Source: Mojavia pulchra JT2-VF2
Lineage (GTDB): Bacteria > Cyanobacteriota > Cyanobacteriia > Cyanobacteriales > Nostocaceae
Assembly: GCA_019359325.1 (NCBI GenBank)
Contig: JAHHHN010000002.1
Span: 248,001-312,000 of the forward strand
Reading direction: 5' to 3'
DNA length: 64,000 nt
This document shows, piece after piece, positions 1 through 64,000 of this stretch. The position numbers and the translations under genes are program-made. The stretch's first letter is position 1, and each line of letters starts with the position of its first letter. Below the pieces are notes generated by a model. The model was not told where the DNA came from and did not search any database. It saw only the letters and a program-made list of their open reading frames with translations.

Positions 1-231
1 CAAGCAGTATGGTGCTAGTTTCTCCTGATGAGAAACACTCATCTGTTCAATCCTCAAAAGGATTTCGAGCATTTTACAGTGACGCAACATTCCACTGATG
101 TCAGCGTACCAAATTTTGCCATTTTTCACTTATTCCCAGAATATTTGCAGAATAAAACATCACAGATGCCTGCGCTTTTCATTCCGGGTTCGTCATAGGT
201 GGTGCTTTATACAGGCAACTCAAAAACAAAG

Positions 232-260
232 TTAAAAAAACACGACAATTTTGTTGTCGC
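232..260 (-). terminator. Rho-independent terminator of the ffh-rpsP-KH operon
   Basis: On the minus strand a CGACAA/TTGTCG stem (243-248 with 254-259) is followed by a run of seven T (complement of A234-240). It lies about 75 bp past the stop of the KH-domain gene and points the right way to end that operon. Confidence 0.7.
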
Positions 261-278
261 CTGCCTATTATTCTTATC

Positions 279-321
279 AAAATATCTGAGCGGTTTTGCT
301 AACTCCGCTCAGAGAATATTT
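279..321. other. Hairpin just past the KH-protein gene
   Basis: CTGAGCGG (286-293) pairs perfectly with CCGCTCAG (305-312), and the A/T-rich flanks AATAT and ATATT extend the stem. There is no clear T tract on either side, so it may be an mRNA 3'-end stabiliser or a weak terminator. The rest of 1-231 shows no gene that I can support. Confidence 0.5.
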
Positions 322-333
322 TGAGTTTTAGTC

Positions 334-765
334 CTACCGAGAACGGGGTTTAGCAATAGGTCTTGATCCGTTGTCACGGCGTTCTCTCGATTTAGGCGGT
401 GGAATTCGCTCTTCCCTGTCTTCATCAAAAGACATTCCTTCCCGCCCGGAGGCGGTGCTGCCATAGATGTCCAGGTATACTGATTGCCCAGCAACTTCAG
501 CAGCTGCTGCAATTACCGTGCGAATTGCCTGAATATTGCGCCCTCCCCGACCAAACACTTTCCCTTTATCCGTGCTTTCAAAGGCGATGCGAATCCAAGC
601 CCGTTGGAGGGTGTGAGAAATTTCACAATCGACGCTTAAAGACTCTGGAGATTCTAAAAACGGCTGTACTAAAAATCGTACCAATCCGTCGTAGTTGGGA
701 TTGGCTGAGGGAGATTTGGTTCCGGCATTATGATGCGGCTGTTGCACTGACCTGTTCAAAAACAT
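334..765 (-). CDS. KH-domain RNA-binding protein (KhpA type)
   Basis: A small RNA-binding protein of the KhpA family. The KH fold spans about residues 28-105; the GxxG RNA-contact loop is visible as GRGG in the context [15 protein letters not shown]. The last 35 residues are Arg/Pro-rich and probably disordered, which makes it longer (143 aa) than firmicute KhpA (about 80 aa). It directly follows rpsP, the usual bacterial order ffh-rpsP-khpA, and the ORF overlaps the rpsP 3' end by 38 bp. The long overlap leaves the start uncertain; a GTG at 747 is an alternative. Inferred role: broad RNA binding linked to translation. Confidence 0.85.
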
Positions 766-988
766 TGGCTTTTACTAGAATGCGACGTACGGTGTCAGTG
801 GGTTGAGCGCCTTGTTGTAGTCGCTTGACGATGCCGGGAACGTCCAATCGCACTTCATCGGTTCTAGGGTTGTAAAATCCCAGTTCTTCTAAGGGACGAC
901 CATCGCGGCGAGCGAGGTTGTTAATGGCGACAATGCGGTAACTTGCTTCCCGCTTTTTACCGAATCGCTTTAAGCGCAGTTTGATCAT
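728..988 (-). CDS. rpsP: 30S ribosomal protein bS16
   Basis: Small-subunit ribosomal protein S16, which binds 16S rRNA early in 30S assembly. The N-terminus [20 protein letters not shown] and the block [13 protein letters not shown] are the family hallmark. The length of 86 aa is normal. It sits between ffh (210 bp upstream) and the KH-domain gene, with which it overlaps, so cotranscription is likely. Confidence 0.97.
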
Positions 989-1198
989 GGTTGAAGAATC
1001 AATCTCCTGTTGGTAGGTATTTGTTGGCAGCTAGTTGATGAGGAACTCACCTGACAGGGGCCGCGGTTGGAAAGTTGAGGGTGAGCTAATTTTGCTCATA
1101 ACTTCCCATACTAAAATGCTAATTTTAGCACTTGCATAGCATCAACTGCTATCAGTCTCTTGTCAATTGTCTGGAGTTTAATAAGCAACGATTAATGA

Positions 1199-2659
1199 CT
1201 AGAGATTGCCAAAGCCTTTCTTCTTTTTCTCTTTCTTTTTCTTTTTCGTGCCTGCGTCGCCAGGGTAACCTCGCCATCCGGGGGCTGCGGGACGATTCCC
1301 GGCGAAGGCGTTGGCGTTGCCCATGCCACCACCGCCAAACATTCCTGGCATCCCAGGCATACGACCTTGACCCATTTGTTGCATGAGCGATCGCATTTTT
1401 TGGAAATCAGCTACCAGTTTGCTAACATCCGCTTCTCTATAGCCAGAGCCGGAAGCAATCCGTCGCCGCCGACTAGGAGAACTCGCTAATAAATCAGGGT
1501 CATGACGTTCTTGGCGAGTCATGGAGTTAATCATTGCCTCACAGCGCTTAAGCTGGGTTTCTCCCTGCTTGAGTTGGTCATCTGAGAGCTTGTTCATCCC
1601 TGGAATCATCTTGATGATGCCTCCCAGCGATCCCATATTCTTTAGCAGGCGCAATTGCTTGAGAAAGTCGGTAAAGTCAAATTTCGCCGTCAGGATTTTT
1701 TCCTGCATTTTCTCGGCGTCAGCCAGGTCAATTTCTTCCTGCGCTTTTTCTACTAGAGTCAGGACATCGCCCATGCCTAGAATCCGCGAAGCCATCCGGT
1801 CAGGGTAGAAAGGTTGTAGAGCCTCGACTTTTTCACCCACACCGACAAACTTAATCGGCGCTCCCGAAATTTGTCTTACTGATAGCGCCGCACCACCACG
1901 GCTATCACCATCCAGTTTGGTGAGGATCGCCCCAGTAATCCCTATCTGCTCGTGAAAGGTACGGGTAAGATTTGCTGCTTCTTGTCCCGTCATCGAGTCT
2001 ACGACTAGCAGAGTTTCCTGGGGTTGGACAGTCTCTTTAATGCGGGCTAACTCCGCCATCATGTCTTCGTCAATTTGCAGACGACCCGCAGTATCAATAA
2101 TTACTGTGTTAACGCCTTCGGCTCTGCCGCGCTCAACACCTTGGCGAGCAATTTCTACAGGGTCAGCATCGCTTCCCAACTCAAAGACTGGCACGTCAAT
2201 TTGCTTACCTAACGTCACCAGTTGATCAATAGCTGCTGGGCGATACACGTCTGTCGCTACCAACAAGCAACTACGGTCTAATTTACGGAGATGTAAGGCT
2301 AACTTAGCTGTAGCAGTGGTCTTACCAGTACCTTGTAACCCAGCCATTAAAACAATCGTGGGTTGTCCCGCAACCTCTGCCAGGGGAACATTCTCCTCCC
2401 CCATTACCTGCACAAGTTCATCGTAAACAATTTTGATGAACTGTTGGTCAGGTCGCACGCCAGCGATCACCTCAGATCCCTGTGCCTTGGCTTCGACTTC
2501 ACTAATAAAATCTTTGACTACCTGGAGGTTGACATCTGCTTCCAACAAAGCGCGTCGCACTTCCCGCAAAGCATCTTGAATGTTGGATTGAGAAATTTTG
2601 TCCTGCCCCCGCAGTTTCTTCCAGGCAGATTCTAAACGGTCAGATAGAGCATCAAACAT
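1199..2659 (-). CDS. ffh: Signal recognition particle GTPase Ffh (SRP54)
   Basis: Ffh binds 4.5S RNA and signal sequences and, with FtsY, targets nascent membrane proteins. The N domain (1-90) is followed by the G domain with the P-loop GLQGTGKT (107-114), DTAGR and TKLDGD. The Met-rich M domain (about 300-430) carries the SGSG RNA-binding helix region. The C-tail is rich in Gly/Met and ends in a Lys run (KKKKKEKKKKG), as in cyanobacterial homologues. Its 486 aa is the usual size. It is the first gene of the ffh-rpsP-KH group; the 280 bp upstream contain its promoter region but no other gene. Confidence 0.97.
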   Translation of the reverse strand: MFDALSDRLESAWKKLRGQDKISQSNIQDALREVRRALLEADVNLQVVKDFISEVEAKAQGSEVIAGVRPDQQFIKIVYDELVQVMGEENVPLAEVAGQPTIVLMAGLQGTGKTTATAKLALHLRKLDRSCLLVATDVYRPAAIDQLVTLGKQIDVPVFELGSDADPVEIARQGVERGRAEGVNTVIIDTAGRLQIDEDMMAELARIKETVQPQETLLVVDSMTGQEAANLTRTFHEQIGITGAILTKLDGDSRGGAALSVRQISGAPIKFVGVGEKVEALQPFYPDRMASRILGMGDVLTLVEKAQEEIDLADAEKMQEKILTAKFDFTDFLKQLRLLKNMGSLGGIIKMIPGMNKLSDDQLKQGETQLKRCEAMINSMTRQERHDPDLLASSPSRRRRIASGSGYREADVSKLVADFQKMRSLMQQMGQGRMPGMPGMFGGGGMGNANAFAGNRPAAPGWRGYPGDAGTKKKKKEKKKKGFGNL

Positions 2660-2939
2660 AATGTAGTTACAGGTAGTTCGTCAGTGAGAATTTCCGCTAG
2701 ATTTTTAACGTGCTATTTACCAGCTTAGTAGTTTTCCCAACGACTTGAGCAACCGGATACCTATCTTTATAGGTTGGCAAACCGTTCTTTGTGTGTAAAT
2801 TTTGATTTTTGTTCCATCCCGCAGAAATTATTTACCTTTCAAATATTAGTTCGCAAACGGATATATATAAATGCACACCAATGAATTATCAGTGTACATT
2901 TGGGTTTATAAAGAATAGCAATTTAAAAAAAGTAGTAAC

Positions 2940-4322
2940 TTAGCCATTGACAAGATTTTCTACAGTATCAGCATCATTTGGTAATGCGGCTGTTAAAACT
3001 TCGCTTCCTTCTTGCGTAACTAAAACATCATCTTCAATGCGGATTCCGTGGACATCGTTAAATTGAGATAAGCGTTCCCAATTCACTACATTCTCAAATT
3101 TTGAGCGCAGATGAGCATTATTTAAAATGGCTGGTACTTGATAAAAACCAGGCTCAATTGTGACTAACATTCCGGGACGCAAGGGACGATTTAAACGCAG
3201 GTAGCCCAAGCCGAAGCGATCGCTTCTTTCTCTTCCCTCTTCATAACCTGCTAAATCGCCCAAATCTTCCATATCATGGACATCCAAGCCCAATAGATGA
3301 CCGATACCGTGGGGAAAAAACAACGCATGGGCATCCATTTCTACTAAATCTTGGGCATTTCCTAGTAAAATTCCTAAATCAACTAAGCCTTGCGCTATGA
3401 CTGTGGCAGCTAAAAGATGAATGTCGCCATACTCCACACCAGGACGCATTTTGGCAATGCAAGCATCATGGGCTGCCAACACGACATCATAAATATCTCT
3501 TTGGGTTGATGAAAACTTACCAGAAACAGGCCAAGTACGGGTAATATCAGCTGCCCAACCCATTTCAGTTTCAGCACCAACATCAGCCAGTAGCAAGTCT
3601 CCTGGTTGCAGAGGATGATGATATTGTTCGTTATGCAAAACTTCGCCGTGGACAGTAACAATACTGTTGTATGAGGTAGTCATGTTATGGGCAATAATGA
3701 CTCCTTCCATTGCCCCACGTACTTCTGCTTCCCTTTTGACGTTAGGTGTTGCTGCCATACCCGCTTTATGCGCTTCCACACTCACACCAGCTGCTTTTCG
3801 CAACTCAGTTAATGCTTCTTCATCGTGGGTGAGGCGTAAGGAAACAATTGCCTTAGCTAACTCTAAGTCAATTCCTTGGAGTGGATTCTGCGGTAAAACC
3901 CATCTATTCAATAGCTGCGACTGCTGTGTCCAAGTAGCAGCATCCTGCACAGCAATTGTGGCTGCTTCTGCTACGCAAAACTCTAGTTCTGTTAGTGGTT
4001 TAGCTGCGTCCGCCTCAATTATTTGGGCGATTTCCTCACGTTTGGGTATTTCTCCATGCCAAAGAGCGCTGCTAGGTGAGGGATCGTCCATGAATAGTTC
4101 TAACTTGCCTGCTTCTAAGCGAATGGCAGCCTTTGGCAGTGGTAGTCCTGCAAAATAAAGGAAATGACTGCTAGCGCGGAAAGGAAAAACATTAGCTGGA
4201 AAATTGCGTGGGCTACTGCTTCCTGACCAAAGAATTGCGGGAAAATCAATTAGATTAGCTAGTCTTTGCCGTCTTTGGCGTAGACTATTGGCTAGGGAAC
4301 TAGAAATATTGTGGATAACCAT
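2940..4322 (-). CDS. pepP: Xaa-Pro aminopeptidase (aminopeptidase P, M24B)
   Basis: A cytosolic metallopeptidase that removes N-terminal residues preceding proline. An AMP_N domain covers about residues 10-150. The pita-bread M24 domain follows, with the metal ligands visible in LLADVGAE (Asp), ADITRTWP (Asp), HGIGHLLGLDVHD (His), VTIEPGFY (Glu) and GIRIEDDVLVT (Glu). The length of 460 aa fits PepP. It stands alone, with a 280-bp gap to ffh and 160 bp to the HicA gene. The start was chosen at the first Met, in line with the AMP_N domain. Confidence 0.92.
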   Translation of the reverse strand: MVIHNISSSLANSLRQRRQRLANLIDFPAILWSGSSSPRNFPANVFPFRASSHFLYFAGLPLPKAAIRLEAGKLELFMDDPSPSSALWHGEIPKREEIAQIIEADAAKPLTELEFCVAEAATIAVQDAATWTQQSQLLNRWVLPQNPLQGIDLELAKAIVSLRLTHDEEALTELRKAAGVSVEAHKAGMAATPNVKREAEVRGAMEGVIIAHNMTTSYNSIVTVHGEVLHNEQYHHPLQPGDLLLADVGAETEMGWAADITRTWPVSGKFSSTQRDIYDVVLAAHDACIAKMRPGVEYGDIHLLAATVIAQGLVDLGILLGNAQDLVEMDAHALFFPHGIGHLLGLDVHDMEDLGDLAGYEEGRERSDRFGLGYLRLNRPLRPGMLVTIEPGFYQVPAILNNAHLRSKFENVVNWERLSQFNDVHGIRIEDDVLVTQEGSEVLTAALPNDADTVENLVNG

Positions 4323-4485
4323 AAATAGAAACTTGAAGAAAAGGATAAAGAAAAGATTTGATTGCCACTTTTATAGCGTTTCTTAGTGTACTGAGGTACT
4401 AATTTATCTGTGGTTAATTACTTCTTCCCGTACCTCACTCAAGTGAAAACTGCTATATTTAGCGATCGCACTTTTCCAGGAATGA

Positions 4486-4731
4486 CTACAAACTCTGCAA
4501 AAACTCTTCAACTGAAACACCCGCCTGATTCAAAATACTTTTGAGTGTCCCAACTGCTACTGTCTTCTTGTGTAATGGCACAACACAACCTATTTCGATG
4601 ACATCTTGATTTTCATCAATTATCTGCTTTTTTAAAACTATGTGACTTCCCCATTGTCTTACTTGGACAAATCCTAAGCGCTCCAAAGCACGAATAACTT
4701 CAGAAGCAGGTACTCGTGGTAGCTTAGGCAC
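4486..4731 (-). CDS. hicA: HicA-family mRNA interferase toxin
   Basis: A small double-stranded-RBD-like toxin (81 aa) that cleaves mRNA. The family core is visible: LERLGFVQVRQWGSHIVLKK, with the catalytic His in GSH, then VVPLHKKTVAVGTLKSILNQAG. It is encoded just downstream of, and overlapping by 8 bp, its HicB antitoxin gene, the order hicB-hicA. It is probably translationally coupled and repressed by HicB. An insert (IIDENQDVIEIGCV) between the strands is a common variant. Confidence 0.9.
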   Translation of the reverse strand: MPKLPRVPASEVIRALERLGFVQVRQWGSHIVLKKQIIDENQDVIEIGCVVPLHKKTVAVGTLKSILNQAGVSVEEFLQSL

Positions 4732-4930
4732 TCATCATCTCAAATGTAGTTAACAAACGAGGACTTGTTTTTGGAAGCGGAAATTCCTCTAAGTAAAGTT
4801 CAGTTGCTTCTTTGAGATTAGCAATAGCTTCTTCAATTGTTTCGCCTTGGCTAGCCATTCCGACTTCTGGACACTCAGCCACGTAGATATCATCTTCCCA
4901 ATACACGATTGCCGTAAACGTGCGATTCAT
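4724..4930 (-). CDS. hicB: HicB-family antitoxin
   Basis: Short (68 aa) partial-RNase-H-fold antitoxin that neutralises HicA. Family blocks are FTAIVYWEDDIYVAECPEVG, then ASQGETIEEAIANLKEATELYLEE. I chose the ATG at 4930 (MNRTFTA) because the only upstream in-frame start is a TTG six bases away. There is no obvious C-terminal HTH or RHH domain, so DNA binding is not evident, which is typical for this short subfamily. Confidence 0.9.
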   Translation of the reverse strand: MNRTFTAIVYWEDDIYVAECPEVGMASQGETIEEAIANLKEATELYLEEFPLPKTSPRLLTTFEMMSA

Positions 4931-5249
4931 AATCAATCATAATATTTGTACTACTTTAGTTCATATTATTGAGCGATCACCAACAGCTATCAAGCCAATA
5001 ATAGCGTAGACACGGAGCGGCTTGTCGCAGACATCGCTCTCAACTTTTCAGGCTCACAGGGCGCTCACATTTAATAAAAAATCTCTAAAGTCCTTGCAAA
5101 AGGTTTTTTGACGTTTTGTTTGCGTCTTTGCGTGAGCTTTTTACACTATTATTCAGCAAGGTAAGAGCTTTATTGCTTCTTTCAAAAATTAGTTGAAGTT
5201 TTGCAAGACTAAGTGATCGCTCAAGAATTTTTCAATTTGGGGTGATTTT
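4931..5249. other. Intergenic region with dispersed repeats
   Basis: No gene is seen. It holds an SDR-like GC-rich palindrome fragment (about 5003-5037) and a copy of the short dispersed motif GCGTCTTTGCGTGAGC (5124-5139), whose complement recurs near 30910. The promoter of the PhzF gene should lie at the right end. Confidence 0.4.
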
Positions 5250-6062
5250 ATGGGACAAATCATTACTCAGGTGGATGCTTTCACCAATACACCATTTGCA
5301 GGGAATCCTGCGGCTGTTTGTGTTTTACCTGCTGCTCAAGATGATATATGGATGCAGAATGTAGCGCAGGAGATGAATTTATCTGAGACGGCTTTTCTAG
5401 TCAAACAGGATGATGGCTTTAATCTCCGGTGGTTTACACCGACGGTGGAAGTGCCGCTATGTGGTCACGCAACCTTAGCTAGTGCTCATGTACTTTGGTC
5501 AGAAGGACATCTTTTACCCGATGAAGCTGCCCGTTTCCATACCAAAAGCGGAGTGCTGATAGCCAAGCTTCAAGGTGACTGGATTGAATTAGATTTCCCT
5601 GTTAATCACTCACAAGCAACTGTAGCCCCAGAAGAACTCAGCCAAGCTTTAGGTGTAGAATGCAAATCTGTCTTTCAAAATTCGCTTGGCTATTTGGTGG
5701 AATTAGAGTCTGAGGATTTGGTGCGGCAAATGCAGCCCAATTTTCAACAACTGAGAACTTTGCCTGTTGCTGATGTAATTATTACTAGCCTCACTCATTC
5801 TGATTCAAAGTACGATTTCGTTTCTCGGTTTTTTGCACCAGGAGTAGGTATAGATGAAGACCCCGTTACTGGTGCGGCTCATTGCTGCCTTGCTGCTTTC
5901 TGGCGCGATCGCTTGGGAAAGGATGAGTTTTTAGCTTATCAAGCATCAAGTCGTGGTGGAGTGGTAAAGGTGCGCTATCCAGGGGGCGATCGCGTTTTTC
6001 TGGCTGGACAAGCGGTAACAGTTTTGCGAGGAGAATTGGTTAATACTCAAAAGAATTCGTAA
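5250..6062 (+). CDS. PhzF-family isomerase/epimerase-like protein
   Basis: PhzF fold with two diaminopimelate-epimerase-like halves. The family signature is clear: QVDAFTNTPFAGNPAAVCVL at the N-terminus, MNLSETAFL containing the conserved catalytic Glu, VPLCGHATLASAHVL, and GIDEDPVTGAAHCCLA in the C-terminal half. Length 270 aa is normal. The substrate is unknown: most PhzF proteins outside phenazine clusters have no assigned reaction, and no phenazine genes are nearby. It is monocistronic, with a GGGG ribosome site 8 bases ahead of the ATG. Confidence 0.9.
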   Translation: MGQIITQVDAFTNTPFAGNPAAVCVLPAAQDDIWMQNVAQEMNLSETAFLVKQDDGFNLRWFTPTVEVPLCGHATLASAHVLWSEGHLLPDEAARFHTKSGVLIAKLQGDWIELDFPVNHSQATVAPEELSQALGVECKSVFQNSLGYLVELESEDLVRQMQPNFQQLRTLPVADVIITSLTHSDSKYDFVSRFFAPGVGIDEDPVTGAAHCCLAAFWRDRLGKDEFLAYQASSRGGVVKVRYPGGDRVFLAGQAVTVLRGELVNTQKNS

Positions 6063-6148
6063 TTACAAATTAATAATTATCGCTCTTCCTTGTATTTAGA
6101 ATTTAGGCTTGAGTAGTCCTTCGTGAACAATGTTAATTATATCGTCAA

Positions 6149-6273
6149 TAGACCTCTTGCATAAGTCTATGTTTTGTATAAGTAACCACAAATGCACACA
6201 GATAAATATTAGTGTTAATCGGTGTTTATATGTGGTTTATTTTGGTTTTATTTGGATTTTTGCAAGAAGTCTA
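6149..6273. repeat. MITE-like element, about 125 bp
   Basis: The ends are near-perfect inverted repeats: TAGACCTCTTGCA at 6149-6161 and TGCAAGAAGTCTA at 6261-6273 (12 of 13 pair). The inside is A/T-rich and non-coding. The size, ends and lack of coding fit a miniature inverted-repeat element. The rest of the 6063-6391 gap shows nothing I can name. Confidence 0.5.
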
Positions 6274-6391
6274 ATGAGGTCGAATGGCTTTTTAAAACCA
6301 TGAGGCAGCAAATTTTTTTGTGCGTATAATGTCAGTCAGGATTCTACTCTTAGTTGTGATGTACTCGCTCATCGCCTATTTCTCAGCTAAT

Positions 6392-7264
6392 CTACAAATA
6401 CTTCTGCAACAACAAGCCCAATTTTTCCTTCGTTGCCGATGGTGCTTTATCCAACTGAGTTAAAATTGCATACTTTAAAGCTGAATGTGCATCACTATGT
6501 GGCGGATTTTCACTCAAACGTCGCACAGTTTCTTGAATTACCTTTTGAGCATTAACTGCATTTCGTTGTAAGTTTCCTATTACCATTTCTACTGTTACGC
6601 TGTCGTGATCTGGATGCCAACAATCATAATCTGTCACCAGCGCTAAAGTTGCATAGGCAATTTCTGCTTCTCTAGCTAACTTTGCCTCTGGTAGATTCGT
6701 CATCCCAATCACTGTTGCACCCCAACTGCGATAAAGATTTGATTCCGCTTTAGTTGAAAATGCTGGCCCTTCCATGCATACATAAGTGCCACCGCGATGC
6801 AGAGTAACTTCCGGTAAATTCAAAGAAGCGATCGCATCAGCCAACACACCAGCCAAAGTCTGACAAATCGGATCGCCAAAGGCAATGTGAGCTACAATTC
6901 CTTCACCGAAAAACGTTGAAACTCGATTTTTTGTCCTGTCAATAAACTGATCTGGAACCACCATATCAAGTGGTTTAGCCTCTTCTTTTAAGGAACCAAC
7001 CGCACTAGCAGAAATTAGATATTCTACACCCAATTGTTTCATTGCATAAATATTGGCACGAAATGGCAATTCCGAAGGTAACAAAGTGTGATTACGCCCA
7101 TGTCGCGCCAGAAAAGCTACTCGTGTTTCATTTAATGTACCGAGAATTAAAGCATCTGAAGGTGAACCAAATGGTGTCTGCACTCGTACTTCTTCTATAT
7201 CCTGAAGTGCATCCATTTTGTATAAACCGCTGCCACCGATAATTCCAATTTTAGCTCTGTCCAT
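6392..7264 (-). CDS. mtnP: S-methyl-5'-thioadenosine phosphorylase
   Basis: Cleaves methylthioadenosine with phosphate in the methionine salvage pathway. The N-terminal block [12 protein letters not shown], the phosphate-binding [25 protein letters not shown], the substrate loop [11 protein letters not shown] and [15 protein letters not shown] followed by TDYDCWHP are all MtnP hallmarks (the Asp pair distinguishes adenine-type substrates from guanosine-type PNP). Length 290 aa is normal. It has no operon partner. Confidence 0.95.
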
Positions 7265-7400
7265 AATCCTTTACCTATTCCTTGCAAAGCTGCCAAGTCA
7301 TTTTACCGAAAAGGTAAGTAGCATGGGAGGCAAGCCAAGCAATTCAAAATTCAAAATCTAGGATTGGTCGGCGTCCTGGTAACTTAGTACAGCACGAAGC

Positions 7401-8888
7401 TTATTTTTTAAAATATCTTAAGTTATATCGGTCTTGATATTTAGCGATATAGTCTACATTTTGCCGCTCTAATTGTGATAGTAATTTAGACTGAAATTTT
7501 TTTGGTGAGTATATAGGACGATACCAAGGTTGATTATTAAAGTATTCTTGTAACCCCGGAGTCTCAAAGCGGCGACCGTAACGTGCAAAAATTGAATTTC
7601 GCATAATATCGAGTTCAAATCCGTCTTTGCCATTTAAATCTGCATCTGTAACAGGTCTTTGAGAAAGCCAAGAATAATCATTTGCTGTAGTATTAACGAC
7701 TGGTGGTGTTGATGTAGTTGAAGTAGGTGGAGATTGGGGAGTTTCAATAATTTGTGGTATTGCAGACGATTTGATTGTAGGTAAGGAAACCGCTGGGGTT
7801 TCTGTAATTTGAGATGTAGTATTTGATGATGTTTGTGTAGGTGTTGCGATTGATTCTGCTACAGGTTGAGAAGATTTGGTTAACACCTGACTAATAATTA
7901 CCGATGCACCGATTAAGCCACCAGCAATTAAACTGCCGATCAAGATACTATTTTGACTATTACCTTGATAGCTAGGTTGGGGAGTAATAGGAATAGTTGC
8001 AGGAGGTGGTGCAGATACCACAGTTGGCTCTTTGAAAGCCAGTTGCGTTGGTGGAAGCGAATTAGTTATGCTCTGCAAGGCATCTAGCATGGCTCTAGCA
8101 GTAAAGTAGCGATCGCGTGGATGATAGGCGATCGCTCGATCAATTATTTCCGCCATCGTCAGGCTAATATGATTGGCATATTGTCGCCAAATAATTTCAG
8201 CCGTCTGTGAATCTGTTTCTAGTTGTTGTGGCTGTCTACCAGTCAGCAAATAAATTGCTGTCATCCCTAAACTATATAAATCACTCGAATAAACTGGTCT
8301 ACCTGCTGCTTGTTCACTAGGCATATATCCTGGTGTACCAATCACAATCGAGCTGGTAGGATTGCCTTGAGAGTTTACTACCGTTCCCATTGATTCGCGC
8401 ACTGCACCGAAATCAATTAGTACAGGTTTGTTATCTCGATAACGCACAATAATATTATCCGGTTTGATATCGCGGTGAACGATATACTTCCCGTGGACAT
8501 ATTCTAGAACAGGTAATAAATTTATTAATAATTCTTGTACAGCGATTTCGCTAAATAACCCCTGCTGTTGGACTTTTGCTGTTAGAGTATCGCCTTCAAC
8601 CCACTCTTGAACTAAATAAAATTGCCCAGCAGATTCAAAGTAAGCGTACAAAGTTGGAATTTGGTCTGTGCTTCCACCGAGTTCTTCTAAAATTGCTGCT
8701 TCCCGTTGAAACCGTTCTTTTACTAGTTGATAAATTTGGGGATTGTTTTGAATTGGTCTTAGCTGTTTGACTACACAACGGCGCTTTGAGGGCATATAAG
8801 TATCTTCTGCCAGAAAAGTTTCGCCAAACCCACCAGCCCCCAATGTACGGATAACTTGATAGCGATCGTTTAACAAGTTTATTGTCAT
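7401..8888 (-). CDS. Serine/threonine protein kinase with a C-terminal YARHG domain
   Basis: A membrane-anchored Hanks-type kinase. Glycine loop GAGGFGETF (17-25), catalytic HRDIKPDN (about 138-145) and DFGAVRE give a full kinase domain (10-270). A Pro/Thr-rich linker surrounds one transmembrane helix (about 315-335, SILIGSLIAGGLIGASVII). The extracytoplasmic end (about 420-490) has the YARHG pattern: MRNSIFARYGRRFETPGLQEYF followed by WYRP. Such a tail may act as a sensor at the cell wall; this is inference. It stands alone on the minus strand. Confidence 0.92.
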   Translation of the reverse strand: MTINLLNDRYQVIRTLGAGGFGETFLAEDTYMPSKRRCVVKQLRPIQNNPQIYQLVKERFQREAAILEELGGSTDQIPTLYAYFESAGQFYLVQEWVEGDTLTAKVQQQGLFSEIAVQELLINLLPVLEYVHGKYIVHRDIKPDNIIVRYRDNKPVLIDFGAVRESMGTVVNSQGNPTSSIVIGTPGYMPSEQAAGRPVYSSDLYSLGMTAIYLLTGRQPQQLETDSQTAEIIWRQYANHISLTMAEIIDRAIAYHPRDRYFTARAMLDALQSITNSLPPTQLAFKEPTVVSAPPPATIPITPQPSYQGNSQNSILIGSLIAGGLIGASVIISQVLTKSSQPVAESIATPTQTSSNTTSQITETPAVSLPTIKSSAIPQIIETPQSPPTSTTSTPPVVNTTANDYSWLSQRPVTDADLNGKDGFELDIMRNSIFARYGRRFETPGLQEYFNNQPWYRPIYSPKKFQSKLLSQLERQNVDYIAKYQDRYNLRYFKK

Positions 8889-9067
8889 AAAAATTACAAG
8901 CAGTGATTGCTCTGCGGTTTATCCTAAGAAGTACGTTAACTCTTCTGATACGGACTGTCTCAACGTATACCAGTTTTATTCAACACAATAAATGTATGTT
9001 TATATACAAACAATAATTTTCTAAAAAAACTTAACTTTCTATTATAATCAGGGCTGAAGTTGGGAGG

Positions 9068-9196
9068 CCTAGCTACCAAATTATTACTGAAAAACATGGT
9101 GGCTCACTCTCTTGTACGTCAGCACCCGATACGGGAGCAGAGTTCATTATCCGCATCCCAGTTCGCCAGGAACTCAGCAAGAACGTTGCTGCCTAA
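9068..9196 (+). pseudogene. Remnant of a histidine kinase C-terminus
   Basis: One frame reads PSYQIITEKHGGSL, then SAPDTGAEFIIRIP, and ends at a TAA at 9194-9196. This is the G2 box and final strand of a histidine kinase ATPase domain. Nothing upstream encodes the rest of a kinase: 8889-9067 is A/T-rich and non-coding. It is therefore the stranded last 42 codons of a lost gene. Confidence 0.75.
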
Positions 9197-9235
9197 ACAC
9201 ACTAGTAGTCTGCTAACCCAAAATTGTTGGGTGGA

Positions 9236-9352
9236 GGCAGCAAGGGTGCAGGGGTGCAGGGGAGATGGGGAGCAGGAGTGCAGGGGGTAGGGGGTAGGGG
9301 GAGATTTCTATATAAGTCTTTCCCCTCTGCCCCTCTGCTCCTCTGCTCACCA
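9236..9352. repeat. G-rich/C-rich dispersed inverted repeat
   Basis: An arm of GGGGTGCAGGGG-type and GGGGGTA units (9243-9301) faces a CCCCTCTG/CTCCTCTGCTC arm (9322-9348), giving a long imperfect hairpin. This kind of low-complexity purine/pyrimidine repeat is frequent in Nostocales genomes between genes. No coding content. Confidence 0.5.
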
Positions 9353-9446
9353 CTACGCAAAGTTTGTGTGGTGTACCACTAGTGCTGAGTGCTAATTACT
9401 GAGGAGTCAGCTTATACGGCGTGATGCCTATCAGTACGACAATTTG

Positions 9447-9487
9447 AAAAAAGACACTCCACAGTTAGGCTGGTGGAGTGTCTTTTT
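9447..9487. terminator. Strong bidirectional terminator
   Basis: AAAAAGACACTCCAC and GTGGAGTGTCTTTTT form a 15-bp stem around a 10-base loop, giving a T run on either strand. It lies 96 bp past the dxs stop and should end dxs transcription on the minus strand. Confidence 0.85.
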
Positions 9488-9582
9488 GAGTAATTATCCG
9501 TTTGGGCTATGGATAATTTACTCTAAATAATAATTAACAGATGCAGCTTGGCAGAAAATAAATTGCCTTTTGCTTTCTTGCA

Positions 9583-11490
9583 TTAAACAACAGCAGATAG
9601 TTGCCGTTCAAAGAAAGCTGCTAACACTCTTTCGGCTATTTGACGACTAGTTAAACCTAATTCAGCCTTAGATTCATCGGGTGTAGCATGATCTACTAAG
9701 ATATCTGGCACACCGATGCGTTTTACAGGTACTACGACATCGGCATCGAGTAGGGCTTCTGCTACCGCAGAACCAAAGCCACCCATAACGCAGCCTTCTT
9801 CTAGGGTAACAACACGCCCAATTTTCTTAGCTAAAGGCAAGATCAATTCGGTATCTAAAGGTTTGACAAATCGGGCATTGATTACAGTGGCTTCAATACC
9901 GTGTTCGCTGAGAATTTCAGCTGCTTGCATACCTGGATACACCATTGTGCCGTAACCGATGATTAACACATCATCACCAGTGCGGAGAATTTCCCCTTTG
10001 CCAATTTCTAAAGGTTCCCAGCCTTCTTCCATTAGGGGGACGCCATGGCCATTACCACGCGGGAAACGCATTGCGATCGGGCCACTGGTATGGTTAATAC
10101 CAGTGACAATCATGCGTTGCAGTTCGGCTTCGTCTTTGGGTGCCATCATGACGATATTGGGTATGCAACGCAAATAAGCAATGTCATACATCCCCTGGTG
10201 GGTGGGGCCATCAGCACCAACAATTCCCGCCCTGTCCAGACAGAAGAATACTGGCAAATTTTGGATGCAGACATCATGAATTATTTGGTCGTAAGCGCGT
10301 TGCAAGAAGGTAGAGTAGATGGCAGCGACGGGACGCATACCTTCACTAGCAAGTCCAGCTGCTAAAGTAACAGCGTGCTGTTCGGCAATGCCTACATCAA
10401 TATATTGATTAGGTAATTTCGCTTGAAGTTTATCTAAGCCTGTCCCTGTTGCCATCGCCGCAGTAATCCCAATGATTTTGGGATTTTGTTCGGCGAGTTT
10501 CACTAAGGTGTGGGCAAAGACTTTGGCATAAGCCGGAGGTTTGGGTTTATTGGAAGGAACAGCTTTGCCAGTTACTAGATTAAACGGATTTTGGGCGTGG
10601 TAGCCTACTTGGTCTTGTTCGGCAATTTCATAACCTTTGCCTTTGACTGTGACCACATGTACCAGCACTGGCCCTTGCATTTGATGTGCCTGTTGGAAGG
10701 TAGCAATTAATTCCTCTAAATTATGTCCATCCACTGGCCCCATATAAGTAAAGCCCAATTCTTCAAAGACTGCGCCTACTTTGGGGACAGCTAAACGCTT
10801 CATACTTTCTTTGATGCGTCCTAATTCGGGAGAAAGGGATTCACCAACGAAGGGAATTTGCTTAAACTGTTCCTCGAAGTTATCCTTAATAAACTGCACT
10901 GGTGGGCTGAGGCGCATTTTGTTGAGGTAGCGAGGAATTGCACCCACGTTGGGAGAGATGGACATCTCGTTGTCGTTGAGAACAACCAGCAGGTTAGTTT
11001 TGGGTAAGTGTCCTGCATGGTTGATGGCTTCTAATGCCATACCTCCAGTTAACGCACCATCGCCAATAACGGCAACGGCTTTAAATTTTTCTCCTTGCAT
11101 GTCTCGTGCTAAAGCCATGCCTAGTGCTGCTGAGATACTTGTGGAAGCGTGTCCTGCACCAAAGTGATCGAATTTACTTTCACACCGCTTGAGATAACCG
11201 GCAATTCCGTCTTTTTGCCTGAGAGTATGGAAGTTACTATAGCGTCCTGTGATTAGTTTGTGGGGATAGGCTTGGTGTCCTACATCCCAAATAACCTTAT
11301 CCCGATCTAAGTCCAGTGTCTGGTAAAGCCCTAATGTTAACTCTACAACACCCAAACCAGGCCCCAGGTGTCCCCCAGTTGCTGCTACCGTTTGTAGGTG
11401 CTTATCTCGGATTTGACGGGCAATCTGTTGCAGCTGCCGAATCGATAAACCGTGCAACTGATTAGGATGGGTGATTTCGCTCAGATGCAT
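9583..11490 (-). CDS. dxs: 1-deoxy-D-xylulose-5-phosphate synthase
   Basis: First, committing step of the MEP isoprenoid pathway: condenses pyruvate and glyceraldehyde 3-phosphate using thiamine diphosphate, so it feeds carotenoid, phytol and quinone synthesis. Visible are the N-terminal [29 protein letters not shown], the thiamine-binding [18 protein letters not shown]...NDNEMSI, the transketolase Pyr domain [17 protein letters not shown], and the C-terminal domain [16 protein letters not shown]. The length of 635 aa is standard. It is monocistronic with a terminator downstream. Confidence 0.97.
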
Positions 11491-11647
11491 ATTATAGGGT
11501 TTTCCTCTCTAATCTCTACTTTTGGTATTCTCTGATTTTCCCACGGTAATGTTGCTTGCGAATTCTTAGGCAGTGGCATTAAATTATATGAACTAAGAGG
11601 CAGGCAAGGGTAAAGTTTTCTCTAGGTTTTTACCTTGGATGATTTAG

Positions 11648-12343
11648 CTAACGCGGTTCTGTCATACTAGGAACACCAGGAACCTCTGGTGTTTCTGGTT
11701 GTTTCTGCTGACGTTCCAAATATTTACTCAATACATACGCCATATCCCCACGGGTCATCGGCTGTAAGGGAGCGATTTTGCCTTGGGGATCTGTATTAAT
11801 AAATCCTTCGGTAATCACTGTGGCGATCGCTTTTCTAGCCCAAGCTGGAATAGCTGCTGCATCTGGATATGGAGCAAGAATTTCATTGACAGTTTCATCA
11901 GGGAATTGAAATACACCATAAGCTTGGGCAAAAATCGCTAAGGCTTCTGCTTTCGTTACCCTTTGATTAGGGAAAAACATATTACCACGATAGCCTTTCA
12001 TGATGTCAGTTTTCAGTACGATCTGAATATCTTTAAATGCCCAATGATTAGTAGGTACATCTGCAACTGTTATAAAATTTTCTTGTTGGGCTGCTTGTCT
12101 TTTTTCTAAATGAAATGCTTTCACCAATATTGCTGCTAGTTCTGCACGATTAATCAGCCTTTCTGGATAAAATTTGCCATCGGCAGAGTTTGTCATTAAC
12201 TTGGCCGAAATTACCTGTTGAATTTGTTCTTGGCTTATTCCAGAAGAAATTTCCGAGCTTTGAGCTTTAACAATTCCTGGGTAGCTTTGTAGTAGTATCA
12301 CTAAGGAAATAGTACGTAGCAACCGCCGCATAATAATGTTCAC
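11648..12343 (-). CDS. SLH-domain secreted/envelope protein
   Basis: Signal peptide at residues 1-27 (RRLLRTISLVILLQSYPGIVKAQ). Then come three S-layer-homology-like repeats: residues about 35-85 (MTNSADGKFYPERLINRAELAAIL), 95-150 (NHWAFKDIQ, FFPNQRVTKAEALAI) and 165-215 (PQGKIAPLQPMTRGDMAYVL). SLH modules bind cell-wall polymers, so the protein probably sits at the periplasmic face of the wall. It lacks the porin barrel of larger cyanobacterial SLH proteins. The Met at 12331 is an alternative start. Confidence 0.85.
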   Translation of the reverse strand: MNIIMRRLLRTISLVILLQSYPGIVKAQSSEISSGISQEQIQQVISAKLMTNSADGKFYPERLINRAELAAILVKAFHLEKRQAAQQENFITVADVPTNHWAFKDIQIVLKTDIMKGYRGNMFFPNQRVTKAEALAIFAQAYGVFQFPDETVNEILAPYPDAAAIPAWARKAIATVITEGFINTDPQGKIAPLQPMTRGDMAYVLSKYLERQQKQPETPEVPGVPSMTEPR

Positions 12344-12785
12344 TAATTCTATTTTGATATTGCAAAGTTCACTTAATTAATCGGAAAATTACATCCTATT
12401 AATTATAAGACAGTGACGTATTATTTGTTCACTAAGTTTCCTAGCTCTCAACCAAATATAAATAATTGAAATTGCATCCATTAATATAACAATTTTATCT
12501 AAATTGTGAAAAATACCCTTTTTAACGAATCGCAAAGGACGCAAAGAGCGCAGAAAGTAGTAAGGTAAGATTTCACTAATCATGTAACAGGGCAATAGCC
12601 TCTTTAATATATGATAGCTGCTGATTTTATATTAAATACTCATAAAAATATTGGGTATATAATAATTCAACAATTTTACTGAAATTATTTTGAATTTTGA
12701 ATGAAAAAATTTTGAATTGCATAGGATGTAGTATAGTCGACCGTGATAGTGCGATCTATTTAGTCCATATTGCAGGAGTTTGGGA
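12344..12785. other. Intergenic region upstream of rpiA
   Basis: A/T-rich, with one copy of the dispersed purine motif CGCAAAGGACGCAAAGAGCG (12531-12550) and the ribosome site AGGAG at 12773-12777 that favours the rpiA ATG at 12786. No gene supported. Confidence 0.4.
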
Positions 12786-13496
12786 ATGACTGTAGCAGCA
12801 GACCCCGTAAAGTTGATGAAGCAAGAAGTTGGCAAAGCCGCCGCCGCCCTGGTTAAATCAGGTTCGATTGTCGGGTTGGGTACGGGGTCAACCACGGCGT
12901 ATACAATTCAGTTTCTCGGAGAACGTCTTCAGTCTGGTGAACTCAAAGATATAGTTGGTGTCCCTACCTCGTTTCAGTCAGAAGTGTTGGCAAAGCAGTA
13001 CGGTGTACCTCTCACTACCCTAGACGCGATTGACCACATTGATATTGCCATTGATGGCGCAGATGAAGTCGATCCTCAGAAGAATTTGATTAAAGGTGGT
13101 GGTGCAGCCCATACCCGCGAAAAAGTAGTAGATTACCTGGCAAATCAGTTTATTGTCGTGGTGGATAGTGGTAAGTTAGTAGACCGCTTGGGTTCTAGTT
13201 TTGCTGTACCAGTAGAAGTCATACCAATGGCGATCGCTCCTGTTACTAATGCTATCAAGAAGCTTGGTGGTAAACCTGAACTCCGCATGGGTGTGAAAAA
13301 AGCTGGCCCAGTCATTACCGACCAAGGCAACATGGTTTTAGATGTCAGATTTGACTCTATTGACGATCCAGTAAACCTAGAAAAAACACTCAATAACATT
13401 CCTGGCGTTCTGGAAAATGGTATTTTCGTCAATTGTGTCGATTTAGTTTTGATTGGCGAAGTTAAAGATGGTCAACCGCTGGTACGGCAATTGTAA
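12786..13496 (+). CDS. rpiA: Ribose-5-phosphate isomerase A
   Basis: Interconverts ribose 5-phosphate and ribulose 5-phosphate in the Calvin and pentose phosphate cycles. The phosphate-binding [12 protein letters not shown], the catalytic [24 protein letters not shown] and the C-terminal [18 protein letters not shown] are characteristic of RpiA. The ATG at 12786 has AGGAG eight bases ahead; the TTG six bases upstream is too close to that site. 236 aa is normal. Confidence 0.96.
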
Positions 13497-13518
13497 AAGG
13501 GATTAGAGGCAGGAGGAA

Positions 13519-13577
13519 TGAGGACAAGGGGACAAGGGGACAAGGAGAAAGAACTATGAATAATTGCTCCTTGTCCT
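13519..13577. terminator. Hairpin between convergent rpiA and TPR gene
   Basis: Purine-rich GAGGACAAGG repeats followed by GACAAGGAG (13539-13547) pair with CTCCTTGTC (13567-13575). It lies in the 100 bp between two convergent genes and probably ends both transcripts; it is also of the dispersed purine-repeat type. Confidence 0.45.
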
Positions 13578-13596
13578 CTTCACCCAGTCCCCAACC

Positions 13597-15228
13597 TCAG
13601 AAATTCTCTACCAGTAGCTGAGTATCGGTACTTTTCCAAGCTTTTGTAAATTCAGCTTCCACAAGTTTAGCGGCATCATTTTTGCCTAGTGCTTGTAAAC
13701 TTGCTTGCAAGCCCAATAGTGAACGCCCGTTCAGGGGATACTTTTGTAAATCGGCGCGAAATACTTTTTCTGCTGCGGCATAATCACCCTTAGCTAACAG
13801 CGCACCTCCTAGTGCTTCCCGTGTGGGAATGTACCAGTCTGGTGGTTCCATGTAATTCAGGGCATCTTCTTGCGCCACCGCTGTTTCTAATAATTTAATA
13901 GCGGATTCATAGTCCTGTTTAGCTTTGACAATTTTCGCATCTAACAGATTGCTGGCAATATCTAAAATATTACTGGCGGGACTCATGCCTATAGTTGCAG
14001 CAGCGGGAATTGTTTTTTGGGCTGCTAGTAACTCAGTGCGATCGCTTACTGCATCCTCAACTTTACCTGTGGCGGCGTTAGCCATACCGTGAGCAAAATA
14101 CCACAGTGCTTTGGTTGTAACTAATTTGTCATCGGGCGGTGAAGATTTTAAGATGGCATCCCAATCACTAAAGCGCACCTGAATCAGGATTTTAGTCCCA
14201 AGATATCCCTCAACCATTGGTAATTCCGATACAAATGGTGTAGCAGTAGTAACTAATTTATCGGCTGCTTGGATAGCATCTTGATACCTACCTGCCATAG
14301 CACCCGCCACTGCCAAGAAATGCACGTTGTGAGTATAGTACATCAAAGGATAAACACCCTGGATGTGATTTTTTTGAATATAAACTTCATCTTGAGCGAT
14401 CGCCTGCGCGTTTGACCGCATTGCTCCTTCGTAATCTCCCACACGAAAATAAATATGCGAAGGCATATGTACTAAGTGTCCTGCTGCTGGAACTAGATTT
14501 TCCAAACGTTTGGCACTTTCTAAGGCGCGTTCTGGAGTCAGCGATGCTTCTACTGCATGAATATAGTAATGATTAGCACCTGGATGGTTCGGGTCACGTT
14601 GGAGTACCGATTCTAAAACAGCTACAATCTCTTCGGTATCTGTCAGGGGTTTACCATCTTTAGTCCAGAGTTGCCAAGGATGCAAATCCATCAAGCTTTC
14701 AGCGTATAGTGTTTTTGCATCTAAGTCTTGGGGATAACGCTTGACTAAATCTGCCATCGCGTTTTTGTAATCCACTGCTAGTTTGTATAAATAAGCATGG
14801 GAATCGTTAGAATAACGCTTTGCTAAGGCGTTAATGTAGTCTTGTTCCTGTTTCGATGCACGGGTAGACAATGCCTTAGCTTGCTGGATTGCTTGATATG
14901 CTGCTAGTTCGCGATCGCTGTCTACATCCAAGTTAATATTAGGCCCAAGAGCTAGAGCAATGCCCCAATATGCCATTGCTAACTGAGGATCAAGTTCCGC
15001 TGCATATTTAAATGAACGCGCCGCCTCATCATGGTTGAAGGCATACATTAAATTTAACCCCTGATCGAAAAACTGTTGCGCTTCGGGGTTGTCGGTAGAC
15101 ACTGGATGGTGATGTGTTCCCAGTCCAGATATGAGAGTATATGGCTGTTGTGCTTGAGCGATTGCACTGCTGGGAAACAATAAGCTGAATACAAGGGCCC
15201 AAACTAAAAATAAATACTTCATTTTCAA
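13597..15228 (-). CDS. Exported TPR-repeat protein of unknown function
   Basis: A signal peptide (1-25, ending SSAIAQA) precedes an almost wholly helical protein of about 515 residues with TPR-like motifs. The most readable is at about 48-85 (FFDQGLNLMYAFNHDEAARSFKYAAELDP), with others at about 205-240, 280-330 and 460-520. No catalytic motif is seen. The family is known from several phyla without an assigned role. It is followed in the same direction (22 bp upstream of its start) by the end of the small membrane-protein gene 15251-15472, so the two may be cotranscribed. Confidence 0.8.
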   Translation of the reverse strand: MKMKYLFLVWALVFSLLFPSSAIAQAQQPYTLISGLGTHHHPVSTDNPEAQQFFDQGLNLMYAFNHDEAARSFKYAAELDPQLAMAYWGIALALGPNINLDVDSDRELAAYQAIQQAKALSTRASKQEQDYINALAKRYSNDSHAYLYKLAVDYKNAMADLVKRYPQDLDAKTLYAESLMDLHPWQLWTKDGKPLTDTEEIVAVLESVLQRDPNHPGANHYYIHAVEASLTPERALESAKRLENLVPAAGHLVHMPSHIYFRVGDYEGAMRSNAQAIAQDEVYIQKNHIQGVYPLMYYTHNVHFLAVAGAMAGRYQDAIQAADKLVTTATPFVSELPMVEGYLGTKILIQVRFSDWDAILKSSPPDDKLVTTKALWYFAHGMANAATGKVEDAVSDRTELLAAQKTIPAAATIGMSPASNILDIASNLLDAKIVKAKQDYESAIKLLETAVAQEDALNYMEPPDWYIPTREALGGALLAKGDYAAAEKVFRADLQKYPLNGRSLLGLQASLQALGKNDAAKLVEAEFTKAWKSTDTQLLVENF

Positions 15229-15250
15229 AATTCCGGTTTTTTAAACATTC

Positions 15251-15472
15251 TTATTTTTTGATATCTAAATGCCATAGTTTCTCTAAGGAAGCAATTTCTT
15301 GGTGGAGAACAGCAATACGGTATTTTTTATAACCAAGAATACTTATAATTAAAATAATGGAAATAATAATGGTTGACAATCCTATAACAGTATCAAATGA
15401 TGTATTTTCTTGGCTTGTAAAGCCTACAGTAGCAGAGTTAGTTGCAATTTGATTAGTGGTATTGCTCCGCAT
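15251..15472 (-). CDS. Small single-helix membrane protein, unknown
   Basis: 73 residues. One hydrophobic helix (about 28-47, TVIGLSTIIISIILIISILG) is followed by a basic stretch and a short amphipathic tail. I do not recognise the family. Its position directly ahead of the exported TPR protein, on the same strand, suggests a shared transcript. Confidence 0.55.
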   Translation of the reverse strand: MRSNTTNQIATNSATVGFTSQENTSFDTVIGLSTIIISIILIISILGYKKYRIAVLHQEIASLEKLWHLDIKK

Positions 15473-15994
15473 AATTTACTCCAAAATTACGACAATATTT
15501 CAGGTATAAAAAATGTAAGTAACTGCGGTGATTTTTATTAATCAGTTCTTACATTGATAAGTACTCTTCAGCGATAATGAGAAAAATTATGTTGATTGCA
15601 GTCTGGTGTCGTGCTGACAATAGACTTCATCACGAAGATGCTAATTTTCTGATTTACGAGGTGATTTTTTCTGTGTGCCCTGAAGATTGAGCCATGATTA
15701 ATTAGCATCCCACCTTTAAAATCAAGTACACTTGTGTTGCGATTGTGAGCATACTGAGTAATATGGCGGCAAAATGCTTACTAGTAGTAGCTATGATGTG
15801 ATTATCTAGCTAGATACCCATTTGATGGGATTAGATCACAAAGCATGAAAATCTATTTTTTCCCAGTTCTATTTTCAAGCTAGAGGGTTATGGAATAAAT
15901 CACACAACGAGGGTATGAAAATCAATACTCAATGCCCAATGCCCCATTTTCAAGCTAGATTTGAGATTGTTGGCAAGGAATTCGATATTATTTA
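15473..15994. other. 522-bp divergent intergenic region
   Basis: No gene supported. It contains an extended imperfect palindrome bounded by TGTGAT (about 15798) and ATCACA (about 15841), and a direct repeat of ATTTTCAAGCTAGA at about 15870 and 15949. It should hold the promoters of the small membrane protein and the aldo/keto reductase. Confidence 0.4.
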
Positions 15995-17176
15995 ATGTTG
16001 TACAGAAGATTTGGACGCACAGAATTACAAATGCCTGTGTTTTCTTGCGGTGGTATGAGATACCAGTTTAAATGGCAGGATGTTTCCCAAGAAGAAATTC
16101 CTTCAGACAACCAGGAAAATGTCGAAGCAATTATTAAACGGGCGATTGATTTAGGTATAAATCATATTGAGACTGCCCGTGGTTATGGAACTTCGGAAAT
16201 GCAGTTAGGAAGAATATTGCCCAAGTTTCCCCGCGAAAAGTTAATTGTTCAGACTAAAGTTAACCCAGTCGCAGATGCCCAAGAATTCCGAAATAAAGTT
16301 GAAAAATCACTGCAATATCTTCAGCTAGATTATGTTGATTTACTAAGCTTACATGGCATTAATAATGATGAGTCTTTCGATTACAGCATACGTCATGGTG
16401 GCTGTTTAGAAGTAGCAAAGCAATTACAAGCTGAGGGAAAAGTTAGATTTATTGGCTTTTCTACTCACGGCTCTACGAATATGATTATCCAGGCAATTAA
16501 TACTAATCAATTTGATTATGTAAATTTGCATTGGTACTATATTAATCAATGGAATTGGGAAGCAATTCTAGCTGCAAGACGCCATGATATGGGAGTGTTT
16601 ATTATTAGTCCATCTAATAAAGGAGGGATGCTATATACACCACCACAAAAATTAGTTAATCTCTGTGCGCCCTTGAGTCCGATGGTGTTTAACGATTTGT
16701 TTTGCCTCAGTCATCAACAGGTGCATACTCTGAGTGTGGGAGCAACAAAACCACAAGATTTTGATGAACACTTAAAGACTTTAGAATTGCTGGATCAAGC
16801 AGCAGAAATTTTGCCACCAATTTTGGCGCGGTTGGAATCAGAAGCGATCGCTACTTTGGGAGAAGACTGGGTGAAAACTTGGCAGGTTAATTTGCCCAGT
16901 TTTGAAGAAACACCAGGTCAAGTAAATATACGAATGATTTTGTGGCTGTGGAATCTAGCGATCGCCTACGATATGGTAGACTACGCCAAAATACGCTACA
17001 ACCTGCTTGGTAATGGTAGCCACTGGTTTCCTGGCAACAAAGCAGATCGGCTAGACGAACTAGACTTACGCCCATGTCTTGCCGATAACCCTCAAGCTGA
17101 TAAAATACCCCAGATTCTGGCACAAGCACATCAAATGCTGGCGGGTGAAGCAGTCAAACGTTTATCTCAGACTTAA
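15995..17176 (+). CDS. Aldo/keto reductase family oxidoreductase
   Basis: A cytosolic NAD(P)H-linked TIM-barrel oxidoreductase. The N-terminus RRFGRTELQMPVFSCGGMR, the catalytic-region motif GINHIETARGYGTSEMQLG (Asp of the usual DTA replaced by Glu, Tyr kept) and VDLLSLHG, which has His at the catalytic position, fit the AKR superfamily. Residues 300-393 form a C-terminal extension, so at 393 aa it belongs to the longer predicted-oxidoreductase group; many of those carry a 4Fe-4S motif here but no such Cys cluster is visible. Substrate unknown. Confidence 0.85.
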   Translation: MLYRRFGRTELQMPVFSCGGMRYQFKWQDVSQEEIPSDNQENVEAIIKRAIDLGINHIETARGYGTSEMQLGRILPKFPREKLIVQTKVNPVADAQEFRNKVEKSLQYLQLDYVDLLSLHGINNDESFDYSIRHGGCLEVAKQLQAEGKVRFIGFSTHGSTNMIIQAINTNQFDYVNLHWYYINQWNWEAILAARRHDMGVFIISPSNKGGMLYTPPQKLVNLCAPLSPMVFNDLFCLSHQQVHTLSVGATKPQDFDEHLKTLELLDQAAEILPPILARLESEAIATLGEDWVKTWQVNLPSFEETPGQVNIRMILWLWNLAIAYDMVDYAKIRYNLLGNGSHWFPGNKADRLDELDLRPCLADNPQADKIPQILAQAHQMLAGEAVKRLSQT

Positions 17177-17238
17177 TACAAATTCGTAATTCGTAATTAC
17201 GAAATTCTGACAGCATCTAGAGTTTATCTATGGCTTTG

Positions 17239-18567
17239 TTAGTCAGATTGGGTCGAGTCTGTCGATTTATCTGCCTTCGGTACAACTAGTACCTTATCAA
17301 CTCGGTTACCATCCATGTCCATCACCTCAAAACGCATACCCTGCCATTCAAAATGATCTGCTGCTGTAGGGATACGGCCTAAATGAGTGATCACAAACCC
17401 GCCCAAAGTTTGATAGCTACCTCGCTCCTCAGATTGCCATTCTTCCATATCGAAAAGTTCTAAAAACTCTTCTACAGGCAGCATTCCATCCAAAAGCCAA
17501 GAACCATCTTCGCGTTGCACAGCTTGTGGTTCTTCTTGCCCAGGCCCAGCCGGAACATCACCAACAATTTCACTCATAATGTCATTAAGAGTAACTAATC
17601 CTTGAATTACGCCGTATTCATCAACTACCAGCGCCATGTGCGTAATAGTCTGCTTAAATAACTCTAAAACTTTTAAGCCACGGGTACTTTCTGGTACAAA
17701 TACAGGTTGCCGTAATCCTACTGTTAAATCTAGGGGTTCACCTCGAAAACTCCGGGCTAATAAGTCTGTTACTGGGATCACACCAAGCACGTTATCTAGT
17801 CCTTCCTGACAAACCGGATATCGAGAATAGGCGCTATCAACCATTTTCTGGCGGTTTTCTTCAGGAGTATCTTCCAAGTCGAGCCAAACAATATCTGGAC
17901 GAGGTGTCATAAACGAACTGACGGGGCGATCGCCTAAACGAAAAACTCGCTCCACCATATCTTGTTCAGCTTCCTCAAAGGTTCCCGCCTCTGTGCCTTG
18001 CTCAATTAAAATTTTGATTTCTTCCTCAGTAACTTGTGGTTCAGTAGAAGCTGTAATACCTAACCCTCGCAGCACCATTTCCGTAGAAGCACTTAATAAA
18101 TAAACTGCTGGAGAAGCTAGGGCTGCCAAGGCTCGCATCGGAATTGCGACAAAGGCGGCAATTTTTTCTGGGTTGTTTAATGCCAAACGCTTTGGCACTA
18201 GTTCGCCCACAATCAGCGACAAATACGTGATGATCACAACCACTATCCCGAAGGATATCGGCTCACTATAAGGTGCGAAAAAGGGGACTAACTTCAAATA
18301 AACCGCTAGTTTTGAGCCAATAGTTGCCCCGCCAAAAGCACCAGTGAGAATGCCAATCAGGGTAATCCCAATCTGAATCGTCGAAAAAAATTGATTTGGA
18401 GACTCAGCTAGCTTCAATGCTGCTCGCGCTTTTAGGTCTCCTTGATTAGCTAACTGTTGCAACCTTACCTTACGCGCCGAGACGATCGCCATCTCGGACA
18501 TAGAAAACACACCATTGGCAATAATTAGCACCAAAATAATGGAAATTTCAAAAGTGATGGACGACAT
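17239..18567 (-). CDS. CNNM/CorC (HlyC/CorC)-family membrane protein
   Basis: Inner-membrane protein likely involved in divalent cation (Mg2+/Co2+) efflux. The DUF21 transmembrane domain (1-190) has four hydrophobic segments and the NGVFSMSEMAIVSARK motif. A CBS pair (about 210-330; SFMTPRPDIVWLDLEDT, MALVVDEYGVIQGLVTLNDI) is followed by a CorC_HlyC domain (about 350-430). Length 442 aa is typical. Stands alone, opposite in direction to mfd. Confidence 0.92.
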   Translation of the reverse strand: MSSITFEISIILVLIIANGVFSMSEMAIVSARKVRLQQLANQGDLKARAALKLAESPNQFFSTIQIGITLIGILTGAFGGATIGSKLAVYLKLVPFFAPYSEPISFGIVVVIITYLSLIVGELVPKRLALNNPEKIAAFVAIPMRALAALASPAVYLLSASTEMVLRGLGITASTEPQVTEEEIKILIEQGTEAGTFEEAEQDMVERVFRLGDRPVSSFMTPRPDIVWLDLEDTPEENRQKMVDSAYSRYPVCQEGLDNVLGVIPVTDLLARSFRGEPLDLTVGLRQPVFVPESTRGLKVLELFKQTITHMALVVDEYGVIQGLVTLNDIMSEIVGDVPAGPGQEEPQAVQREDGSWLLDGMLPVEEFLELFDMEEWQSEERGSYQTLGGFVITHLGRIPTAADHFEWQGMRFEVMDMDGNRVDKVLVVPKADKSTDSTQSD

Positions 18568-18812
18568 GTTTAGAATGGCCGCTATAGAGAGCGAACGTAG
18601 CTCAACTCTTAGTATCTAGTATTCAAGGTGCATACATAAACGCTTTTATTGTACATAAAGTAGTATTTATAGTTCTTGTGTCTAATTAGTTGTCAAGCAT
18701 TATTCTTCCACAGAAAGAATATTCAGACTATTAACACTTTTAAAATAGTGGATATAAGCTGCCTCTCTCTATACTTTTTCATCCGCAACGACTCCCATCT
18801 ATAGTAAAACCT

Positions 18813-21800
18813 ATGGCCTTTTCTTCTATTGTGCGTGCTTTAGCGCGATCGCCACTGACCGCAGAATTTCTTTCTAAACTCAACCGACAACAGGATTTGC
18901 GGTTGAATGGTATTCCCCGTCTACCCAAGGGACTAGTCGCCTCTGCACTGGCACAAAGTTCGGAAAGAAATTTATTTGTGGTATGTGCCACTTTAGAGGA
19001 AGCTGGACGCGCTTATGCACAATTAGAGGCGATGGGATGGAAGAGTGTACATTTTTACCCGACCTCCGAAGCTTCACCCTACGAACCTTTTGACCCCGAA
19101 ACCGAAATGACTTGGGGACAAATGCAAGTCTTAGCAGACCTTTTAAAGGATGAGGGCAAAGATAATTCATCCTTTTCTACGGCAATTGTCGCTACTACGG
19201 GAGCGCTACAACCCCATTTACCACCACCAAATGCTTTCATCCCTTTTTGTCTAACTTTAAAGAAGGGTATGGAATTTGACCTCAATGCCTTCAGTACCAA
19301 AATAGCTACTTTGGGGTACGAACGAGTGCCGTTAGTAGAAACAGAAGGACAGTGGAGTCGGCGTGGCGATATTGTTGATATTTTTCCCGTTGCTTCTGAG
19401 TTACCAGTACGGCTGGAATGGTTTGGTGACGAAATTGAGCAAATCCGGGAATTTGACCCCGCAACTCAACGTTCTGCCCTTGACAAAATTGACCAAATTA
19501 TTCTTACCCCCACTAGCTTTGCTCCGATTGTGATGGCAGCACTTCAAGACAGTGCTGAGTTCCAAGTGCTGAGGAGCCACTGCGGTCTTGGGGAGACCCC
19601 AAGTGGAGCAAGTGGCGTTGCTAAGTTAAATTTTGACTCAGAACTAATTGAAGGTAGCCGTCGCTTTTTAGGGTTAGCATTTGAACAGCCAGCATCCCTT
19701 CTAGACTATTTGCCAGAAAATACCCTAATTGCAATTGATGAGCCAGAACAGTGTCATGCTCATAGCGATCGCTGGGTAGAAAATGCTGAGGAACAGTGGC
19801 GATTGGGGATTGAGGAAGAAGCCTTGCAATTACCGAAAATTCATCGGTCTTTTGATGAATGTTTGGCAGCGACGGCAAAATTTAAACAAGTATATTTATC
19901 GGAACTCGCAGAAGAAAACAGTGGGATTAATCTAGCTAGCCGGGCTGTTCCTGTAACACCGCATCAGTTTGCCAAACTTGCGGACACATTGCGCCAAGAA
20001 CGCGATCGCAATTTCTCTATCTGGTTGCTTTCTGCTCAACCTTCGCGTTCGGTTTCTCTGTTACAAGAACACGACTGTCCTGCTCAGTTTATCCCTAATC
20101 CCCGCGACTATCTAGCGATTGACAAGCTAAATATTAACCACACACCAGTAGCACTTAAATATTCTGGTCTGGCGGAATTAGAAGGCTTTATTCTGCCTAC
20201 CTACCGAGTAGTAGTCGTTACAGACCGCGAGTTTTATGGGCAACACTCCCTAGCTACTCCTAGCTATATCCGCAAACGCCGCCAAGCAGCATCGAAGCAA
20301 GTTGACCCCAACAAACTGCGTCCAGGAGATTATGTAGTTCATAGAAGTCACGGGATTGGTAAATTTGTCAAGCTAGAAAGTCTCACAATTAATGACGAAA
20401 CCCGTGATTATATAGTCGTGCAGTATGCTGACGGCTTATTGAGAGTCGCGGCTGACCAAGTAGGTTCTTTATCCCGGTTCCGCACTACCGCAGATAAAGC
20501 TCCAGAACTGCACAAAATGACGGGTAAAGCTTGGGAAAATACCAAGAACAAAGTCCGCAAGGCCATTAAAAAATTGGCTGTAGACTTGCTGAAGTTGTAT
20601 GCAGCGCGATCGCAACAACAAGGCTTTAGCTACCCAGCAGATATGCCTTGGCAGGAAGAATTAGAAGACTCTTTTCCCTACCAACCGACAACCGATCAAC
20701 TCAAAGCCGTCCAAGATGTCAAACGCGACATGGAAAGCGATCGCCCAATGGATCGCTTAGTTTGTGGCGATGTCGGTTTCGGGAAAACGGAAGTGGCAAT
20801 TCGCGCCATTTTTAAAGCTGTGACTGCTGGTAAACAAGTAGCTTTACTTGCGCCTACTACTATTCTCACCCAGCAACACTACCACACCCTCAAAGAACGC
20901 TTTGCCCCTTACCCGGTGAATGTCGGGTTACTCAACCGTTTCCGCACTGCTGAAGAACGCCGTGAGATTCAAAAGCGGCTAGCAACGGGTGAATTAGATG
21001 TAGTTGTAGGCACACACCAACTTTTAGGCAAAGGTGTAGCATTCCGGGATTTAGGACTGTTGGTAGTTGATGAAGAACAGCGATTTGGCGTTAACCAAAA
21101 AGAGAAAATTAAAAGCTTGAAAACTCAAGTTGATGTGCTGACTCTCTCTGCCACTCCGATTCCGCGTACCTTGTATATGTCTTTGTCTGGGATTCGGGAA
21201 ATGAGTTTAATTACCACCCCACCCCCATCGCGGCGTCCGATTAAAACTCATCTCGCCCAGATGAACCAAGAAACTATCCGTACCGCTATTCGTCAGGAAT
21301 TAGACAGAGGCGGGCAGGTATTTTACGTAGTGCCGCGAGTTGAGGGAATTGAAGAGACAACCACAAAATTACGCGAAACAATTCCTTCAGCTAGATTTGC
21401 AGTTGCTCACGGTCAAATGGATGAAGGGCAATTAGAATCAACGATGCTCACCTTTAATAATGGCGAAGCCGATATTCTCGTCTGCACCACGATTATTGAA
21501 TCTGGTTTAGATATCCCTAGAGTCAACACCATCTTAATTGAAGATGCTCACCGCTTTGGCTTATCTCAACTTTACCAATTACGTGGTCGTGTAGGACGTG
21601 CGGGGATTCAAGCTCACGCCTGGCTATTCTACCCGCAGCAACGAGCATTATCTGATGCTGCACGGCAGAGATTACGGGCAATTCAAGAATTTACCCAACT
21701 CGGTTCTGGATATCAGTTGGCGATGCGGGATATGGAAATTCGGGGTGTAGGTAACTTGCTTGGTGCAGAACAATCCGGTCAAATGGATGCGATCGGCTTT

Positions 21801-22331
21801 GATTTGTATATGGAAATGCTTGAAGAGTCAATTCGAGAAATTCGTGGCCAGGAAATTCCCAAAGTTGACGATACCCAGATTGACCTCAACCTCACCGCAT
21901 TTATTCCCGCCGATTACATTCCCGACTTGGATCAAAAGATGAGCGCTTACCGTGCAGTGGCGGCGGCTAAATCTCAAGAAGAATTAACGCAGATTGGAGC
22001 CGAGTGGAGCGATCGCTACGGTGCAATTCCAGTACCAGCTAGCCAATTATTACGTGTAATGGAACTCAAGCAGCTAGCGAAAAAGCTAGGATTTAGCCGC
22101 ATTAAACCAGAAAATAAACAGCACGTCATTTTAGAAACGCCAATGGAAGAACCAGCTTGGAATTTACTCGCTGCGAACTTACCAGAACATCTCAAAACGC
22201 GTTTTGTTTACTCTCCTGGAAAGGTAACAGTACGCGGTTTAGCAGTGATGAAGGCAGATCTACAGTTGCAAAGTTTGATTGACGCTTTCCGAAGAATGCA
22301 GGGCGCAATTCCTGAAGCGGCTGTGGTTTGA
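18813..22331 (+). CDS. mfd: Transcription-repair coupling factor
   Basis: Mfd removes RNA polymerase stalled at lesions and recruits UvrA. UvrB-like domains (1-340) precede the RNA-polymerase-interacting CarD-like domain (about 505-580: [17 protein letters not shown]). The ATPase follows, with [11 protein letters not shown], a DEEQ box (VVDEEQRFG) and the helicase C half ([35 protein letters not shown]). The TRCF C-terminal domain ends at 1172. A short in-frame repeat insertion interrupts the N-terminal part at 19571-19620. Two degenerate copies of its 3' end lie downstream (24376-24546 and 25945-26046). Confidence 0.97.
19571..19620. repeat. Palindromic dispersed repeat inserted in frame within mfd
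   Basis: GCCACT (19576) and AGTGGC (19611) flank an inner TGGGG/CCCCA pair, giving a strong hairpin. It adds about 17 codons read as [15 protein letters not shown] between domains of Mfd without breaking the frame. The segment has no counterpart in the Mfd family as I recall it. Confidence 0.6.
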
Positions 22332-22400
22332 ATAGCCAGTTGTTTAGGAATTTTTAAATGAATGTTAAGCTCTATTCACAAATGCGGGTGATGAATGGTT

Positions 22401-22598
22401 ATGGCTTCTATTACTATTGATATTCCAGATAGCCAATTACAAAAGCTACAAGATTTAGCGAAAGTCCATGGTATTTCTCTTGAAGCTTTGCTGCGTGTCA
22501 GTATAGAGGAATGGTTAAGCGATCAAAAAAGCGACTTTACAGATGCAGCAAATTATGTACTGAAAAAAAATGCTGAACTCTACCGACGTTTGGCATAA
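22401..22598 (+). CDS. RHH-type antitoxin of a Fic/Doc pair
   Basis: 65 residues with a ribbon-helix-helix-like start (ASITIDIPDSQLQKLQDLAKVHGISLEALLRVSIEEWL). The TAA stop shares one base with the ATG of the Doc-type toxin, so the genes are translationally coupled. The ATG at 22401 has a better-spaced GGGTGA ribosome site than the ATG at 22395. Expected role: binds the toxin and represses the operon. Confidence 0.8.
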   Translation: MASITIDIPDSQLQKLQDLAKVHGISLEALLRVSIEEWLSDQKSDFTDAANYVLKKNAELYRRLA

Positions 22599-22981
22599 TG
22601 CGTTATTTGTTATTAGTTGAAGTATTGGTGCTGCATCGTCAAATTATTGAGCAGTCGGGAGGGGCATTAGGAATTCGTGATTTAGGTGGATTAGAATCTG
22701 CACTTGCTCAACCTCGCATGACATTTAGCGGTGAAGATTTATATCCAACTGTCATTGATAAAGCTGCTGCTTTAGGCTTTTCAATTATCATGAACCATCC
22801 ATTTATTGATGGAAATAAGCGCACTGGTCACGCGGCAATGGAAACTTTTCTCATACTAAATGGTATAGAAATTAGTGCTTCTGTTGATGAGCAAGAGCAG
22901 ATTATTCTGGTAGTAGCTTCAGGTAACTTAAGACGCGAAGCGTTTGGTGAATGGTTGCAGCATAATACCATCACAAGCTAA
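22598..22981 (+). CDS. Doc-like Fic-domain toxin (death-on-curing family)
   Basis: 127 residues. The Fic motif is HPFIDGNKRTGH (about 66-77), complete with the catalytic His and the Asp/Asn-Lys-Arg anion site, preceded by GGIRDLGGLESALAQP. That short, N-terminal pattern and length match Doc kinases, which phosphorylate EF-Tu; the exact activity is inferred. It lies 264 bp after mfd in a region rich in toxin-antitoxin modules. Confidence 0.88.
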   Translation: MRYLLLVEVLVLHRQIIEQSGGALGIRDLGGLESALAQPRMTFSGEDLYPTVIDKAAALGFSIIMNHPFIDGNKRTGHAAMETFLILNGIEISASVDEQEQIILVVASGNLRREAFGEWLQHNTITS

Positions 22982-23006
22982 TACATTTTTCAAATTTATA
23001 TTAGTA

Positions 23007-23453
23007 TTAGCTTGTCGCTGTTGCTTTGTTTCCATTTTGGTTGCCATTTTTGCTGCCATTTTCCTCTCCACTGGCAATAATTGACGGTTGCTGCAAACTG
23101 GGAGTTGGTGACTCCCCTCGCAACCCCTTGCTGCGCTTGTTTTTAGGAACTCCTCCCGCCATACCGTACTCCACACTACTTTTGCCATATCGAGTACCAA
23201 CTGCCATTAGCATATGCTCTGTCATATCTCCCAACTGGCTCTCTGTTTCCAGCATTTCACTGTACAATTTATCGACGTTGGAAAGGGCGGTGTTGTAGGC
23301 ATTTTCTTTATTTCGCATCCTTTCGATCAGCCTTGAGAACGCAGGTAAGGTAAGCCCATTGCCTAAATCTAAATTCGGATCAATTGAATTTATGCTAGCC
23401 GCACGACGCACTGCTTTTTCTAAGATCACAGAAGTTCTCTTTCTACGAGCCAT
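23007..23453 (-). CDS. Small hypothetical protein, cyanobacterial type
   Basis: 148 residues, basic N-terminus (MARRKRTSVILEKAVRRAASI), a helical centre (about 50-95) and a low-complexity Gly/Asn tail (SKNGNQNGNK). The ATG at 23453 has AAGGTG seven bases ahead and is preferred over 23462. I do not recognise the family and see no catalytic motif. The central helices could form a coiled coil. Confidence 0.6.
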   Translation of the reverse strand: MARRKRTSVILEKAVRRAASINSIDPNLDLGNGLTLPAFSRLIERMRNKENAYNTALSNVDKLYSEMLETESQLGDMTEHMLMAVGTRYGKSSVEYGMAGGVPKNKRSKGLRGESPTPSLQQPSIIASGEENGSKNGNQNGNKATATS

Positions 23454-23601
23454 GATATACACCTTGCAATAGAGTACGGTTAATATTCTTTACCTTAAAA
23501 GACTTCCGTATCGATCAACCTGAGAGAATTCCGGCAAATCTGCAATGCTTTTTGCTACACAGCAATAGTTATCATCAAATGCGCGATCTACTTAAATAAG
23601 T

Positions 23602-23867
23602 AAGTCAAAAGGGATTTTGAGAAAGTCAAATGCCTTTTTGCTTGCGGAAAACACCAAAATGAATAAGTCAAAAGGCATTTTGAGAAAGTAAAACCTCATT
23701 TTGCTTGCGGAAAACACCAAAATGAGAAAGTCAAAAGGCATTTTGAGAAAGTAAAACCTCATTTTGCTTGCGGAAAACACCAAAATGAATAAGTCAAAAG
23801 GCATTTTGAGAAAGTAAAACCTCATTTTGAGAAAGTCAAAGCTCATTTTGCTTACTAAAATCGACAT
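23602..23867. repeat. Tandem 63-bp repeat array
   Basis: The landmark CTTGCGGAAAACACCAAAATGA occurs at 23641, 23704 and 23767 with an exact period of 63 bp, with partial units on both sides. Units contain internal CATTTTGAGAAAGT / AAGTCAAAAGG sub-repeats. One reading frame of the minus strand stays open because the period is a multiple of three, but the product is a low-complexity Phe/Lys repeat and is unlikely to be a protein. There are no variable spacers, so it is not a CRISPR. Confidence 0.8.
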
Positions 23868-23897
23868 TATTTATTTTTTGGATGAAGTAATCAGTTA

Positions 23898-24048
23898 GAG
23901 GATGTCTGAAAACTTTTTGATGTTGTATTTGAGACTTATAGATCCCCCTAAATCCCCCTTTCCAAGGGGGACTTTGATATATTTCCCCCCTTTCCAAGGG
24001 GGGCTAGGCGGGATCAAACGAAATATTTAATACTTCTCAGACATCCTC
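23898..24048. repeat. MITE, about 150 bp, with 12-bp terminal inverted repeats
   Basis: GAGGATGTCTGA at the left end and TCAGACATCCTC at the right end are perfect inverted repeats, and TTA flanks both sides (23895-23897 and 24049-24051), suggesting a target duplication. The inside holds a pair of CCCCCTTTCCAAGGGGG palindromes. It has no ORF, so it must have been moved by a transposase elsewhere. Confidence 0.7.
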
Positions 24049-24120
24049 TTATGGCGATCGCCTGTCCTCGCGATCTTTATACGGAATATTTCTTTGTAAT
24101 ACCCAAGTTTAGAATGTTAT

Positions 24121-24546
24121 GAGCGATGCCTGCGGCGGGCTACGCCAACGCACCAATCAAGTAATTAGGAATTTTAGGTTGAGGTATGGTGGAAAGTCTG
24201 TTGTTCGGGTGCGATCGCCCAATAACCCTAAGTCCCCTAAACTTGAATTAGTGGAGGTTTAGATGAAACCAGACTTTGACGCTATGAGCATCGCGGCGTT
24301 CTAACAATCCTTTTGCAGTGCGATCGCATCCAGATTATCTTCTGAGCATAAAGTTAAGTGTTACAAAGGCATTTCATGCGAAAGTTAGCAGTGATGAAAG
24401 CAGATAAAGAGTTGCAGAGTTTGCTTGATGCTTTTGGGAAAAAGGAGGGAGCGATGCCTTCTCCTGTCGGAGACGCTGCGCGTAGCTTGCTTAAGCGTAG
24501 GGGTACGGCAACGTCTTAGACGAACGTAGAGGCAGCTGTTGTTTGA
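24121..24546 (+). pseudogene. Degenerate duplicate of the 25309-26046 block
   Basis: This segment matches 25309-26046 piece by piece but lacks two internal parts. The first loss (between AGTGG repeats) removes the DUF6888-like sequence; the second (between GCATCGC-type repeats) removes all but 13 codons of the DUF6887-like gene (ATG 24263, TAA 24302). The end, from 24376, is a copy of the mfd 3' end, interrupted near 24457-24526 by a GC-rich dispersed repeat. Nothing here looks functional. Confidence 0.75.
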
Positions 24547-24616
24547 ACAGTTGGGAGCGTTACAATTTAATCAACTTTATCAGCTATTTTAAATTTAGAG
24601 TTGATAGCCTAATTCC

Positions 24617-24844
24617 ATGAGTACCCTCGACCAAGTGCTAGAAACTGCTTTGCAACTACCGTATGAACAGCAGGAAATGCTGATTAAAATTCTGCAAAAC
24701 CGCCACTATGAAAGTCGCCGTACACAAATAGCTGCGGATGCCCAGCAAACCTTAGCTGATTTCCATGCAGGCAAATTTCAACACCAGTCAGCCGAGGATG
24801 TTATTGCAGCACTGCGCGAGTCTTTGCACGAGCCAGAAGCATGA
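24617..24844 (+). CDS. Putative antitoxin of a RelE/YafQ-type pair
   Basis: 75 residues. Helical N-terminus (LDQVLETALQLPYEQQEMLIKIL) and a C-terminal segment (AEDVIAALRESLHEPEA) like that of the short antitoxins that precede RelE/ParE-type toxins. The stop overlaps the toxin ATG as ATGA. The toxin partner is interrupted, so this may be an orphan antitoxin. Confidence 0.7.
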   Translation: MSTLDQVLETALQLPYEQQEMLIKILQNRHYESRRTQIAADAQQTLADFHAGKFQHQSAEDVIAALRESLHEPEA

Positions 24845-25125
24845 GACCGCTGGTCTTAACCCCTAAATTTAAACGAGCATTCCGCAAGTTTGTTAAACGA
24901 AACCCTGATTTCCAGCAACGTCTTGAAGACACTCTTTAACAGATGGAAGCGGACGTATTTTCCCCAAACTTGGGTACTCATAAACTAAGTGGTAAGCTCG
25001 ACGGTCTTCAGTCTTGCTCTTGTGGTTATGACTGCCGTGTTGTCTTCTCAATTGAACAGGATACGCAAACGAATACTGAAGTGATTGTCCTGCTTGACAT
25101 CGGAACGCATGATGAGGTGTATTAA
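24841..25125 (+). pseudogene. RelE/YafQ-like toxin with in-frame stop
   Basis: Translation starts at the ATGA overlap: RPLVLTPKFKRAFRKFVKR, with a TAA at 24937-24939 (codon 33), then continues in the same frame to 25125 (SGKLDGLQSCSCGYDCRVVFSIEQ, then EVIVLLDIGTHDEVY). The whole reads as a 94-codon RelE-superfamily toxin with its terminal GTHDEVY block intact; only the one stop breaks it. One base change would restore it, so the loss looks recent. Confidence 0.75.
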
Positions 25126-25438
25126 CTGCTTTTTGCCTCTCAACTTGCTATTTAATGTTGCTGTTAAATTATAACGATAATTTTGAGCGATCGCCCTTTC
25201 TTTAACAACACAACAAGCGATCACTCTGCTATTACTCCAAAAAATTAAATTCTTGGTAGCTTCTTAACTTTCTGTCAAATATTACTGTTGTGTTACAACC
25301 AGATTTTTGAGCGATCCTGCGGCGGTCTATGCCAACGCACCAATCAAGTAATTAGGAATTTTGGGTTAGGGTATGGTAGAAAGTCTGTTGTTCGGCTGCT
25401 ATCGCCCTATAACTTTAAGTCCCCTAACATTGAATTAG
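25126..25438. other. Intergenic region with the start of the duplicated block
   Basis: Holds HIP1-related octamers and, from 25309, the GC-rich dispersed repeat and sequence shared with 24121-24252. No gene supported. Confidence 0.4.
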
Positions 25439-25636
25439 TGGTGTTGTGAGGATGAGGTAATTTTACCAACAGGTGAACAAGGAAAATCTTGCATAAAAGT
25501 TTGTCAATATCTGACGAACTTCTATCGTTCCATAGAGTTTGTACGTTTTGATGAGCGTACAGGTATTGTGTACATCTTCGCGGGTGAAGATTTGCAAGTT
25601 GTAATTTACCGTGATGGCAAGTGGAGGTTTAGATGA
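25439..25636 (+). pseudogene. DUF6888-like protein, apparently without a start codon
   Basis: An open frame from 25439 to the TGA at 25634 reads EVILPTGEQGKSCIKVCQYL, then SIEFVRFDERTGIVYIFAGEDLQVVI and DGKWRFR. This resembles the small cyanobacterial DUF6888 family that precedes DUF6887 genes. A TAG lies just upstream in frame and no ATG, GTG or TTG opens the frame, so the 5' end seems lost. The TGA overlaps the ATG of the next gene. Confidence 0.55.
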
Positions 25637-25854
25637 AACCAGACTTTGACACTATGAGCATCGCCCAATTGCGAGCTTACTTACTTTTACATCGAAATGA
25701 CGATGAGGCATTTTACAAACTTGCTGATCGTCTCGAAGCGAATTCTGACGATACTGATTTATACCCAATTCCAGACACACCTGAAAACATCGCCATCATG
25801 GAAGCAGCGATCAAAGAACACGTTAAGAAGTTGGAACAGAAGCGACAAGATTAA
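25633..25854 (+). CDS. DUF6887-like small protein
   Basis: 73 residues: MKPDFDTMSIAQLRAYLLLH followed by NDDEAFYKLADRLEANSDDT and an acidic/helical tail. I recall DUF6887 as usually encoded right after a DUF6888 gene in cyanobacteria, a toxin-antitoxin-like arrangement of unproven function. The ATG overlaps the upstream frame's stop and has GGAGG about seven bases ahead. A truncated second copy lies at 24263-24304. Confidence 0.65.
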   Translation: MKPDFDTMSIAQLRAYLLLHRNDDEAFYKLADRLEANSDDTDLYPIPDTPENIAIMEAAIKEHVKKLEQKRQD

Positions 25855-25944
25855 GCGATCGCGGCATTTTAACAATCTTTTTGCAGTGCGATCGCATCCA
25901 GATTGTCTTCTGAGCTATAAAGTTAAGTATTAAAAAGGCATTTA

Positions 25945-26046
25945 ATGCGAAAGTTAGCAGTGATGAAAGCAGATAAAGAGTTGCAGAGTTTGCTTGATGC
26001 TTTTGGGAAAATGGAGGGAGCGATCATAGAAGCAGCTGTTGTTTGA
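25945..26046 (+). pseudogene. Extra copy of the mfd 3' end
   Basis: The 33 codons read LAVMKADKELQSLLDAF, GKMEGAI, then EAAVV and stop. By direct comparison 24 of 33 residues match the real Mfd C-terminus, which also ends EAAVV. It has no upstream helicase sequence, so it is a stranded tail, not a gene. Confidence 0.75.
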
Positions 26047-26154
26047 AGAGCGCAAAGGACACGAAGAAATAAGAGTTTCAGAGAATTTTTGCACAAGTCC
26101 TGAAAGGTTTTTGGCGCTAACTGAACCGTATTGAGTTCTGGAGGCAATGCCTAA

Positions 26155-26718
26155 ATGCTACAAGCAGCAACCAAAACTCTGACACTAGAGGAGTTTCTGC
26201 AACTACCAGAAACGAAACCCGCCAGTGAGTATATTGATGGTCAAATTATCCAGAAACCGATGCCACAAGGCAAACATAGTACGCTGCAAGGAGAACTGGT
26301 ATCTGCTATCAATCTTATAGTCAAGCCTAAACGCCTTGCTCGTGCATTTCCTGAGTTGCGTTGTACATTTGGCGGACGTTCAACTGTAGCTGACATCGCA
26401 GTTTTTGTTTGGAGTAGGATTCCGCGCGATGAGAATGGGGAAGTTGCTAATATATTTTCCATTGCTCCCGATTGGACAATTGAAATCTTGTCTCCCGATC
26501 AAAGCCAGACAAAGGTAACCAAAAATATTATCTATTGTCTCAAGCATGGAACTCAAATGGGGTGGCTGATTGATCCGGATGAGGAAACCGTGTTTGTTTA
26601 TCGCCCCAAGCAAGAAACTGAGGTGTTTGATGAGCCAGATGCACTTTTACCTATGCGATCGTTTGCAAGTGAAGCTCAACTTACAATCAAGGATTTGTTT
26701 GCTTGGTTGTTGGAGTAA
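26155..26718 (+). CDS. Uma2-family (DUF820) putative endonuclease
   Basis: 187 residues with the Uma2 pattern, a PD-(D/E)XK-fold group greatly expanded in cyanobacteria. It starts LTLEEFLQLPETKPASEYIDGQIIQKP-style, then has STVADIAVFVW, and the core DWTIEILSPDQS (with the ExL catalytic strand), and GWLIDPDEETVFVYRP. Members are widespread in mobile or defensive settings but the substrate is not established. It ends the toxin-antitoxin-rich island after mfd. Confidence 0.88.
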   Translation: MLQAATKTLTLEEFLQLPETKPASEYIDGQIIQKPMPQGKHSTLQGELVSAINLIVKPKRLARAFPELRCTFGGRSTVADIAVFVWSRIPRDENGEVANIFSIAPDWTIEILSPDQSQTKVTKNIIYCLKHGTQMGWLIDPDEETVFVYRPKQETEVFDEPDALLPMRSFASEAQLTIKDLFAWLLE

Positions 26719-26744
26719 GAATTAATTATTTGCTAAATAGCCAG

Positions 26745-27401
26745 ATGAATACACCACAAGATACGCGACAATACGCACCAGCAACGCAACGCAACCGAGA
26801 ACCCATCTTAGAAGTGCTTTTACAAGTCTTGCCCAAAAATGGCACTATCTTGGAAATAGCAAGTGGTAGTGGTGAACACGCAATATTTTTTGCCCCACGC
26901 CTCAGCCCTCGTAAATGGCTACCTTCTGACCCCAATCCGCAATTACGAGCCAGCATTACTGCATGGTCTGAACACTTTCCCTGTGACAATCTTTATCCAC
27001 CTCTGGAACTTGATGCTAGTCTGCCAATTTGGACAGTGGAAGAGAAAATCTTACCGGAGTGGCTGAGTGAAGGCTTAAAAGATTCACCAATTGCCGCCAT
27101 TGTCAACATCAATATGATTCACATTTCACCTTGGTCAGCCTGTTTGGGATTAATGGCGGGTGCTGGTCGTATACTGCCTCCAGGTGGCATCCTCTATTTG
27201 TATGGGCCTTTCAAACAAGGCGGAGAACATACCGCGCCGAGTAATGCAGCTTTCGATGCTTCTTTAAGAGCGCAAAATCCTGAGTGGGGCGTGCGGGAAT
27301 TAGAAGAAGTTGTAGCAGTAGCCAGTACACAACACCTCAAGTTAAAACAAACCTACCAAATGCCTGCAAATAACCTTTCGGTAGTGTTTCAACGTTCTTG
27401 A
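26745..27401 (+). CDS. DUF938 SAM-dependent methyltransferase-like protein
   Basis: 218 residues. Class I methyltransferase fold with the SAM-binding ILEIASGSGEHAIFFA (about 33-48) and NINMIHISPWSACLGLMAGAG, then LYLYGPFKQGGEHTAPSNAAFD, all marks of DUF938. The ATG at 26745 (MNTPQDTRQYAPATQRN) fits the family start; the upstream in-frame starts overlap the Uma2 gene. The methylated substrate is unknown. Confidence 0.88.
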   Translation: MNTPQDTRQYAPATQRNREPILEVLLQVLPKNGTILEIASGSGEHAIFFAPRLSPRKWLPSDPNPQLRASITAWSEHFPCDNLYPPLELDASLPIWTVEEKILPEWLSEGLKDSPIAAIVNINMIHISPWSACLGLMAGAGRILPPGGILYLYGPFKQGGEHTAPSNAAFDASLRAQNPEWGVRELEEVVAVASTQHLKLKQTYQMPANNLSVVFQRS

Positions 27402-27423
27402 AATTAAGAATAATCAACCAAAA

Positions 27424-27496
27424 TGGAGGTTAGCGGACTCGAACCGCTGACATCCTGCTTGCAAAGCAGGCGCTCTACCAACTGAGCTAAACCCCC
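27424..27496 (-). tRNA. tRNA-Ala(TGC)
   Basis: A full cloverleaf reads on the minus strand: acceptor GGGGGTT, D arm GCTC...GAGC, anticodon loop TTTGCAA with anticodon TGC, T arm with GTTCGAG, and an A discriminator. No CCA is encoded. It is 73 nt. Confidence 0.95.
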
Positions 27497-27567
27497 ATAA
27501 AATTAAAAAGGTAGTATTTTTATCTGCCGTTGTTATTGTAACTTAAGATTGTTCTGTCGCTAAAGGA

Positions 27568-28470
27568 ATGAACCAAGAAAATACTTTAGTTGTTGCAACG
27601 CTTTATAAATTCGTCAGTTTGCCTGATTTTGCCGAAAAACGAGAGCCGCTGTTATCTTATTGTCAACAGCAAGGTATCAAGGGAACGATTTTACTGGCGC
27701 AAGAAGGTGTTAACGGTACAATTGCAGGTTCACGTCAAGCAGTTGACTCAGTTTTGGAATTTTTGCGTTCTGATCCACGTTTAGCAGATATAGAACACAA
27801 AGAGTCTTATGCTGAGACTCCACCGTTTGAGCGGATGAAGGTGCGGTTGAAGTCGGAAATAGTTACTTTGGGCTTGCCGGAAGTTGACCCCAATGAACAA
27901 GTTGGTACTTATGTTAGTCCTGAGGAATGGAATGATTTAATTTCTGACCCGGAAGTTACTGTGATTGATACCCGCAATGATTACGAGGTGAATATTGGAA
28001 GTTTTAAAGGAGCAAAAAATCCTCAAACTCATTCATTTCGTGAATTTCCAGATTATGTTAGCCACAACCTCGACCCCAACAAACACAAAAAGGTAGCACT
28101 GTTTTGTACTGGCGGTATCCGCTGTGAAAAAGCCTCATCCTTTATGCTTTCCCAAGGCTTTGCAGAAGTCTATCATCTCAAAGGTGGCATTCTCAAATAT
28201 TTAGAAGAAGTTCCCGCACAAGAAAGTTTGTGGGAAGGAGAATGCTTTGTCTTTGATGAACGAGTTGCCGTCCGTCACGGTTTGGAGTCAGGCACTTACG
28301 AGTTGTGTCAAGGTTGTGGTCGTCCAATTTCTGAGGAGGATAAGGCTTCTCCTAAGTACGAGGAAGGCATTGCTTGCCCCTACTGTTTTGATAGCCTCAC
28401 CGAGGAAAAAAGAGTACGTCAGCAAGAAAAAAGACGACAGTTTCTCTTAAAAATTAAGCATGAAACATGA
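27568..28470 (+). CDS. trhO: tRNA uridine-34 hydroxylase, rhodanese family
   Basis: TrhO (YceA) hydroxylates U34 of certain tRNAs as the first step to 5-(carboxy)methoxyuridine. An N-terminal acylphosphatase-like domain (1-100; [16 protein letters not shown]) is followed by a rhodanese domain (about 125-225) with the active-site loop [15 protein letters not shown] and the [12 protein letters not shown] block, then a Cys-rich C-terminus (CQGCGRPIS...CPYC, about 250-275). 300 aa is normal. Confidence 0.93.
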
Positions 28471-28506
28471 ATAATTACAAGTTTCTAATGTCTTGATTTG
28501 CAATTT

Positions 28507-29169
28507 TTAATTTTTTAGTGCCAGTGTTAAACCATCGGCAATTGGTATCAAACTCAAAGTAACTCGCTGGTCTTGATGCAGTTTCTGGTTAAAGGCGCGA
28601 ATTTTTTGAGTTCTGTTGTCCTGCACTTGAGGATCAGCAACTCTTCCTGACCAGAGGACATTATCGATCGCAATCAGTCCACCCGAACGTATTAGTTGCA
28701 GCGATCGCTCATAATAAACATCGTAGTTGCTCTTATCAGCATCGATAAAAGCAAAATCAAACGTTTCTGCCTCACCTGCTGTCAGCAAACTATCCAAAGT
28801 CTCCAGTGCTGGGGCAATATGCAGGTCAATTTTATCTGCCACCCCTGCTTGCTGCCAATAACGACGAGCGATCGCTGTAAACTCCTCATTCAGATCACAA
28901 GCTATTACTTTGCCATCGCTGGGTAATGCTAAAGCTACCACCAATGCACTATAACCAGTAAACACCCCTAACTCTAAAGTTTTTTTTGCCCCCAGTAATT
29001 TTACTAACATTGCCATAAACTGTCCTTGCTCAGGAGCAATTTGCATCCTCGCCATCGGATGCTGATTTGTTTCCTGCCTTAATTGGGTTAATATTTCCGG
29101 CTCTCGTAAAGAAATTGATAGTAAATAATTGTATAGATGTTGTTCTAATCCCAGTGTCTGCTTTGTCAT
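28507..29169 (-). CDS. SAM-dependent O-methyltransferase (caffeoyl-CoA OMT type)
   Basis: 220 residues. Class I methyltransferase of the cation-dependent catechol/CoA type: LELGVFTGYSALVVALALP (SAM binding, about 62-80), FIDADKSNYDVYYERSL with the metal Asp, and IAIDNVLWSGRV. Cyanobacterial members accept various catechols; the natural substrate here is unknown. Stands alone, convergent with trhO and divergent from the CoA-binding protein. Confidence 0.92.
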   Translation of the reverse strand: MTKQTLGLEQHLYNYLLSISLREPEILTQLRQETNQHPMARMQIAPEQGQFMAMLVKLLGAKKTLELGVFTGYSALVVALALPSDGKVIACDLNEEFTAIARRYWQQAGVADKIDLHIAPALETLDSLLTAGEAETFDFAFIDADKSNYDVYYERSLQLIRSGGLIAIDNVLWSGRVADPQVQDNRTQKIRAFNQKLHQDQRVTLSLIPIADGLTLALKN

Positions 29170-29235
29170 GGCAAGTCTAAGTTTGCTAATCAGTGAATAG
29201 ACTGATAACTAATAACTTTTTACTGTTAACTGACT

Positions 29236-29670
29236 ATGCCAAACTTCAAAAATGATGACAATGCTCTGTATCAGATATTAACTCAGGCTAAAGCGATCGC
29301 TGTAGTCGGTCATTCAGATAAGCGCGATCGCACCAGCTATCAAATCGCCCAATTCCTGAGAAAAGTAGGTTACACCGTCTATCCCGTCAACCCCTTAGTT
29401 AAAGAAATTGATCGTCAGCCTTGCTATCCTTCTCTAAGAGAAATTCCAGGTAGCGTGGATATTGTCAATATTTTTCGCCGTTCTGAGTATCTGCCAGAAA
29501 TTATCAAAGAAGCAATTTGTATTAATGCCAAAACGGTGTGGGCACAATTGGGCATCTGGGATCAAGCATCAGCACAGAAAGCTTTAGATGCTGGTTTAAA
29601 CGTCATCATGGATGCTTGTATCAAAGTTGAGTATTTGCGGTTGGGGATAGGTGAAGCAAAAAGTGAGTAA
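29236..29670 (+). CDS. CoA-binding (YccU-like) protein
   Basis: 144 residues, a single Rossmann-like CoA-binding domain of the succinyl-CoA synthetase alpha type: AIAVVGHSDKRDRTSYQIA, YTVYPVNPLV, DIVNIFRRSEYLPEI and VWAQLGIWDQ. No catalytic residues are known for this family. The following 29671-29930 stretch shows only short, unconvincing frames. Confidence 0.85.
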   Translation: MPNFKNDDNALYQILTQAKAIAVVGHSDKRDRTSYQIAQFLRKVGYTVYPVNPLVKEIDRQPCYPSLREIPGSVDIVNIFRRSEYLPEIIKEAICINAKTVWAQLGIWDQASAQKALDAGLNVIMDACIKVEYLRLGIGEAKSE

Positions 29671-29930
29671 CAGTATAAATAATCGCTTGGTAATCTATGA
29701 ATTACTTACCCGCTGGACGAAGATTAGCTCAAATGGATCAATTGAAGAAGGAAACGGGACATTTCGTGATGTACTAGCGTTGTTGATTGTGCCATTAACG
29801 AGTGTGAAAGCAGTAGATGTGTAGAGATGTTGCGTACAAAATTTTTACTTGAGTTACTGGTCAATTCCCTTATAAAATTACAAGTATTTTCAATTACTAG
29901 TAGACTTACTTTACTCTTTTTGAGGGGGGT

Positions 29931-30872
29931 ATGATGAGCCGTCCAATAATTCTTGGTATTGTCGGTGACAGTGCCGCTGGAAAAACTACACTAACTAAAG
30001 GGATTGCTCAGGTACTCGGGCCAGAAAATGTCACGATTATCTGTACGGATGATTACCACCGTTACGATCGCAAACAACGTGCAGAAATTGGTATTACTGC
30101 CCTCCACCCCGATTGCAACTATCTAGATATCATGCAGCAGCACCTATCGCTGCTACGTACAGGACAATCAATTCTCAAACCAGTTTACAGCCACAAGACT
30201 GGTACGTTTGAGCCACCGCACTATATCAAACCCAGTAAATTCGTAATTATCGAAGGATTACTCGGTTATTCTACTCGTGCTGCCCGTGATGCCTACGATG
30301 TTAAAGTTTACCTTGCACCCCCTGAATCCATACGTGCCCAGTGGAAAGTTAAGCGGGATACACAAAAGCGGGGTTATACACCTGAACAAGTACTGGCAGA
30401 ATTAGAGAAGCGTGAACCAGACTCAGAGCAGTTTATCCGTCCACAACGGCAATGGTCAGATATAGTCGTAAGTTTTTATCCGCCCGATGACGCAGCAGAT
30501 GAAACAAATGGACATCTAAATGTGCGTTTAGTGCTTCGTCCAACAATTCCTCATCCAGATTTTACGCAAATTATCAAATCTCCTAATGGAAATTTGGAGT
30601 CAGCAATCCGTCTAGGATTAGATCGGGATATGAGTAAGCCTGTAGACGTGTTGGAAGTCGATGGTCACGCCACTTTGGAGCAAGTGAATAAGCTAGAGCA
30701 GATTATATGTTCTGATATGCCGCATTTAAAGAGTATATGCGATCGCGAAAGCAATCCAGAGTTGGGTAAAATCGCTGGTACAACTGGGGAAACGCTCCAA
30801 AGTTACCCTCTTGCTCTTACCCAGTTAATAATTACTTACCATATGCTCAAGGCAACGCAAATATATCAGTAA
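29931..30872 (+). CDS. Phosphoribulokinase-like protein (second PRK type)
   Basis: A P-loop kinase of the phosphoribulokinase/uridine kinase family: P-loop GDSAAGKT (12-19), ICTDDYHRYDRKQRAEIGITALHP, PVYSHKTGTFEPP and VIIEGLLGY. Calvin-cycle PRK of cyanobacteria has GDSGCGKS with the first of two redox-regulatory Cys in the loop. Here that Cys is Ala; the second (IICTDD) is kept. Hence it should not be switched off by CP12/thioredoxin in the usual way. Substrate could be ribulose 5-phosphate or another sugar phosphate. It is probably not the main PRK. Confidence 0.85.
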   Translation: MMSRPIILGIVGDSAAGKTTLTKGIAQVLGPENVTIICTDDYHRYDRKQRAEIGITALHPDCNYLDIMQQHLSLLRTGQSILKPVYSHKTGTFEPPHYIKPSKFVIIEGLLGYSTRAARDAYDVKVYLAPPESIRAQWKVKRDTQKRGYTPEQVLAELEKREPDSEQFIRPQRQWSDIVVSFYPPDDAADETNGHLNVRLVLRPTIPHPDFTQIIKSPNGNLESAIRLGLDRDMSKPVDVLEVDGHATLEQVNKLEQIICSDMPHLKSICDRESNPELGKIAGTTGETLQSYPLALTQLIITYHMLKATQIYQ

Positions 30873-31088
30873 GCAATTCGGCGTTGCTGATTATTGGGAT
30901 GATTTTTGTCTCACGCAAAGGCGCAAAGACGCAAAGAATTTACTTTCAGGCTTATTCAAAACCTCTTAGCTAAGATACTGTTGCGCTTGCAAAGATTAAA
31001 GATTTTGTAGGAGAGGCATAATTATGAGAGTAAACAAGGGATAACTAAAGATAGTTCTATCTTTTTTATCTATTTTCTTAGCCCTTCT

Positions 31089-31817
31089 ATGACCTATTGC
31101 CTCAGAATTGCTGATATACCTGAGACTGAGCGTCCGCGTGAGCGGTTAATGACTCATGGCCCAAAAGTTCTCGCTACAGCTGAGTTAATTGCAATTTTGT
31201 TAGGTACTGGTCAAGGGCCGGGAAAACTTTCTGCTGTAGGTTTGGGACAGTATATTTTGAGCGAATTGGGCAAACATGAACGTGACCCCTTGATAGTTCT
31301 GCGAGAAGTTACCCCTGCCGAATTGATGCAAATTCCTGGTATCGGGCCGGCGAAGGCAACAACTATTTTAGCGGCAATTGAATTGGGCAAACGCGCTTTT
31401 CAATCTCGTCCAGATGGCACACCCATTGATAGCCCAGTTGCGGCGGCGGCGGCTCTCAGTCAAAGTTTAATGTGGCAAACAAAAGAACGTTTTGCTGTGC
31501 TGCTTTTAGATGTCAAGAATCGTTTGCTAGGTACGCAAGTTATTACTATTGGCACTGCTACCGAAACTTTAGCATCTCCGCGAGAAATCTTTCGGGAAGT
31601 CATTCGTCAAGGAGCAACGCGGGTAATAGTGGCACATAACCATCCCTCTGGTAACGTTGAACCCAGCCAAGAAGATATCGAATTGACACGTCAGTTATTA
31701 GCGGGAGCGCAGTTTTTAGGCATTCCTCTGTTAGATCATCTAATTTTGGGCAATGGCAACCACCAGAGTATACGAGAAACTACAACGTTATGGGATGAGT
31801 GTCCCCAAGGCGATTAA
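31089..31817 (+). CDS. radC: RadC-family JAMM-domain protein
   Basis: 242 residues. A helix-hairpin-helix region (about 70-95; [25 protein letters not shown]) precedes a JAB/JAMM metalloprotease-like domain with [14 protein letters not shown] (the HxH...D zinc site). The family was once linked to DNA repair, but the role is not settled. It is the last chromosomal gene ahead of the tRNA used by the CAST. Confidence 0.92.
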
Positions 31818-31904
31818 AAACAACGAATGCACAGAGATAAATCTTTTACCTGCACTTCTTTATCTCTTCTTGATGATGGGAGATATGTTATATTGAGTGC
31901 TTGC

Positions 31905-31976
31905 GGGCGATTAGCACAGGGGTAGCGCACATCCTTCACACGGATGGGGTCACTGGTTCAAATCCAGTATCGCCCA
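31905..31976 (+). tRNA. tRNA-Val(CAC), attachment site of the CAST
   Basis: Acceptor GGGCGAT/ATCGCCC, anticodon stem CATCC/GGATG with loop TTCACAC (anticodon CAC), T arm ACTGG TTCAAAT CCAGT, discriminator A; 72 nt and intact. The 17 bases GCGCACATCCTTCACAC (31925-31941) are the target of the CAST's delocalised guide; GGTA (31921-31924) just 5' is its PAM. The transposon starts 7 bp past the tRNA 3' end, so the tRNA remains functional. Confidence 0.95.
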
Positions 31977-31983
31977 CTTATAT

Positions 31984-32145
31984 TGTCGATTAACTAATTA
32001 TTTGTCGTCGTTAACAGATTATTGTCGTCATTAACGATTTAAATGTCGTCTTAACAAATTGTTGTCGTCGATTTATACCATAGATTCGTTAACAAATTAA
32101 TGTCGCTGAAAAAAATGTAGAGTGACGAATTATTTGTCAAGCAGT
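31984..32145. repeat. CAST left end with TnsB-type iterons
   Basis: Repeated TGTCG(TC)-TTAAC units occur from 31984 on (about 31984, 32002, 32022, 32047, 32064 and 32100, with a weaker GTGACGAATTATTTGTC near 32123). They share the pattern of the right end and are the expected TnsB binding sites. The A/T-rich 32146-32275 that follows shows no gene. Confidence 0.85.
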
Positions 32146-32275
32146 ATTTTTGCAAATTCATGCCGTTCAAAAGCAGCATGATCGTCGTTAGCTAATAAAG
32201 TAATAATTTTCTTGAAACCATCTGAACTATTAATAACGCATTGATACCATCAAAATTAATTGAGTAATTTTAATG

Positions 32276-32330
32276 GTGTGAAGGATGTGCGCCTTTCAAC
32301 CCTCCCATAAAATTAAACCGCAATGACAAC
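32276..32330 (-). ncRNA. Delocalised guide: degenerate repeat plus tRNA-targeting spacer
   Basis: Read on the minus strand, a degenerate repeat (about 32330-32293) keeps the spacer-proximal GGGTTGAAAG of the CRISPR repeat but not its 5' half. It is followed by GCGCACATCCTTCACAC (32292-32276), identical to tRNA-Val(CAC) at 31925-31941. The match stops after 17 nt. This is the known V-K layout for homing to tRNA genes by a single-copy guide outside the array. Confidence 0.9.
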
Positions 32331-32427
32331 CATTTTAAACTTTAAGTTTCACTCAATGCACCCCTTAGTTAGGCTAGTTGATGAAAGCTATATTACAAAT
32401 GCTATCTTTGCGATTTAGATACAATGA

Positions 32428-32834
32428 TTTTCAACCCACCCCTAGCCGGAATGGTTGTTGAAACAAGCCGCAAATTTTTGCTAGCTATCTGGAGTCCTTT
32501 CAACCCACCCCTAGCCGGAATGGTTGTTGAAACTTATAGGGTAACCGCCCTTGGAGGGGAATACTAAAGCTTTCAACCCACCCCTAGCCGGAATGGTTGT
32601 TGAAACTTTCCCTGTTCCGATTTCATCACCCTCGCCTTGCTCCCAGTCGAACTTTCAACCCACCCCTAGCCGGAATGGTTGTTGAAACCAATTCACCCGG
32701 AACCTCAATTACACCGATGCGGCCTTTCAACCCACCCCTAGCCGGAATGGTTGTTGAAACTCTACTTTGGTTGGTATTTGAGAAATTAACTGAACCTCTT
32801 TCAACCCACCCCTAGCCGGAATGGTTGTTGAAAC
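32428..32834 (-). CRISPR. Type V-K CRISPR array, 6 repeats and 5 spacers
   Basis: 37-bp repeats at 32428, 32497, 32570, 32652, 32724 and 32798. In transcript orientation (minus) each repeat begins GTTTCAACAACCATTCCGG and ends GGGGTGGGTTGAAAG. The leader side is at 32834; the most distal repeat has its last base changed (T at 32428 on the plus strand). Spacers, distal to proximal: 32, 36, 45, 35 and 37 bp. All five spacers differ. No cas1/cas2 is present, as is usual for V-K. The array lies downstream of the tracrRNA and cas12k in the same direction. Confidence 0.97.
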
Positions 32835-33029
32835 CCCTGCCGCCTAGACTCCTTGCAAATAAAGCTTTCCAGGTAAAAATTTGGCATATCTCTGAAAAAG
32901 CTTCCTTTGTCTCATATCAAAAAACTAAATCAACTGACATAGTAGCTTCTGAAGTTAAGACACTACAAGGGTTTTAAGATTTTGGCAGGACTCCAGGGAT
33001 TTTGCCCCCGCTTCGACATGCCAAAAAAA

Positions 33030-33297
33030 TATTTGAGAGGGTTCCCCCGACGAAGGGGGTGATTCAGTAGCCACCACTGCGGTAACCCGCACCGTTGAGA
33101 ACAACGGCTACAGCTAAAAGCCTTACTCCTTATTGCTGGGAGCGCACCTATCCCATCTATAGAATTCTACAGATGGCAGCATCAGAAGCGGGCAGCTACC
33201 AGGGTCAGAAAGCATAACGGTTTTCCAACCGTCAAACTAACCCAGATTTATCGCAGCACATTGGCTCAAAGAGCATGAACTGCGGCGCTGTTCATCT
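33030..33297 (-). ncRNA. V-K tracrRNA
   Basis: Between cas12k and the array the minus strand reads like the Scytonema V-K tracrRNA: GCGCCGCAGTTCATGC near the 5' side, GGGTTAGTTTGAC, CTTTCTGACCCTGGTAGCTG, GATAGGTGCGCTCCCAGC, GTGGCTACTGAATCACCCCC, then GGGGGAACCCTC. The last AACCCTC (33035-33042) is an anti-repeat for the GGTGGGTT part of the crRNA. Several hairpins are visible, such as CCATCTGTAG/CTATAGATGG. The ends given are approximate. Confidence 0.92.
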
Positions 33298-33340
33298 TAT
33301 ATATTAGGTTTTCAAGGTACTGTAGTTGTGTTTAATTTGA

Positions 33341-35260
33341 TTAAGCAATTCGATATTGATAAGCAAACAAAGCTAAGTCTCTTGCTTGTTCTTGCGGACT
33401 GCCTTTAGTTGGTTGTTGTCCTGTTTCGATAACAATCCCAACTTTTGCTGATTGGGTATTGATGCTTTCAATTAACCTGCCATAGCTCCAGTTATGGACG
33501 CTTATACGATAAGACTTAGCATAGTTTTTTTGCCCTTCAACAAAACCAGGTATTTTGTTTTCGGCTTTGGCTTGTACTTCGCTTTGAATTATTTCCCGCA
33601 TGTCGCTAAGTTTTGGCACAACAATAGTTCCTGCTCCATAGGTTTTAGCAACCGCTACAATTTCCTTGGCTAATAGTCTATCTACATATTGTCCCAGTGC
33701 TGATTCGCCAAAATTATTTGGAGCAAACTGTTTTTGGGATTTATGCCTTTCTTGGGAAAGACGCTTTTTTTGCTGTCGCTGGCGATTTAATAAATTGTAC
33801 TTACTGCCTAATAATTGTTTGGTACTGCGATATGCGAGGACTTTATTGCTAACTGCATCAAATACAGCTATAGTTGCAAGTTTTTCTAAACCAAGGCTAA
33901 CACCTACTATAATATGAGATTTACCTTGGTACAAAGGTTTGCTAGGACGAGAAAATGGAGTTTTGATTTTAGCTAGTGTAGACTTTTTGCGAATCACATC
34001 AGCTTGTTGCTGAGAATTTAACCCTCCTTCTTCTTTTTCTTTTTCTTGGGCTTTAGCTAATTTGTCTTGAACACCTGTAATTTTTTTCTCTATAACTTGT
34101 TGAGTTCCTTGCGAAGTAAGCATAAGGGTATCAAGAGAGCAAAAAAGATGTAGACGGGATAGATTCCAAGGTTGTCCTTTTCCTGCTTGCTCTGACCAAG
34201 CTATTCGTCCCGATCGCAAAGTGAATAGGGCACTAGAGTGTTGGTTTTTCCCCTGGCGTTTGGTTTCTTGGTCTTCAAGAAAGCGATGAAATAAATACAG
34301 GTGTCTTTTATCGCAAAATACTTCAAATTTCAGCTTGCTTAACCCATTAAAGCTTACAAATAATCTGCCTTTATCATTCATTTCCCATTTCATATCTTCG
34401 TTTGTTTCGTAAAGGACTGGGAAAGGAAGGTTACTAGATTTTCTTAAAAGTCCAGCTTGCCAAGATTTAGCTTCGTTCTCATCTTTAAAAGTAGTACTAA
34501 CTGCTTGCTCTAAAGTAGACAACCATCGTTCACCCGTCAAATCTCTTCCTTTGGGAACTCTACTTTTAAGTTGGTCTTTTAATCTTTCTATTTCAATTTC
34601 TTTTTTTCGTCTTTGTTTTAAATACTTATCAATATCTTCTTCATTAGAGTTAATTTTAAAATTATTTTTTAGGAGATATACTATAGCACATTGCGTTAAA
34701 GTATCTTCGGCTTGAAGATAAGATTCAAAAAGTACACTAGATGTTATTTTTGGTGATTGAACGGTCTGTACCTGCTTCTGATTTTTTGGCTTTATAGATT
34801 TAAGCTCTATATTTTTTGTCCTCTGTGCATTTAAAGAAATTAATATTTCACTGGCTTTTTGACGAATAGTTTCTATTGTTGAATTGCTTTCTTTCTCAAG
34901 TTCAGCATCGCTTTTGAGCATGTTTAGCCATCGTTCCTTTCCTTGTATTTTCCGTTGCAGTTGCCGATTTAATTTTAACCAAGATTTATATATGTACTTA
35001 ACTAATGTTGTTGCAGAAGTGTAAAAACGACCGGGTTGACCTGCAAAGGGTTCTTGATTTTTGAGAAAGTCACATAGTTCTTTAATAACAGTTTTGGGGA
35101 CTATAGCATCTTCAACCCAAGTTTTAAAGTCATCATGTTTTGCTAATCGCTCCAATATCTCATTTGCCAGGGGCGTATTTTTCTCTGCCATTAGCTCCCA
35201 AAGATGGCGGAGTGTTTCTTCTTCAGCAACCAAGCGACATTGAATTGTAATAACGCTCAT
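33341..35260 (-). CDS. cas12k: Cas12k, nuclease-inactive RNA-guided effector of the CAST
   Basis: 639 residues, close to the 637 of Scytonema Cas12k. It binds crRNA/tracrRNA, recognises a GTN PAM and recruits TniQ/TnsC rather than cutting. Family blocks: FAGQPGRFYTSATTLVKYIYKSW-like N-terminal segment, MPKGRDLTG-type VPKGRDLTGERWL, SSNLPFPVLYETNEDM, RFLEDQETKRQGKNQHSS, then the degenerate RuvC parts VGVSLGLEKLATIAVFD, GTIVVPKLSDMREI and TKGSPQEQARDLAL, in which the usual Asp/Glu/Asp catalytic set is missing. It has its own promoter, shared with a divergent Arc-type regulator. Confidence 0.96.
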   Translation of the reverse strand: MSVITIQCRLVAEEETLRHLWELMAEKNTPLANEILERLAKHDDFKTWVEDAIVPKTVIKELCDFLKNQEPFAGQPGRFYTSATTLVKYIYKSWLKLNRQLQRKIQGKERWLNMLKSDAELEKESNSTIETIRQKASEILISLNAQRTKNIELKSIKPKNQKQVQTVQSPKITSSVLFESYLQAEDTLTQCAIVYLLKNNFKINSNEEDIDKYLKQRRKKEIEIERLKDQLKSRVPKGRDLTGERWLSTLEQAVSTTFKDENEAKSWQAGLLRKSSNLPFPVLYETNEDMKWEMNDKGRLFVSFNGLSKLKFEVFCDKRHLYLFHRFLEDQETKRQGKNQHSSALFTLRSGRIAWSEQAGKGQPWNLSRLHLFCSLDTLMLTSQGTQQVIEKKITGVQDKLAKAQEKEKEEGGLNSQQQADVIRKKSTLAKIKTPFSRPSKPLYQGKSHIIVGVSLGLEKLATIAVFDAVSNKVLAYRSTKQLLGSKYNLLNRQRQQKKRLSQERHKSQKQFAPNNFGESALGQYVDRLLAKEIVAVAKTYGAGTIVVPKLSDMREIIQSEVQAKAENKIPGFVEGQKNYAKSYRISVHNWSYGRLIESINTQSAKVGIVIETGQQPTKGSPQEQARDLALFAYQYRIA

Positions 35261-35322
35261 GGTGTCCTCAGCTTTGTGGTTTCGGTAAAACTGACAGGGT
35301 TATTAATTTTTTTACTGAGAAT

Positions 35323-35360
35323 ATTATAGCGCAATAGCGCAATAGCGTAATGACGCAAAT
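35323..35360. promoter_or_regulatory. cas12k promoter overlapped by 8-bp operator repeats
   Basis: On the minus strand TATAAT (35328-35323) lies 63 bp ahead of the cas12k ATG. Starting at its upstream edge, plus-strand AGCGCAAT repeats at 35328, 35336 and (AGCGTAAT) 35344, with a relaxed GACGCAAAT at 35352. The repeats thus occupy the -10 to -35 spacer and the -35 zone, the expected place for a repressor made by the divergent gene 35420-35593. Confidence 0.65.
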
Positions 35361-35419
35361 GTTTTTTTCCTGAGAGGCTATGCAAAAATAAAAGCCGCAA
35401 GCTTTGGCTTCAAATTAGG

Positions 35420-35593
35420 ATGGCAGAAGAAACTAGAGAAGTTCGGGGGAGACTCCCTAAAGACCTAAAAATCGCGTTTGAAATCGCCTGTGCGCGTCTG
35501 GAAGTGACGCAGACTGCGGCTTTGGAGGAGGCGATTCGAGATTGGTTGCAAAAAAAAGAGTCCCCTGGTGGTGACAAGGCGCAGGGGAGTTAA
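35420..35593 (+). CDS. Arc-type (ribbon-helix-helix) putative CAST repressor
   Basis: 57 residues: EVRGRLPKDLKIAFEIACARLEVTQTAALEEAIRDWLQKK. A beta strand followed by two helices is the RHH pattern. It is read divergently from cas12k, where many V-K elements keep a MerR-type CvkR; V-K systems with Arc-like regulators are also known. TTAGGA just ahead of the ATG is a plausible ribosome site. Expected to bind the 8-bp repeats in the shared upstream region and repress cas12k. Confidence 0.7.
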   Translation: MAEETREVRGRLPKDLKIAFEIACARLEVTQTAALEEAIRDWLQKKESPGGDKAQGS

Positions 35594-35864
35594 AGGGTTA
35601 TGGTTACAATTGCTGTAATGCTTGTATAATATATGGCATAAAACTGTTTAGTAACAGTTTTCTTAACTTGGTTAAGAAACCTAGGTTTAAACTTAATATT
35701 TAGTTGCAAAGTCTAATCCAAGCTTGGAAATCTTAGATTAGATTAACTATTTACACTGTTATATTCGTAACATAGCATCTTAATGAAGCGAAGGCTCCTT
35801 TCACTTTATAGGTGTAGAATTATGAGCCAAGTTATTGATATTAAAAATTCCACAGTAAGGCTAA
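35594..35864 (+). promoter_or_regulatory. Upstream region of the cargo hsdM operon
   Basis: It contains a good -10 (TATAAT in TTGTATAATATATGG, about 35624) and, just after it, two palindromes: AAACTGTTTAGTAACAGTTT (about 35641-35660) and CTTAACTTGGTTAAG (about 35663-35677). Near the end an ATG at 35822 opens a 16-codon reading frame (MSQVIDIKNSTVRLNV) whose TGA overlaps the hsdM start, a possible coupling leader. Nothing else is seen. Confidence 0.5.
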
Positions 35865-37379
35865 ATGTTTGAGCAAACTTTTAAAAATATTGATGATGTT
35901 CTCTGGAAAGAGGCGGGTTGTACTACAGAGTTAGATTACACTGAGCAAACGTCTTGGTTGCTGTTCCTGAAGTATTTGGATGATTTGGAGCAGGAAAGAG
36001 CGTTGGAGGCGGAGTTAGCTGGCAAACAATACGAATTTCTTATTGATGAGGCGCATCGTTGGTCATCTTGGGCAGCACCGAAAAAAGCAGATGGTACATT
36101 GGATCATGATAATGCGCTGATTGGCGATGATCTAATTGATTATGTCAACCGCAAGTTATTCCCGTATTTACAGAGTTTCAAGCAACGGGCTACCAGTCCA
36201 GACACAATCGAATACAAGATTGGGGAAATTTTTAGCGAGATTAAGAATAGGTTTCAAAGCGGCTACAGCTTGCGAGATGCGCTGGAATATATTGATGAGC
36301 TACGGTTTAGATCGCAACAGGAGAAACACGAGCTATCGCATCTCTATGAAGCCAAAATCAAAAATATGGGGAATGCGGGGCGCAACGGTGGAGAATATTA
36401 CACACCGCGTCCGTTGATTCGCGCAATAATTCAAGTGGTGAAGCCGAAGATTGGCGATCGCATTTATGATGGTGCTTGTGGTTCGGCTGGGTTTTTGTGC
36501 GAGAGTTACGACTATTTACGTCGGGGGAAGCTGACAACAAAAGAGCTTGAAATACTGCAAAAACATACGTTTACGGGTAAAGAAAAGAAAAGTTTGGCGT
36601 ATGTGATAGCCATAATGAATATGATTTTGCATGGCATTGATGCGCCGAATATTATCCACAACAATACGCTGACGGAAAATCTCAGTGATATTCAAGACAA
36701 GAATCGTTTTGATGTCATTTTGGCTAACCCGCCATTTGGGGGGAAGGAACGCAAGGAAGTACAGCAGAATTTCCCGATTAAGACTGGGGAAACGGCGTTT
36801 TTGTTTTTGCAGCATTTCATCAAAATGCTGAAGATGGGCGGTAGGGCGGCAGTGGTAATCAAAAATACATTCCTGTCAAATTCGGACAATGCTTCGCGGG
36901 CGTTGCGTCAAGAGCTTTTGAGTAGTTGCAATCTGCACACGATTTTGGATTGTCCGAGTGGGACTTTTATCGGGGCGGGAGTAAAAACGGTGGTGCTGTT
37001 TTTTGAGAAAGGAAAGCCCTTCGATGCTGTTCAGGGAACGCCGTTATTTTCTCAGGGAAAACCTTTAACTCAGGGAATGGCAACTCAGAAAATTTGGTAT
37101 TACCAACTCGATCCTGGGCGTAGTTTGGGGAAAACAAATGCGCTGAATGATGAAGATTTGCGTGAGTTTGTAGATTTTCAGGCTACGTTTGCAGAGTCGG
37201 AAAAGTCTTGGTTAGTGGATATTGCTGATATTGATCAGGTAACGTTTGATTTGTCGGTGAAGAATCCGAATAAGGCTGAAGAATCGACGTTACGAGAACC
37301 GCAAGAAATTTTGGATGAAATTGCAGCTTTGGATGCGGAGAGTGCAGAGATTTTAGCTGGTATTGGGGGGATGGTATGA
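35865..37379 (+). CDS. hsdM: Type I restriction-modification methylase subunit HsdM
   Basis: 504 residues. HsdM N-terminal domain (1-140; QTSWLLFLKYLDDLEQERA), then the methylase domain with GGEYYTPRPLIRAIIQ, SAM motif YDGACGSAGFLCESY and the adenine-methylase motif NPPFGG. With HsdS it should make m6A at a bipartite site. It is cargo of the CAST. The stop overlaps the hsdS start (GTATGA). No hsdR is found in the element; and hsdS carries a stop, so activity depends on rescue by other S subunits or readthrough. Confidence 0.94.
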   Translation: MFEQTFKNIDDVLWKEAGCTTELDYTEQTSWLLFLKYLDDLEQERALEAELAGKQYEFLIDEAHRWSSWAAPKKADGTLDHDNALIGDDLIDYVNRKLFPYLQSFKQRATSPDTIEYKIGEIFSEIKNRFQSGYSLRDALEYIDELRFRSQQEKHELSHLYEAKIKNMGNAGRNGGEYYTPRPLIRAIIQVVKPKIGDRIYDGACGSAGFLCESYDYLRRGKLTTKELEILQKHTFTGKEKKSLAYVIAIMNMILHGIDAPNIIHNNTLTENLSDIQDKNRFDVILANPPFGGKERKEVQQNFPIKTGETAFLFLQHFIKMLKMGGRAAVVIKNTFLSNSDNASRALRQELLSSCNLHTILDCPSGTFIGAGVKTVVLFFEKGKPFDAVQGTPLFSQGKPLTQGMATQKIWYYQLDPGRSLGKTNALNDEDLREFVDFQATFAESEKSWLVDIADIDQVTFDLSVKNPNKAEESTLREPQEILDEIAALDAESAEILAGIGGMV

Positions 37380-38593
37380 ACCAGAGGTGGATAAAGAAGA
37401 GATTAGGAGAAGTATGTGAAATCTCGTCAACACTTGTAGATCCTCGCAAACCTGAGTTCATCAATCTACTTCATATTGGTGCTGGGAATATGATTTCAGA
37501 AACAGGGGATCTGGTTGATATTAAAACAGCTAAAGAGGAAGGGCTAAAATCCGGGAAATTTTTATTTGATAGAACTATGGTTCTTTATAGTAAGATCCGC
37601 CCATATCTTATGAAAGTTGCTAGACCAGACTTCGATGGCTTGTGCAGTGCGGATGTATATCCTCTATCACCGGATACTACTCAATTAGATCGGGACTTCT
37701 TGTTTTATTTACTAATAAGTAGGGAATTCACTGAATACGCAATTGAAGGGTCAAGTCGGGCTGGAATGCCTAAGGTTAACCGCGATCATCTGTTCAACTT
37801 TACTACTTATATCCCACCGCTCCTAGAACAAAAACGGATTGTGGTGATTTTGGATGAGGCGTTTGAGGGGATTGATAGAGCGATCGCAAACACTGAAAAA
37901 AACCTTGCCAACTCTTGAGAACTATTTGAAAGCTATCTAAATGCTGTTTTTAACCATAAAGGCGATGGGTGGGAGGAAAAGTATTTAGGAGATATAGCTG
38001 AACTTATAGATTCACTTCATAAGACACCTTCTTATATTGATGAGGGGGGCTTTCCAATGGTAAGAGTAACTGATATTAAAGATGGGGTCTTAAACCTCAG
38101 TAATGCGCGTAGAGTTGATAATTCAACCTTTGTTGAATTTTCTAAAAGACATACACCAAAAATAGGAGATATTGTTCTCTCTCGTGTTGGTTCTTATGGT
38201 GTTCCAGCTTTAGTTGAATCTGATGAATTATTTTGTCTTGGACAAAATACTGTTTTTATAATTCCTCAAATAAATTCCCAGTTAGTTTATTTTTTCTTGA
38301 GAAGTCCTAATTGCCAGCAGCAAATAGAAAAATTCGTTGCTGGTACAACACAAGGAACTATCAGTTTGCAAAGCATAAAAAAAATTCGAGTTCCAATTCC
38401 GCTATATTCTGAACAAATTACTTTAGCCTCAGAAATAAGTTGTGTCTTAAGAAAAACCCAAAGCCTTGAAATCATCTACCGCCAAAAAATCGCTGCACTC
38501 AAAGAACTCAAACAATCCATCCTGCAAAAAGCATTCACTGGCGAACTCACCGCAGATACCCCAAAAACTGCTAAACAGGAAATGGCAGCATGA
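37376..38593 (+). pseudogene. hsdS: Type I specificity subunit HsdS, split by an in-frame TGA
   Basis: The frame from 37376 to 38593 would encode 405 residues, the normal HsdS size. The first target-recognition domain (1-150; RWIKKRLGEVCEISSTLV, PPLLEQKRIVVILDEAFEGID) ends in the central helix. There a TGA at 37916-37918 (after LANS) interrupts ELFESYLNAVF, which normally continues the helix. The second half (from 37919; EEKYLGDIAELID, VPIPLYSEQ, LKQSILQKAFTGEL) is intact in the same frame. A TGA from CGA (Arg) would explain it. Half-subunits from 37376-37918 might still dimerise. Confidence 0.85.
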
Positions 38594-39189
38594 GCGATGA
38601 TTTGACGAAACCAAACGATCTGTTATTTCAAGAAATTCGGCAATTGATTGACACCGCCAAACAACGCGCCGCCGTTGCCATCAATGCAGAAATAACTTTG
38701 TTATATTGGCAAGTTGGTAAACGCATCCAAACCGAAGTTTTACAAGGTCAACGGGCTGAATATGGCAAACAAATCATTGTTTCTTTATCTCAGCAGCTAA
38801 CGCAAACCTATGGTAAAGGCTGGGGTGAAAGACAACTGCGACATTGCCTCCAGTTTGCTGAGACATTTCCAAATATCGAGATTGTGAACACACTGTGTTC
38901 CAAATTGAGTTGGTCACATCTGCGACTTTTAACAGCAATAGACGATCCCCTAAAACGAGAATTTTATATTGAAATTGCCCAACTGGAACGATGGAGCGTC
39001 CGCCAACTGCAAGAACGTATTAACTCTATGCTATTTGAGCGCACTGCCCTATCCCGCAAACCCGAAGAAACCATCCGCCATGACTTAGAGCAACTGCGCC
39101 AAACTCAACAGGTATCACCCGATATTTTACTCAAAGACCCTTTAAATTGCGGGTTTTACTACGTTCAACATATTCAATTGCTTCGGTAA
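38590..39189 (+). pseudogene. DUF1016 (YhcG-type) protein truncated before its nuclease domain
   Basis: 199 residues. The DUF1016 N-terminal domain is intact: LIDTAKQRAAVAINAEITLLYWQVGKRI, GKQIIVSLSQQLTQTYGKGWGERQLRHCLQF, LSWSHLRLLTAIDDPLKREFY. It should run on at SPDILLKDP into a PD-(D/E)XK nuclease domain of about 150 residues, but the sequence instead turns into the complement of the neighbouring TPR gene and stops. The ATG overlaps the hsdS TGA. DUF1016 genes often sit between hsdS and hsdR, which suggests what was lost. Confidence 0.8.
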
Positions 39190-41506
39190 TCTTATTTAAT
39201 TCGCAGCAAACTTCTACCATGCGGCTATAAACTTGGTTAAAGTGTTCCGCTTGTTTGCGCTTGGTTTCTTCTCCAGATACTATTTCTTCTCGTAAAGATT
39301 CTATAGTTGCAATGGCAGACTCAAAAGTATTGTACGCTAAGTCAAACTGGTTTGCGTTTTGGTAAGCAATTCCTAGCCCCCACAAAGTTTCTGTATAGTC
39401 TTGGGGAAAAGCTTCAAAAGTCCTAACTTTCAGAGCCTCTTTGTAAGTAGCGATCGCTTTGTCAATGTTATCTGCCCTGTCTCCTTTGATTCTATTGCTG
39501 TAGGCATTGGCGAGATTATTTTGCGTTACAGCCCAATCAACAGGGAATTCTTCCCTAGTGTAGACAGTTAAAGCAGCAGTGTAAGCAGCGATCGCTGTTT
39601 CAATGTTATCTGCCCTGTCTCCTTTGATTCTATTGCTGTAGGCATTGGCGAGATTATTTTGCGTTGCAGCCCAATCAACAGGGAATTCTTCCCTAGTGTA
39701 GACAGTTAAAGCAGCAGTATAAGCAGCGATCGCTTTGTCAATGTTATCTGCCCTATCTCCTTTGATTCTATTGCTGTAGGCATTGGCGAGATTATTTTGC
39801 GTTGCAGCCCAATCAACAGGGAATTCTTCGTTGGTTCTGACAGTTAAAGCAGCATTATAAGCAGCGATCGCTGTTTCGATGTTATCTGCCCTGTCTCCTT
39901 TGATTCTATTGCTATAGGCATTGGCGAGATTATTTTGCGTTGCAGCCCAATCAACAGGGAATTCTTCGTTGGTTCTGACAGTTAAAGCAGCAGTATAAGC
40001 AGCGATCGCTGTTTCAATGTTATCTGCCCTGTCTCCTTTGATTCTGTCATTGTAAGCAGCAGCGAGATTATTTTGCGTTGCAGCCCAATCAACAGGGAAT
40101 TCTTCCCTAGTGTAGACAGTTAAAGCAGCAGTATAAGCAGCGATCGCTGTTTCAATGTTATCTGCCCTGTCTCCTTTGATTCTGTCATTGTAAGCAGCAG
40201 CGAGATTATTTTGCGTTGCAGCCCAATCGACAGGTAAAGCTTCCTTGGTTCTGACAGTTAAAGCAACAGTATAAGCAGAGATCGCTTTTTCGATGTTATC
40301 TACCTTTTCTTCTTTGATTCTATTGCTATAGGCATTGGCGAGATTATTTTGCGTTGTTGCCCAATCAATAGGTAAAGCTTCCTTGGTTCTGACAGTTAAA
40401 GCAGCAGTATAAGCAGAGATCGCTGTTTCGATGTTATCTGCCTTATCTCCTTTGATTCTATTGCTGTAGGCAAGAGCGAGATTATTTTGCGTTGTTGCCC
40501 AATCAACAGGGAATTCTTCCCTAGTGTAGACAGTTAAAGCAGCACTATAAGCAGAGATCGCTGTTTCAATGTTATCTGCTCTGTTTCCTTTGATTCTGTC
40601 ATTGTAAGCAGCAGCGAGATTATTTTGCGTTACAGCCCAATCAACAGGGAATTCTTCCTTAGTGAAGACAGTTAAAGCAGCAGTATAAGCAGAGATCGCT
40701 GTTTCGATGTTTTCTGCCCTGTCTCCTTTGATTCTCTCTCTGTAGGCATTGGCGAGATTATTTTGCGTTGCAGCCCAATCAACAGGGAATTCTTCGTTGG
40801 TTCTGACAGTTAAAGCAGCATTATAAGCAGAGATCGCTGTTTCGATGTTATCTGCCTTGTCTCCTTTGATTCTATTGCTGTAGGCATTGGCGAGATTATT
40901 TTGCGTTGCAGCCCAATCAATAGGTAAAGCTTCCTTAGTGCAAACTTTTAGCACAACTTCATAACCAGTAATAGCAATTTCCATATTGCTGGCTTTGTTA
41001 GCCCAGGGGAATTGCTTAATAATATTGCTAAATTCGACAATAACTGCTGCTAAGTATTCTGCCTCATCTGCTTGGACTTTTCTCAGTATATTTGTCCCCC
41101 AACAGCGCAATATTTCTGCTAACGCTCCGTCAAGTTTACCTATATTTTTTGCTAGTAAGGGGTAAACTACCTGGCAATTACCCATACTGTTTTCAGTTAC
41201 TTGTAATACCTCCATCAAGAATTGAAAATATGCTTTTATCTCCTCCTCACCTAGGGATTGCAAATCTACTGTAGTATCTAGATTCAACGCTTCCATTGGT
41301 TGCATTGCCAAACCTTGCAACCAATTCGCTGTTTTTTCATCTCCCTGTTGCAAAAATATCTTTGTTACTGCTTCTACCGTCTGTAAGAAGCCAACATCTA
41401 CTAATCCTTGGTTTGCTGCTAAAATCTCTCGGATTTCATCGTCACTACGACAATTCAACAGGCTTTGAATAAGGTTGAGATGGGCTTGCTGACGCTTTTC
41501 GTTCAT
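39131..41506 (-). CDS. TPR-repeat protein, apparently truncated before a CHAT-type effector domain
   Basis: 791 residues. The N-terminal helical region (1-200) is followed by 11 near-identical 46-residue TPR-like repeats (WAATQNNLANAYSNRIKGD, then NIETAIAAYTAALTVYT). The last block, ALKVRTFEAF then EYVERSKTRNL, is the usual lead-in to a C-terminal CHAT (caspase-like) domain in cyanobacterial TPR-CHAT proteins. Here it ends three codons later (KGL, stop) where the truncated DUF1016 gene begins on the other strand. I chose ATG 41506 (MNEKRQQAHLNLIQSLLN), which fits the family start; the GTG at 41527 is an alternative. Confidence 0.85.
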   Translation of the reverse strand: MNEKRQQAHLNLIQSLLNCRSDDEIREILAANQGLVDVGFLQTVEAVTKIFLQQGDEKTANWLQGLAMQPMEALNLDTTVDLQSLGEEEIKAYFQFLMEVLQVTENSMGNCQVVYPLLAKNIGKLDGALAEILRCWGTNILRKVQADEAEYLAAVIVEFSNIIKQFPWANKASNMEIAITGYEVVLKVCTKEALPIDWAATQNNLANAYSNRIKGDKADNIETAISAYNAALTVRTNEEFPVDWAATQNNLANAYRERIKGDRAENIETAISAYTAALTVFTKEEFPVDWAVTQNNLAAAYNDRIKGNRADNIETAISAYSAALTVYTREEFPVDWATTQNNLALAYSNRIKGDKADNIETAISAYTAALTVRTKEALPIDWATTQNNLANAYSNRIKEEKVDNIEKAISAYTVALTVRTKEALPVDWAATQNNLAAAYNDRIKGDRADNIETAIAAYTAALTVYTREEFPVDWAATQNNLAAAYNDRIKGDRADNIETAIAAYTAALTVRTNEEFPVDWAATQNNLANAYSNRIKGDRADNIETAIAAYNAALTVRTNEEFPVDWAATQNNLANAYSNRIKGDRADNIDKAIAAYTAALTVYTREEFPVDWAATQNNLANAYSNRIKGDRADNIETAIAAYTAALTVYTREEFPVDWAVTQNNLANAYSNRIKGDRADNIDKAIATYKEALKVRTFEAFPQDYTETLWGLGIAYQNANQFDLAYNTFESAIATIESLREEIVSGEETKRKQAEHFNQVYSRMVEVCCELNKITEAIEYVERSKTRNLKGL
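39407..40924. repeat. 11 tandem 138-bp repeats coding for TPR units
   Basis: Each unit encodes 46 residues beginning P(V/I)DWA. Neighbouring units are almost identical at the DNA level (for example those at 39500-40200), with two main variants of the last third (YTREEF and RTNEEF or RTKEAL) that alternate along the array. This points to recent duplication or gene conversion between units. Confidence 0.9.
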
Positions 41507-41732
41507 GGGTAAGGGAAGGGCGTACACATCACACTTAAATACGATGAAACTAATACAATACCGACATTCTAGATTCCAGAAAAGTACAGAACTTTATCAC
41601 TTGTGATGAATATTAACAATAGCGATCACCCTGCATTTACATTCAAAGAAACTAGCTGCTGAAGCTTTTAAGATAGATAATCTTTTAATGGCGAATGAAT
41701 ACAATTGCTCTGCAATGCTCAAGATCGTGAAA

Positions 41733-41993
41733 TCACACTACTTCAACGATAGAACTTTCCTTGCCATCGTTATCATTGGGCACATATTCCAAAAGTTCCC
41801 CAGGTTGACAATCCAATGCCTTACAAATGCCATTTAACCTTTCTGGGGTTAATCGTGGCATTTCATCAACCTTACGTAGCCTGTACACTGAATTTTCAGT
41901 TATTCCTAACGCCTCAGCTAAATTCTTATTCCTCACTCGCTTTCGCGCCATTACTTCATTTAATTTCCAGCGAATCACTTTATCCATAGGCAT
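41733..41993 (-). CDS. XRE-family HTH regulator in the CAST
   Basis: 86 residues. The HTH is at about 8-65: RWKLNEVMARKRVRNKNLAEALGITENSVYRLRKV, then RLNGICKALDCQPGELLEYVPN, a Cro/CI-like fold with no other domain. It lies between cargo and the transposition genes and has a cluster of GTAGAT/ATCTAC half-sites upstream, so it probably represses itself. A role in controlling tniQ-tnsC-tnsB or the 42214 gene is possible but unproven. Confidence 0.85.
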   Translation of the reverse strand: MPMDKVIRWKLNEVMARKRVRNKNLAEALGITENSVYRLRKVDEMPRLTPERLNGICKALDCQPGELLEYVPNDNDGKESSIVEVV

Positions 41994-42026
41994 ATTACTA
42001 CATCCCCAGTTTAGTAGCTGTTAGAT

Positions 42027-42127
42027 GTAGATTTCTCTACTCGTCATTATTTAAGTTTAGAAGTAGATTTATATCATTCTAAGTTTTATAAATCTACACT
42101 TGACGTATATCTACACGTCACGTAGAT
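42027..42127. promoter_or_regulatory. Cluster of GTAGAT/ATCTAC operator half-sites
   Basis: A perfect inverted repeat GTAGATTTCTCTAC (42027-42040) is followed by GTAGAT at 42063, ATCTAC at 42092 and 42109 and GTAGAT at 42122. They lie directly upstream of the XRE gene (start 41993) and ahead of the plus-strand gene at 42214, so they are likely binding sites for the XRE protein. Confidence 0.6.
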
Positions 42128-42144
42128 TAATTGATAGACAAAAC

Positions 42145-42186
42145 AAAAGCGATCGCTCTCCGGGAAGAGTCCGCGATCGCCTTTTG
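42145..42186. other. Hairpin with HIP1 octamers in both arms
   Basis: AAAAGCGATCGC (42145-42156) pairs with GCGATCGCCTTTT (42173-42185) around a GC-rich loop. It lies in the leader of the 42214 gene, so it could act as an attenuator or simply insulate the two divergent genes. Confidence 0.45.
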
Positions 42187-42213
42187 CGGAACCCCATCGA
42201 TGAGGTTACTTAG

Positions 42214-42516
42214 ATGATTGTACAAGAAGAGTTTGATAACCAAACCTCGGCTCAATTAGGGTTTGAGGAATACATTGAGCAGCTAACAGACCAAGTAGCG
42301 CCAGAAATTGAAATCGATTCAGTACCAGATGATCTTGGAGAACTGTATCGAGTTTGGAACAGCTATCATCTGCTGGGAACTTTTTATCAGAACGTTGAAG
42401 GCAAATGGGTAGCACAACCCTGTAATAGCGATGACAGACCCTGTTGTGACACCCCTGAATTAGCACAGCTATTCATCATTGCTGTTAACGGGTTGCTGGT
42501 GGCTGATGTAGCGTAA
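42214..42516 (+). CDS. Hypothetical protein within the CAST
   Basis: 100 residues, acidic at the N-terminus (EEFDNQTSAQLGFEEYIEQLTDQVAPEIEIDS-style), then a compact mixed segment (YRVWNSYHLLGTFYQNVEGKW) with CNSDDRPCC and a hydrophobic end (FIIAVNGLLVADVA). I do not recognise it. A GAGG ribosome site nine bases ahead of the ATG and its own terminator at 42546-42580 argue that it is a real gene. It lies tail to tail with tniQ. Confidence 0.6.
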   Translation: MIVQEEFDNQTSAQLGFEEYIEQLTDQVAPEIEIDSVPDDLGELYRVWNSYHLLGTFYQNVEGKWVAQPCNSDDRPCCDTPELAQLFIIAVNGLLVADVA

Positions 42517-42545
42517 CCACTGGCATAAATTTTTTTCCATCGCCT

Positions 42546-42580
42546 AGAGACGTGAATTTCAGCACGTCTCTTTCTTGTTT
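42546..42580 (+). terminator. Terminator of the 42214 gene
   Basis: AGAGACGTG (42546-42554) and CACGTCTCT (42563-42571) form a nine-pair stem followed by TTCTTGTTT on the plus strand. It also lies between the convergent hypothetical gene and tniQ. Confidence 0.75.
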
Positions 42581-42619
42581 AAAGTTATTTTAGGTAGAAA
42601 ATTTAGCTGTCTAGTAACC

Positions 42620-43123
42620 TCAGTAACGCTTCTGACGTTTCGCCATTGTTGCAAACGGCAAAAAACAGTGAGAACATTCCCCTTGTACCCAATCAGAAGG
42701 AATCGGGAAAGGGGTTTCACAGTTAGTACATTTAGTTAATAAGCCTAAGTTGTGGCGATCGCATTTCATCTTATCTTTGAATTGCCACTTCATACGGTGA
42801 TAAGGTACTTCTGCATAGCAAGCACCACATAACCTAATTGGTCTGGGTTTCATAGTCACACCCTTTGGTGGCAGAATCTCTCTAAGCTTCTCAACTTCCA
42901 CACCAACTATACCAGCCAAAGCTTCCAACTCCTGCTGTGTCGGAAACGGGTTGAAATAAAACTTCTCCCACCTACCAATAACAGCACCTAAACCAGTCAA
43001 TTTACCAAGTTGAGTAGTAGTTAAATAATTCTCCCTACGAAAGCGTCCTAAAAAATGGCTTAAGCTTTCACCTTGGAGTAGTTCAATATCAAAAAATCTG
43101 GTTTTTTTCTCTATATTTTCCAT
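42620..43123 (-). CDS. tniQ: TniQ, target-selection adaptor of the CAST
   Basis: 167 residues, the same length as Scytonema TniQ. The N-terminal TniQ helical part (LQGESLSHFLGRFRRENYLTTTQLG) and four zinc-finger Cys/His pairs (CGACY, CDRHN, CTNC, CSHC) are visible. It links Cas12k with the TnsC filament. The ATG shares its first base with the tnsC TAA (TAATG), so it is translated with tnsC. Confidence 0.95.
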   Translation of the reverse strand: MENIEKKTRFFDIELLQGESLSHFLGRFRRENYLTTTQLGKLTGLGAVIGRWEKFYFNPFPTQQELEALAGIVGVEVEKLREILPPKGVTMKPRPIRLCGACYAEVPYHRMKWQFKDKMKCDRHNLGLLTKCTNCETPFPIPSDWVQGECSHCFLPFATMAKRQKRY

Positions 43124-43959
43124 TACTCAAACCACTCCAGAACCTCATCTAAAGTTGCTTTATCGATATTACTTAACCCTTTTCTCAAAGATAAAATTGC
43201 TGTTCGTCTTAAAACCCTATCTACCAAACCAATCTTGCCACCTGTTTTTTGGTACAACGGCATTAAAGTTTCTTTTCTAGTTAAATTTGATGGTACTGGT
43301 AAACACAAAACTTCATCTTCCCAAATTTGTAATAACTCAGCAAATTTTTTCTCTGACACTAATTGCAAACGATAACATTCGATGAAACGGTCATGAATAT
43401 AAGGCTCCTTCTTGATGAGATTATCCAGACCATCAGTTCCCACAAGCACAATTGCAATTTTCAATAAATCGTAAATCCGAGCTATTTCGCTAAAGGTATT
43501 TAATTTCAAAAAATTTGCTTCATCAATAATCAACATTTCGACTTTTGACTCTTTAATGAGCCGCAGCACTCGTCGTCGCAAATCAGTCAATTTACCCGAA
43601 GTTGCATCATATTTCAAACTTTCTAAAATTAATGTTAGTAGTTCCCCTGCCGAACAATCCCCTGGAACTTGCATATACAAGACAGGTACAATATCACGCT
43701 TACCTGTTCTTTTTTGCGGTTTATTCAGGAGTTTATAAACATCACAAGTAACTGACTTCCCCGCTCGTGGTGGCGCAACAATTCGACCACATTGTTTGGA
43801 AAGACGCAAACTATCCAACCAATCATGAATTCTTTGGATATGGTCAAGCTCTACTACGCTGGGAGTAATCAGCCGTTCAATTTGTGGCATCAATTCTTCT
43901 GGTATTGGGTCATCTCCCCATAAATTCTGTACCCATCTACGCAAAGATTCATCTGTCAT
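43123..43959 (-). CDS. tnsC: TnsC, AAA+ ATPase regulator of the CAST
   Basis: 278 residues; Scytonema TnsC has 276. It forms a helical filament on DNA and hands the target to TnsB. Walker A reads APPRAGKS (about 62-69), with Ala where the consensus first Gly stands, then Walker B MLIIDEANFL. Sensor and arginine-finger regions follow (IVLVGTDGLDNLI). It is the middle gene of tnsB-tnsC-tniQ, with about 55 bp to tnsB. Confidence 0.95.
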   Translation of the reverse strand: MTDESLRRWVQNLWGDDPIPEELMPQIERLITPSVVELDHIQRIHDWLDSLRLSKQCGRIVAPPRAGKSVTCDVYKLLNKPQKRTGKRDIVPVLYMQVPGDCSAGELLTLILESLKYDATSGKLTDLRRRVLRLIKESKVEMLIIDEANFLKLNTFSEIARIYDLLKIAIVLVGTDGLDNLIKKEPYIHDRFIECYRLQLVSEKKFAELLQIWEDEVLCLPVPSNLTRKETLMPLYQKTGGKIGLVDRVLRRTAILSLRKGLSNIDKATLDEVLEWFE

Positions 43960-44013
43960 AATCTGTGAATATCGAATATTTTATTTGCTTAATTTCGACC
44001 GATTTCTATCAAA

Positions 44014-45750
44014 CTAATCGTCATAATCTCGACGAAGTTGTTCGTAGTCATATACTCTAGGTCGCCGCTTTTGTAGCTGAGGTGTTTCTTGTGTTTGTTC
44101 AACTGGTTCGTGAATTTGAGGAGGCTTGTATACCGAATGAACTTGAGCTTGTTCTTCTTTTTTATGTTCTCTTTGGCTCTTTTTCTTCTGCTTTATAAAA
44201 ACGTCCCTATCCCGCACCTCTGCCAGAATAGATTTATTACTTACCTGCTTACCCGTATCCCGAATTTTTCGACTTGCTGCTTTCGCTTCTTCCAAGGAAA
44301 TCTGCTCTGTTTCTAAGTCAATTGCATGAGCCTGAGACAACAACACTTCTTTACCCGAATCTTGACGATATACAAAAACTGTTGATATGTCTCTAGGGTC
44401 AAATCGCAGTATTACACCCTCACCCGCATAAGCTGCTAAGTATTCCCCCCGGTAGGTAATGTTTTCAAAACTCACATACCCACCTTTGTAAATACTGCGG
44501 CGTGTCTTTTTCATCAAACAAATATCTAATTGCCGCTCGTCAATTAAACTTGGTAGTGCAGGTAAACCAGCTTCCCAGCGTTGAAACCGCGTTTGTCCGC
44601 TACGAGCATCAAGTCGCTGATTGTAGTTATCAACAACATAGCGAACAATTAGTAGTTGTAAGTCTCGCAGCGTAATACAAGCTTCTTCTTCGGCATTTTC
44701 TGGACGTTGCTGAATATTAGAACCTAAATAGCCATAAAACCCAGATAAAAAATCTGTGTTGATAGTACCGAAACTGCGTTCTTCAATACCACCTTCACTG
44801 GGGCGATCGCGTAAATGGCATTCAAATCCAAGTTGAAATCCAATTTGTTTTAAATGCTCCGAGCGAAAATCCTTGCCACCATCAGTAAACAAATTTTCTG
44901 GAATACCAAAGGTTCCCCACTCACAATGAAGTTTATATTCCGAAGGATACTTTTTTGGTAACACAGCATGACGCATAGCCAAAGCTACAACCAAAGAACT
45001 TGGTGCATCAAAACCTAAATGAATCCCCATAATGCACCGCGAATAGCTATCTGTAATTTTGGTCAGCCAAGGACGTGCTAAAGTTTCGCCATACTGGTCA
45101 ACCAGCATTACATCCAATTTTGTATGGTCGCACTGCCAAGTATGGTTGCTGTATCTTGGCTCCAAAGTTTGTCCATCACGGGTTTGATGCGATACCCGTG
45201 AACCACGCCAACCAATATTTCTAACTTTCTGCTTCTGCTCTTTGCGCTCAATAATTGGATTGAGAACTCGGTAAACAGTCATGTGGCTGGGGTATCTTTC
45301 TAAACCCAATTGTTCCGCTCTCACTTGAACTCGAATCGCAACTTGAGCGGGAGTCATTTTTCTACCGCTTTTATTGCCTTCCTTATAGGTTTTGACAATA
45401 AACTCTTGCCATTCCTCATCAATACGGTAATTACCTTTATCAGAACGTTCTGGTTCGGTAATAGCCGATAAACCTTGTTCTTGATACTTTTTAACAAGTC
45501 GCTGCACCGTCCGAACCGTCTTACCAAGCTTTTCTGCTGCTTGCTTAAGTTTGATTCCATAGGTTTTGCGATCGCATGGCTCAATTAAACTCTGTAATAC
45601 CTCCATCCTCAGCTTGGCTTCATCCGAGAGTTGAGTAATAATTGTGTTCGTTGGTTCTGCGTCCTCATCCTCCAAAATTTCGTCAAGCTCATCCGAACTA
45701 TCAAAAGCTAAAGATGTATTACCCTCATCGGAGTTTAGCGTTTCACCCAT
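44014..45750 (-). CDS. tnsB: TnsB, DDE transposase of the CAST
   Basis: 578 residues from the chosen start. Two HTH domains (about 60-180; KTVRTVQRLVKKYQEQG) precede the RNase H-like catalytic core. From this start, the DDE triad is D208 (WQCDHTKLDV), D290 (FTDGGKDF) and E324 (EGGIEERSF), matching positions 205, 287 and 321 of Scytonema TnsB. A beta-barrel and a C-terminal tail ending YDYEQLRRDYDD (the TnsC-contacting hook) follow. ATG 45750 has GGAG nine bases ahead; the upstream ATG 45813 lacks a ribosome site. Confidence 0.95.
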   Translation of the reverse strand: MGETLNSDEGNTSLAFDSSDELDEILEDEDAEPTNTIITQLSDEAKLRMEVLQSLIEPCDRKTYGIKLKQAAEKLGKTVRTVQRLVKKYQEQGLSAITEPERSDKGNYRIDEEWQEFIVKTYKEGNKSGRKMTPAQVAIRVQVRAEQLGLERYPSHMTVYRVLNPIIERKEQKQKVRNIGWRGSRVSHQTRDGQTLEPRYSNHTWQCDHTKLDVMLVDQYGETLARPWLTKITDSYSRCIMGIHLGFDAPSSLVVALAMRHAVLPKKYPSEYKLHCEWGTFGIPENLFTDGGKDFRSEHLKQIGFQLGFECHLRDRPSEGGIEERSFGTINTDFLSGFYGYLGSNIQQRPENAEEEACITLRDLQLLIVRYVVDNYNQRLDARSGQTRFQRWEAGLPALPSLIDERQLDICLMKKTRRSIYKGGYVSFENITYRGEYLAAYAGEGVILRFDPRDISTVFVYRQDSGKEVLLSQAHAIDLETEQISLEEAKAASRKIRDTGKQVSNKSILAEVRDRDVFIKQKKKSQREHKKEEQAQVHSVYKPPQIHEPVEQTQETPQLQKRRPRVYDYEQLRRDYDD

Positions 45751-45979
45751 AAGATAACTCCATTGCTGGAAATTCTGTAAATACTTAAAGCTGCTTCTAA
45801 TAAAAAGCTGCATCTCACACCCTCAACTTCGGTATTGAGATGCGAAACTTAGCTGCCACAAAGCTCCTCCGAAAAAACTCGTCTCCAAGTGCTGTTCTTG
45901 CAACTATAGAGAATGAGGCTTTAGTCGGAGCATGACATAATTAGTATGTGTGTATTATTGCTCAATAAATATCATACTA

Positions 45980-46257
45980 CTTTGTCCCAAAAAACGACAT
46001 TTAATTGTTTATTAACGAACTACTTATACAAAACGACAATTATTTTGTTATGAATCAATCAAAATTTGGAAATCGATTATTTTGACAAAACGACAAATAA
46101 AATGTTAATTATTTAAATAGCGATATTTAATTTGTTCAACCTTTATAAAAGTTGAATGGAAGCTAAAAAAGCTATAATCTTTGTGCAGTGAGGATTGTAG
46201 CCTTAATATTTCAACGACATTAATTTGTTAAGACGACATTTAATTAGTTAACCGACA
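45980..46257. repeat. CAST right end with iterons
   Basis: Repeated CGACA(TT)-(T)AA-TTGTTA units occur at about 45993, 46031, 46089, 46213, 46233 and 46253, in inverted orientation to those of the left end. The terminal unit reads TTAACCGACA. The region also must carry the tnsB promoter. A/T-rich spacers show no gene. 45751-45980 shows nothing else. Confidence 0.85.
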
Positions 46258-46355
46258 ATATAAGACAATAGTTTCAGCTTACTAGCTTCAGTCTCTTAAT
46301 CCTAACTTATGCAAGTTGGGGACTTACAAAAAATAAAACACACCATAAAAGATAA

Positions 46356-47624
46356 TTATTTATTCAGCGGTAAAATAATTTCAAAAGTTGACCCTTGCCC
46401 GACTACACTAAAAGCACGAATCACACCGCCGTGGGCTTGAACTATTTGTTGTGCGATCGCTAATCCTAAACCAAACCCGCCAGTTTTGCGGGAACGCTTT
46501 TTATCAACCCGATAAAATCGCTCGAAGATATGGTGCAAGTCAGGTTCAGGAATCCCGATACCATTATCTACAACTTGAATTATTGCCTGATGTGGCTGGG
46601 TAAAAATTTTTAACTGCACTTTGCCACCAGCAGGAGTATATTTACAGGCATTACTAAGCAAATTAATAATTGCTTGAGATAGTAGGTCTTTTTCAGCTAT
46701 CACATTCACACTGTTAGTAGGCAACTCGCAATTTAAGCTCAGATGTTGTGCCACAGGTTGTTTTGCATAGTCGTCTACTAGCTTCAACAGCAAATTGTTT
46801 AAGTTGACTTCTTGCAATAATTTAGCAGGTAATCGACCTTCATGACGCGCCAAAAACAGCAGATTATCTACCAAAAGACTCATTGACTTAGCGATATCAA
46901 CAACTTTCTGAAAGCGCTGACGTTGCTGTTCAGGATTGCTACACGATGAGATTGAGCCAAACTGGGCATTGCTAATAACTGCTGCTAAAGGCGATCGCAA
47001 TTCATGGGAAGCATCGGCTGTAAAGCGTTGTAGTTGCTCATAGCTGTAACGAATTGGTTGCATTGCTAAACCTCCCAACCACCAACCAGCAAGAGTAATC
47101 AATCCCAAGGTTGTAGGTACTGAAATAGCCAAAACCAGCCGAAAGTCAGCCAAATTATTTTCAGTAGTTGTCAGTGGTATTGCTACCTGCAAATAACCAA
47201 TTAATAAACCATTTTGGTAAACAGGTAAGGTTACCTGACGTAGCCACGCTTGGTGATTTTCACTGTTGAGAGTTTTAAATCCAGCCTTCACTTTTAACAG
47301 TTCACTGGGGGTATCACCAAAAAATTGCACGAGTTGTTTTTGGGCATTATACCAACGCGCATACACAAGTTCGCTATCGAGTGGCGGCGGTACCCTACTC
47401 CCTAACAACGGGACATTTTCCAAGTCTATATGTTGCTGTCTATTGTGCAGCGTAGATTCCACATTAGCTGCCATCACCCTGGTTTTTTTGTAGAGTAATC
47501 GATCCAGGCTTTCTAACTCATCAATGACTTTGAGATAGTAAACCACCGCCGCAAACATAATCAAAATACTTCCCATTGTCAGGGTGAACCAACAAGCGAG
47601 ATTGCGACGGCTACGACCAAACAT
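46356..47624 (-). CDS. rppB: Sensor histidine kinase (RppB-like)
   Basis: 422 residues. Two transmembrane helices (about 10-32 and 165-190) enclose a periplasmic sensor segment of 130 residues. The dimerisation domain has the H box FTADASHELRSPLAAV (His about 217). The ATPase domain has the N box INLLSNACKYTPAGG, VVDNGIGIPEPD, FGLGLAIAQQIV. Encoded 4 bp after rppA. In Synechocystis the RppA/RppB pair answers to redox and nickel; a similar role is inferred only from resemblance. Confidence 0.88.
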   Translation of the reverse strand: MFGRSRRNLACWFTLTMGSILIMFAAVVYYLKVIDELESLDRLLYKKTRVMAANVESTLHNRQQHIDLENVPLLGSRVPPPLDSELVYARWYNAQKQLVQFFGDTPSELLKVKAGFKTLNSENHQAWLRQVTLPVYQNGLLIGYLQVAIPLTTTENNLADFRLVLAISVPTTLGLITLAGWWLGGLAMQPIRYSYEQLQRFTADASHELRSPLAAVISNAQFGSISSCSNPEQQRQRFQKVVDIAKSMSLLVDNLLFLARHEGRLPAKLLQEVNLNNLLLKLVDDYAKQPVAQHLSLNCELPTNSVNVIAEKDLLSQAIINLLSNACKYTPAGGKVQLKIFTQPHQAIIQVVDNGIGIPEPDLHHIFERFYRVDKKRSRKTGGFGLGLAIAQQIVQAHGGVIRAFSVVGQGSTFEIILPLNK

Positions 47625-47628
47625 TTAT

Positions 47629-48306
47629 TTAATTCTCTAAAGGTTTGAGGCAATAACCCATACCGTAGACTGTTTTAATCCAATCTGCTGCACCAACTAA
47701 CTGCAACCGATGTCGTAACTTGCGTACTAACACAGTTAAGGCATTGCTTTCTGGTTCCATACCCCATTCCCACAAAGCTTCTTCAATTTGAGTGCGAGTT
47801 AAGATTTGATTGGGGTGACGCATCAAATATTCTAACAGTTGAGCCTCACGGGGTGATAATTCGACACTTGCCTGATCCCGTTCCACAGTTAAGCTAGTCA
47901 AATGCAGTTGTAAATTTGCAATGGAGAGAGTGTCTCCTTGCCACAAAGGCGATCGCCGCCTCAAAGCACGTACCCGCGCCAAAAGTTCTACTAGATCGGC
48001 AGGTTTAACTAAATAGTCATCTGCTCCGGCATCTAAACCTGCTACTTTATCTAGTGTTGTATCCTTGGCAGTCAACATCAGCACTGGCGCTGTTTTACCG
48101 GCTTGGCGATACTGGCGACAAAGACTTAACCCGCTAATCGTTGGTAACATCCAATCCACAATTAACAGGTCATATTCTTTCTGGGATAACAACCATTGTG
48201 CTGTTTCCCCATCTTCTACGCCATCCACACTATATCCGGCTTCCGACAGTACACCCTGTAATGGCTCTAATTGTTCGGGATCGTCTTCTACAACTAAAAT
48301 TCGCAT
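47629..48306 (-). CDS. rppA: OmpR-type response regulator (RppA-like)
   Basis: 225 residues. The receiver (1-120) has the acidic pair VEDDPEQL, the phospho-acceptor in VDWMLPTISG and the Lys of VKPADLVELL. The winged-helix effector (130-222) ends with RKLRHRLQLVGAADWIKTVYGMGY. I chose ATG 48306 (MRILVVEDD), the standard start, over 48318. It precedes rppB by 4 bp and is divergent from the 48442 gene. Confidence 0.92.
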   Translation of the reverse strand: MRILVVEDDPEQLEPLQGVLSEAGYSVDGVEDGETAQWLLSQKEYDLLIVDWMLPTISGLSLCRQYRQAGKTAPVLMLTAKDTTLDKVAGLDAGADDYLVKPADLVELLARVRALRRRSPLWQGDTLSIANLQLHLTSLTVERDQASVELSPREAQLLEYLMRHPNQILTRTQIEEALWEWGMEPESNALTVLVRKLRHRLQLVGAADWIKTVYGMGYCLKPLEN

Positions 48307-48441
48307 AAGCCATTTCATTTAGGTGATAGGTCTTTACAATAAAATTGCCTACACCTTGTTCATAATAGACAAGCCTAGTACTGCCCACGTCTTCCAGCAG
48401 TCAGATTTTAGATGCCTAAGCGCCTATGCGGAATAAAACTT

Positions 48442-49110
48442 ATGTCAAAAGCTCGTTGGTTACCAATACTACATTCTTGGCATATACAAGTTGTGCTTTG
48501 GGCACTAACTTTACTACTGTTGGGAATCAGCTTTTGGGTTGGCGGTGAACTGCTGACAAAACATTTATTGAGCCATTCTTATGGGACATTAGACAAGCTA
48601 CAAGCTGATACGCAATTACCAATACAGCTAAAGCTGAATGTAACAGTCATTGCCATTGAAATTAACAAAGGAGAAGATTTTACTCAAGTTGAAGTCAAGA
48701 CTGCAAATTCTGTAATCAAATATTTGGAATTTGAGTTGCCGAATCAACCATCTAACGCGCTGGAAACTGCGATCGCGTGGAGCGCAGCGCCTGCCGTAGG
48801 ATGCCCGAAGGGCTGTAGGGCGATCGCAAAAAAACTAGAATTAACTTCTAAATTAGTCAAACTTAAAGGCAATGCACAACTTGTTTTACAGCTTCCGATC
48901 AATTTGCAAGCAATTAAAGCTGAAATTGATCGCGAGCAAGGATTTAGCAACGTTGAGGTCATAACTGCTAACGACTTACTTACAAAATTTGAAATTGCTT
49001 TGCCGGTAGTAAAAGTTAATATGGTTGAAGCAATGATTGCACAAGAACTAGGAATAACTCATGAAAACGTTAGGAGCCTAGTACGTTATCAAATCAGATC
49101 GCCATCTTGA
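48442..49110 (+). CDS. Hypothetical membrane-anchored protein divergent from rppA
   Basis: 222 residues from ATG 48442 (MSKARWLPILHSWH; 48412 is an alternative). One transmembrane helix (about 15-38, VVLWALTLLLLGISFWVGG) and a soluble part made of two similar halves: VTVIAIEINKGEDFTQVEVKTANS and INLQAIKAEIDREQGFSNVEVITAN. That suggests an internal duplication. A short dispersed repeat (48769-48827) is inserted in frame between the halves. I do not recognise the family; the divergent layout suggests control by RppA. Confidence 0.65.
   Translation: MSKARWLPILHSWHIQVVLWALTLLLLGISFWVGGELLTKHLLSHSYGTLDKLQADTQLPIQLKLNVTVIAIEINKGEDFTQVEVKTANSVIKYLEFELPNQPSNALETAIAWSAAPAVGCPKGCRAIAKKLELTSKLVKLKGNAQLVLQLPINLQAIKAEIDREQGFSNVEVITANDLLTKFEIALPVVKVNMVEAMIAQELGITHENVRSLVRYQIRSPS
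48769..48827. repeat. Dispersed repeat inserted in frame, flanked by HIP1 copies
   Basis: GCGATCGC stands at 48769-48776 and again at 48820-48827, exactly 51 bp apart (17 codons). The unit between them, GC-rich with TGGAGCGCAGCG, is foreign to the A/T-rich gene. It keeps the frame and is read as WSAAPAVGCPKGCRA. The doubled octamer looks like a target duplication. Confidence 0.7.
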
Positions 49111-49137
49111 TATCGCAGCCAGCTTTTTTGATATTTT

Positions 49138-50343
49138 TCACTGAGTGATGCGAAGAATTTTGTCTTGCTGTGGTGGGCAATTTCCTCGTCCGTCGCAGTT
49201 GCTAGTTGTGACGTACAGTTCGCCATCTGGCCCCATAACCGCTTCTCTCAAACGCCCCTGCTGACCTTGCAAATAAACTTCATGACGTTCGATTTTCTGG
49301 GGAGACTGAGGATCGAAAACGACACGATGCAGGTGTTCGGAACCGAGAGTTGCAATAATTAAGTTGCCCTTCCACTCCGAGATAGAATTTCCAGTATAGA
49401 TTGCTGCACCCCCAGGAGGAGTAGCTTGACGCCATACAAGAGACGGGGTTACAAGTCCTTCCCTTGATTCGCAGCGGTAGATAGTAGGCCAACCCAGGTT
49501 GTCACCTGCTCTTGCTACGCTGAGTTTGTCATGTCCACTTCTGCCCAACTCGCCACTGGGCCCGTGATCCGTCACCCATAGAGTTGATGTATCAGCCCAA
49601 TCAAATCCTTGAGTGTTACGAATACCAGTGATATACACAGGATTACCTGGAAATGGATTATCTTGCGGTACTTGTCCATCTGGTGTCACGCGCAGTATCT
49701 TTCCAGCTAGGTTATTAAAATCTTGGGAAGTTTCCGGCTTTCTGGCATCACCAGTGCCGATGTAAAGCATTCTATCAGGGCCAAAGCGCAGGCGACCACC
49801 ATTGTGATACAAAGCCACTGGAATGTCATCGAGAATGATTCTATCGGATGAAGCGCTCAATCCATTTGGGGATAGACGCCACCGTTCAACACGATTGACT
49901 TGCGACCCGTTCTTATCAGTGGTGTAGTAAACGTAGAAAAGTCGGTTGTTAGCAAAGTTTGGATGAGCTGCAATACCGAGCAAACCTCCTTCGCCGCTAT
50001 CTGTAACATTAATAGTAGCTACAGGCTTTTGCACAAGTTTGCTATCCCGTACAAGCCTAACCCGCCCAGCTCGTTCAGTGACCAACATATCTCGATTCCG
50101 CAGAAAAACAATTCCCCAAGGAACCTCAAGTCCTGTTACCACCTCTTCAACCCGCACCTTGGTCTGTCCTTGAGGGCCAAAGCCATCTTCTACTAGGGTA
50201 CATGCTTGATTACTAGCTGCAACTTGTTCAACTGTTGCTTGGTCTTGATTGTTATTAGCAATCTCTGACTCAGATGTAGTGGCATTGCAAGAAGTAAGCC
50301 CTAGCAAGACTATGCTTATAAATAAGTTGCTTGCAAGCTTCAT
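49138..50343 (-). CDS. PQQ-dependent sugar dehydrogenase, lipoprotein
   Basis: 401 residues from ATG 50343, chosen because GGGAG lies eight bases ahead. Lipobox LTSC with Cys19 anchors it outside the inner membrane. The soluble glucose/aldose dehydrogenase beta-propeller is shown by VVTGLEVPWGIVFLRN, LVTERAGRVRLV, GLLGIAAHPNFANNRLFYVYYT, HNGGRLRFGPDRMLYIGTGD, IRNTQGFDWADTSTLWVTDHG and DELGRS-like GELGRSGHD. It oxidises aldoses using PQQ. No PQQ synthesis genes are in the window. Cofactor source is unknown. Confidence 0.9.
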   Translation of the reverse strand: MKLASNLFISIVLLGLTSCNATTSESEIANNNQDQATVEQVAASNQACTLVEDGFGPQGQTKVRVEEVVTGLEVPWGIVFLRNRDMLVTERAGRVRLVRDSKLVQKPVATINVTDSGEGGLLGIAAHPNFANNRLFYVYYTTDKNGSQVNRVERWRLSPNGLSASSDRIILDDIPVALYHNGGRLRFGPDRMLYIGTGDARKPETSQDFNNLAGKILRVTPDGQVPQDNPFPGNPVYITGIRNTQGFDWADTSTLWVTDHGPSGELGRSGHDKLSVARAGDNLGWPTIYRCESREGLVTPSLVWRQATPPGGAAIYTGNSISEWKGNLIIATLGSEHLHRVVFDPQSPQKIERHEVYLQGQQGRLREAVMGPDGELYVTTSNCDGRGNCPPQQDKILRITQ

Positions 50344-50375
50344 ATTTTTTCTCCCAAAATTCATGACAAACGTTT

Positions 50376-51785
50376 CTATCTAATTACGTAACGCAAATTT
50401 TCTGTTTCTTCTACAAGTTTTTCCATTCCACCTTCAGAAATATTTTTAACGTAATTAATTTTTATCTCCTCTAACATATCCACTAACCAAGTTTGAATTT
50501 CTTGTAAATTATGCTTTTTTTGTAACTCTTCTTCTAACGAGTCTCTAAAATTTGTAATCAAATTATCAGTTAGTTTTGCCACTACTGGGTCTTCAAAAGA
50601 TTTGACGAAGTTGTTATAAGCTGTTTGATAAAAATATTTAGTTAAGTTCTCTGCTATTTGACTTGGGAGGTGACTTAAACCTGGAAAACTTTGTATTTGT
50701 TGATAAATAGGAGACTCGTTAAGTGTACTTTGAATACTGTGATGTACTAAAGCCTCTATATCTGGCTGAATTTTAGGTAATACATCATATAAACTAATGG
50801 TAACTAGACGATTAGCTATAGCTTTTACTTCATTAGTATTATTAAGTTGAACATAGGGACGGCGAGTTTCAGGATGAAACAACCAGTTTGCTATATCACC
50901 CCGACGAATTGCATCTTGCATTTGGTTAATCATCTGAACACCTACCATCTCTGTAAGTTCCTCAGCAAAGCTCATCGCCAAGTCATGGTTAAATTGCGCT
51001 CTTACAGGTTCAACATTTAATAAATTAGCTTGATAAAGACGAATGGTGAGCGGCATAATTCGCAACCATCGCCAAAAAGGAAGTAGTAAAAACAAATCAT
51101 ACCAACGTCGCAGAATAGCTTCTAGCCAGGACAAATTAGGATTACGACGACTAATATAAAAACTCCGTGCTATGAATTCTAGGGCAAAAATAAATATAAA
51201 TGGTAAATCTATCAGCCAAAAACGATTTACAAAACTACCAAATTTGCCAATATCACGATAGAAATTGCTTTCAATTAAAGACCGAATTTGGGTATCAAAA
51301 AAACCGATTTCTAATGACCAGCTACTTTGTGATAAATATGCTGAACTCCAAAAAGCTTCTAAAGCATCTCTGGCAAACGGTTCATTGGTATGCAGACGCA
51401 TTTCATGTTTGATTTTTTCCCAAGCACCGCTTTTCTCCGGTACATTAAAAGAATTATCCTCAATCATTCGCTTGCTTAAGAGACGTAATTCACTTAGCAA
51501 ACTTTCTGCTTCTGGTGATTGCAATCCAGTTTGTAAAACCTGATTTTGCAATGCATCTACTTTTGTGAGGTAGCTTTGCGTTTCAGGATGGGGTTGAATA
51601 CCTTTAATCGGATCGTACAGTTGAGTTAAACCTGGCAATACTTGCAAGTAAAAATCACGCAAGGGTATATAGGTCAAATCAAATGAGACTAAGCTGAAGT
51701 TAATTAATACCAGAATGGCAATTAATCTTTCAAACCAAAGGTTGCGGCGAACAGATGCTTTTTTAATATCAAGCGTTGCTATCAT
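50376..51785 (-). CDS. Conserved membrane protein with a voltage-sensor-like segment
   Basis: 469 residues. One helix near the N-terminus (about 18-40), a soluble helical stretch, then a membrane part at about 190-265. There FWLIDLPFIFIFALEFIARS and WYDLFLLLPFWRWLRIMPLTIRL look like S2-S4 of a voltage-sensor domain, with Arg spaced in the last helix. The C-terminal 200 residues are soluble and helical. No pore is seen. I do not know the family; it might be a sensor or mechanosensitive protein. It lies between a sugar dehydrogenase and an invertase, all on the minus strand and closely spaced. Confidence 0.7.
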   Translation of the reverse strand: MIATLDIKKASVRRNLWFERLIAILVLINFSLVSFDLTYIPLRDFYLQVLPGLTQLYDPIKGIQPHPETQSYLTKVDALQNQVLQTGLQSPEAESLLSELRLLSKRMIEDNSFNVPEKSGAWEKIKHEMRLHTNEPFARDALEAFWSSAYLSQSSWSLEIGFFDTQIRSLIESNFYRDIGKFGSFVNRFWLIDLPFIFIFALEFIARSFYISRRNPNLSWLEAILRRWYDLFLLLPFWRWLRIMPLTIRLYQANLLNVEPVRAQFNHDLAMSFAEELTEMVGVQMINQMQDAIRRGDIANWLFHPETRRPYVQLNNTNEVKAIANRLVTISLYDVLPKIQPDIEALVHHSIQSTLNESPIYQQIQSFPGLSHLPSQIAENLTKYFYQTAYNNFVKSFEDPVVAKLTDNLITNFRDSLEEELQKKHNLQEIQTWLVDMLEEIKINYVKNISEGGMEKLVEETENLRYVIR

Positions 51786-51799
51786 GGCTCAAAATTTAT

Positions 51800-53167
51800 T
51801 TATTCCATATCAAAACTAAGTAAATCTAAATGAGTAGGATTTGAAATTAGCTCTTTTGCTACTAATAAACCGGCTATAGTCCAGGTTTGATATTTTCTGG
51901 CTTCTTTGCCCAGTAAGCGACCATTCTTACCATCGTAGTATTCTGGCCATTCATCCTGAAATAAACGATTTTCTGCAATATCAATAGCTTTTCGAGCAAT
52001 ATCTATGCGATTGGTTTTTTGCGCGGCTGCTATTAGTAGCCAGAGTAAAACTGGCCAATGGCCACCATTGTGATAAGACCAAGGAGTATTTTTAGGATCG
52101 TGTCCTGTAACGATTTGCCACTCTATGCCCTCTAGTGCAGGAAAGCAGATTTTCATCGGCATATTTCCTACTAAATCACTCCAGCGTTGCTCAATTAAAT
52201 TCATGATTTTTTGAGATTCTTCCTCGCAAGCTAGAGAGGTAATAATCGCCATCAAATTTCCCAAAGTAAAAAAGCGAAAATCTATACGTCCAGGGCCGAG
52301 ATTACCTGCTAAATAACCACCATCATCTGGTAACCATTCAGTCAACCAAATAGGAATTGAATTAGGATAGATATTAAATCTATTTGCTACTTCTTGACCA
52401 AATTGATCGCCTTTGTAGGTATAAATTTCATTTAAGCGCTTCAAGTCAATCCAGTAGTATTCTCTGAGATGATAAGTCAGTGTGGCTAAACGTTGATGAA
52501 CGCTATGAATGCAAGAATAGTTATTATCAATTGGCAGTAGAAGTTCCCTAGCTGCACGTAAGGCTGCATAGAAAAGGACTTGAATTTCTAAAGGATGTTC
52601 ATAAACACCCAGGCGACGGTCAATCATAAAAGAACCATCGGGAACCAACATCGTTGGATACATGGCGAACCGATGGGCAAGGCACATTTCTAGAATTAAC
52701 TTGATTCCTTGCTGGAAATCAGTTTGATGAGCAAGTGCTGTATCACCTGTGGATTTTACATAAGCCCGTAATAAAAGAATCCACCATAAGCAAGAATCAA
52801 CAGGCGGAACTCTAGCGATCGCGTGTTCCCCAAAATCAGCAGTTAAATATTCTTCGCCATCTTTCGTGACTACCTTAAAACTGGCTGGCATTAGCCCTGG
52901 CCCTGGCTTAAAAGAATCCATTTGTGGTTCGTGGCTCTGCAAAGCGAGAGTTTCGATCAAGAAATTGCGTACAATTTCCGGTTTACCACTAATCAAAAAA
53001 GCTAGTGCCGATAAGACAAAATCACGAATAAAGCATTGGTCATAATTGAGTGCATCTGACCCAGGTACTAAGGCAGCTACTGTACCAATGGGACGACCAT
53101 GATAATAAATAATTGCTTTATCTAACTTATCCCAAGCTTCTGCGATCAAATCGTTGCTTTTTTTCAT
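51800..53167 (-). CDS. Alkaline/neutral invertase (glycoside hydrolase 100)
   Basis: 455 residues. Hydrolyses sucrose to glucose and fructose in the cytosol. Family landmarks: [23 protein letters not shown] (catalytic acid Asp in IRDF), [56 protein letters not shown] and [24 protein letters not shown]. The nearby alkaline/neutral invertases of Anabaena (InvA/InvB) have this length. It is 14 bp ahead of the membrane-protein gene, so a common transcript is likely. Confidence 0.92.
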
Positions 53168-53370
53168 TAAATCATAGCCTCCTAATGGTAGTATTTAAAA
53201 TGTATTAGCCCTTGTTTAGGGTTGGGTTAGTTAAATGAATAAATACCTAAATTAGGGTAATTGGCATTAAAATTAATCTAGCCTTTTGGGTAGATCACTG
53301 ACGAAATTATGCTAGGCGATCGCGCCCGCCTGCACTTTAAATTTCAAATTAATTATCTACAATCGAAAAA

Positions 53371-53517
53371 TTAATTCTGGGTAACATAGGAAATACTGCC
53401 CTCTCTGCTTTGCTCATTTGGTGATGGACGATATTGCAACCAGGCGAACAACGCGGAAGTTCCGAGAAAAATGAAGGTTATAGTTACCACGAGTTGAAGC
53501 ATAATACTGTAACGCAT
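53371..53517 (-). CDS. Small single-helix membrane protein (48 aa)
   Basis: An ATG at 53517 opens 48 codons: MRYSIMLQLVVTITFIFLG, then SALFAWLQYRPSPNEQ and a polar tail ending TQN. One transmembrane helix near the N-terminus. No strong ribosome site is visible, but the membrane-helix composition and location 38 bp past the flavin-reductase gene support it. Function unknown. The stretch 53168-53370 shows nothing else. Confidence 0.5.
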   Translation of the reverse strand: MRYSIMLQLVVTITFIFLGTSALFAWLQYRPSPNEQSREGSISYVTQN

Positions 53518-53555
53518 AATCAAATTTTAGCTTTTGAATTAAGAGTTGTTAGTTG

Positions 53556-54899
53556 TTAAACAAGGTTGTAGTGTTCCATGTGGATATTAGTTACAGGCAC
53601 TCCTAAATCGTGCAATGCTACCTCGACTTGATCCATCATTTTGGGTACAGCACAAATGAAGTAGTTTCGAGTTGCAGGACGTTTGGGAATGTAACGTTCG
53701 AGTAGTTCTTTATCGACGTACCCTACCTCTTTTGACCATTCTTCTGGCGGCTTTCTCAAAACATGGACAATTGTTAAGTCTAATTTATCTTTAAGAGCTT
53801 CTAGCTCTTCACGATAAGTTACGTCTTCCCATGTTTTGCTCGCATAAATTAACAGCAAAGGGCGCTCATCCTGACGTTCTGCTAAAGTAACGAGCATACT
53901 TATCATTGGTGTAATGCCAATACCTCCGGCAATAAAGACAAATCCTGCGGTATTTTCATAGAGGTCTGTGGTAAAAACTCCATAAGGCCCATCCAGGTAG
54001 GCTTTAGTGCCTGGTTTGACATCTTTAATTGTGTTGGTGAAGTCTCCTACAGCCTTAATACCAAACTCAAGACGTTCAAGATTTTCTGCACTAGAAGCAA
54101 TAGAAAATGGATGTTCCCGCATTCTAAATGGCGAGATTTCTAAGGTAAGCCAAGCAAATTGACCAGGCTGGAAACGTATTCCCTCATGCCCTCTGGGACG
54201 CAAAACTAAATTCCAAACATTGCCCCGTTGGGGAATTACTGCTTCTACCAAGTAAGGTTTTTTCAACATGAACCAAGGCTTGATCAAGCGGACGTAAACC
54301 AACAACCACAAAGCAGCTAATGCAATACCAGTCCAGAGAACTCCCTTCCAAAATAGCCCTAAGTAGTTACCCACACCCAAGGCGTGTCCCAAACCAAATC
54401 CCACAGCAATTACAGCTAAGATGCCATGAGCTGTACGCCAAGGTTCATAGGGGATGTTAAGCTGTTTGCGCCAAATAGAGGTGATAATAATCGCTATGAG
54501 GGCCAAAGTAGCAATTACTGCCATCCTAGCTCGCCACGGCGCTTGAATGAAATTTAATAGTTGCAGTGTTTGCGGGTTATCGATGAATAAGATTAATGGA
54601 TGGACAAGAATGAACAAGAATGCCACTATCGAGGTGTAGCGGTGAAACTGAAGAATCAAGTCAATCCCGTATGAAGCTTCTACACGGTTGATACGAGCAG
54701 TCAAGGCAAATTGCATTGCCATCATCGCTAAACCAATGAAGCCGAGGGCTACAGAAAATTCTAGCCAAAAACTTCGTTGTTCATTTGGTGTGGGCGGGTA
54801 TAGAAGCAGAATTAGTAAGGGTAAGAGGATAATTAAAAGATACGCACCTATCCAAGATACGCCTACGACTACGGGATTTTTCATCAACAGACTTTTCAT
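53556..54899 (-). CDS. Ferric-reductase-like membrane flavoprotein (NAD(P)H oxidoreductase)
   Basis: 447 residues. About six transmembrane helices in the first 210 form a ferric-reductase-type haem domain (LILQFHRYTSIVAFLFILVHP, WRTAHGILAVIAVGFGLGHAL). The FAD-binding domain follows with RMREHPFSIASS, and the NAD(P)H domain has AGGIGITPMISMLVTLAER and ICAVPKMMD. It should move electrons from NAD(P)H across the membrane to metal or oxygen. It is encoded 13 bp after the exported superoxide dismutase, on the same strand, so superoxide is a possible product. Confidence 0.88.
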   Translation of the reverse strand: MKSLLMKNPVVVGVSWIGAYLLIILLPLLILLLYPPTPNEQRSFWLEFSVALGFIGLAMMAMQFALTARINRVEASYGIDLILQFHRYTSIVAFLFILVHPLILFIDNPQTLQLLNFIQAPWRARMAVIATLALIAIIITSIWRKQLNIPYEPWRTAHGILAVIAVGFGLGHALGVGNYLGLFWKGVLWTGIALAALWLLVYVRLIKPWFMLKKPYLVEAVIPQRGNVWNLVLRPRGHEGIRFQPGQFAWLTLEISPFRMREHPFSIASSAENLERLEFGIKAVGDFTNTIKDVKPGTKAYLDGPYGVFTTDLYENTAGFVFIAGGIGITPMISMLVTLAERQDERPLLLIYASKTWEDVTYREELEALKDKLDLTIVHVLRKPPEEWSKEVGYVDKELLERYIPKRPATRNYFICAVPKMMDQVEVALHDLGVPVTNIHMEHYNLV

Positions 54900-54912
54900 T
54901 GGCGCTGGCCTC

Positions 54913-55728
54913 CTATGTTTTCTGTTGCAATGAAGCTTGGGCGCGTCTGTTAACTTCCGTCCAATTCACGACATTCCACCAATTATTTAAATAGTCGGCA
55001 CGACTATTGCGATATCTCAGGTAATACGCGTGTTCCCATACGTCATTACCCATAATTGGGTATAAACCTTCCATAATCGGGCTGTCTTGATTTGGTGTAT
55101 TCGTAATTTGTAGTTGATCTTGGGGATTGCGTACTAACCAAACCCAACCACTACCAAAGCGATCGCTACCTGCTTCGTTAAACTGTTTTCTAAATCCTTC
55201 AAAACTACCGAAAGTTTTATTGATTTCTGTTGCTATTTCCCCTGTCGGTTGTCCACCGCCATTGGGGGCCATAATTTGCCAGAAAATTGTGTGGTTGAGG
55301 TGTCCGCCGCCGTTGTTGCGTACTGTTGTGCGAATATCTTCCGGTAAACCTTCCATGTTACGCAGCAGAGATTCCACACTTCTTTTTTGCAAGTCTGGAT
55401 ACTTTTTCAACGCATCATTCAGATTATCAACATAGGTTGCGTGGTGTCGGTCATGATGCAGTTTCATGGTTTCTGCATCAATAGCTTTTTCTAATGCATT
55501 GTAGTCGTAAGGCAATTTTGGTAGCTGTGCAGGAGAAGCACTCAGTGCCCGATCGGGATAAGCTACGGGAATAGAGGACGTAGTAGTAGCAGGAGTTTGG
55601 GCTGCTACTGGTGTTGCTGTGGTTGATTGTGACTGCTCTGTTGGTACTGGTTGACAAGCACCTAGCACTACAAACAGCATGATTACTACCAGGAAATAGC
55701 CGATTTTCTGCCGTAAAAAAAACATCAT
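54913..55728 (-). CDS. Exported Fe/Mn superoxide dismutase (lipoprotein)
   Basis: 271 residues. A lipobox (VVLGAC, Cys25) and a Thr/Pro-rich linker precede the dismutase domain (about 65-265): [32 protein letters not shown] with two metal His, [15 protein letters not shown], and [23 protein letters not shown] with the Asp and last His. Manganese type is suggested by the MAPNGGG block. It works outside the cytoplasmic membrane. Paired with the flavin reductase downstream. Confidence 0.93.
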
Positions 55729-55777
55729 TAGCTCTTGATATCCAAATATATGGTTTTGATTTTTGACTATTATTTAT

Positions 55778-56128
55778 TTAGAAAATTGGTGCTACCAGCC
55801 GCAACAGTATAGTGTTGATGACTGATAACGCTATAGAACCGATTAACGCGCTCCAAAAACCCCACCTTAAGCTAAATCCTGGCACTATTGCAGCTGCTAA
55901 ACCAAAGACAATAGCATTCAAAATAAAGAAGAATAAACCCAAAGTAATCAGAATGAAAGGAAAAGTAAAGAATGTCAAAATTGGCAGTAAGACAGCATTC
56001 AAAATTCCAAAAACCGCAGCAGAGATTAATGCTTTGCCAAAATTATCAATTTCCACTCCAATTGGTAATCTAGCAATAATTAAAAAGCTGACGCTAGTGA
56101 CTAACCAAGTAAGTATTAGCCCACCCAT
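55778..56128 (-). CDS. Holin-like (PF04020) membrane protein
   Basis: 116 residues with four transmembrane helices. MGGLILTWLVTSVSFLIIARL, KALISAAVFGILNAVLLPIL, FPFILITLGLFFFILNAIVFGL and WGFWSALIGSIALSVI are typical of the phage_holin_4_2 family, common in non-phage bacterial genomes. AAGGAG sits ahead of the ATG. Function is not known; nothing else nearby looks like phage. Confidence 0.85.
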   Translation of the reverse strand: MGGLILTWLVTSVSFLIIARLPIGVEIDNFGKALISAAVFGILNAVLLPILTFFTFPFILITLGLFFFILNAIVFGLAAAIVPGFSLRWGFWSALIGSIALSVINTILLRLVAPIF

Positions 56129-56387
56129 AAAATCTCCTTGCCAGTGCTATTTTGGCTCATTGAGCTAGGTTATATTTTTAGGATTAGCCATAAATGTGAG
56201 TAAAATGTGACGGAAAAGGAGCCTTGCTTTTAGCTATGCTTACGAATTTTGCCTAATTACATTAAATCATTGATTGTATATAACGTTGCATCTTTCTCTT
56301 GGGTTAGAGAAAGTTATCTTAAACTTCTAAAAAGCCATTTTTTAGAATAGTAAATATTTCTTTAGATAGATTCAAGTATCAAAAAAC

Positions 56388-57425
56388 TTACTCTTCAGCT
56401 TTCAATTCGTCCATTTCTAATAAACTAATTATCACTCCGGCGATAGGAACAGCCAGAAACACTCCCAGCAGTCCTGCGACTTTAGCGCCTATCAATAGCG
56501 AGAAAAACATCACTACCGGATTTATATTTAGCGAACCTTGCATAACTCTAGGCATCAACAAGTTTTCTTCTACTTGTTGGAGTAGAATACAACCAATTAA
56601 TACTTTGATGCTGAGTCCAACTCCTTGGGGTAAAATAATCAAAGATACAAGGCTAATTCCTAATGTGGCTCCAATGCCAGGGATGAGATCAAAAACTCCA
56701 GCGATCGCAGCTAAAATTAAGGCGTATGGTACTTGCAAAAGTAAAAATACAATAAAGCTTGATACACCAAAAAATACGCCTAAAATTAGTCTTCCCCAAA
56801 AAAATCCCAGAAAATTTTGCTTGATAGAAATCGTTAATTTTTGCCTCAGATTGCGCGGAAACAGCCTCAGAAAGAAATTCCAAAGGCGTTCTCCATCCAG
56901 CAACATAAAGAAAGCGACAACAGCAATTAAAACTATATCAACTAAGCTTGTCAGTAATCTTTGAACTGTTGCCAAACCAATGCCAAGCCCAGCTAAAGCT
57001 TGATTTCGTAGCTGCTCTTCAATGGCGCTGAGATCTACTTGAAAATTCCAATTACCCAGAAACGTTCTCAGCCTTTCTAACAATGAAATGGCAAAATTAA
57101 TAAAATCTGGAAATTGGTTGATTAATTGTTGACCTTGAGATAAAGCTGCAAAACCTAACGTAGCTGTTAAAATAGCAATAATTAAAATAGCCAATAAGAA
57201 AACTAATATAACTGCTATAGTGCGGGGCAAAAAACGTTGTAGCCACTGAACAGGATAACTCAGCAAAAAGGCTAAAATTGCTGCTAAGGTGAAAACGATA
57301 ATTACTTGAAAAAAATATGCTAAAACTTGAGATATTCCCCATCCAAGGGCAAATAAAATTAAGTAACGTACTAGCTTGGCAGTACTTAGTTTATCTAATA
57401 AATTTTTTTCAGATGTTTCGCTCAT
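56388..57425 (-). CDS. AI-2E family transporter
   Basis: 345 residues. A PerM/YdiK-like membrane protein with about eight helices and a central soluble segment: VVAFFMLLDGERLWNFFLRLFP, GRLILGVFFGVSSFIVFLLL and DLIPGIGATLGISLVSLIIL are family landmarks. Some members export autoinducer-2, others act as Na+/H+ antiporters; the function here cannot be told. Stands alone. Confidence 0.9.
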   Translation of the reverse strand: MSETSEKNLLDKLSTAKLVRYLILFALGWGISQVLAYFFQVIIVFTLAAILAFLLSYPVQWLQRFLPRTIAVILVFLLAILIIAILTATLGFAALSQGQQLINQFPDFINFAISLLERLRTFLGNWNFQVDLSAIEEQLRNQALAGLGIGLATVQRLLTSLVDIVLIAVVAFFMLLDGERLWNFFLRLFPRNLRQKLTISIKQNFLGFFWGRLILGVFFGVSSFIVFLLLQVPYALILAAIAGVFDLIPGIGATLGISLVSLIILPQGVGLSIKVLIGCILLQQVEENLLMPRVMQGSLNINPVVMFFSLLIGAKVAGLLGVFLAVPIAGVIISLLEMDELKAEE

Positions 57426-57676
57426 TTTTATGTTATTACTTCTTTAATAAAATCAAAACTACTAAAATGTTTATTTACTAAATTTAATAATATTTGGCAC
57501 TGAAGATTTGCCAATTTAACTTAAGTTCGATGCAGCAAATTTAACCGATATTCAAACCTCTTCCCAAAGCGAGAAGAGGCTTAAAAAGTCTACCTAAGCA
57601 TCAGTTAACATCAGTTTTGAGAAGAAAAATAAGCTTTTGAAAATCGCTGATTTTAGGAATAAATCCAGCTTTTTAG

Positions 57677-58486
57677 TTATGAAGTCCAAGGTTCGCTAAA
57701 AGAAGGATAAAGTGTTAATCCCCCATCAATAAATAAGGTTTGTCCAGTAATATAAGTAGCTTCATCTGATGAAAGAAAAGCCACTGCTGCTGCCATTTCT
57801 TCAGGCGTACCAGCACGTTTCATGGGAATATTGCTCTCAACTGCGGCTTTTGCGTCAGGGTCATCAATCCAAGCACTATTAATAGGCGTAATCGTTGCTC
57901 CAGGCGCGATAGAATTAACTCTAATACCAGAATCTGCATACTCTAACGCCAGAGTTTTTGTCAGATTCCCCATCCCTCCTTTGCTAATAGAATAACTAAC
58001 ATATAGCGGTCTAGGAATAATTTCGTGAACGCTAGAAACGTTAATAATTATGCCGTTAATTTTGTTATTCAAAAAATGTTTAATTGCTTCACGGGCGCAG
58101 AGGTAAGCACCCCGGAGATTAATATTAATGACGCGATCAAATTCTTCAGTTTTAATTTCGTGAGATGGACTTTCGGTTTGAATGCCGGCATTATTAACTA
58201 AAATATCTAAGCTGCCGAATTTTTCAACAACAGTATTTACCATATTAATGATGTCTTCCTCTTTTGAGACATCTCCTTGCACTGGTAATGCTTTTACCCC
58301 GCATTTTTCGAGTTTACCACACGCCTTCTGCATTGCCATTTCAACGGTATCCTGAGCATCTTCAGGACTTCTGCGGTAGTTGATGGCAACATTTGCTCCT
58401 TCTTCGGCAAATCGGACTGCGATCGCTTGTCCAATTCCAGAAGTAGCACCAGTGACCAAAACATTTTTACCTGTTAAACCTTTCAT
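57677..58486 (-). CDS. SDR-family oxidoreductase (glucose 1-dehydrogenase-like)
   Basis: 269 residues. Classical short-chain dehydrogenase: VLVTGATSGIGQAIA (cofactor), ILVNNAGIQ, INVSSVHE with Ser and YSISKGGM with Tyr/Lys of the active site, and IDGGLTLYPSF end. The block LYPSF and the glucose-dehydrogenase-like layout suggest a sugar substrate, which is inference. AGAGGT precedes the ATG. The rhodopsin-like ORF lies 82 bp upstream in the same direction. Confidence 0.9.
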   Translation of the reverse strand: MKGLTGKNVLVTGATSGIGQAIAVRFAEEGANVAINYRRSPEDAQDTVEMAMQKACGKLEKCGVKALPVQGDVSKEEDIINMVNTVVEKFGSLDILVNNAGIQTESPSHEIKTEEFDRVININLRGAYLCAREAIKHFLNNKINGIIINVSSVHEIIPRPLYVSYSISKGGMGNLTKTLALEYADSGIRVNSIAPGATITPINSAWIDDPDAKAAVESNIPMKRAGTPEEMAAAVAFLSSDEATYITGQTLFIDGGLTLYPSFSEPWTS

Positions 58487-58545
58487 AATAACTAACCTCT
58501 TTTAGAAAATTTAGAAAAATCTTTCTCCCCTAGATCTTGCGGCGA

Positions 58546-58567
58546 AATAAGGGCGATTGCCCTTATT
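58546..58567. other. Perfect hairpin after the rhodopsin-like ORF
   Basis: AATAAGGGC and GCCCTTATT pair around a GATT loop. It overlaps nothing and lies directly after the ORF's stop, where a terminator or the scar of a deletion might be. It has no T run on the minus strand. Confidence 0.5.
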
Positions 58568-58568
58568 C

Positions 58569-58682
58569 TTATTGGTCGTATTTGGGAACACCATGAGGAT
58601 TTCTACTGAGGGACATAAAGTGAATAGCACCAATCACCATCCCTGCAATGTAAAGCCAATGAAACAAATCTTGCCAATCCAT
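58569..58682 (-). CDS. 37-residue ORF like helix A of a sensory rhodopsin
   Basis: The sequence MDWQDLFHWLYIAGM, then VIGAIHFMSLSRNPHGVPKY, follows the first helix and loop of Anabaena sensory rhodopsin (LLHWIYVAGM...GALHFWSLSRNPRGVPQY) residue for residue with conservative changes. It then ends (DQ, stop). No other rhodopsin helix, and no retinal Lys, is found downstream. The ribosome site AAGGTGG is good. Either a truncated rhodopsin gene or a small membrane protein that comes from one. Confidence 0.65.
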   Translation of the reverse strand: MDWQDLFHWLYIAGMVIGAIHFMSLSRNPHGVPKYDQ

Positions 58683-59181
58683 AAATCCACCTTTAAGTAG
58701 ATACCATTGAATAAACAACTTCCATCTTTAGAAAGATATGAAATTGGAATTTTTATGAATTTAATATCAAATTATTTCTACTTAGCCACTTCTAGTATCA
58801 ATAATAAATGTGATGCAAAAGTGACGACAATAAAAATTCAAAATTAAAACAGTGTGTCATCAGATAAGAGATGTTTTTGTAACTCTCAGATCAGTTAAAT
58901 AAAATTTATCTGTATTTTTTCTCGTAAATAAACTACGAGAATTCATGCATAAACCGATACAACAAACAACCTCATTTTTGGGTAATTAAGAAATAAAGTA
59001 TAATTTTTTTTTGTTTACACTTATATTTTTCTGGTCACTTTCTAATCACATTTGCTTACTATACTCACTATTGTTAGAACAAACCTCAAGACTGTGGTAA
59101 TCAAATTACCGTAAAAATACAAATTTTTCAAAAAGACTTGTATCAAATTAACCCAATAATTATGAGCTAGAGGTAAGTGGT
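58683..59181. other. 500-bp intergenic region with two palindromes
   Basis: A/T-rich. TCTCGTA/TACGAGA (58920-58940) and the perfect GGTAATCAAATTACC (59096-59110) may be operators, the second about 70 bp ahead of the 59182 gene. No gene supported. Confidence 0.4.
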
Positions 59182-59574
59182 ATGTCTCTCCACCAAGATT
59201 TGCTCAAAGCAGCACAAACTAGTAATTCTCATGTTCTCTATTTAGGTAAGTTAAATCTAATACAAGAAACTCAAAAAATAGAAAATTTTAACTTCACAAA
59301 AACTCGCGATCCAACAGTGATTGTTGCTCCTATTATACTTTTAGTCATGGCTGGAATAATTATTTTTCATAAAGTAAAAATTTCACATCAAATATCTAGT
59401 AAAGTTTATCGTTGTCAAAAGTGTCGCTTTTTTGCTAAAAACAACTATCTTAAGTGTGCAGTAAATCCTTCTGTAGCTTTTACCGAAGAAGCAAAATACT
59501 GCTGTGACTATCAGCCCCAAGAAAAAAGAATTTTTTTTGTCTCTCTAAATCGCGGTAATAAGCACGATTTTTAA
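59182..59574 (+). CDS. Hypothetical single-helix protein with a Cys cluster
   Basis: 130 residues. A transmembrane helix (about 50-70, VIVAPIILLVMAGIIIFHK) is followed by a soluble end with YRCQKCRFFAKNNYLKCAVNP and KYCCDY, a CxxC...C...CC pattern suggesting a metal or Fe-S site. The ATG has AGAGGT ahead. I do not recognise the family; similar short Cys-rich proteins occur in cyanobacteria. Confidence 0.65.
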   Translation: MSLHQDLLKAAQTSNSHVLYLGKLNLIQETQKIENFNFTKTRDPTVIVAPIILLVMAGIIIFHKVKISHQISSKVYRCQKCRFFAKNNYLKCAVNPSVAFTEEAKYCCDYQPQEKRIFFVSLNRGNKHDF

Positions 59575-59785
59575 TCAGATTTAAACGCGATCGCTCTTTA
59601 ATTTCTATATTAGAAAAAGCTTTATTAACAAGATGACATCATTATGCTTTTTCATTGTTCGCCTACCTATAAAAGATTGACTAATAGTTACAAGTGGAAT
59701 CCAAAATCAATGCAACCTAACTATTTATTAGCAATATCTAGATTCTGAATTTGTCCTGTCAGGAGATTATATTGGAGCGAATAAA

Positions 59786-62521
59786 ATGACAACATTAGTT
59801 ACAAATAAACTGCCAGAACATCAATGGCACAATCTACCTGCACAGAAAGTAGCTCAGTATTTAAACAGTAATTTAGAGAACGGTTTAACAACTGCTGAAG
59901 TAGCCAAGCTTCAGGAGCGTTTTGGTGCTAATGAACTCAAGAGTAAACCCGGAAAAAGTCCAGTAGTCAAATTTTTATTACAATTTAACCAACCGCTGCT
60001 GTACATCTTGTTAATTGCGGGAGCAATCAAAGCGTTACTGGGGCAATGGGTGAATGCTTGGGTGATTTGGGGTGTCACTCTGATTAACGCTATTATTGGT
60101 TTTGTTCAAGAATCTAAAGCTGAAAGTGCGATCGCTGCCTTAGCTGACTCAGTGCAGACCAATGCAACTATCCTACGCAACGGTAAAAAAGTGCAAGTTT
60201 CTTCGACTGAGTTAGTACCTGGAGATGTAGTACTACTCAGTTCTGGAGACAAAGTACCAGCAGATTTGCGCCTGGTACAAGTCCGAAATCTCCAAGTGAA
60301 TGAATCAGCACTCACTGGGGAATCAATCGCCGTTGAAAAAAACACGCAACTCCTAAATGCAGACGCACCCCTAGCAGAACGCACCAATATGGCTTATGCT
60401 GGCAGCTTTGTCACATTCGGCACAGGCAGCGGTATTGTTGTTGCTATTGGAGAGGCAACGGAAACCGGGCGGATTTCTCAGCTAATGGAGCAAGGAACCA
60501 GCCTCAAAACCCCATTAACCCGCAAATTTGACAAATTTAGCCGCATTTTACTTTACATCATTTTAGGGATAGCGGCGCTGACATTTGCAGTTGGTCTGGG
60601 ATACGGCAATTCCTGGGCAGAAATGTTTGAAGCAGCCGTCGCCTTCGCTGTAAGTGCCATTCCTGAAGGATTGCCAGCTGTAGTAACAGTAACATTGGCC
60701 ATTGGTGTTTCTCGAATGGCGCGCCGTCACGCCATTGTTCGCAAGTTGCCAGCAGTCGAAACTCTCGGTGGTGCTACAGTTATTTGCTCAGATAAAACTG
60801 GCACTCTAACCGAAAACCAGATGACGGTACAAGCAATCTATGCTGGGAGTGAAAACTATACAGTAACTGGTTCAGTCTATACTCCCGACGGGGAAATTTT
60901 GCTGAATAAAAATTCTGTAGATTCGGACAATTCTCCAGCCCTTGAAGAATGTTTAAAAGCTGGTTTGTTATGTAACGATTCACATTTGGAAAACAAAGAT
61001 GGGCAATGGCAGGTAGTTGGCGATCCTACTGAAGGAGCGTTGCTAGCTGTTGCTCACAAAGTTGGACTTACTCGTGAAAGCTTAGAACAAAATACACCCA
61101 GGCTAGACGTTATCCCATTTGAGTCTGAGTTTCAGTACATGGCAACTCTACACGCAACTTCATCTGCAAAAAACACAAAACAGAGAATTGTCTACGTAAA
61201 GGGTTCAGTAGAAGCAATTCTCAATCGTTGTCAGCAGATGTTGGACGCCTCTGGAAATCTGATCAATGTAGAAGCAGAAACTGTACATCAACGAGTCGAC
61301 GCAATGGCTCATCAGGGTTTGCGGGTACTAGCTTTTGCCCAAAAATCTCTGCCAAATACTCAAGATTCATTAAATCATCCAGATATTGCACAGGGTTTGA
61401 TTTTCTTAGGCTTGCAGGGGATGATCGATCCACCGAGAGCAGAAGCGATTAAAGCAGTGCAAGCTTGTCAAGAAGCTGGTATCCAAGTCAAGATGATTAC
61501 AGGTGATCATGCTGTGACAGCTGCGGCGATCGCATCTCGCATGGGCTTTAACAAAAATAGGGAAGTTCTAGCTTTTACAGGCAGTGAACTTGCCCAGATG
61601 GAGCAACAAGAACTGGCCACAGCCATAGAAGATGGGGTAGTGTTTGCCCGTGTTGCACCAGAACAAAAACTCCGAATTGTAGAAGCACTACAGTCTAAAG
61701 GTGAAGTAGTGGCAATGACGGGTGATGGTGTTAACGATGCACCCGCCCTCAAACAAGCAGATATTGGTATTGCAATGGGGGGTGCTGGTACAGAGGTAGC
61801 CAAAGAAGCCGCTGACATGATTTTGACAGACGACAACTTCGCCTCGATAGAAGCGGCTGTTGAGGAAGGGCGCACAGTTTATCGAAATCTGCTCAAAGCG
61901 ATCGCCTTTATTCTCCCAGTTAATGGTGGCGAATCCATGACGATTTTAATTAGCATCTTATTAGCTAGAGACTTACCTATTTTATCCTTACAAGTTCTCT
62001 GGCTGAATATGGTAAATTCCATCGCCATGACAGTTCCTTTAGCCTTTGAACCAAAGTCTGAACGGGTGATGCAACAACCTCCACGTAACCCTAATTCGCC
62101 CTTACTTTCTCGTAGCTTAGTCAAGCGAATTCTGAGCATCTCTGTCTTTAACTGGATTTTGATTTTTGGTGTATTTGAATGGATACGACAAACTACAGGC
62201 AATATTGATTTAGCACGCACTATGGCAATTCAGGCTTTAGTTGCAGGTAGAATCTTTTACCTCTTAAGTATTAGCCAATTAGGAATTGCGCTGCTTAATA
62301 AACTCTCTAAAATTCAACAGACAGTAAAAGAAGCCCCAGCGATTTTTATAGGAATTGCTTGCACAATACTTTTGCAAGTAATTTTTAGCCAGTGGAGCTT
62401 AATGAATAATTTATTTAGCACCGCACCATTAAACTTGAGTCAATGGTTTATTTGCCTAATTGCCGGTTTACCAATGATTGCGGTGTCTACTTTAGTCAAT
62501 CGTTTTGACCCACTTCGTTGA
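59786..62521 (+). CDS. P2-type cation-transporting ATPase (Ca2+/PMCA-like)
   Basis: 911 residues. The N-terminal cation-ATPase domain ([16 protein letters not shown]) and actuator motif NESALTGES are followed by the phosphorylation motif [10 protein letters not shown] (Asp336), KGSVEAIL-type nucleotide site and [22 protein letters not shown]. The transmembrane motif SAIPEGLP is of the P2A (Ca2+) pattern. Its 10 helices are as usual. Stands alone, with an AGGAG about 22 bases ahead and GGAG nine bases ahead of the ATG. Confidence 0.93.
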
Positions 62522-62614
62522 GATAGTTTTTGGTAGCGTTTTTAGGACTCATGCCAGCATTTTAGAATAGCTCACGGTACGAAACCCAACATAATAGCTA
62601 CTCTAATTTTATTG

Positions 62615-64000
62615 CTAGCTAATTTTCAATTCTTTAATACCAGAGAATTGCCTATCCAGTAATGCAGTTGCAGCATTGCTATCTAAAGGCTTAGAGAAAA
62701 AATAGCCCTGTCCATACTCACAGCCCAGCACTTGCAATTTAGCTTGTTGTGCAGCCGTTTCTACACCCTCTGCAACTACATCCATGCCCAAAGCATGGCT
62801 TAACATGATAATCGTTTGAACGATCGCAGCATCTTCATCAGTATCTTCCATCCTGCTAACAAAGGAGCGATCTACTTTTAACGTATTGACAGGAAAGCGA
62901 TGTAAATAACTTAAGGAAGAGTATCCTGTACCAAAATCATCAATACTCAGCCGCAGATTTAAAGTTCGCAATCGTAGCAATATACTAATGGCGGCTTCAA
63001 CATCATTCATGGCTACGGTTTCGGTAATTTCTAATTTTAAACTTTGTCCATCTAGCCCTGTCGTCTTCAGTGTCTGCTCAATGTATTCCACTAAATCTGC
63101 TTGATTCAACTGCTGTCCAGAAAGGTTAATACTCATCATTAGTGGTGGTTCTGCGGGAAACTGAGCTTGCCAAACAGACAACTGCTCACAGGCTGCTTGC
63201 AAAATCCACTTACCTAGAGGAATAATCAACCCTGTTTCTTCTGTAAGTGGAATGAACTCTCCCGGAGAGACAAACCCATGCTGGGGATGTTGCCATCTCA
63301 CAAGTGCCTCAAACCCGACAATTCTATCGGTTTCTAACAAGACTATTGGCTGATAGTGAAGATAAAATTCTTGCTGCTCAATAGCTCGATGAAGGTCTGT
63401 CTCCAACTGCAACCGCTTCATCACTTGAGTATGCATACCTGTGGCAAATACTTCGTGACGCCTTTTACCCAAATCTTTAGCCCGATACATAGCTGTGTGG
63501 GCATCTCGTAATAGAGCCACTGGTTGATAGTCGAGTTCAGTTTGATTGAAAGCTATCCCAACGCTGATGCTAGTAAATATTTCTTGTCCGTGATTTTGGA
63601 AGGGTAAGGACATTTGCTTTTGTAGTTGGTCGGCAACAGCAGTCACCTCACTGGCATCAGTAATATTTTTTAGCAAAATTGCGAACTCGTCTCCTCCAAC
63701 CCGCGCTAGTATTCGCCTACGTCCTAAACAGGCTTTTAATCTTTGAGTGGCATTGACTAAAAATTGATCGCCAAAGTGGTGACCAAAACTCTCATTAATC
63801 ACTCTGAAGCGGTCAATATCCAAAAATAGCAGAGCAAATCGCGGATTTTTGCCAAGTTTTGTTTCTGCGATCGCCCATTCCAATTCTTTCAAAAACAGAT
63901 CCCGATTAGGAAGATCGGTTAAAGTATCATGCAATGTATTATGCAATAGCTTATAAGCTAAAACACTTCCACCCGTTATCACGAATGCCAGGATTGGAGG
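62615..64000 (-). CDS. GGDEF-EAL protein, 5' end beyond the window
   Basis: The frame is open to the window edge, so the N-terminus is cut. The GGDEF domain (DTLTDLPNRDLFLKELE, ARVGGDEFAIL) has the intact GGDEF signature, and the EAL domain (GFEALVRWQHP, SINLSGQQLN, LKLEITET, IDDFGTGYSSLSYL, KVDRSFV, VVAEGVET) has all main catalytic motifs. It may therefore make and break cyclic di-GMP. The stretch preceding GGDEF (LAFVITGGSVLAY) looks like a transmembrane helix. Confidence 0.9.
   Translation of the reverse strand, partial: PPILAFVITGGSVLAYKLLHNTLHDTLTDLPNRDLFLKELEWAIAETKLGKNPRFALLFLDIDRFRVINESFGHHFGDQFLVNATQRLKACLGRRRILARVGGDEFAILLKNITDASEVTAVADQLQKQMSLPFQNHGQEIFTSISVGIAFNQTELDYQPVALLRDAHTAMYRAKDLGKRRHEVFATGMHTQVMKRLQLETDLHRAIEQQEFYLHYQPIVLLETDRIVGFEALVRWQHPQHGFVSPGEFIPLTEETGLIIPLGKWILQAACEQLSVWQAQFPAEPPLMMSINLSGQQLNQADLVEYIEQTLKTTGLDGQSLKLEITETVAMNDVEAAISILLRLRTLNLRLSIDDFGTGYSSLSYLHRFPVNTLKVDRSFVSRMEDTDEDAAIVQTIIMLSHALGMDVVAEGVETAAQQAKLQVLGCEYGQGYFFSKPLDSNAATALLDRQFSGIKELKIS

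Follow-up and report, generated by a model that had tools for sequence, protein, structure and literature searches.

Organization of the element

The window, a stretch of 64,000 nucleotides from Mojavia pulchra JT2-VF2 that was analysed as a whole, carries a type V-K CAST next to an intact tRNA-Val(CAC) gene (Table 1). Such elements are known only from cyanobacteria (PMC11406308). The terminal inverted repeats are imperfect and start with TGTCG, and a clean 5-bp target duplication was absent, as the 5-nt flanks read TATAT and ATATA and have only ATAT in common.

Table 1. Features of the CAST and of its attachment site in the window.
Feature	Position	Strand	Basis and remarks
tRNA-Val(CAC), attachment gene, intact	31905..31977	+	ARAGORN; Rfam RF00005, 61 bits at 31905-31976
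GTA PAM	31922..31924	+	Sequence; 59 nt between PAM and transposon end
Anchor protospacer	31925..31941	+	tRNA positions 21-37, anticodon (starts at 33) included
Type V-K CAST	31984..46257		14,274 bp; ends TGTCGATTAACTAAT / (reverse complement) TGTCGGTTAACTAAT; imperfect inverted terminal repeats I1, I2, I7
A/T-rich hairpin directly 3' of spacer	32248..32275	-	Fold z -2.5
17-nt anchor spacer (delocalized guide)	32276..32292	-	100% complementary arm to protospacer (inverted pair I18)
Truncated repeat R*	32293..32308	-	Base -11 at 32303, A on minus strand
CRISPR array, 6 repeats of 37 nt	32428..32834	-	Rfam CRISPR-DR15, 6 hits; direct repeat D4
Predicted tracrRNA anti-repeat segment GAACCCTCTCAA	33033..33044	-	Can pair with R* 3' part; consensus site
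Cas12k	33341..35260	-	NCBIfam NF038191, 903 bits (cut-off 150); PDB Cas12k chains, e.g. 7n3o
Small ribbon-helix-helix protein, divergent from cas12k	35420..35593	+	Pfam PF21432, E 3e-15
TniQ	42620..43123	-	Pfam PF06527
TnsC (TniB/AAA)	43123..43959	-	Pfam PF05621, PF13401
TnsB transposase	44014..45813	-	Pfam PF09299 Mu-transpos_C; rve under its cut-off

In V-K elements the array and the tracrRNA are described as lying on the same strand, with a small DNA-binding protein encoded divergently to cas12k (PMC9938897), and based on this position and its Pfam match the small ribbon-helix-helix protein is likely an Arc-type CAST regulator. Pfam scans of 10 proteins detected neither TnsA nor HsdR; positions 39131-41527 and 42214-42516 were scanned by NCBIfam only. 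Between the ends, the cargo comprises, among others, a type I methylase (HsdM), two HsdS pieces and a DUF1016 protein (Pfam). HsdS is split into two ORFs (37376-37918 and 38057-38593) adjoining HsdM. A 798-aa protein encoded at 39131-41527 contains 138-bp direct repeats, corresponding to 46 residues each, which look TPR-like by eye, and gave no NCBIfam match. A Cro/C1-type HTH protein (41733-41993, PF13443) is placed between the cargo and tniQ.

An empty site with joined flanks was not found among the relatives searched, that is, 30 radC loci and 20 kinase loci. None of the 30 radC loci had a match to the histidine kinase of the right flank, and the tRNA 17-mer was present in none of the 20 kinase loci, a search in which the 17-mer of the window itself, 14 kb away, would be invisible too. 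In two genomes (G101 and G450) a tRNA-Val gene lies near radC with no CAST end within the 120 nt shown, and the right-flank kinase is absent there. At a further locus, L172 (G300:C69), TTTTGTCGAATAACTA, which resembles a lone CAST end, comes after a tRNA-Val(CAC) gene near radC; the ∼670 nt past it showed no more conspicuous end repeats of this kind.

A delocalized guide matching tRNA-Val(CAC)

The 17 nt read on the minus strand from 32292 to 32276 (GCGCACATCCTTCACAC) are identical to positions 31925-31941 within the tRNA-Val(CAC) gene, which bears out the first-pass annotation of this site as a homing guide outside the array with an exact 17-nt match to that tRNA, and its assignment of the guide to the minus strand, from 32330 to 32276, was likewise correct. 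The anticodon does lie inside the protospacer here, as had been stated. Directly 5' of the spacer, GGGAGGGTTGAAAG corresponds to the repeat's 3' end, with a single substitution relative to the array form GGGTGGGTTGAAAG. The remnant amounts to 13-14 of the 37 nt of the repeat; thus, the spacer-proximal part has indeed been retained, as annotated, but to call it a half was generous. The first base of R* is 135 nt away from that of the nearest array repeat, which places the truncated repeat outside the array.

Identity between guide and tRNA gene ends past nucleotide 17, with only one of seven positions matched from 18 to 24. A search of the 8.19-Mb genome for the 17-mer, allowing two mismatches at most, recovered the guide and target sites alone, and a control with the reversed pattern gave zero matches. 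Protospacers of V-K elements usually lie in a tRNA gene pointing at the left end, with the PAM 46-82 nt from that end, and the distance from the PAM to the left end in the window falls inside this published range (PMC9938897). A promoter scan for the guide returned three consensus sites versus 2.5 expected in shuffles.

Guides in other Cas12k loci

For comparison, 100 further Cas12k loci were taken from the matches listed by two overlapping whole-genome searches, one of the phylum (386 genomes, 35 with a match) and one of the family (217 genomes, 106 with a match), giving 101 loci with the window; this set includes identical copies, such as L053 and L054 or L060 and L061. An earlier contig search for relatives had given 78 pattern matches and no confirmed relative. 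A candidate guide was defined as GTTGAAAG followed by a 17-nt stretch of which a second copy stands outside, behind GTN, with up to two mismatches tolerated in the motif and likewise in the copy; the GT of the PAM was demanded and its third base left free. In this manner a guide was found in 88 of the 101 loci, the window included, and none in the other 13. As scrambled motifs used as decoys (20 draws, 19 distinct) yielded a mean of 1.6 and a maximum of 10 loci out of 101, chance is excluded for the guide class. The PAM was GTA in 48 of the 88 guides.

Guide and target were identical at each of positions 1-17 in 75-88 of the 88 loci and at each of positions 18-24 in 20-29 of them, a drop which makes the 17-nt length sharp for the whole set. 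Since this group-wide length agrees both with the published anchor, composed of an R* of ∼12 nt and a spacer of usually 17 nt with a GTN PAM (Ziemann et al., 2023; PMC9938897), and with the 17-bp RNA-DNA heteroduplex held by Cas12k in the ShCAST transpososome (PMC9876797), we read the 17 nt as the entire recognized stretch rather than as the short seed that had appeared to be enough in the first-pass annotation. The least matched of the 17 positions is position 15 (75 of 88). Of the nine guides directed at tRNA-Ala(CGC), eight deviate at this position, breaking GCGATCGC, the HIP1 palindrome, which is present in the target.

The protospacer lay within a tRNA gene in 77 of the 88 loci. The anticodon was covered in 47 of these 77; 21 protospacers were situated 3' of it, and nine overlapped it partially or missed it on the 5' side. 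The anticodon was consequently rejected as an obligatory part of the target, and the anticodon stem-loop, put forward earlier as a conserved target, does not constitute a rule. In two loci, L072 and L156, the last ordinary array unit, rather than a delocalized guide, seems to guide insertion; these guides have a full repeat and a spacing of 75 and 73 nt, respectively, and no tRNA was recognized at their targets.

tRNA-Val(CAC) was the target in only two of the 88 loci, the window and L126, and a pattern search with the guide of the window in the 217 family genomes recovered only the genomes of these two. Their guide regions are 69% identical over 420 nt, a stretch that includes part of the tRNA itself, whereas their Cas12k proteins are 57% identical and fall in separate clades of the tree; such similar guide regions despite distant Cas12k proteins hint that homing modules move between elements. 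The hairpin that follows the spacer in the window was seen in one relative only, again L126. As a general 3' signal such a hairpin was discarded, the mean z being -0.34 over the 88 loci and -0.50 over 176 background stretches.

Predicted pairing of R* with the tracrRNA

At the base 11 nt before the spacer (position -11), the truncated repeats usually differ from the array repeats that accompany them, and the R* base there looked complementary to the tracrRNA region. In the Cas12k complex, crRNA and tracrRNA form a duplex with a bulged stem and a three-base triple helix (PMC11246509). In the window, the 3' part of R* alone is predicted to form 10 pairs with the anti-repeat segment (-16.8 kcal/mol), among them a -11 pair of 32303 with 33038; with all 37 nt that precede the spacer, the best predicted duplex lay elsewhere in the region. 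Overall, the full array repeat gave the stronger predicted duplex in the window (-28.6 versus -24.7 kcal/mol).

Throughout the set, tracrRNA sites were deduced from sequence. As a site picked as best for R* favours R*, a comparison in which each repeat was placed at its own best site, where R* won 51, tied 11 and lost 13 of 75 cases, stands beside one at a neutral site, chosen by pairing at -6 to -10, -12 and -13 of both repeats without regard to -11. The neutral site could be scored in 86 of the 88 loci, 74 of which passed our chosen threshold of 12 of 14. Above this threshold a Watson-Crick pair at -11 was predicted for R* in 64 of 74 elements, against five of 66 (plus one G-U) for the array repeats, and without the threshold in 69 of 86 against nine of 75. 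Among over-threshold elements homing to a tRNA the figures were 59 of 63 and three of 55; in those with no recognized tRNA target, R* paired in five of 11. The predicted duplex at the neutral site was -13.9 kcal/mol for R* and -11.7 kcal/mol for the array repeat, that of R* being stronger in 56, equal in three and weaker in seven of 66 elements.

A site chosen by pattern, without use of R*, was available in 66 of the 88 loci (22 were dropped), and is doubtful for L073 and L104 because better-pairing sites exist there. It gave a -11 pair for R* in 62 of 66 and for the array in four of 59. In this set, positions -6 to -10 and -12 paired about equally in R* and array repeats; at -15, R* paired in 37 of 66 and the array in three of 59, with a further 25 G-U pairs in arrays, and at -13, -14 and -17 it was the array repeats that paired more often.

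Ten of the 74 over-threshold elements break the -11 rule at the neutral site (L044, L063, L072, L073, L104, L107, L111, L142, L156 and L160). Three of them, L073, L104 and L111, have a pair in the array repeat but none in R*, and in L044 a different site pairs better with R*. The guides of L072 and L156, which are ordinary array units whose repeat is complete, keep the array mismatch.

Proposed homing mechanism

Directly evident from the DNA are the genes, the guide-target match with its PAM and its spacing, how rare the 17-mer is, and the recurrence of this anatomy in 87 of the 100 other loci, and the guide's match to the tRNA-Val gene explains the position of the CAST beside that gene. We are highly confident that the guide, composed of R* and the 17-nt spacer, together with Cas12k directed the insertion beside tRNA-Val(CAC); transcription, loading and insertion are the presumed steps. 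A minus-strand RNA of 13-14 nt of truncated repeat and the 17-nt spacer would pair with the tracrRNA and load Cas12k, which upon recognition of the GTA PAM would open a 17-bp R-loop within the tRNA-Val(CAC) gene. TniQ, TnsC and TnsB would then insert the element ∼60 bp downstream, its CRISPR-side end adjoining the tRNA and the tRNA left whole. The truncated repeat may function by restoring the -11 pair with the tracrRNA that is usually missing in array repeats.

Alternatively, the element might have been inserted by an array spacer or unguided, the 17-nt match being due to chance or a dead relic. The element does possess a six-repeat array, and much off-site V-K insertion has been noted in heterologous hosts (reviewed in PMC11406308). 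However, when the six stretches that follow the repeats, the last one beyond the terminal repeat, were compared with ∼1 kb of each flank, none matched with fewer than four mismatches in 17, and the best, with four, lacked a GTN PAM, against zero mismatches and GTA for the anchor spacer, so that the homing-guide reading survives the search for a better-fitting spacer. The 17-mer, moreover, has no third site in the genome, and the arrangement of guide and target recurs in 87 of the 100 other loci; we thus consider insertion by an array spacer or without a guide very improbable.

For the -11 base itself our judgement is evenly balanced. The compensating base may complete the duplex of R* and the tracrRNA anti-repeat, with the array repeats in that element left mismatched. 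Two structurally distinct classes of guide would then share a single tracrRNA and a single Cas12k, and the element might in this way switch between homing and spreading. It is plausible that array repeats hold a bulge at -11 which R*, devoid of the 5' part, would close. The difference might instead reflect shared ancestry, that is, an early split followed by drift, with an extra pair that has no function, an explanation that we regard as possible though rather doubtful. In its favour are the exceptions, 10 of 74 elements with three in which only the array pairs, and the small number of independent events: a Cas12k tree with 96 proteins shows six changes of the tracrRNA base at -11 of the neutral site, and in four independent pairs R* followed on average in 1.6 of 4, far from significance. 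Against it, R* never opposed the tracrRNA in those pairs and the array followed in 0.3 of 3; the contrast of 64 of 74 versus five of 66 is strong; and the two full-repeat guides side with the arrays. An earlier choice of site had given 2.6 of 3 for R* and 0.5 of 3 for the array. A tree test of co-change at -11 cannot reach significance, and because the independent events are few, the contrast between a paired R* and a mismatched array is a lead.

If it holds, the compensating base could account for a functional guide being built from about a third of a repeat, and for the separation of homing from array guides within an element; the -11 pair would then also help in designing short single guides for V-K tools. 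The base goes unmentioned in the architecture section of PMC9938897, and no statement of an R*-tracrRNA pair at -11 was recognized in the literature searched, which was seen in part and covered few subscription papers.

Comparison with known systems

The anatomy of the guide in the window, its 17 nt included, has already been published (PMC9938897): R*, 17-nt spacer, GTN PAM, tRNA target and layout are alike. Reviews agree in outline on this architecture (PMC11406308, PMC11656645, PMC8730458, PMC12719977), one of them giving as an example a 13-nt repeat and a 17-nt spacer directed to tRNA-Leu (PMC12719977). Nothing in the window differs in kind from the anchor of Ziemann et al.; what it adds is a natural target, tRNA-Val(CAC), shared by two of the 88 guides here, and a clean count in which 17 nt is the rule and agrees with the structure. 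The Cas12k of ShCAST, the V-K prototype from Scytonema hofmannii, is homologous over its full length (query 1-638 of 639), whereas the two elements differ in sequence. Saito in 2021 and Hsieh and Peters in 2021 reportedly wrote the primary papers on V-K homing.

The att guide of type I-F3 CASTs is likewise a dedicated delocalized homing guide (PMC11656645, PMC8730458). Type I-F3 elements use Cascade, in contrast to the Cas12k of the window element. They are not known to have a tracrRNA.

The host genome contains two further V-K loci, L039 (G000:C78) and L073 (G000:C46), which carry anchors of their own to tRNA-Cys and tRNA-Thr; in one of this pair Cas12k was matched in two pieces only.
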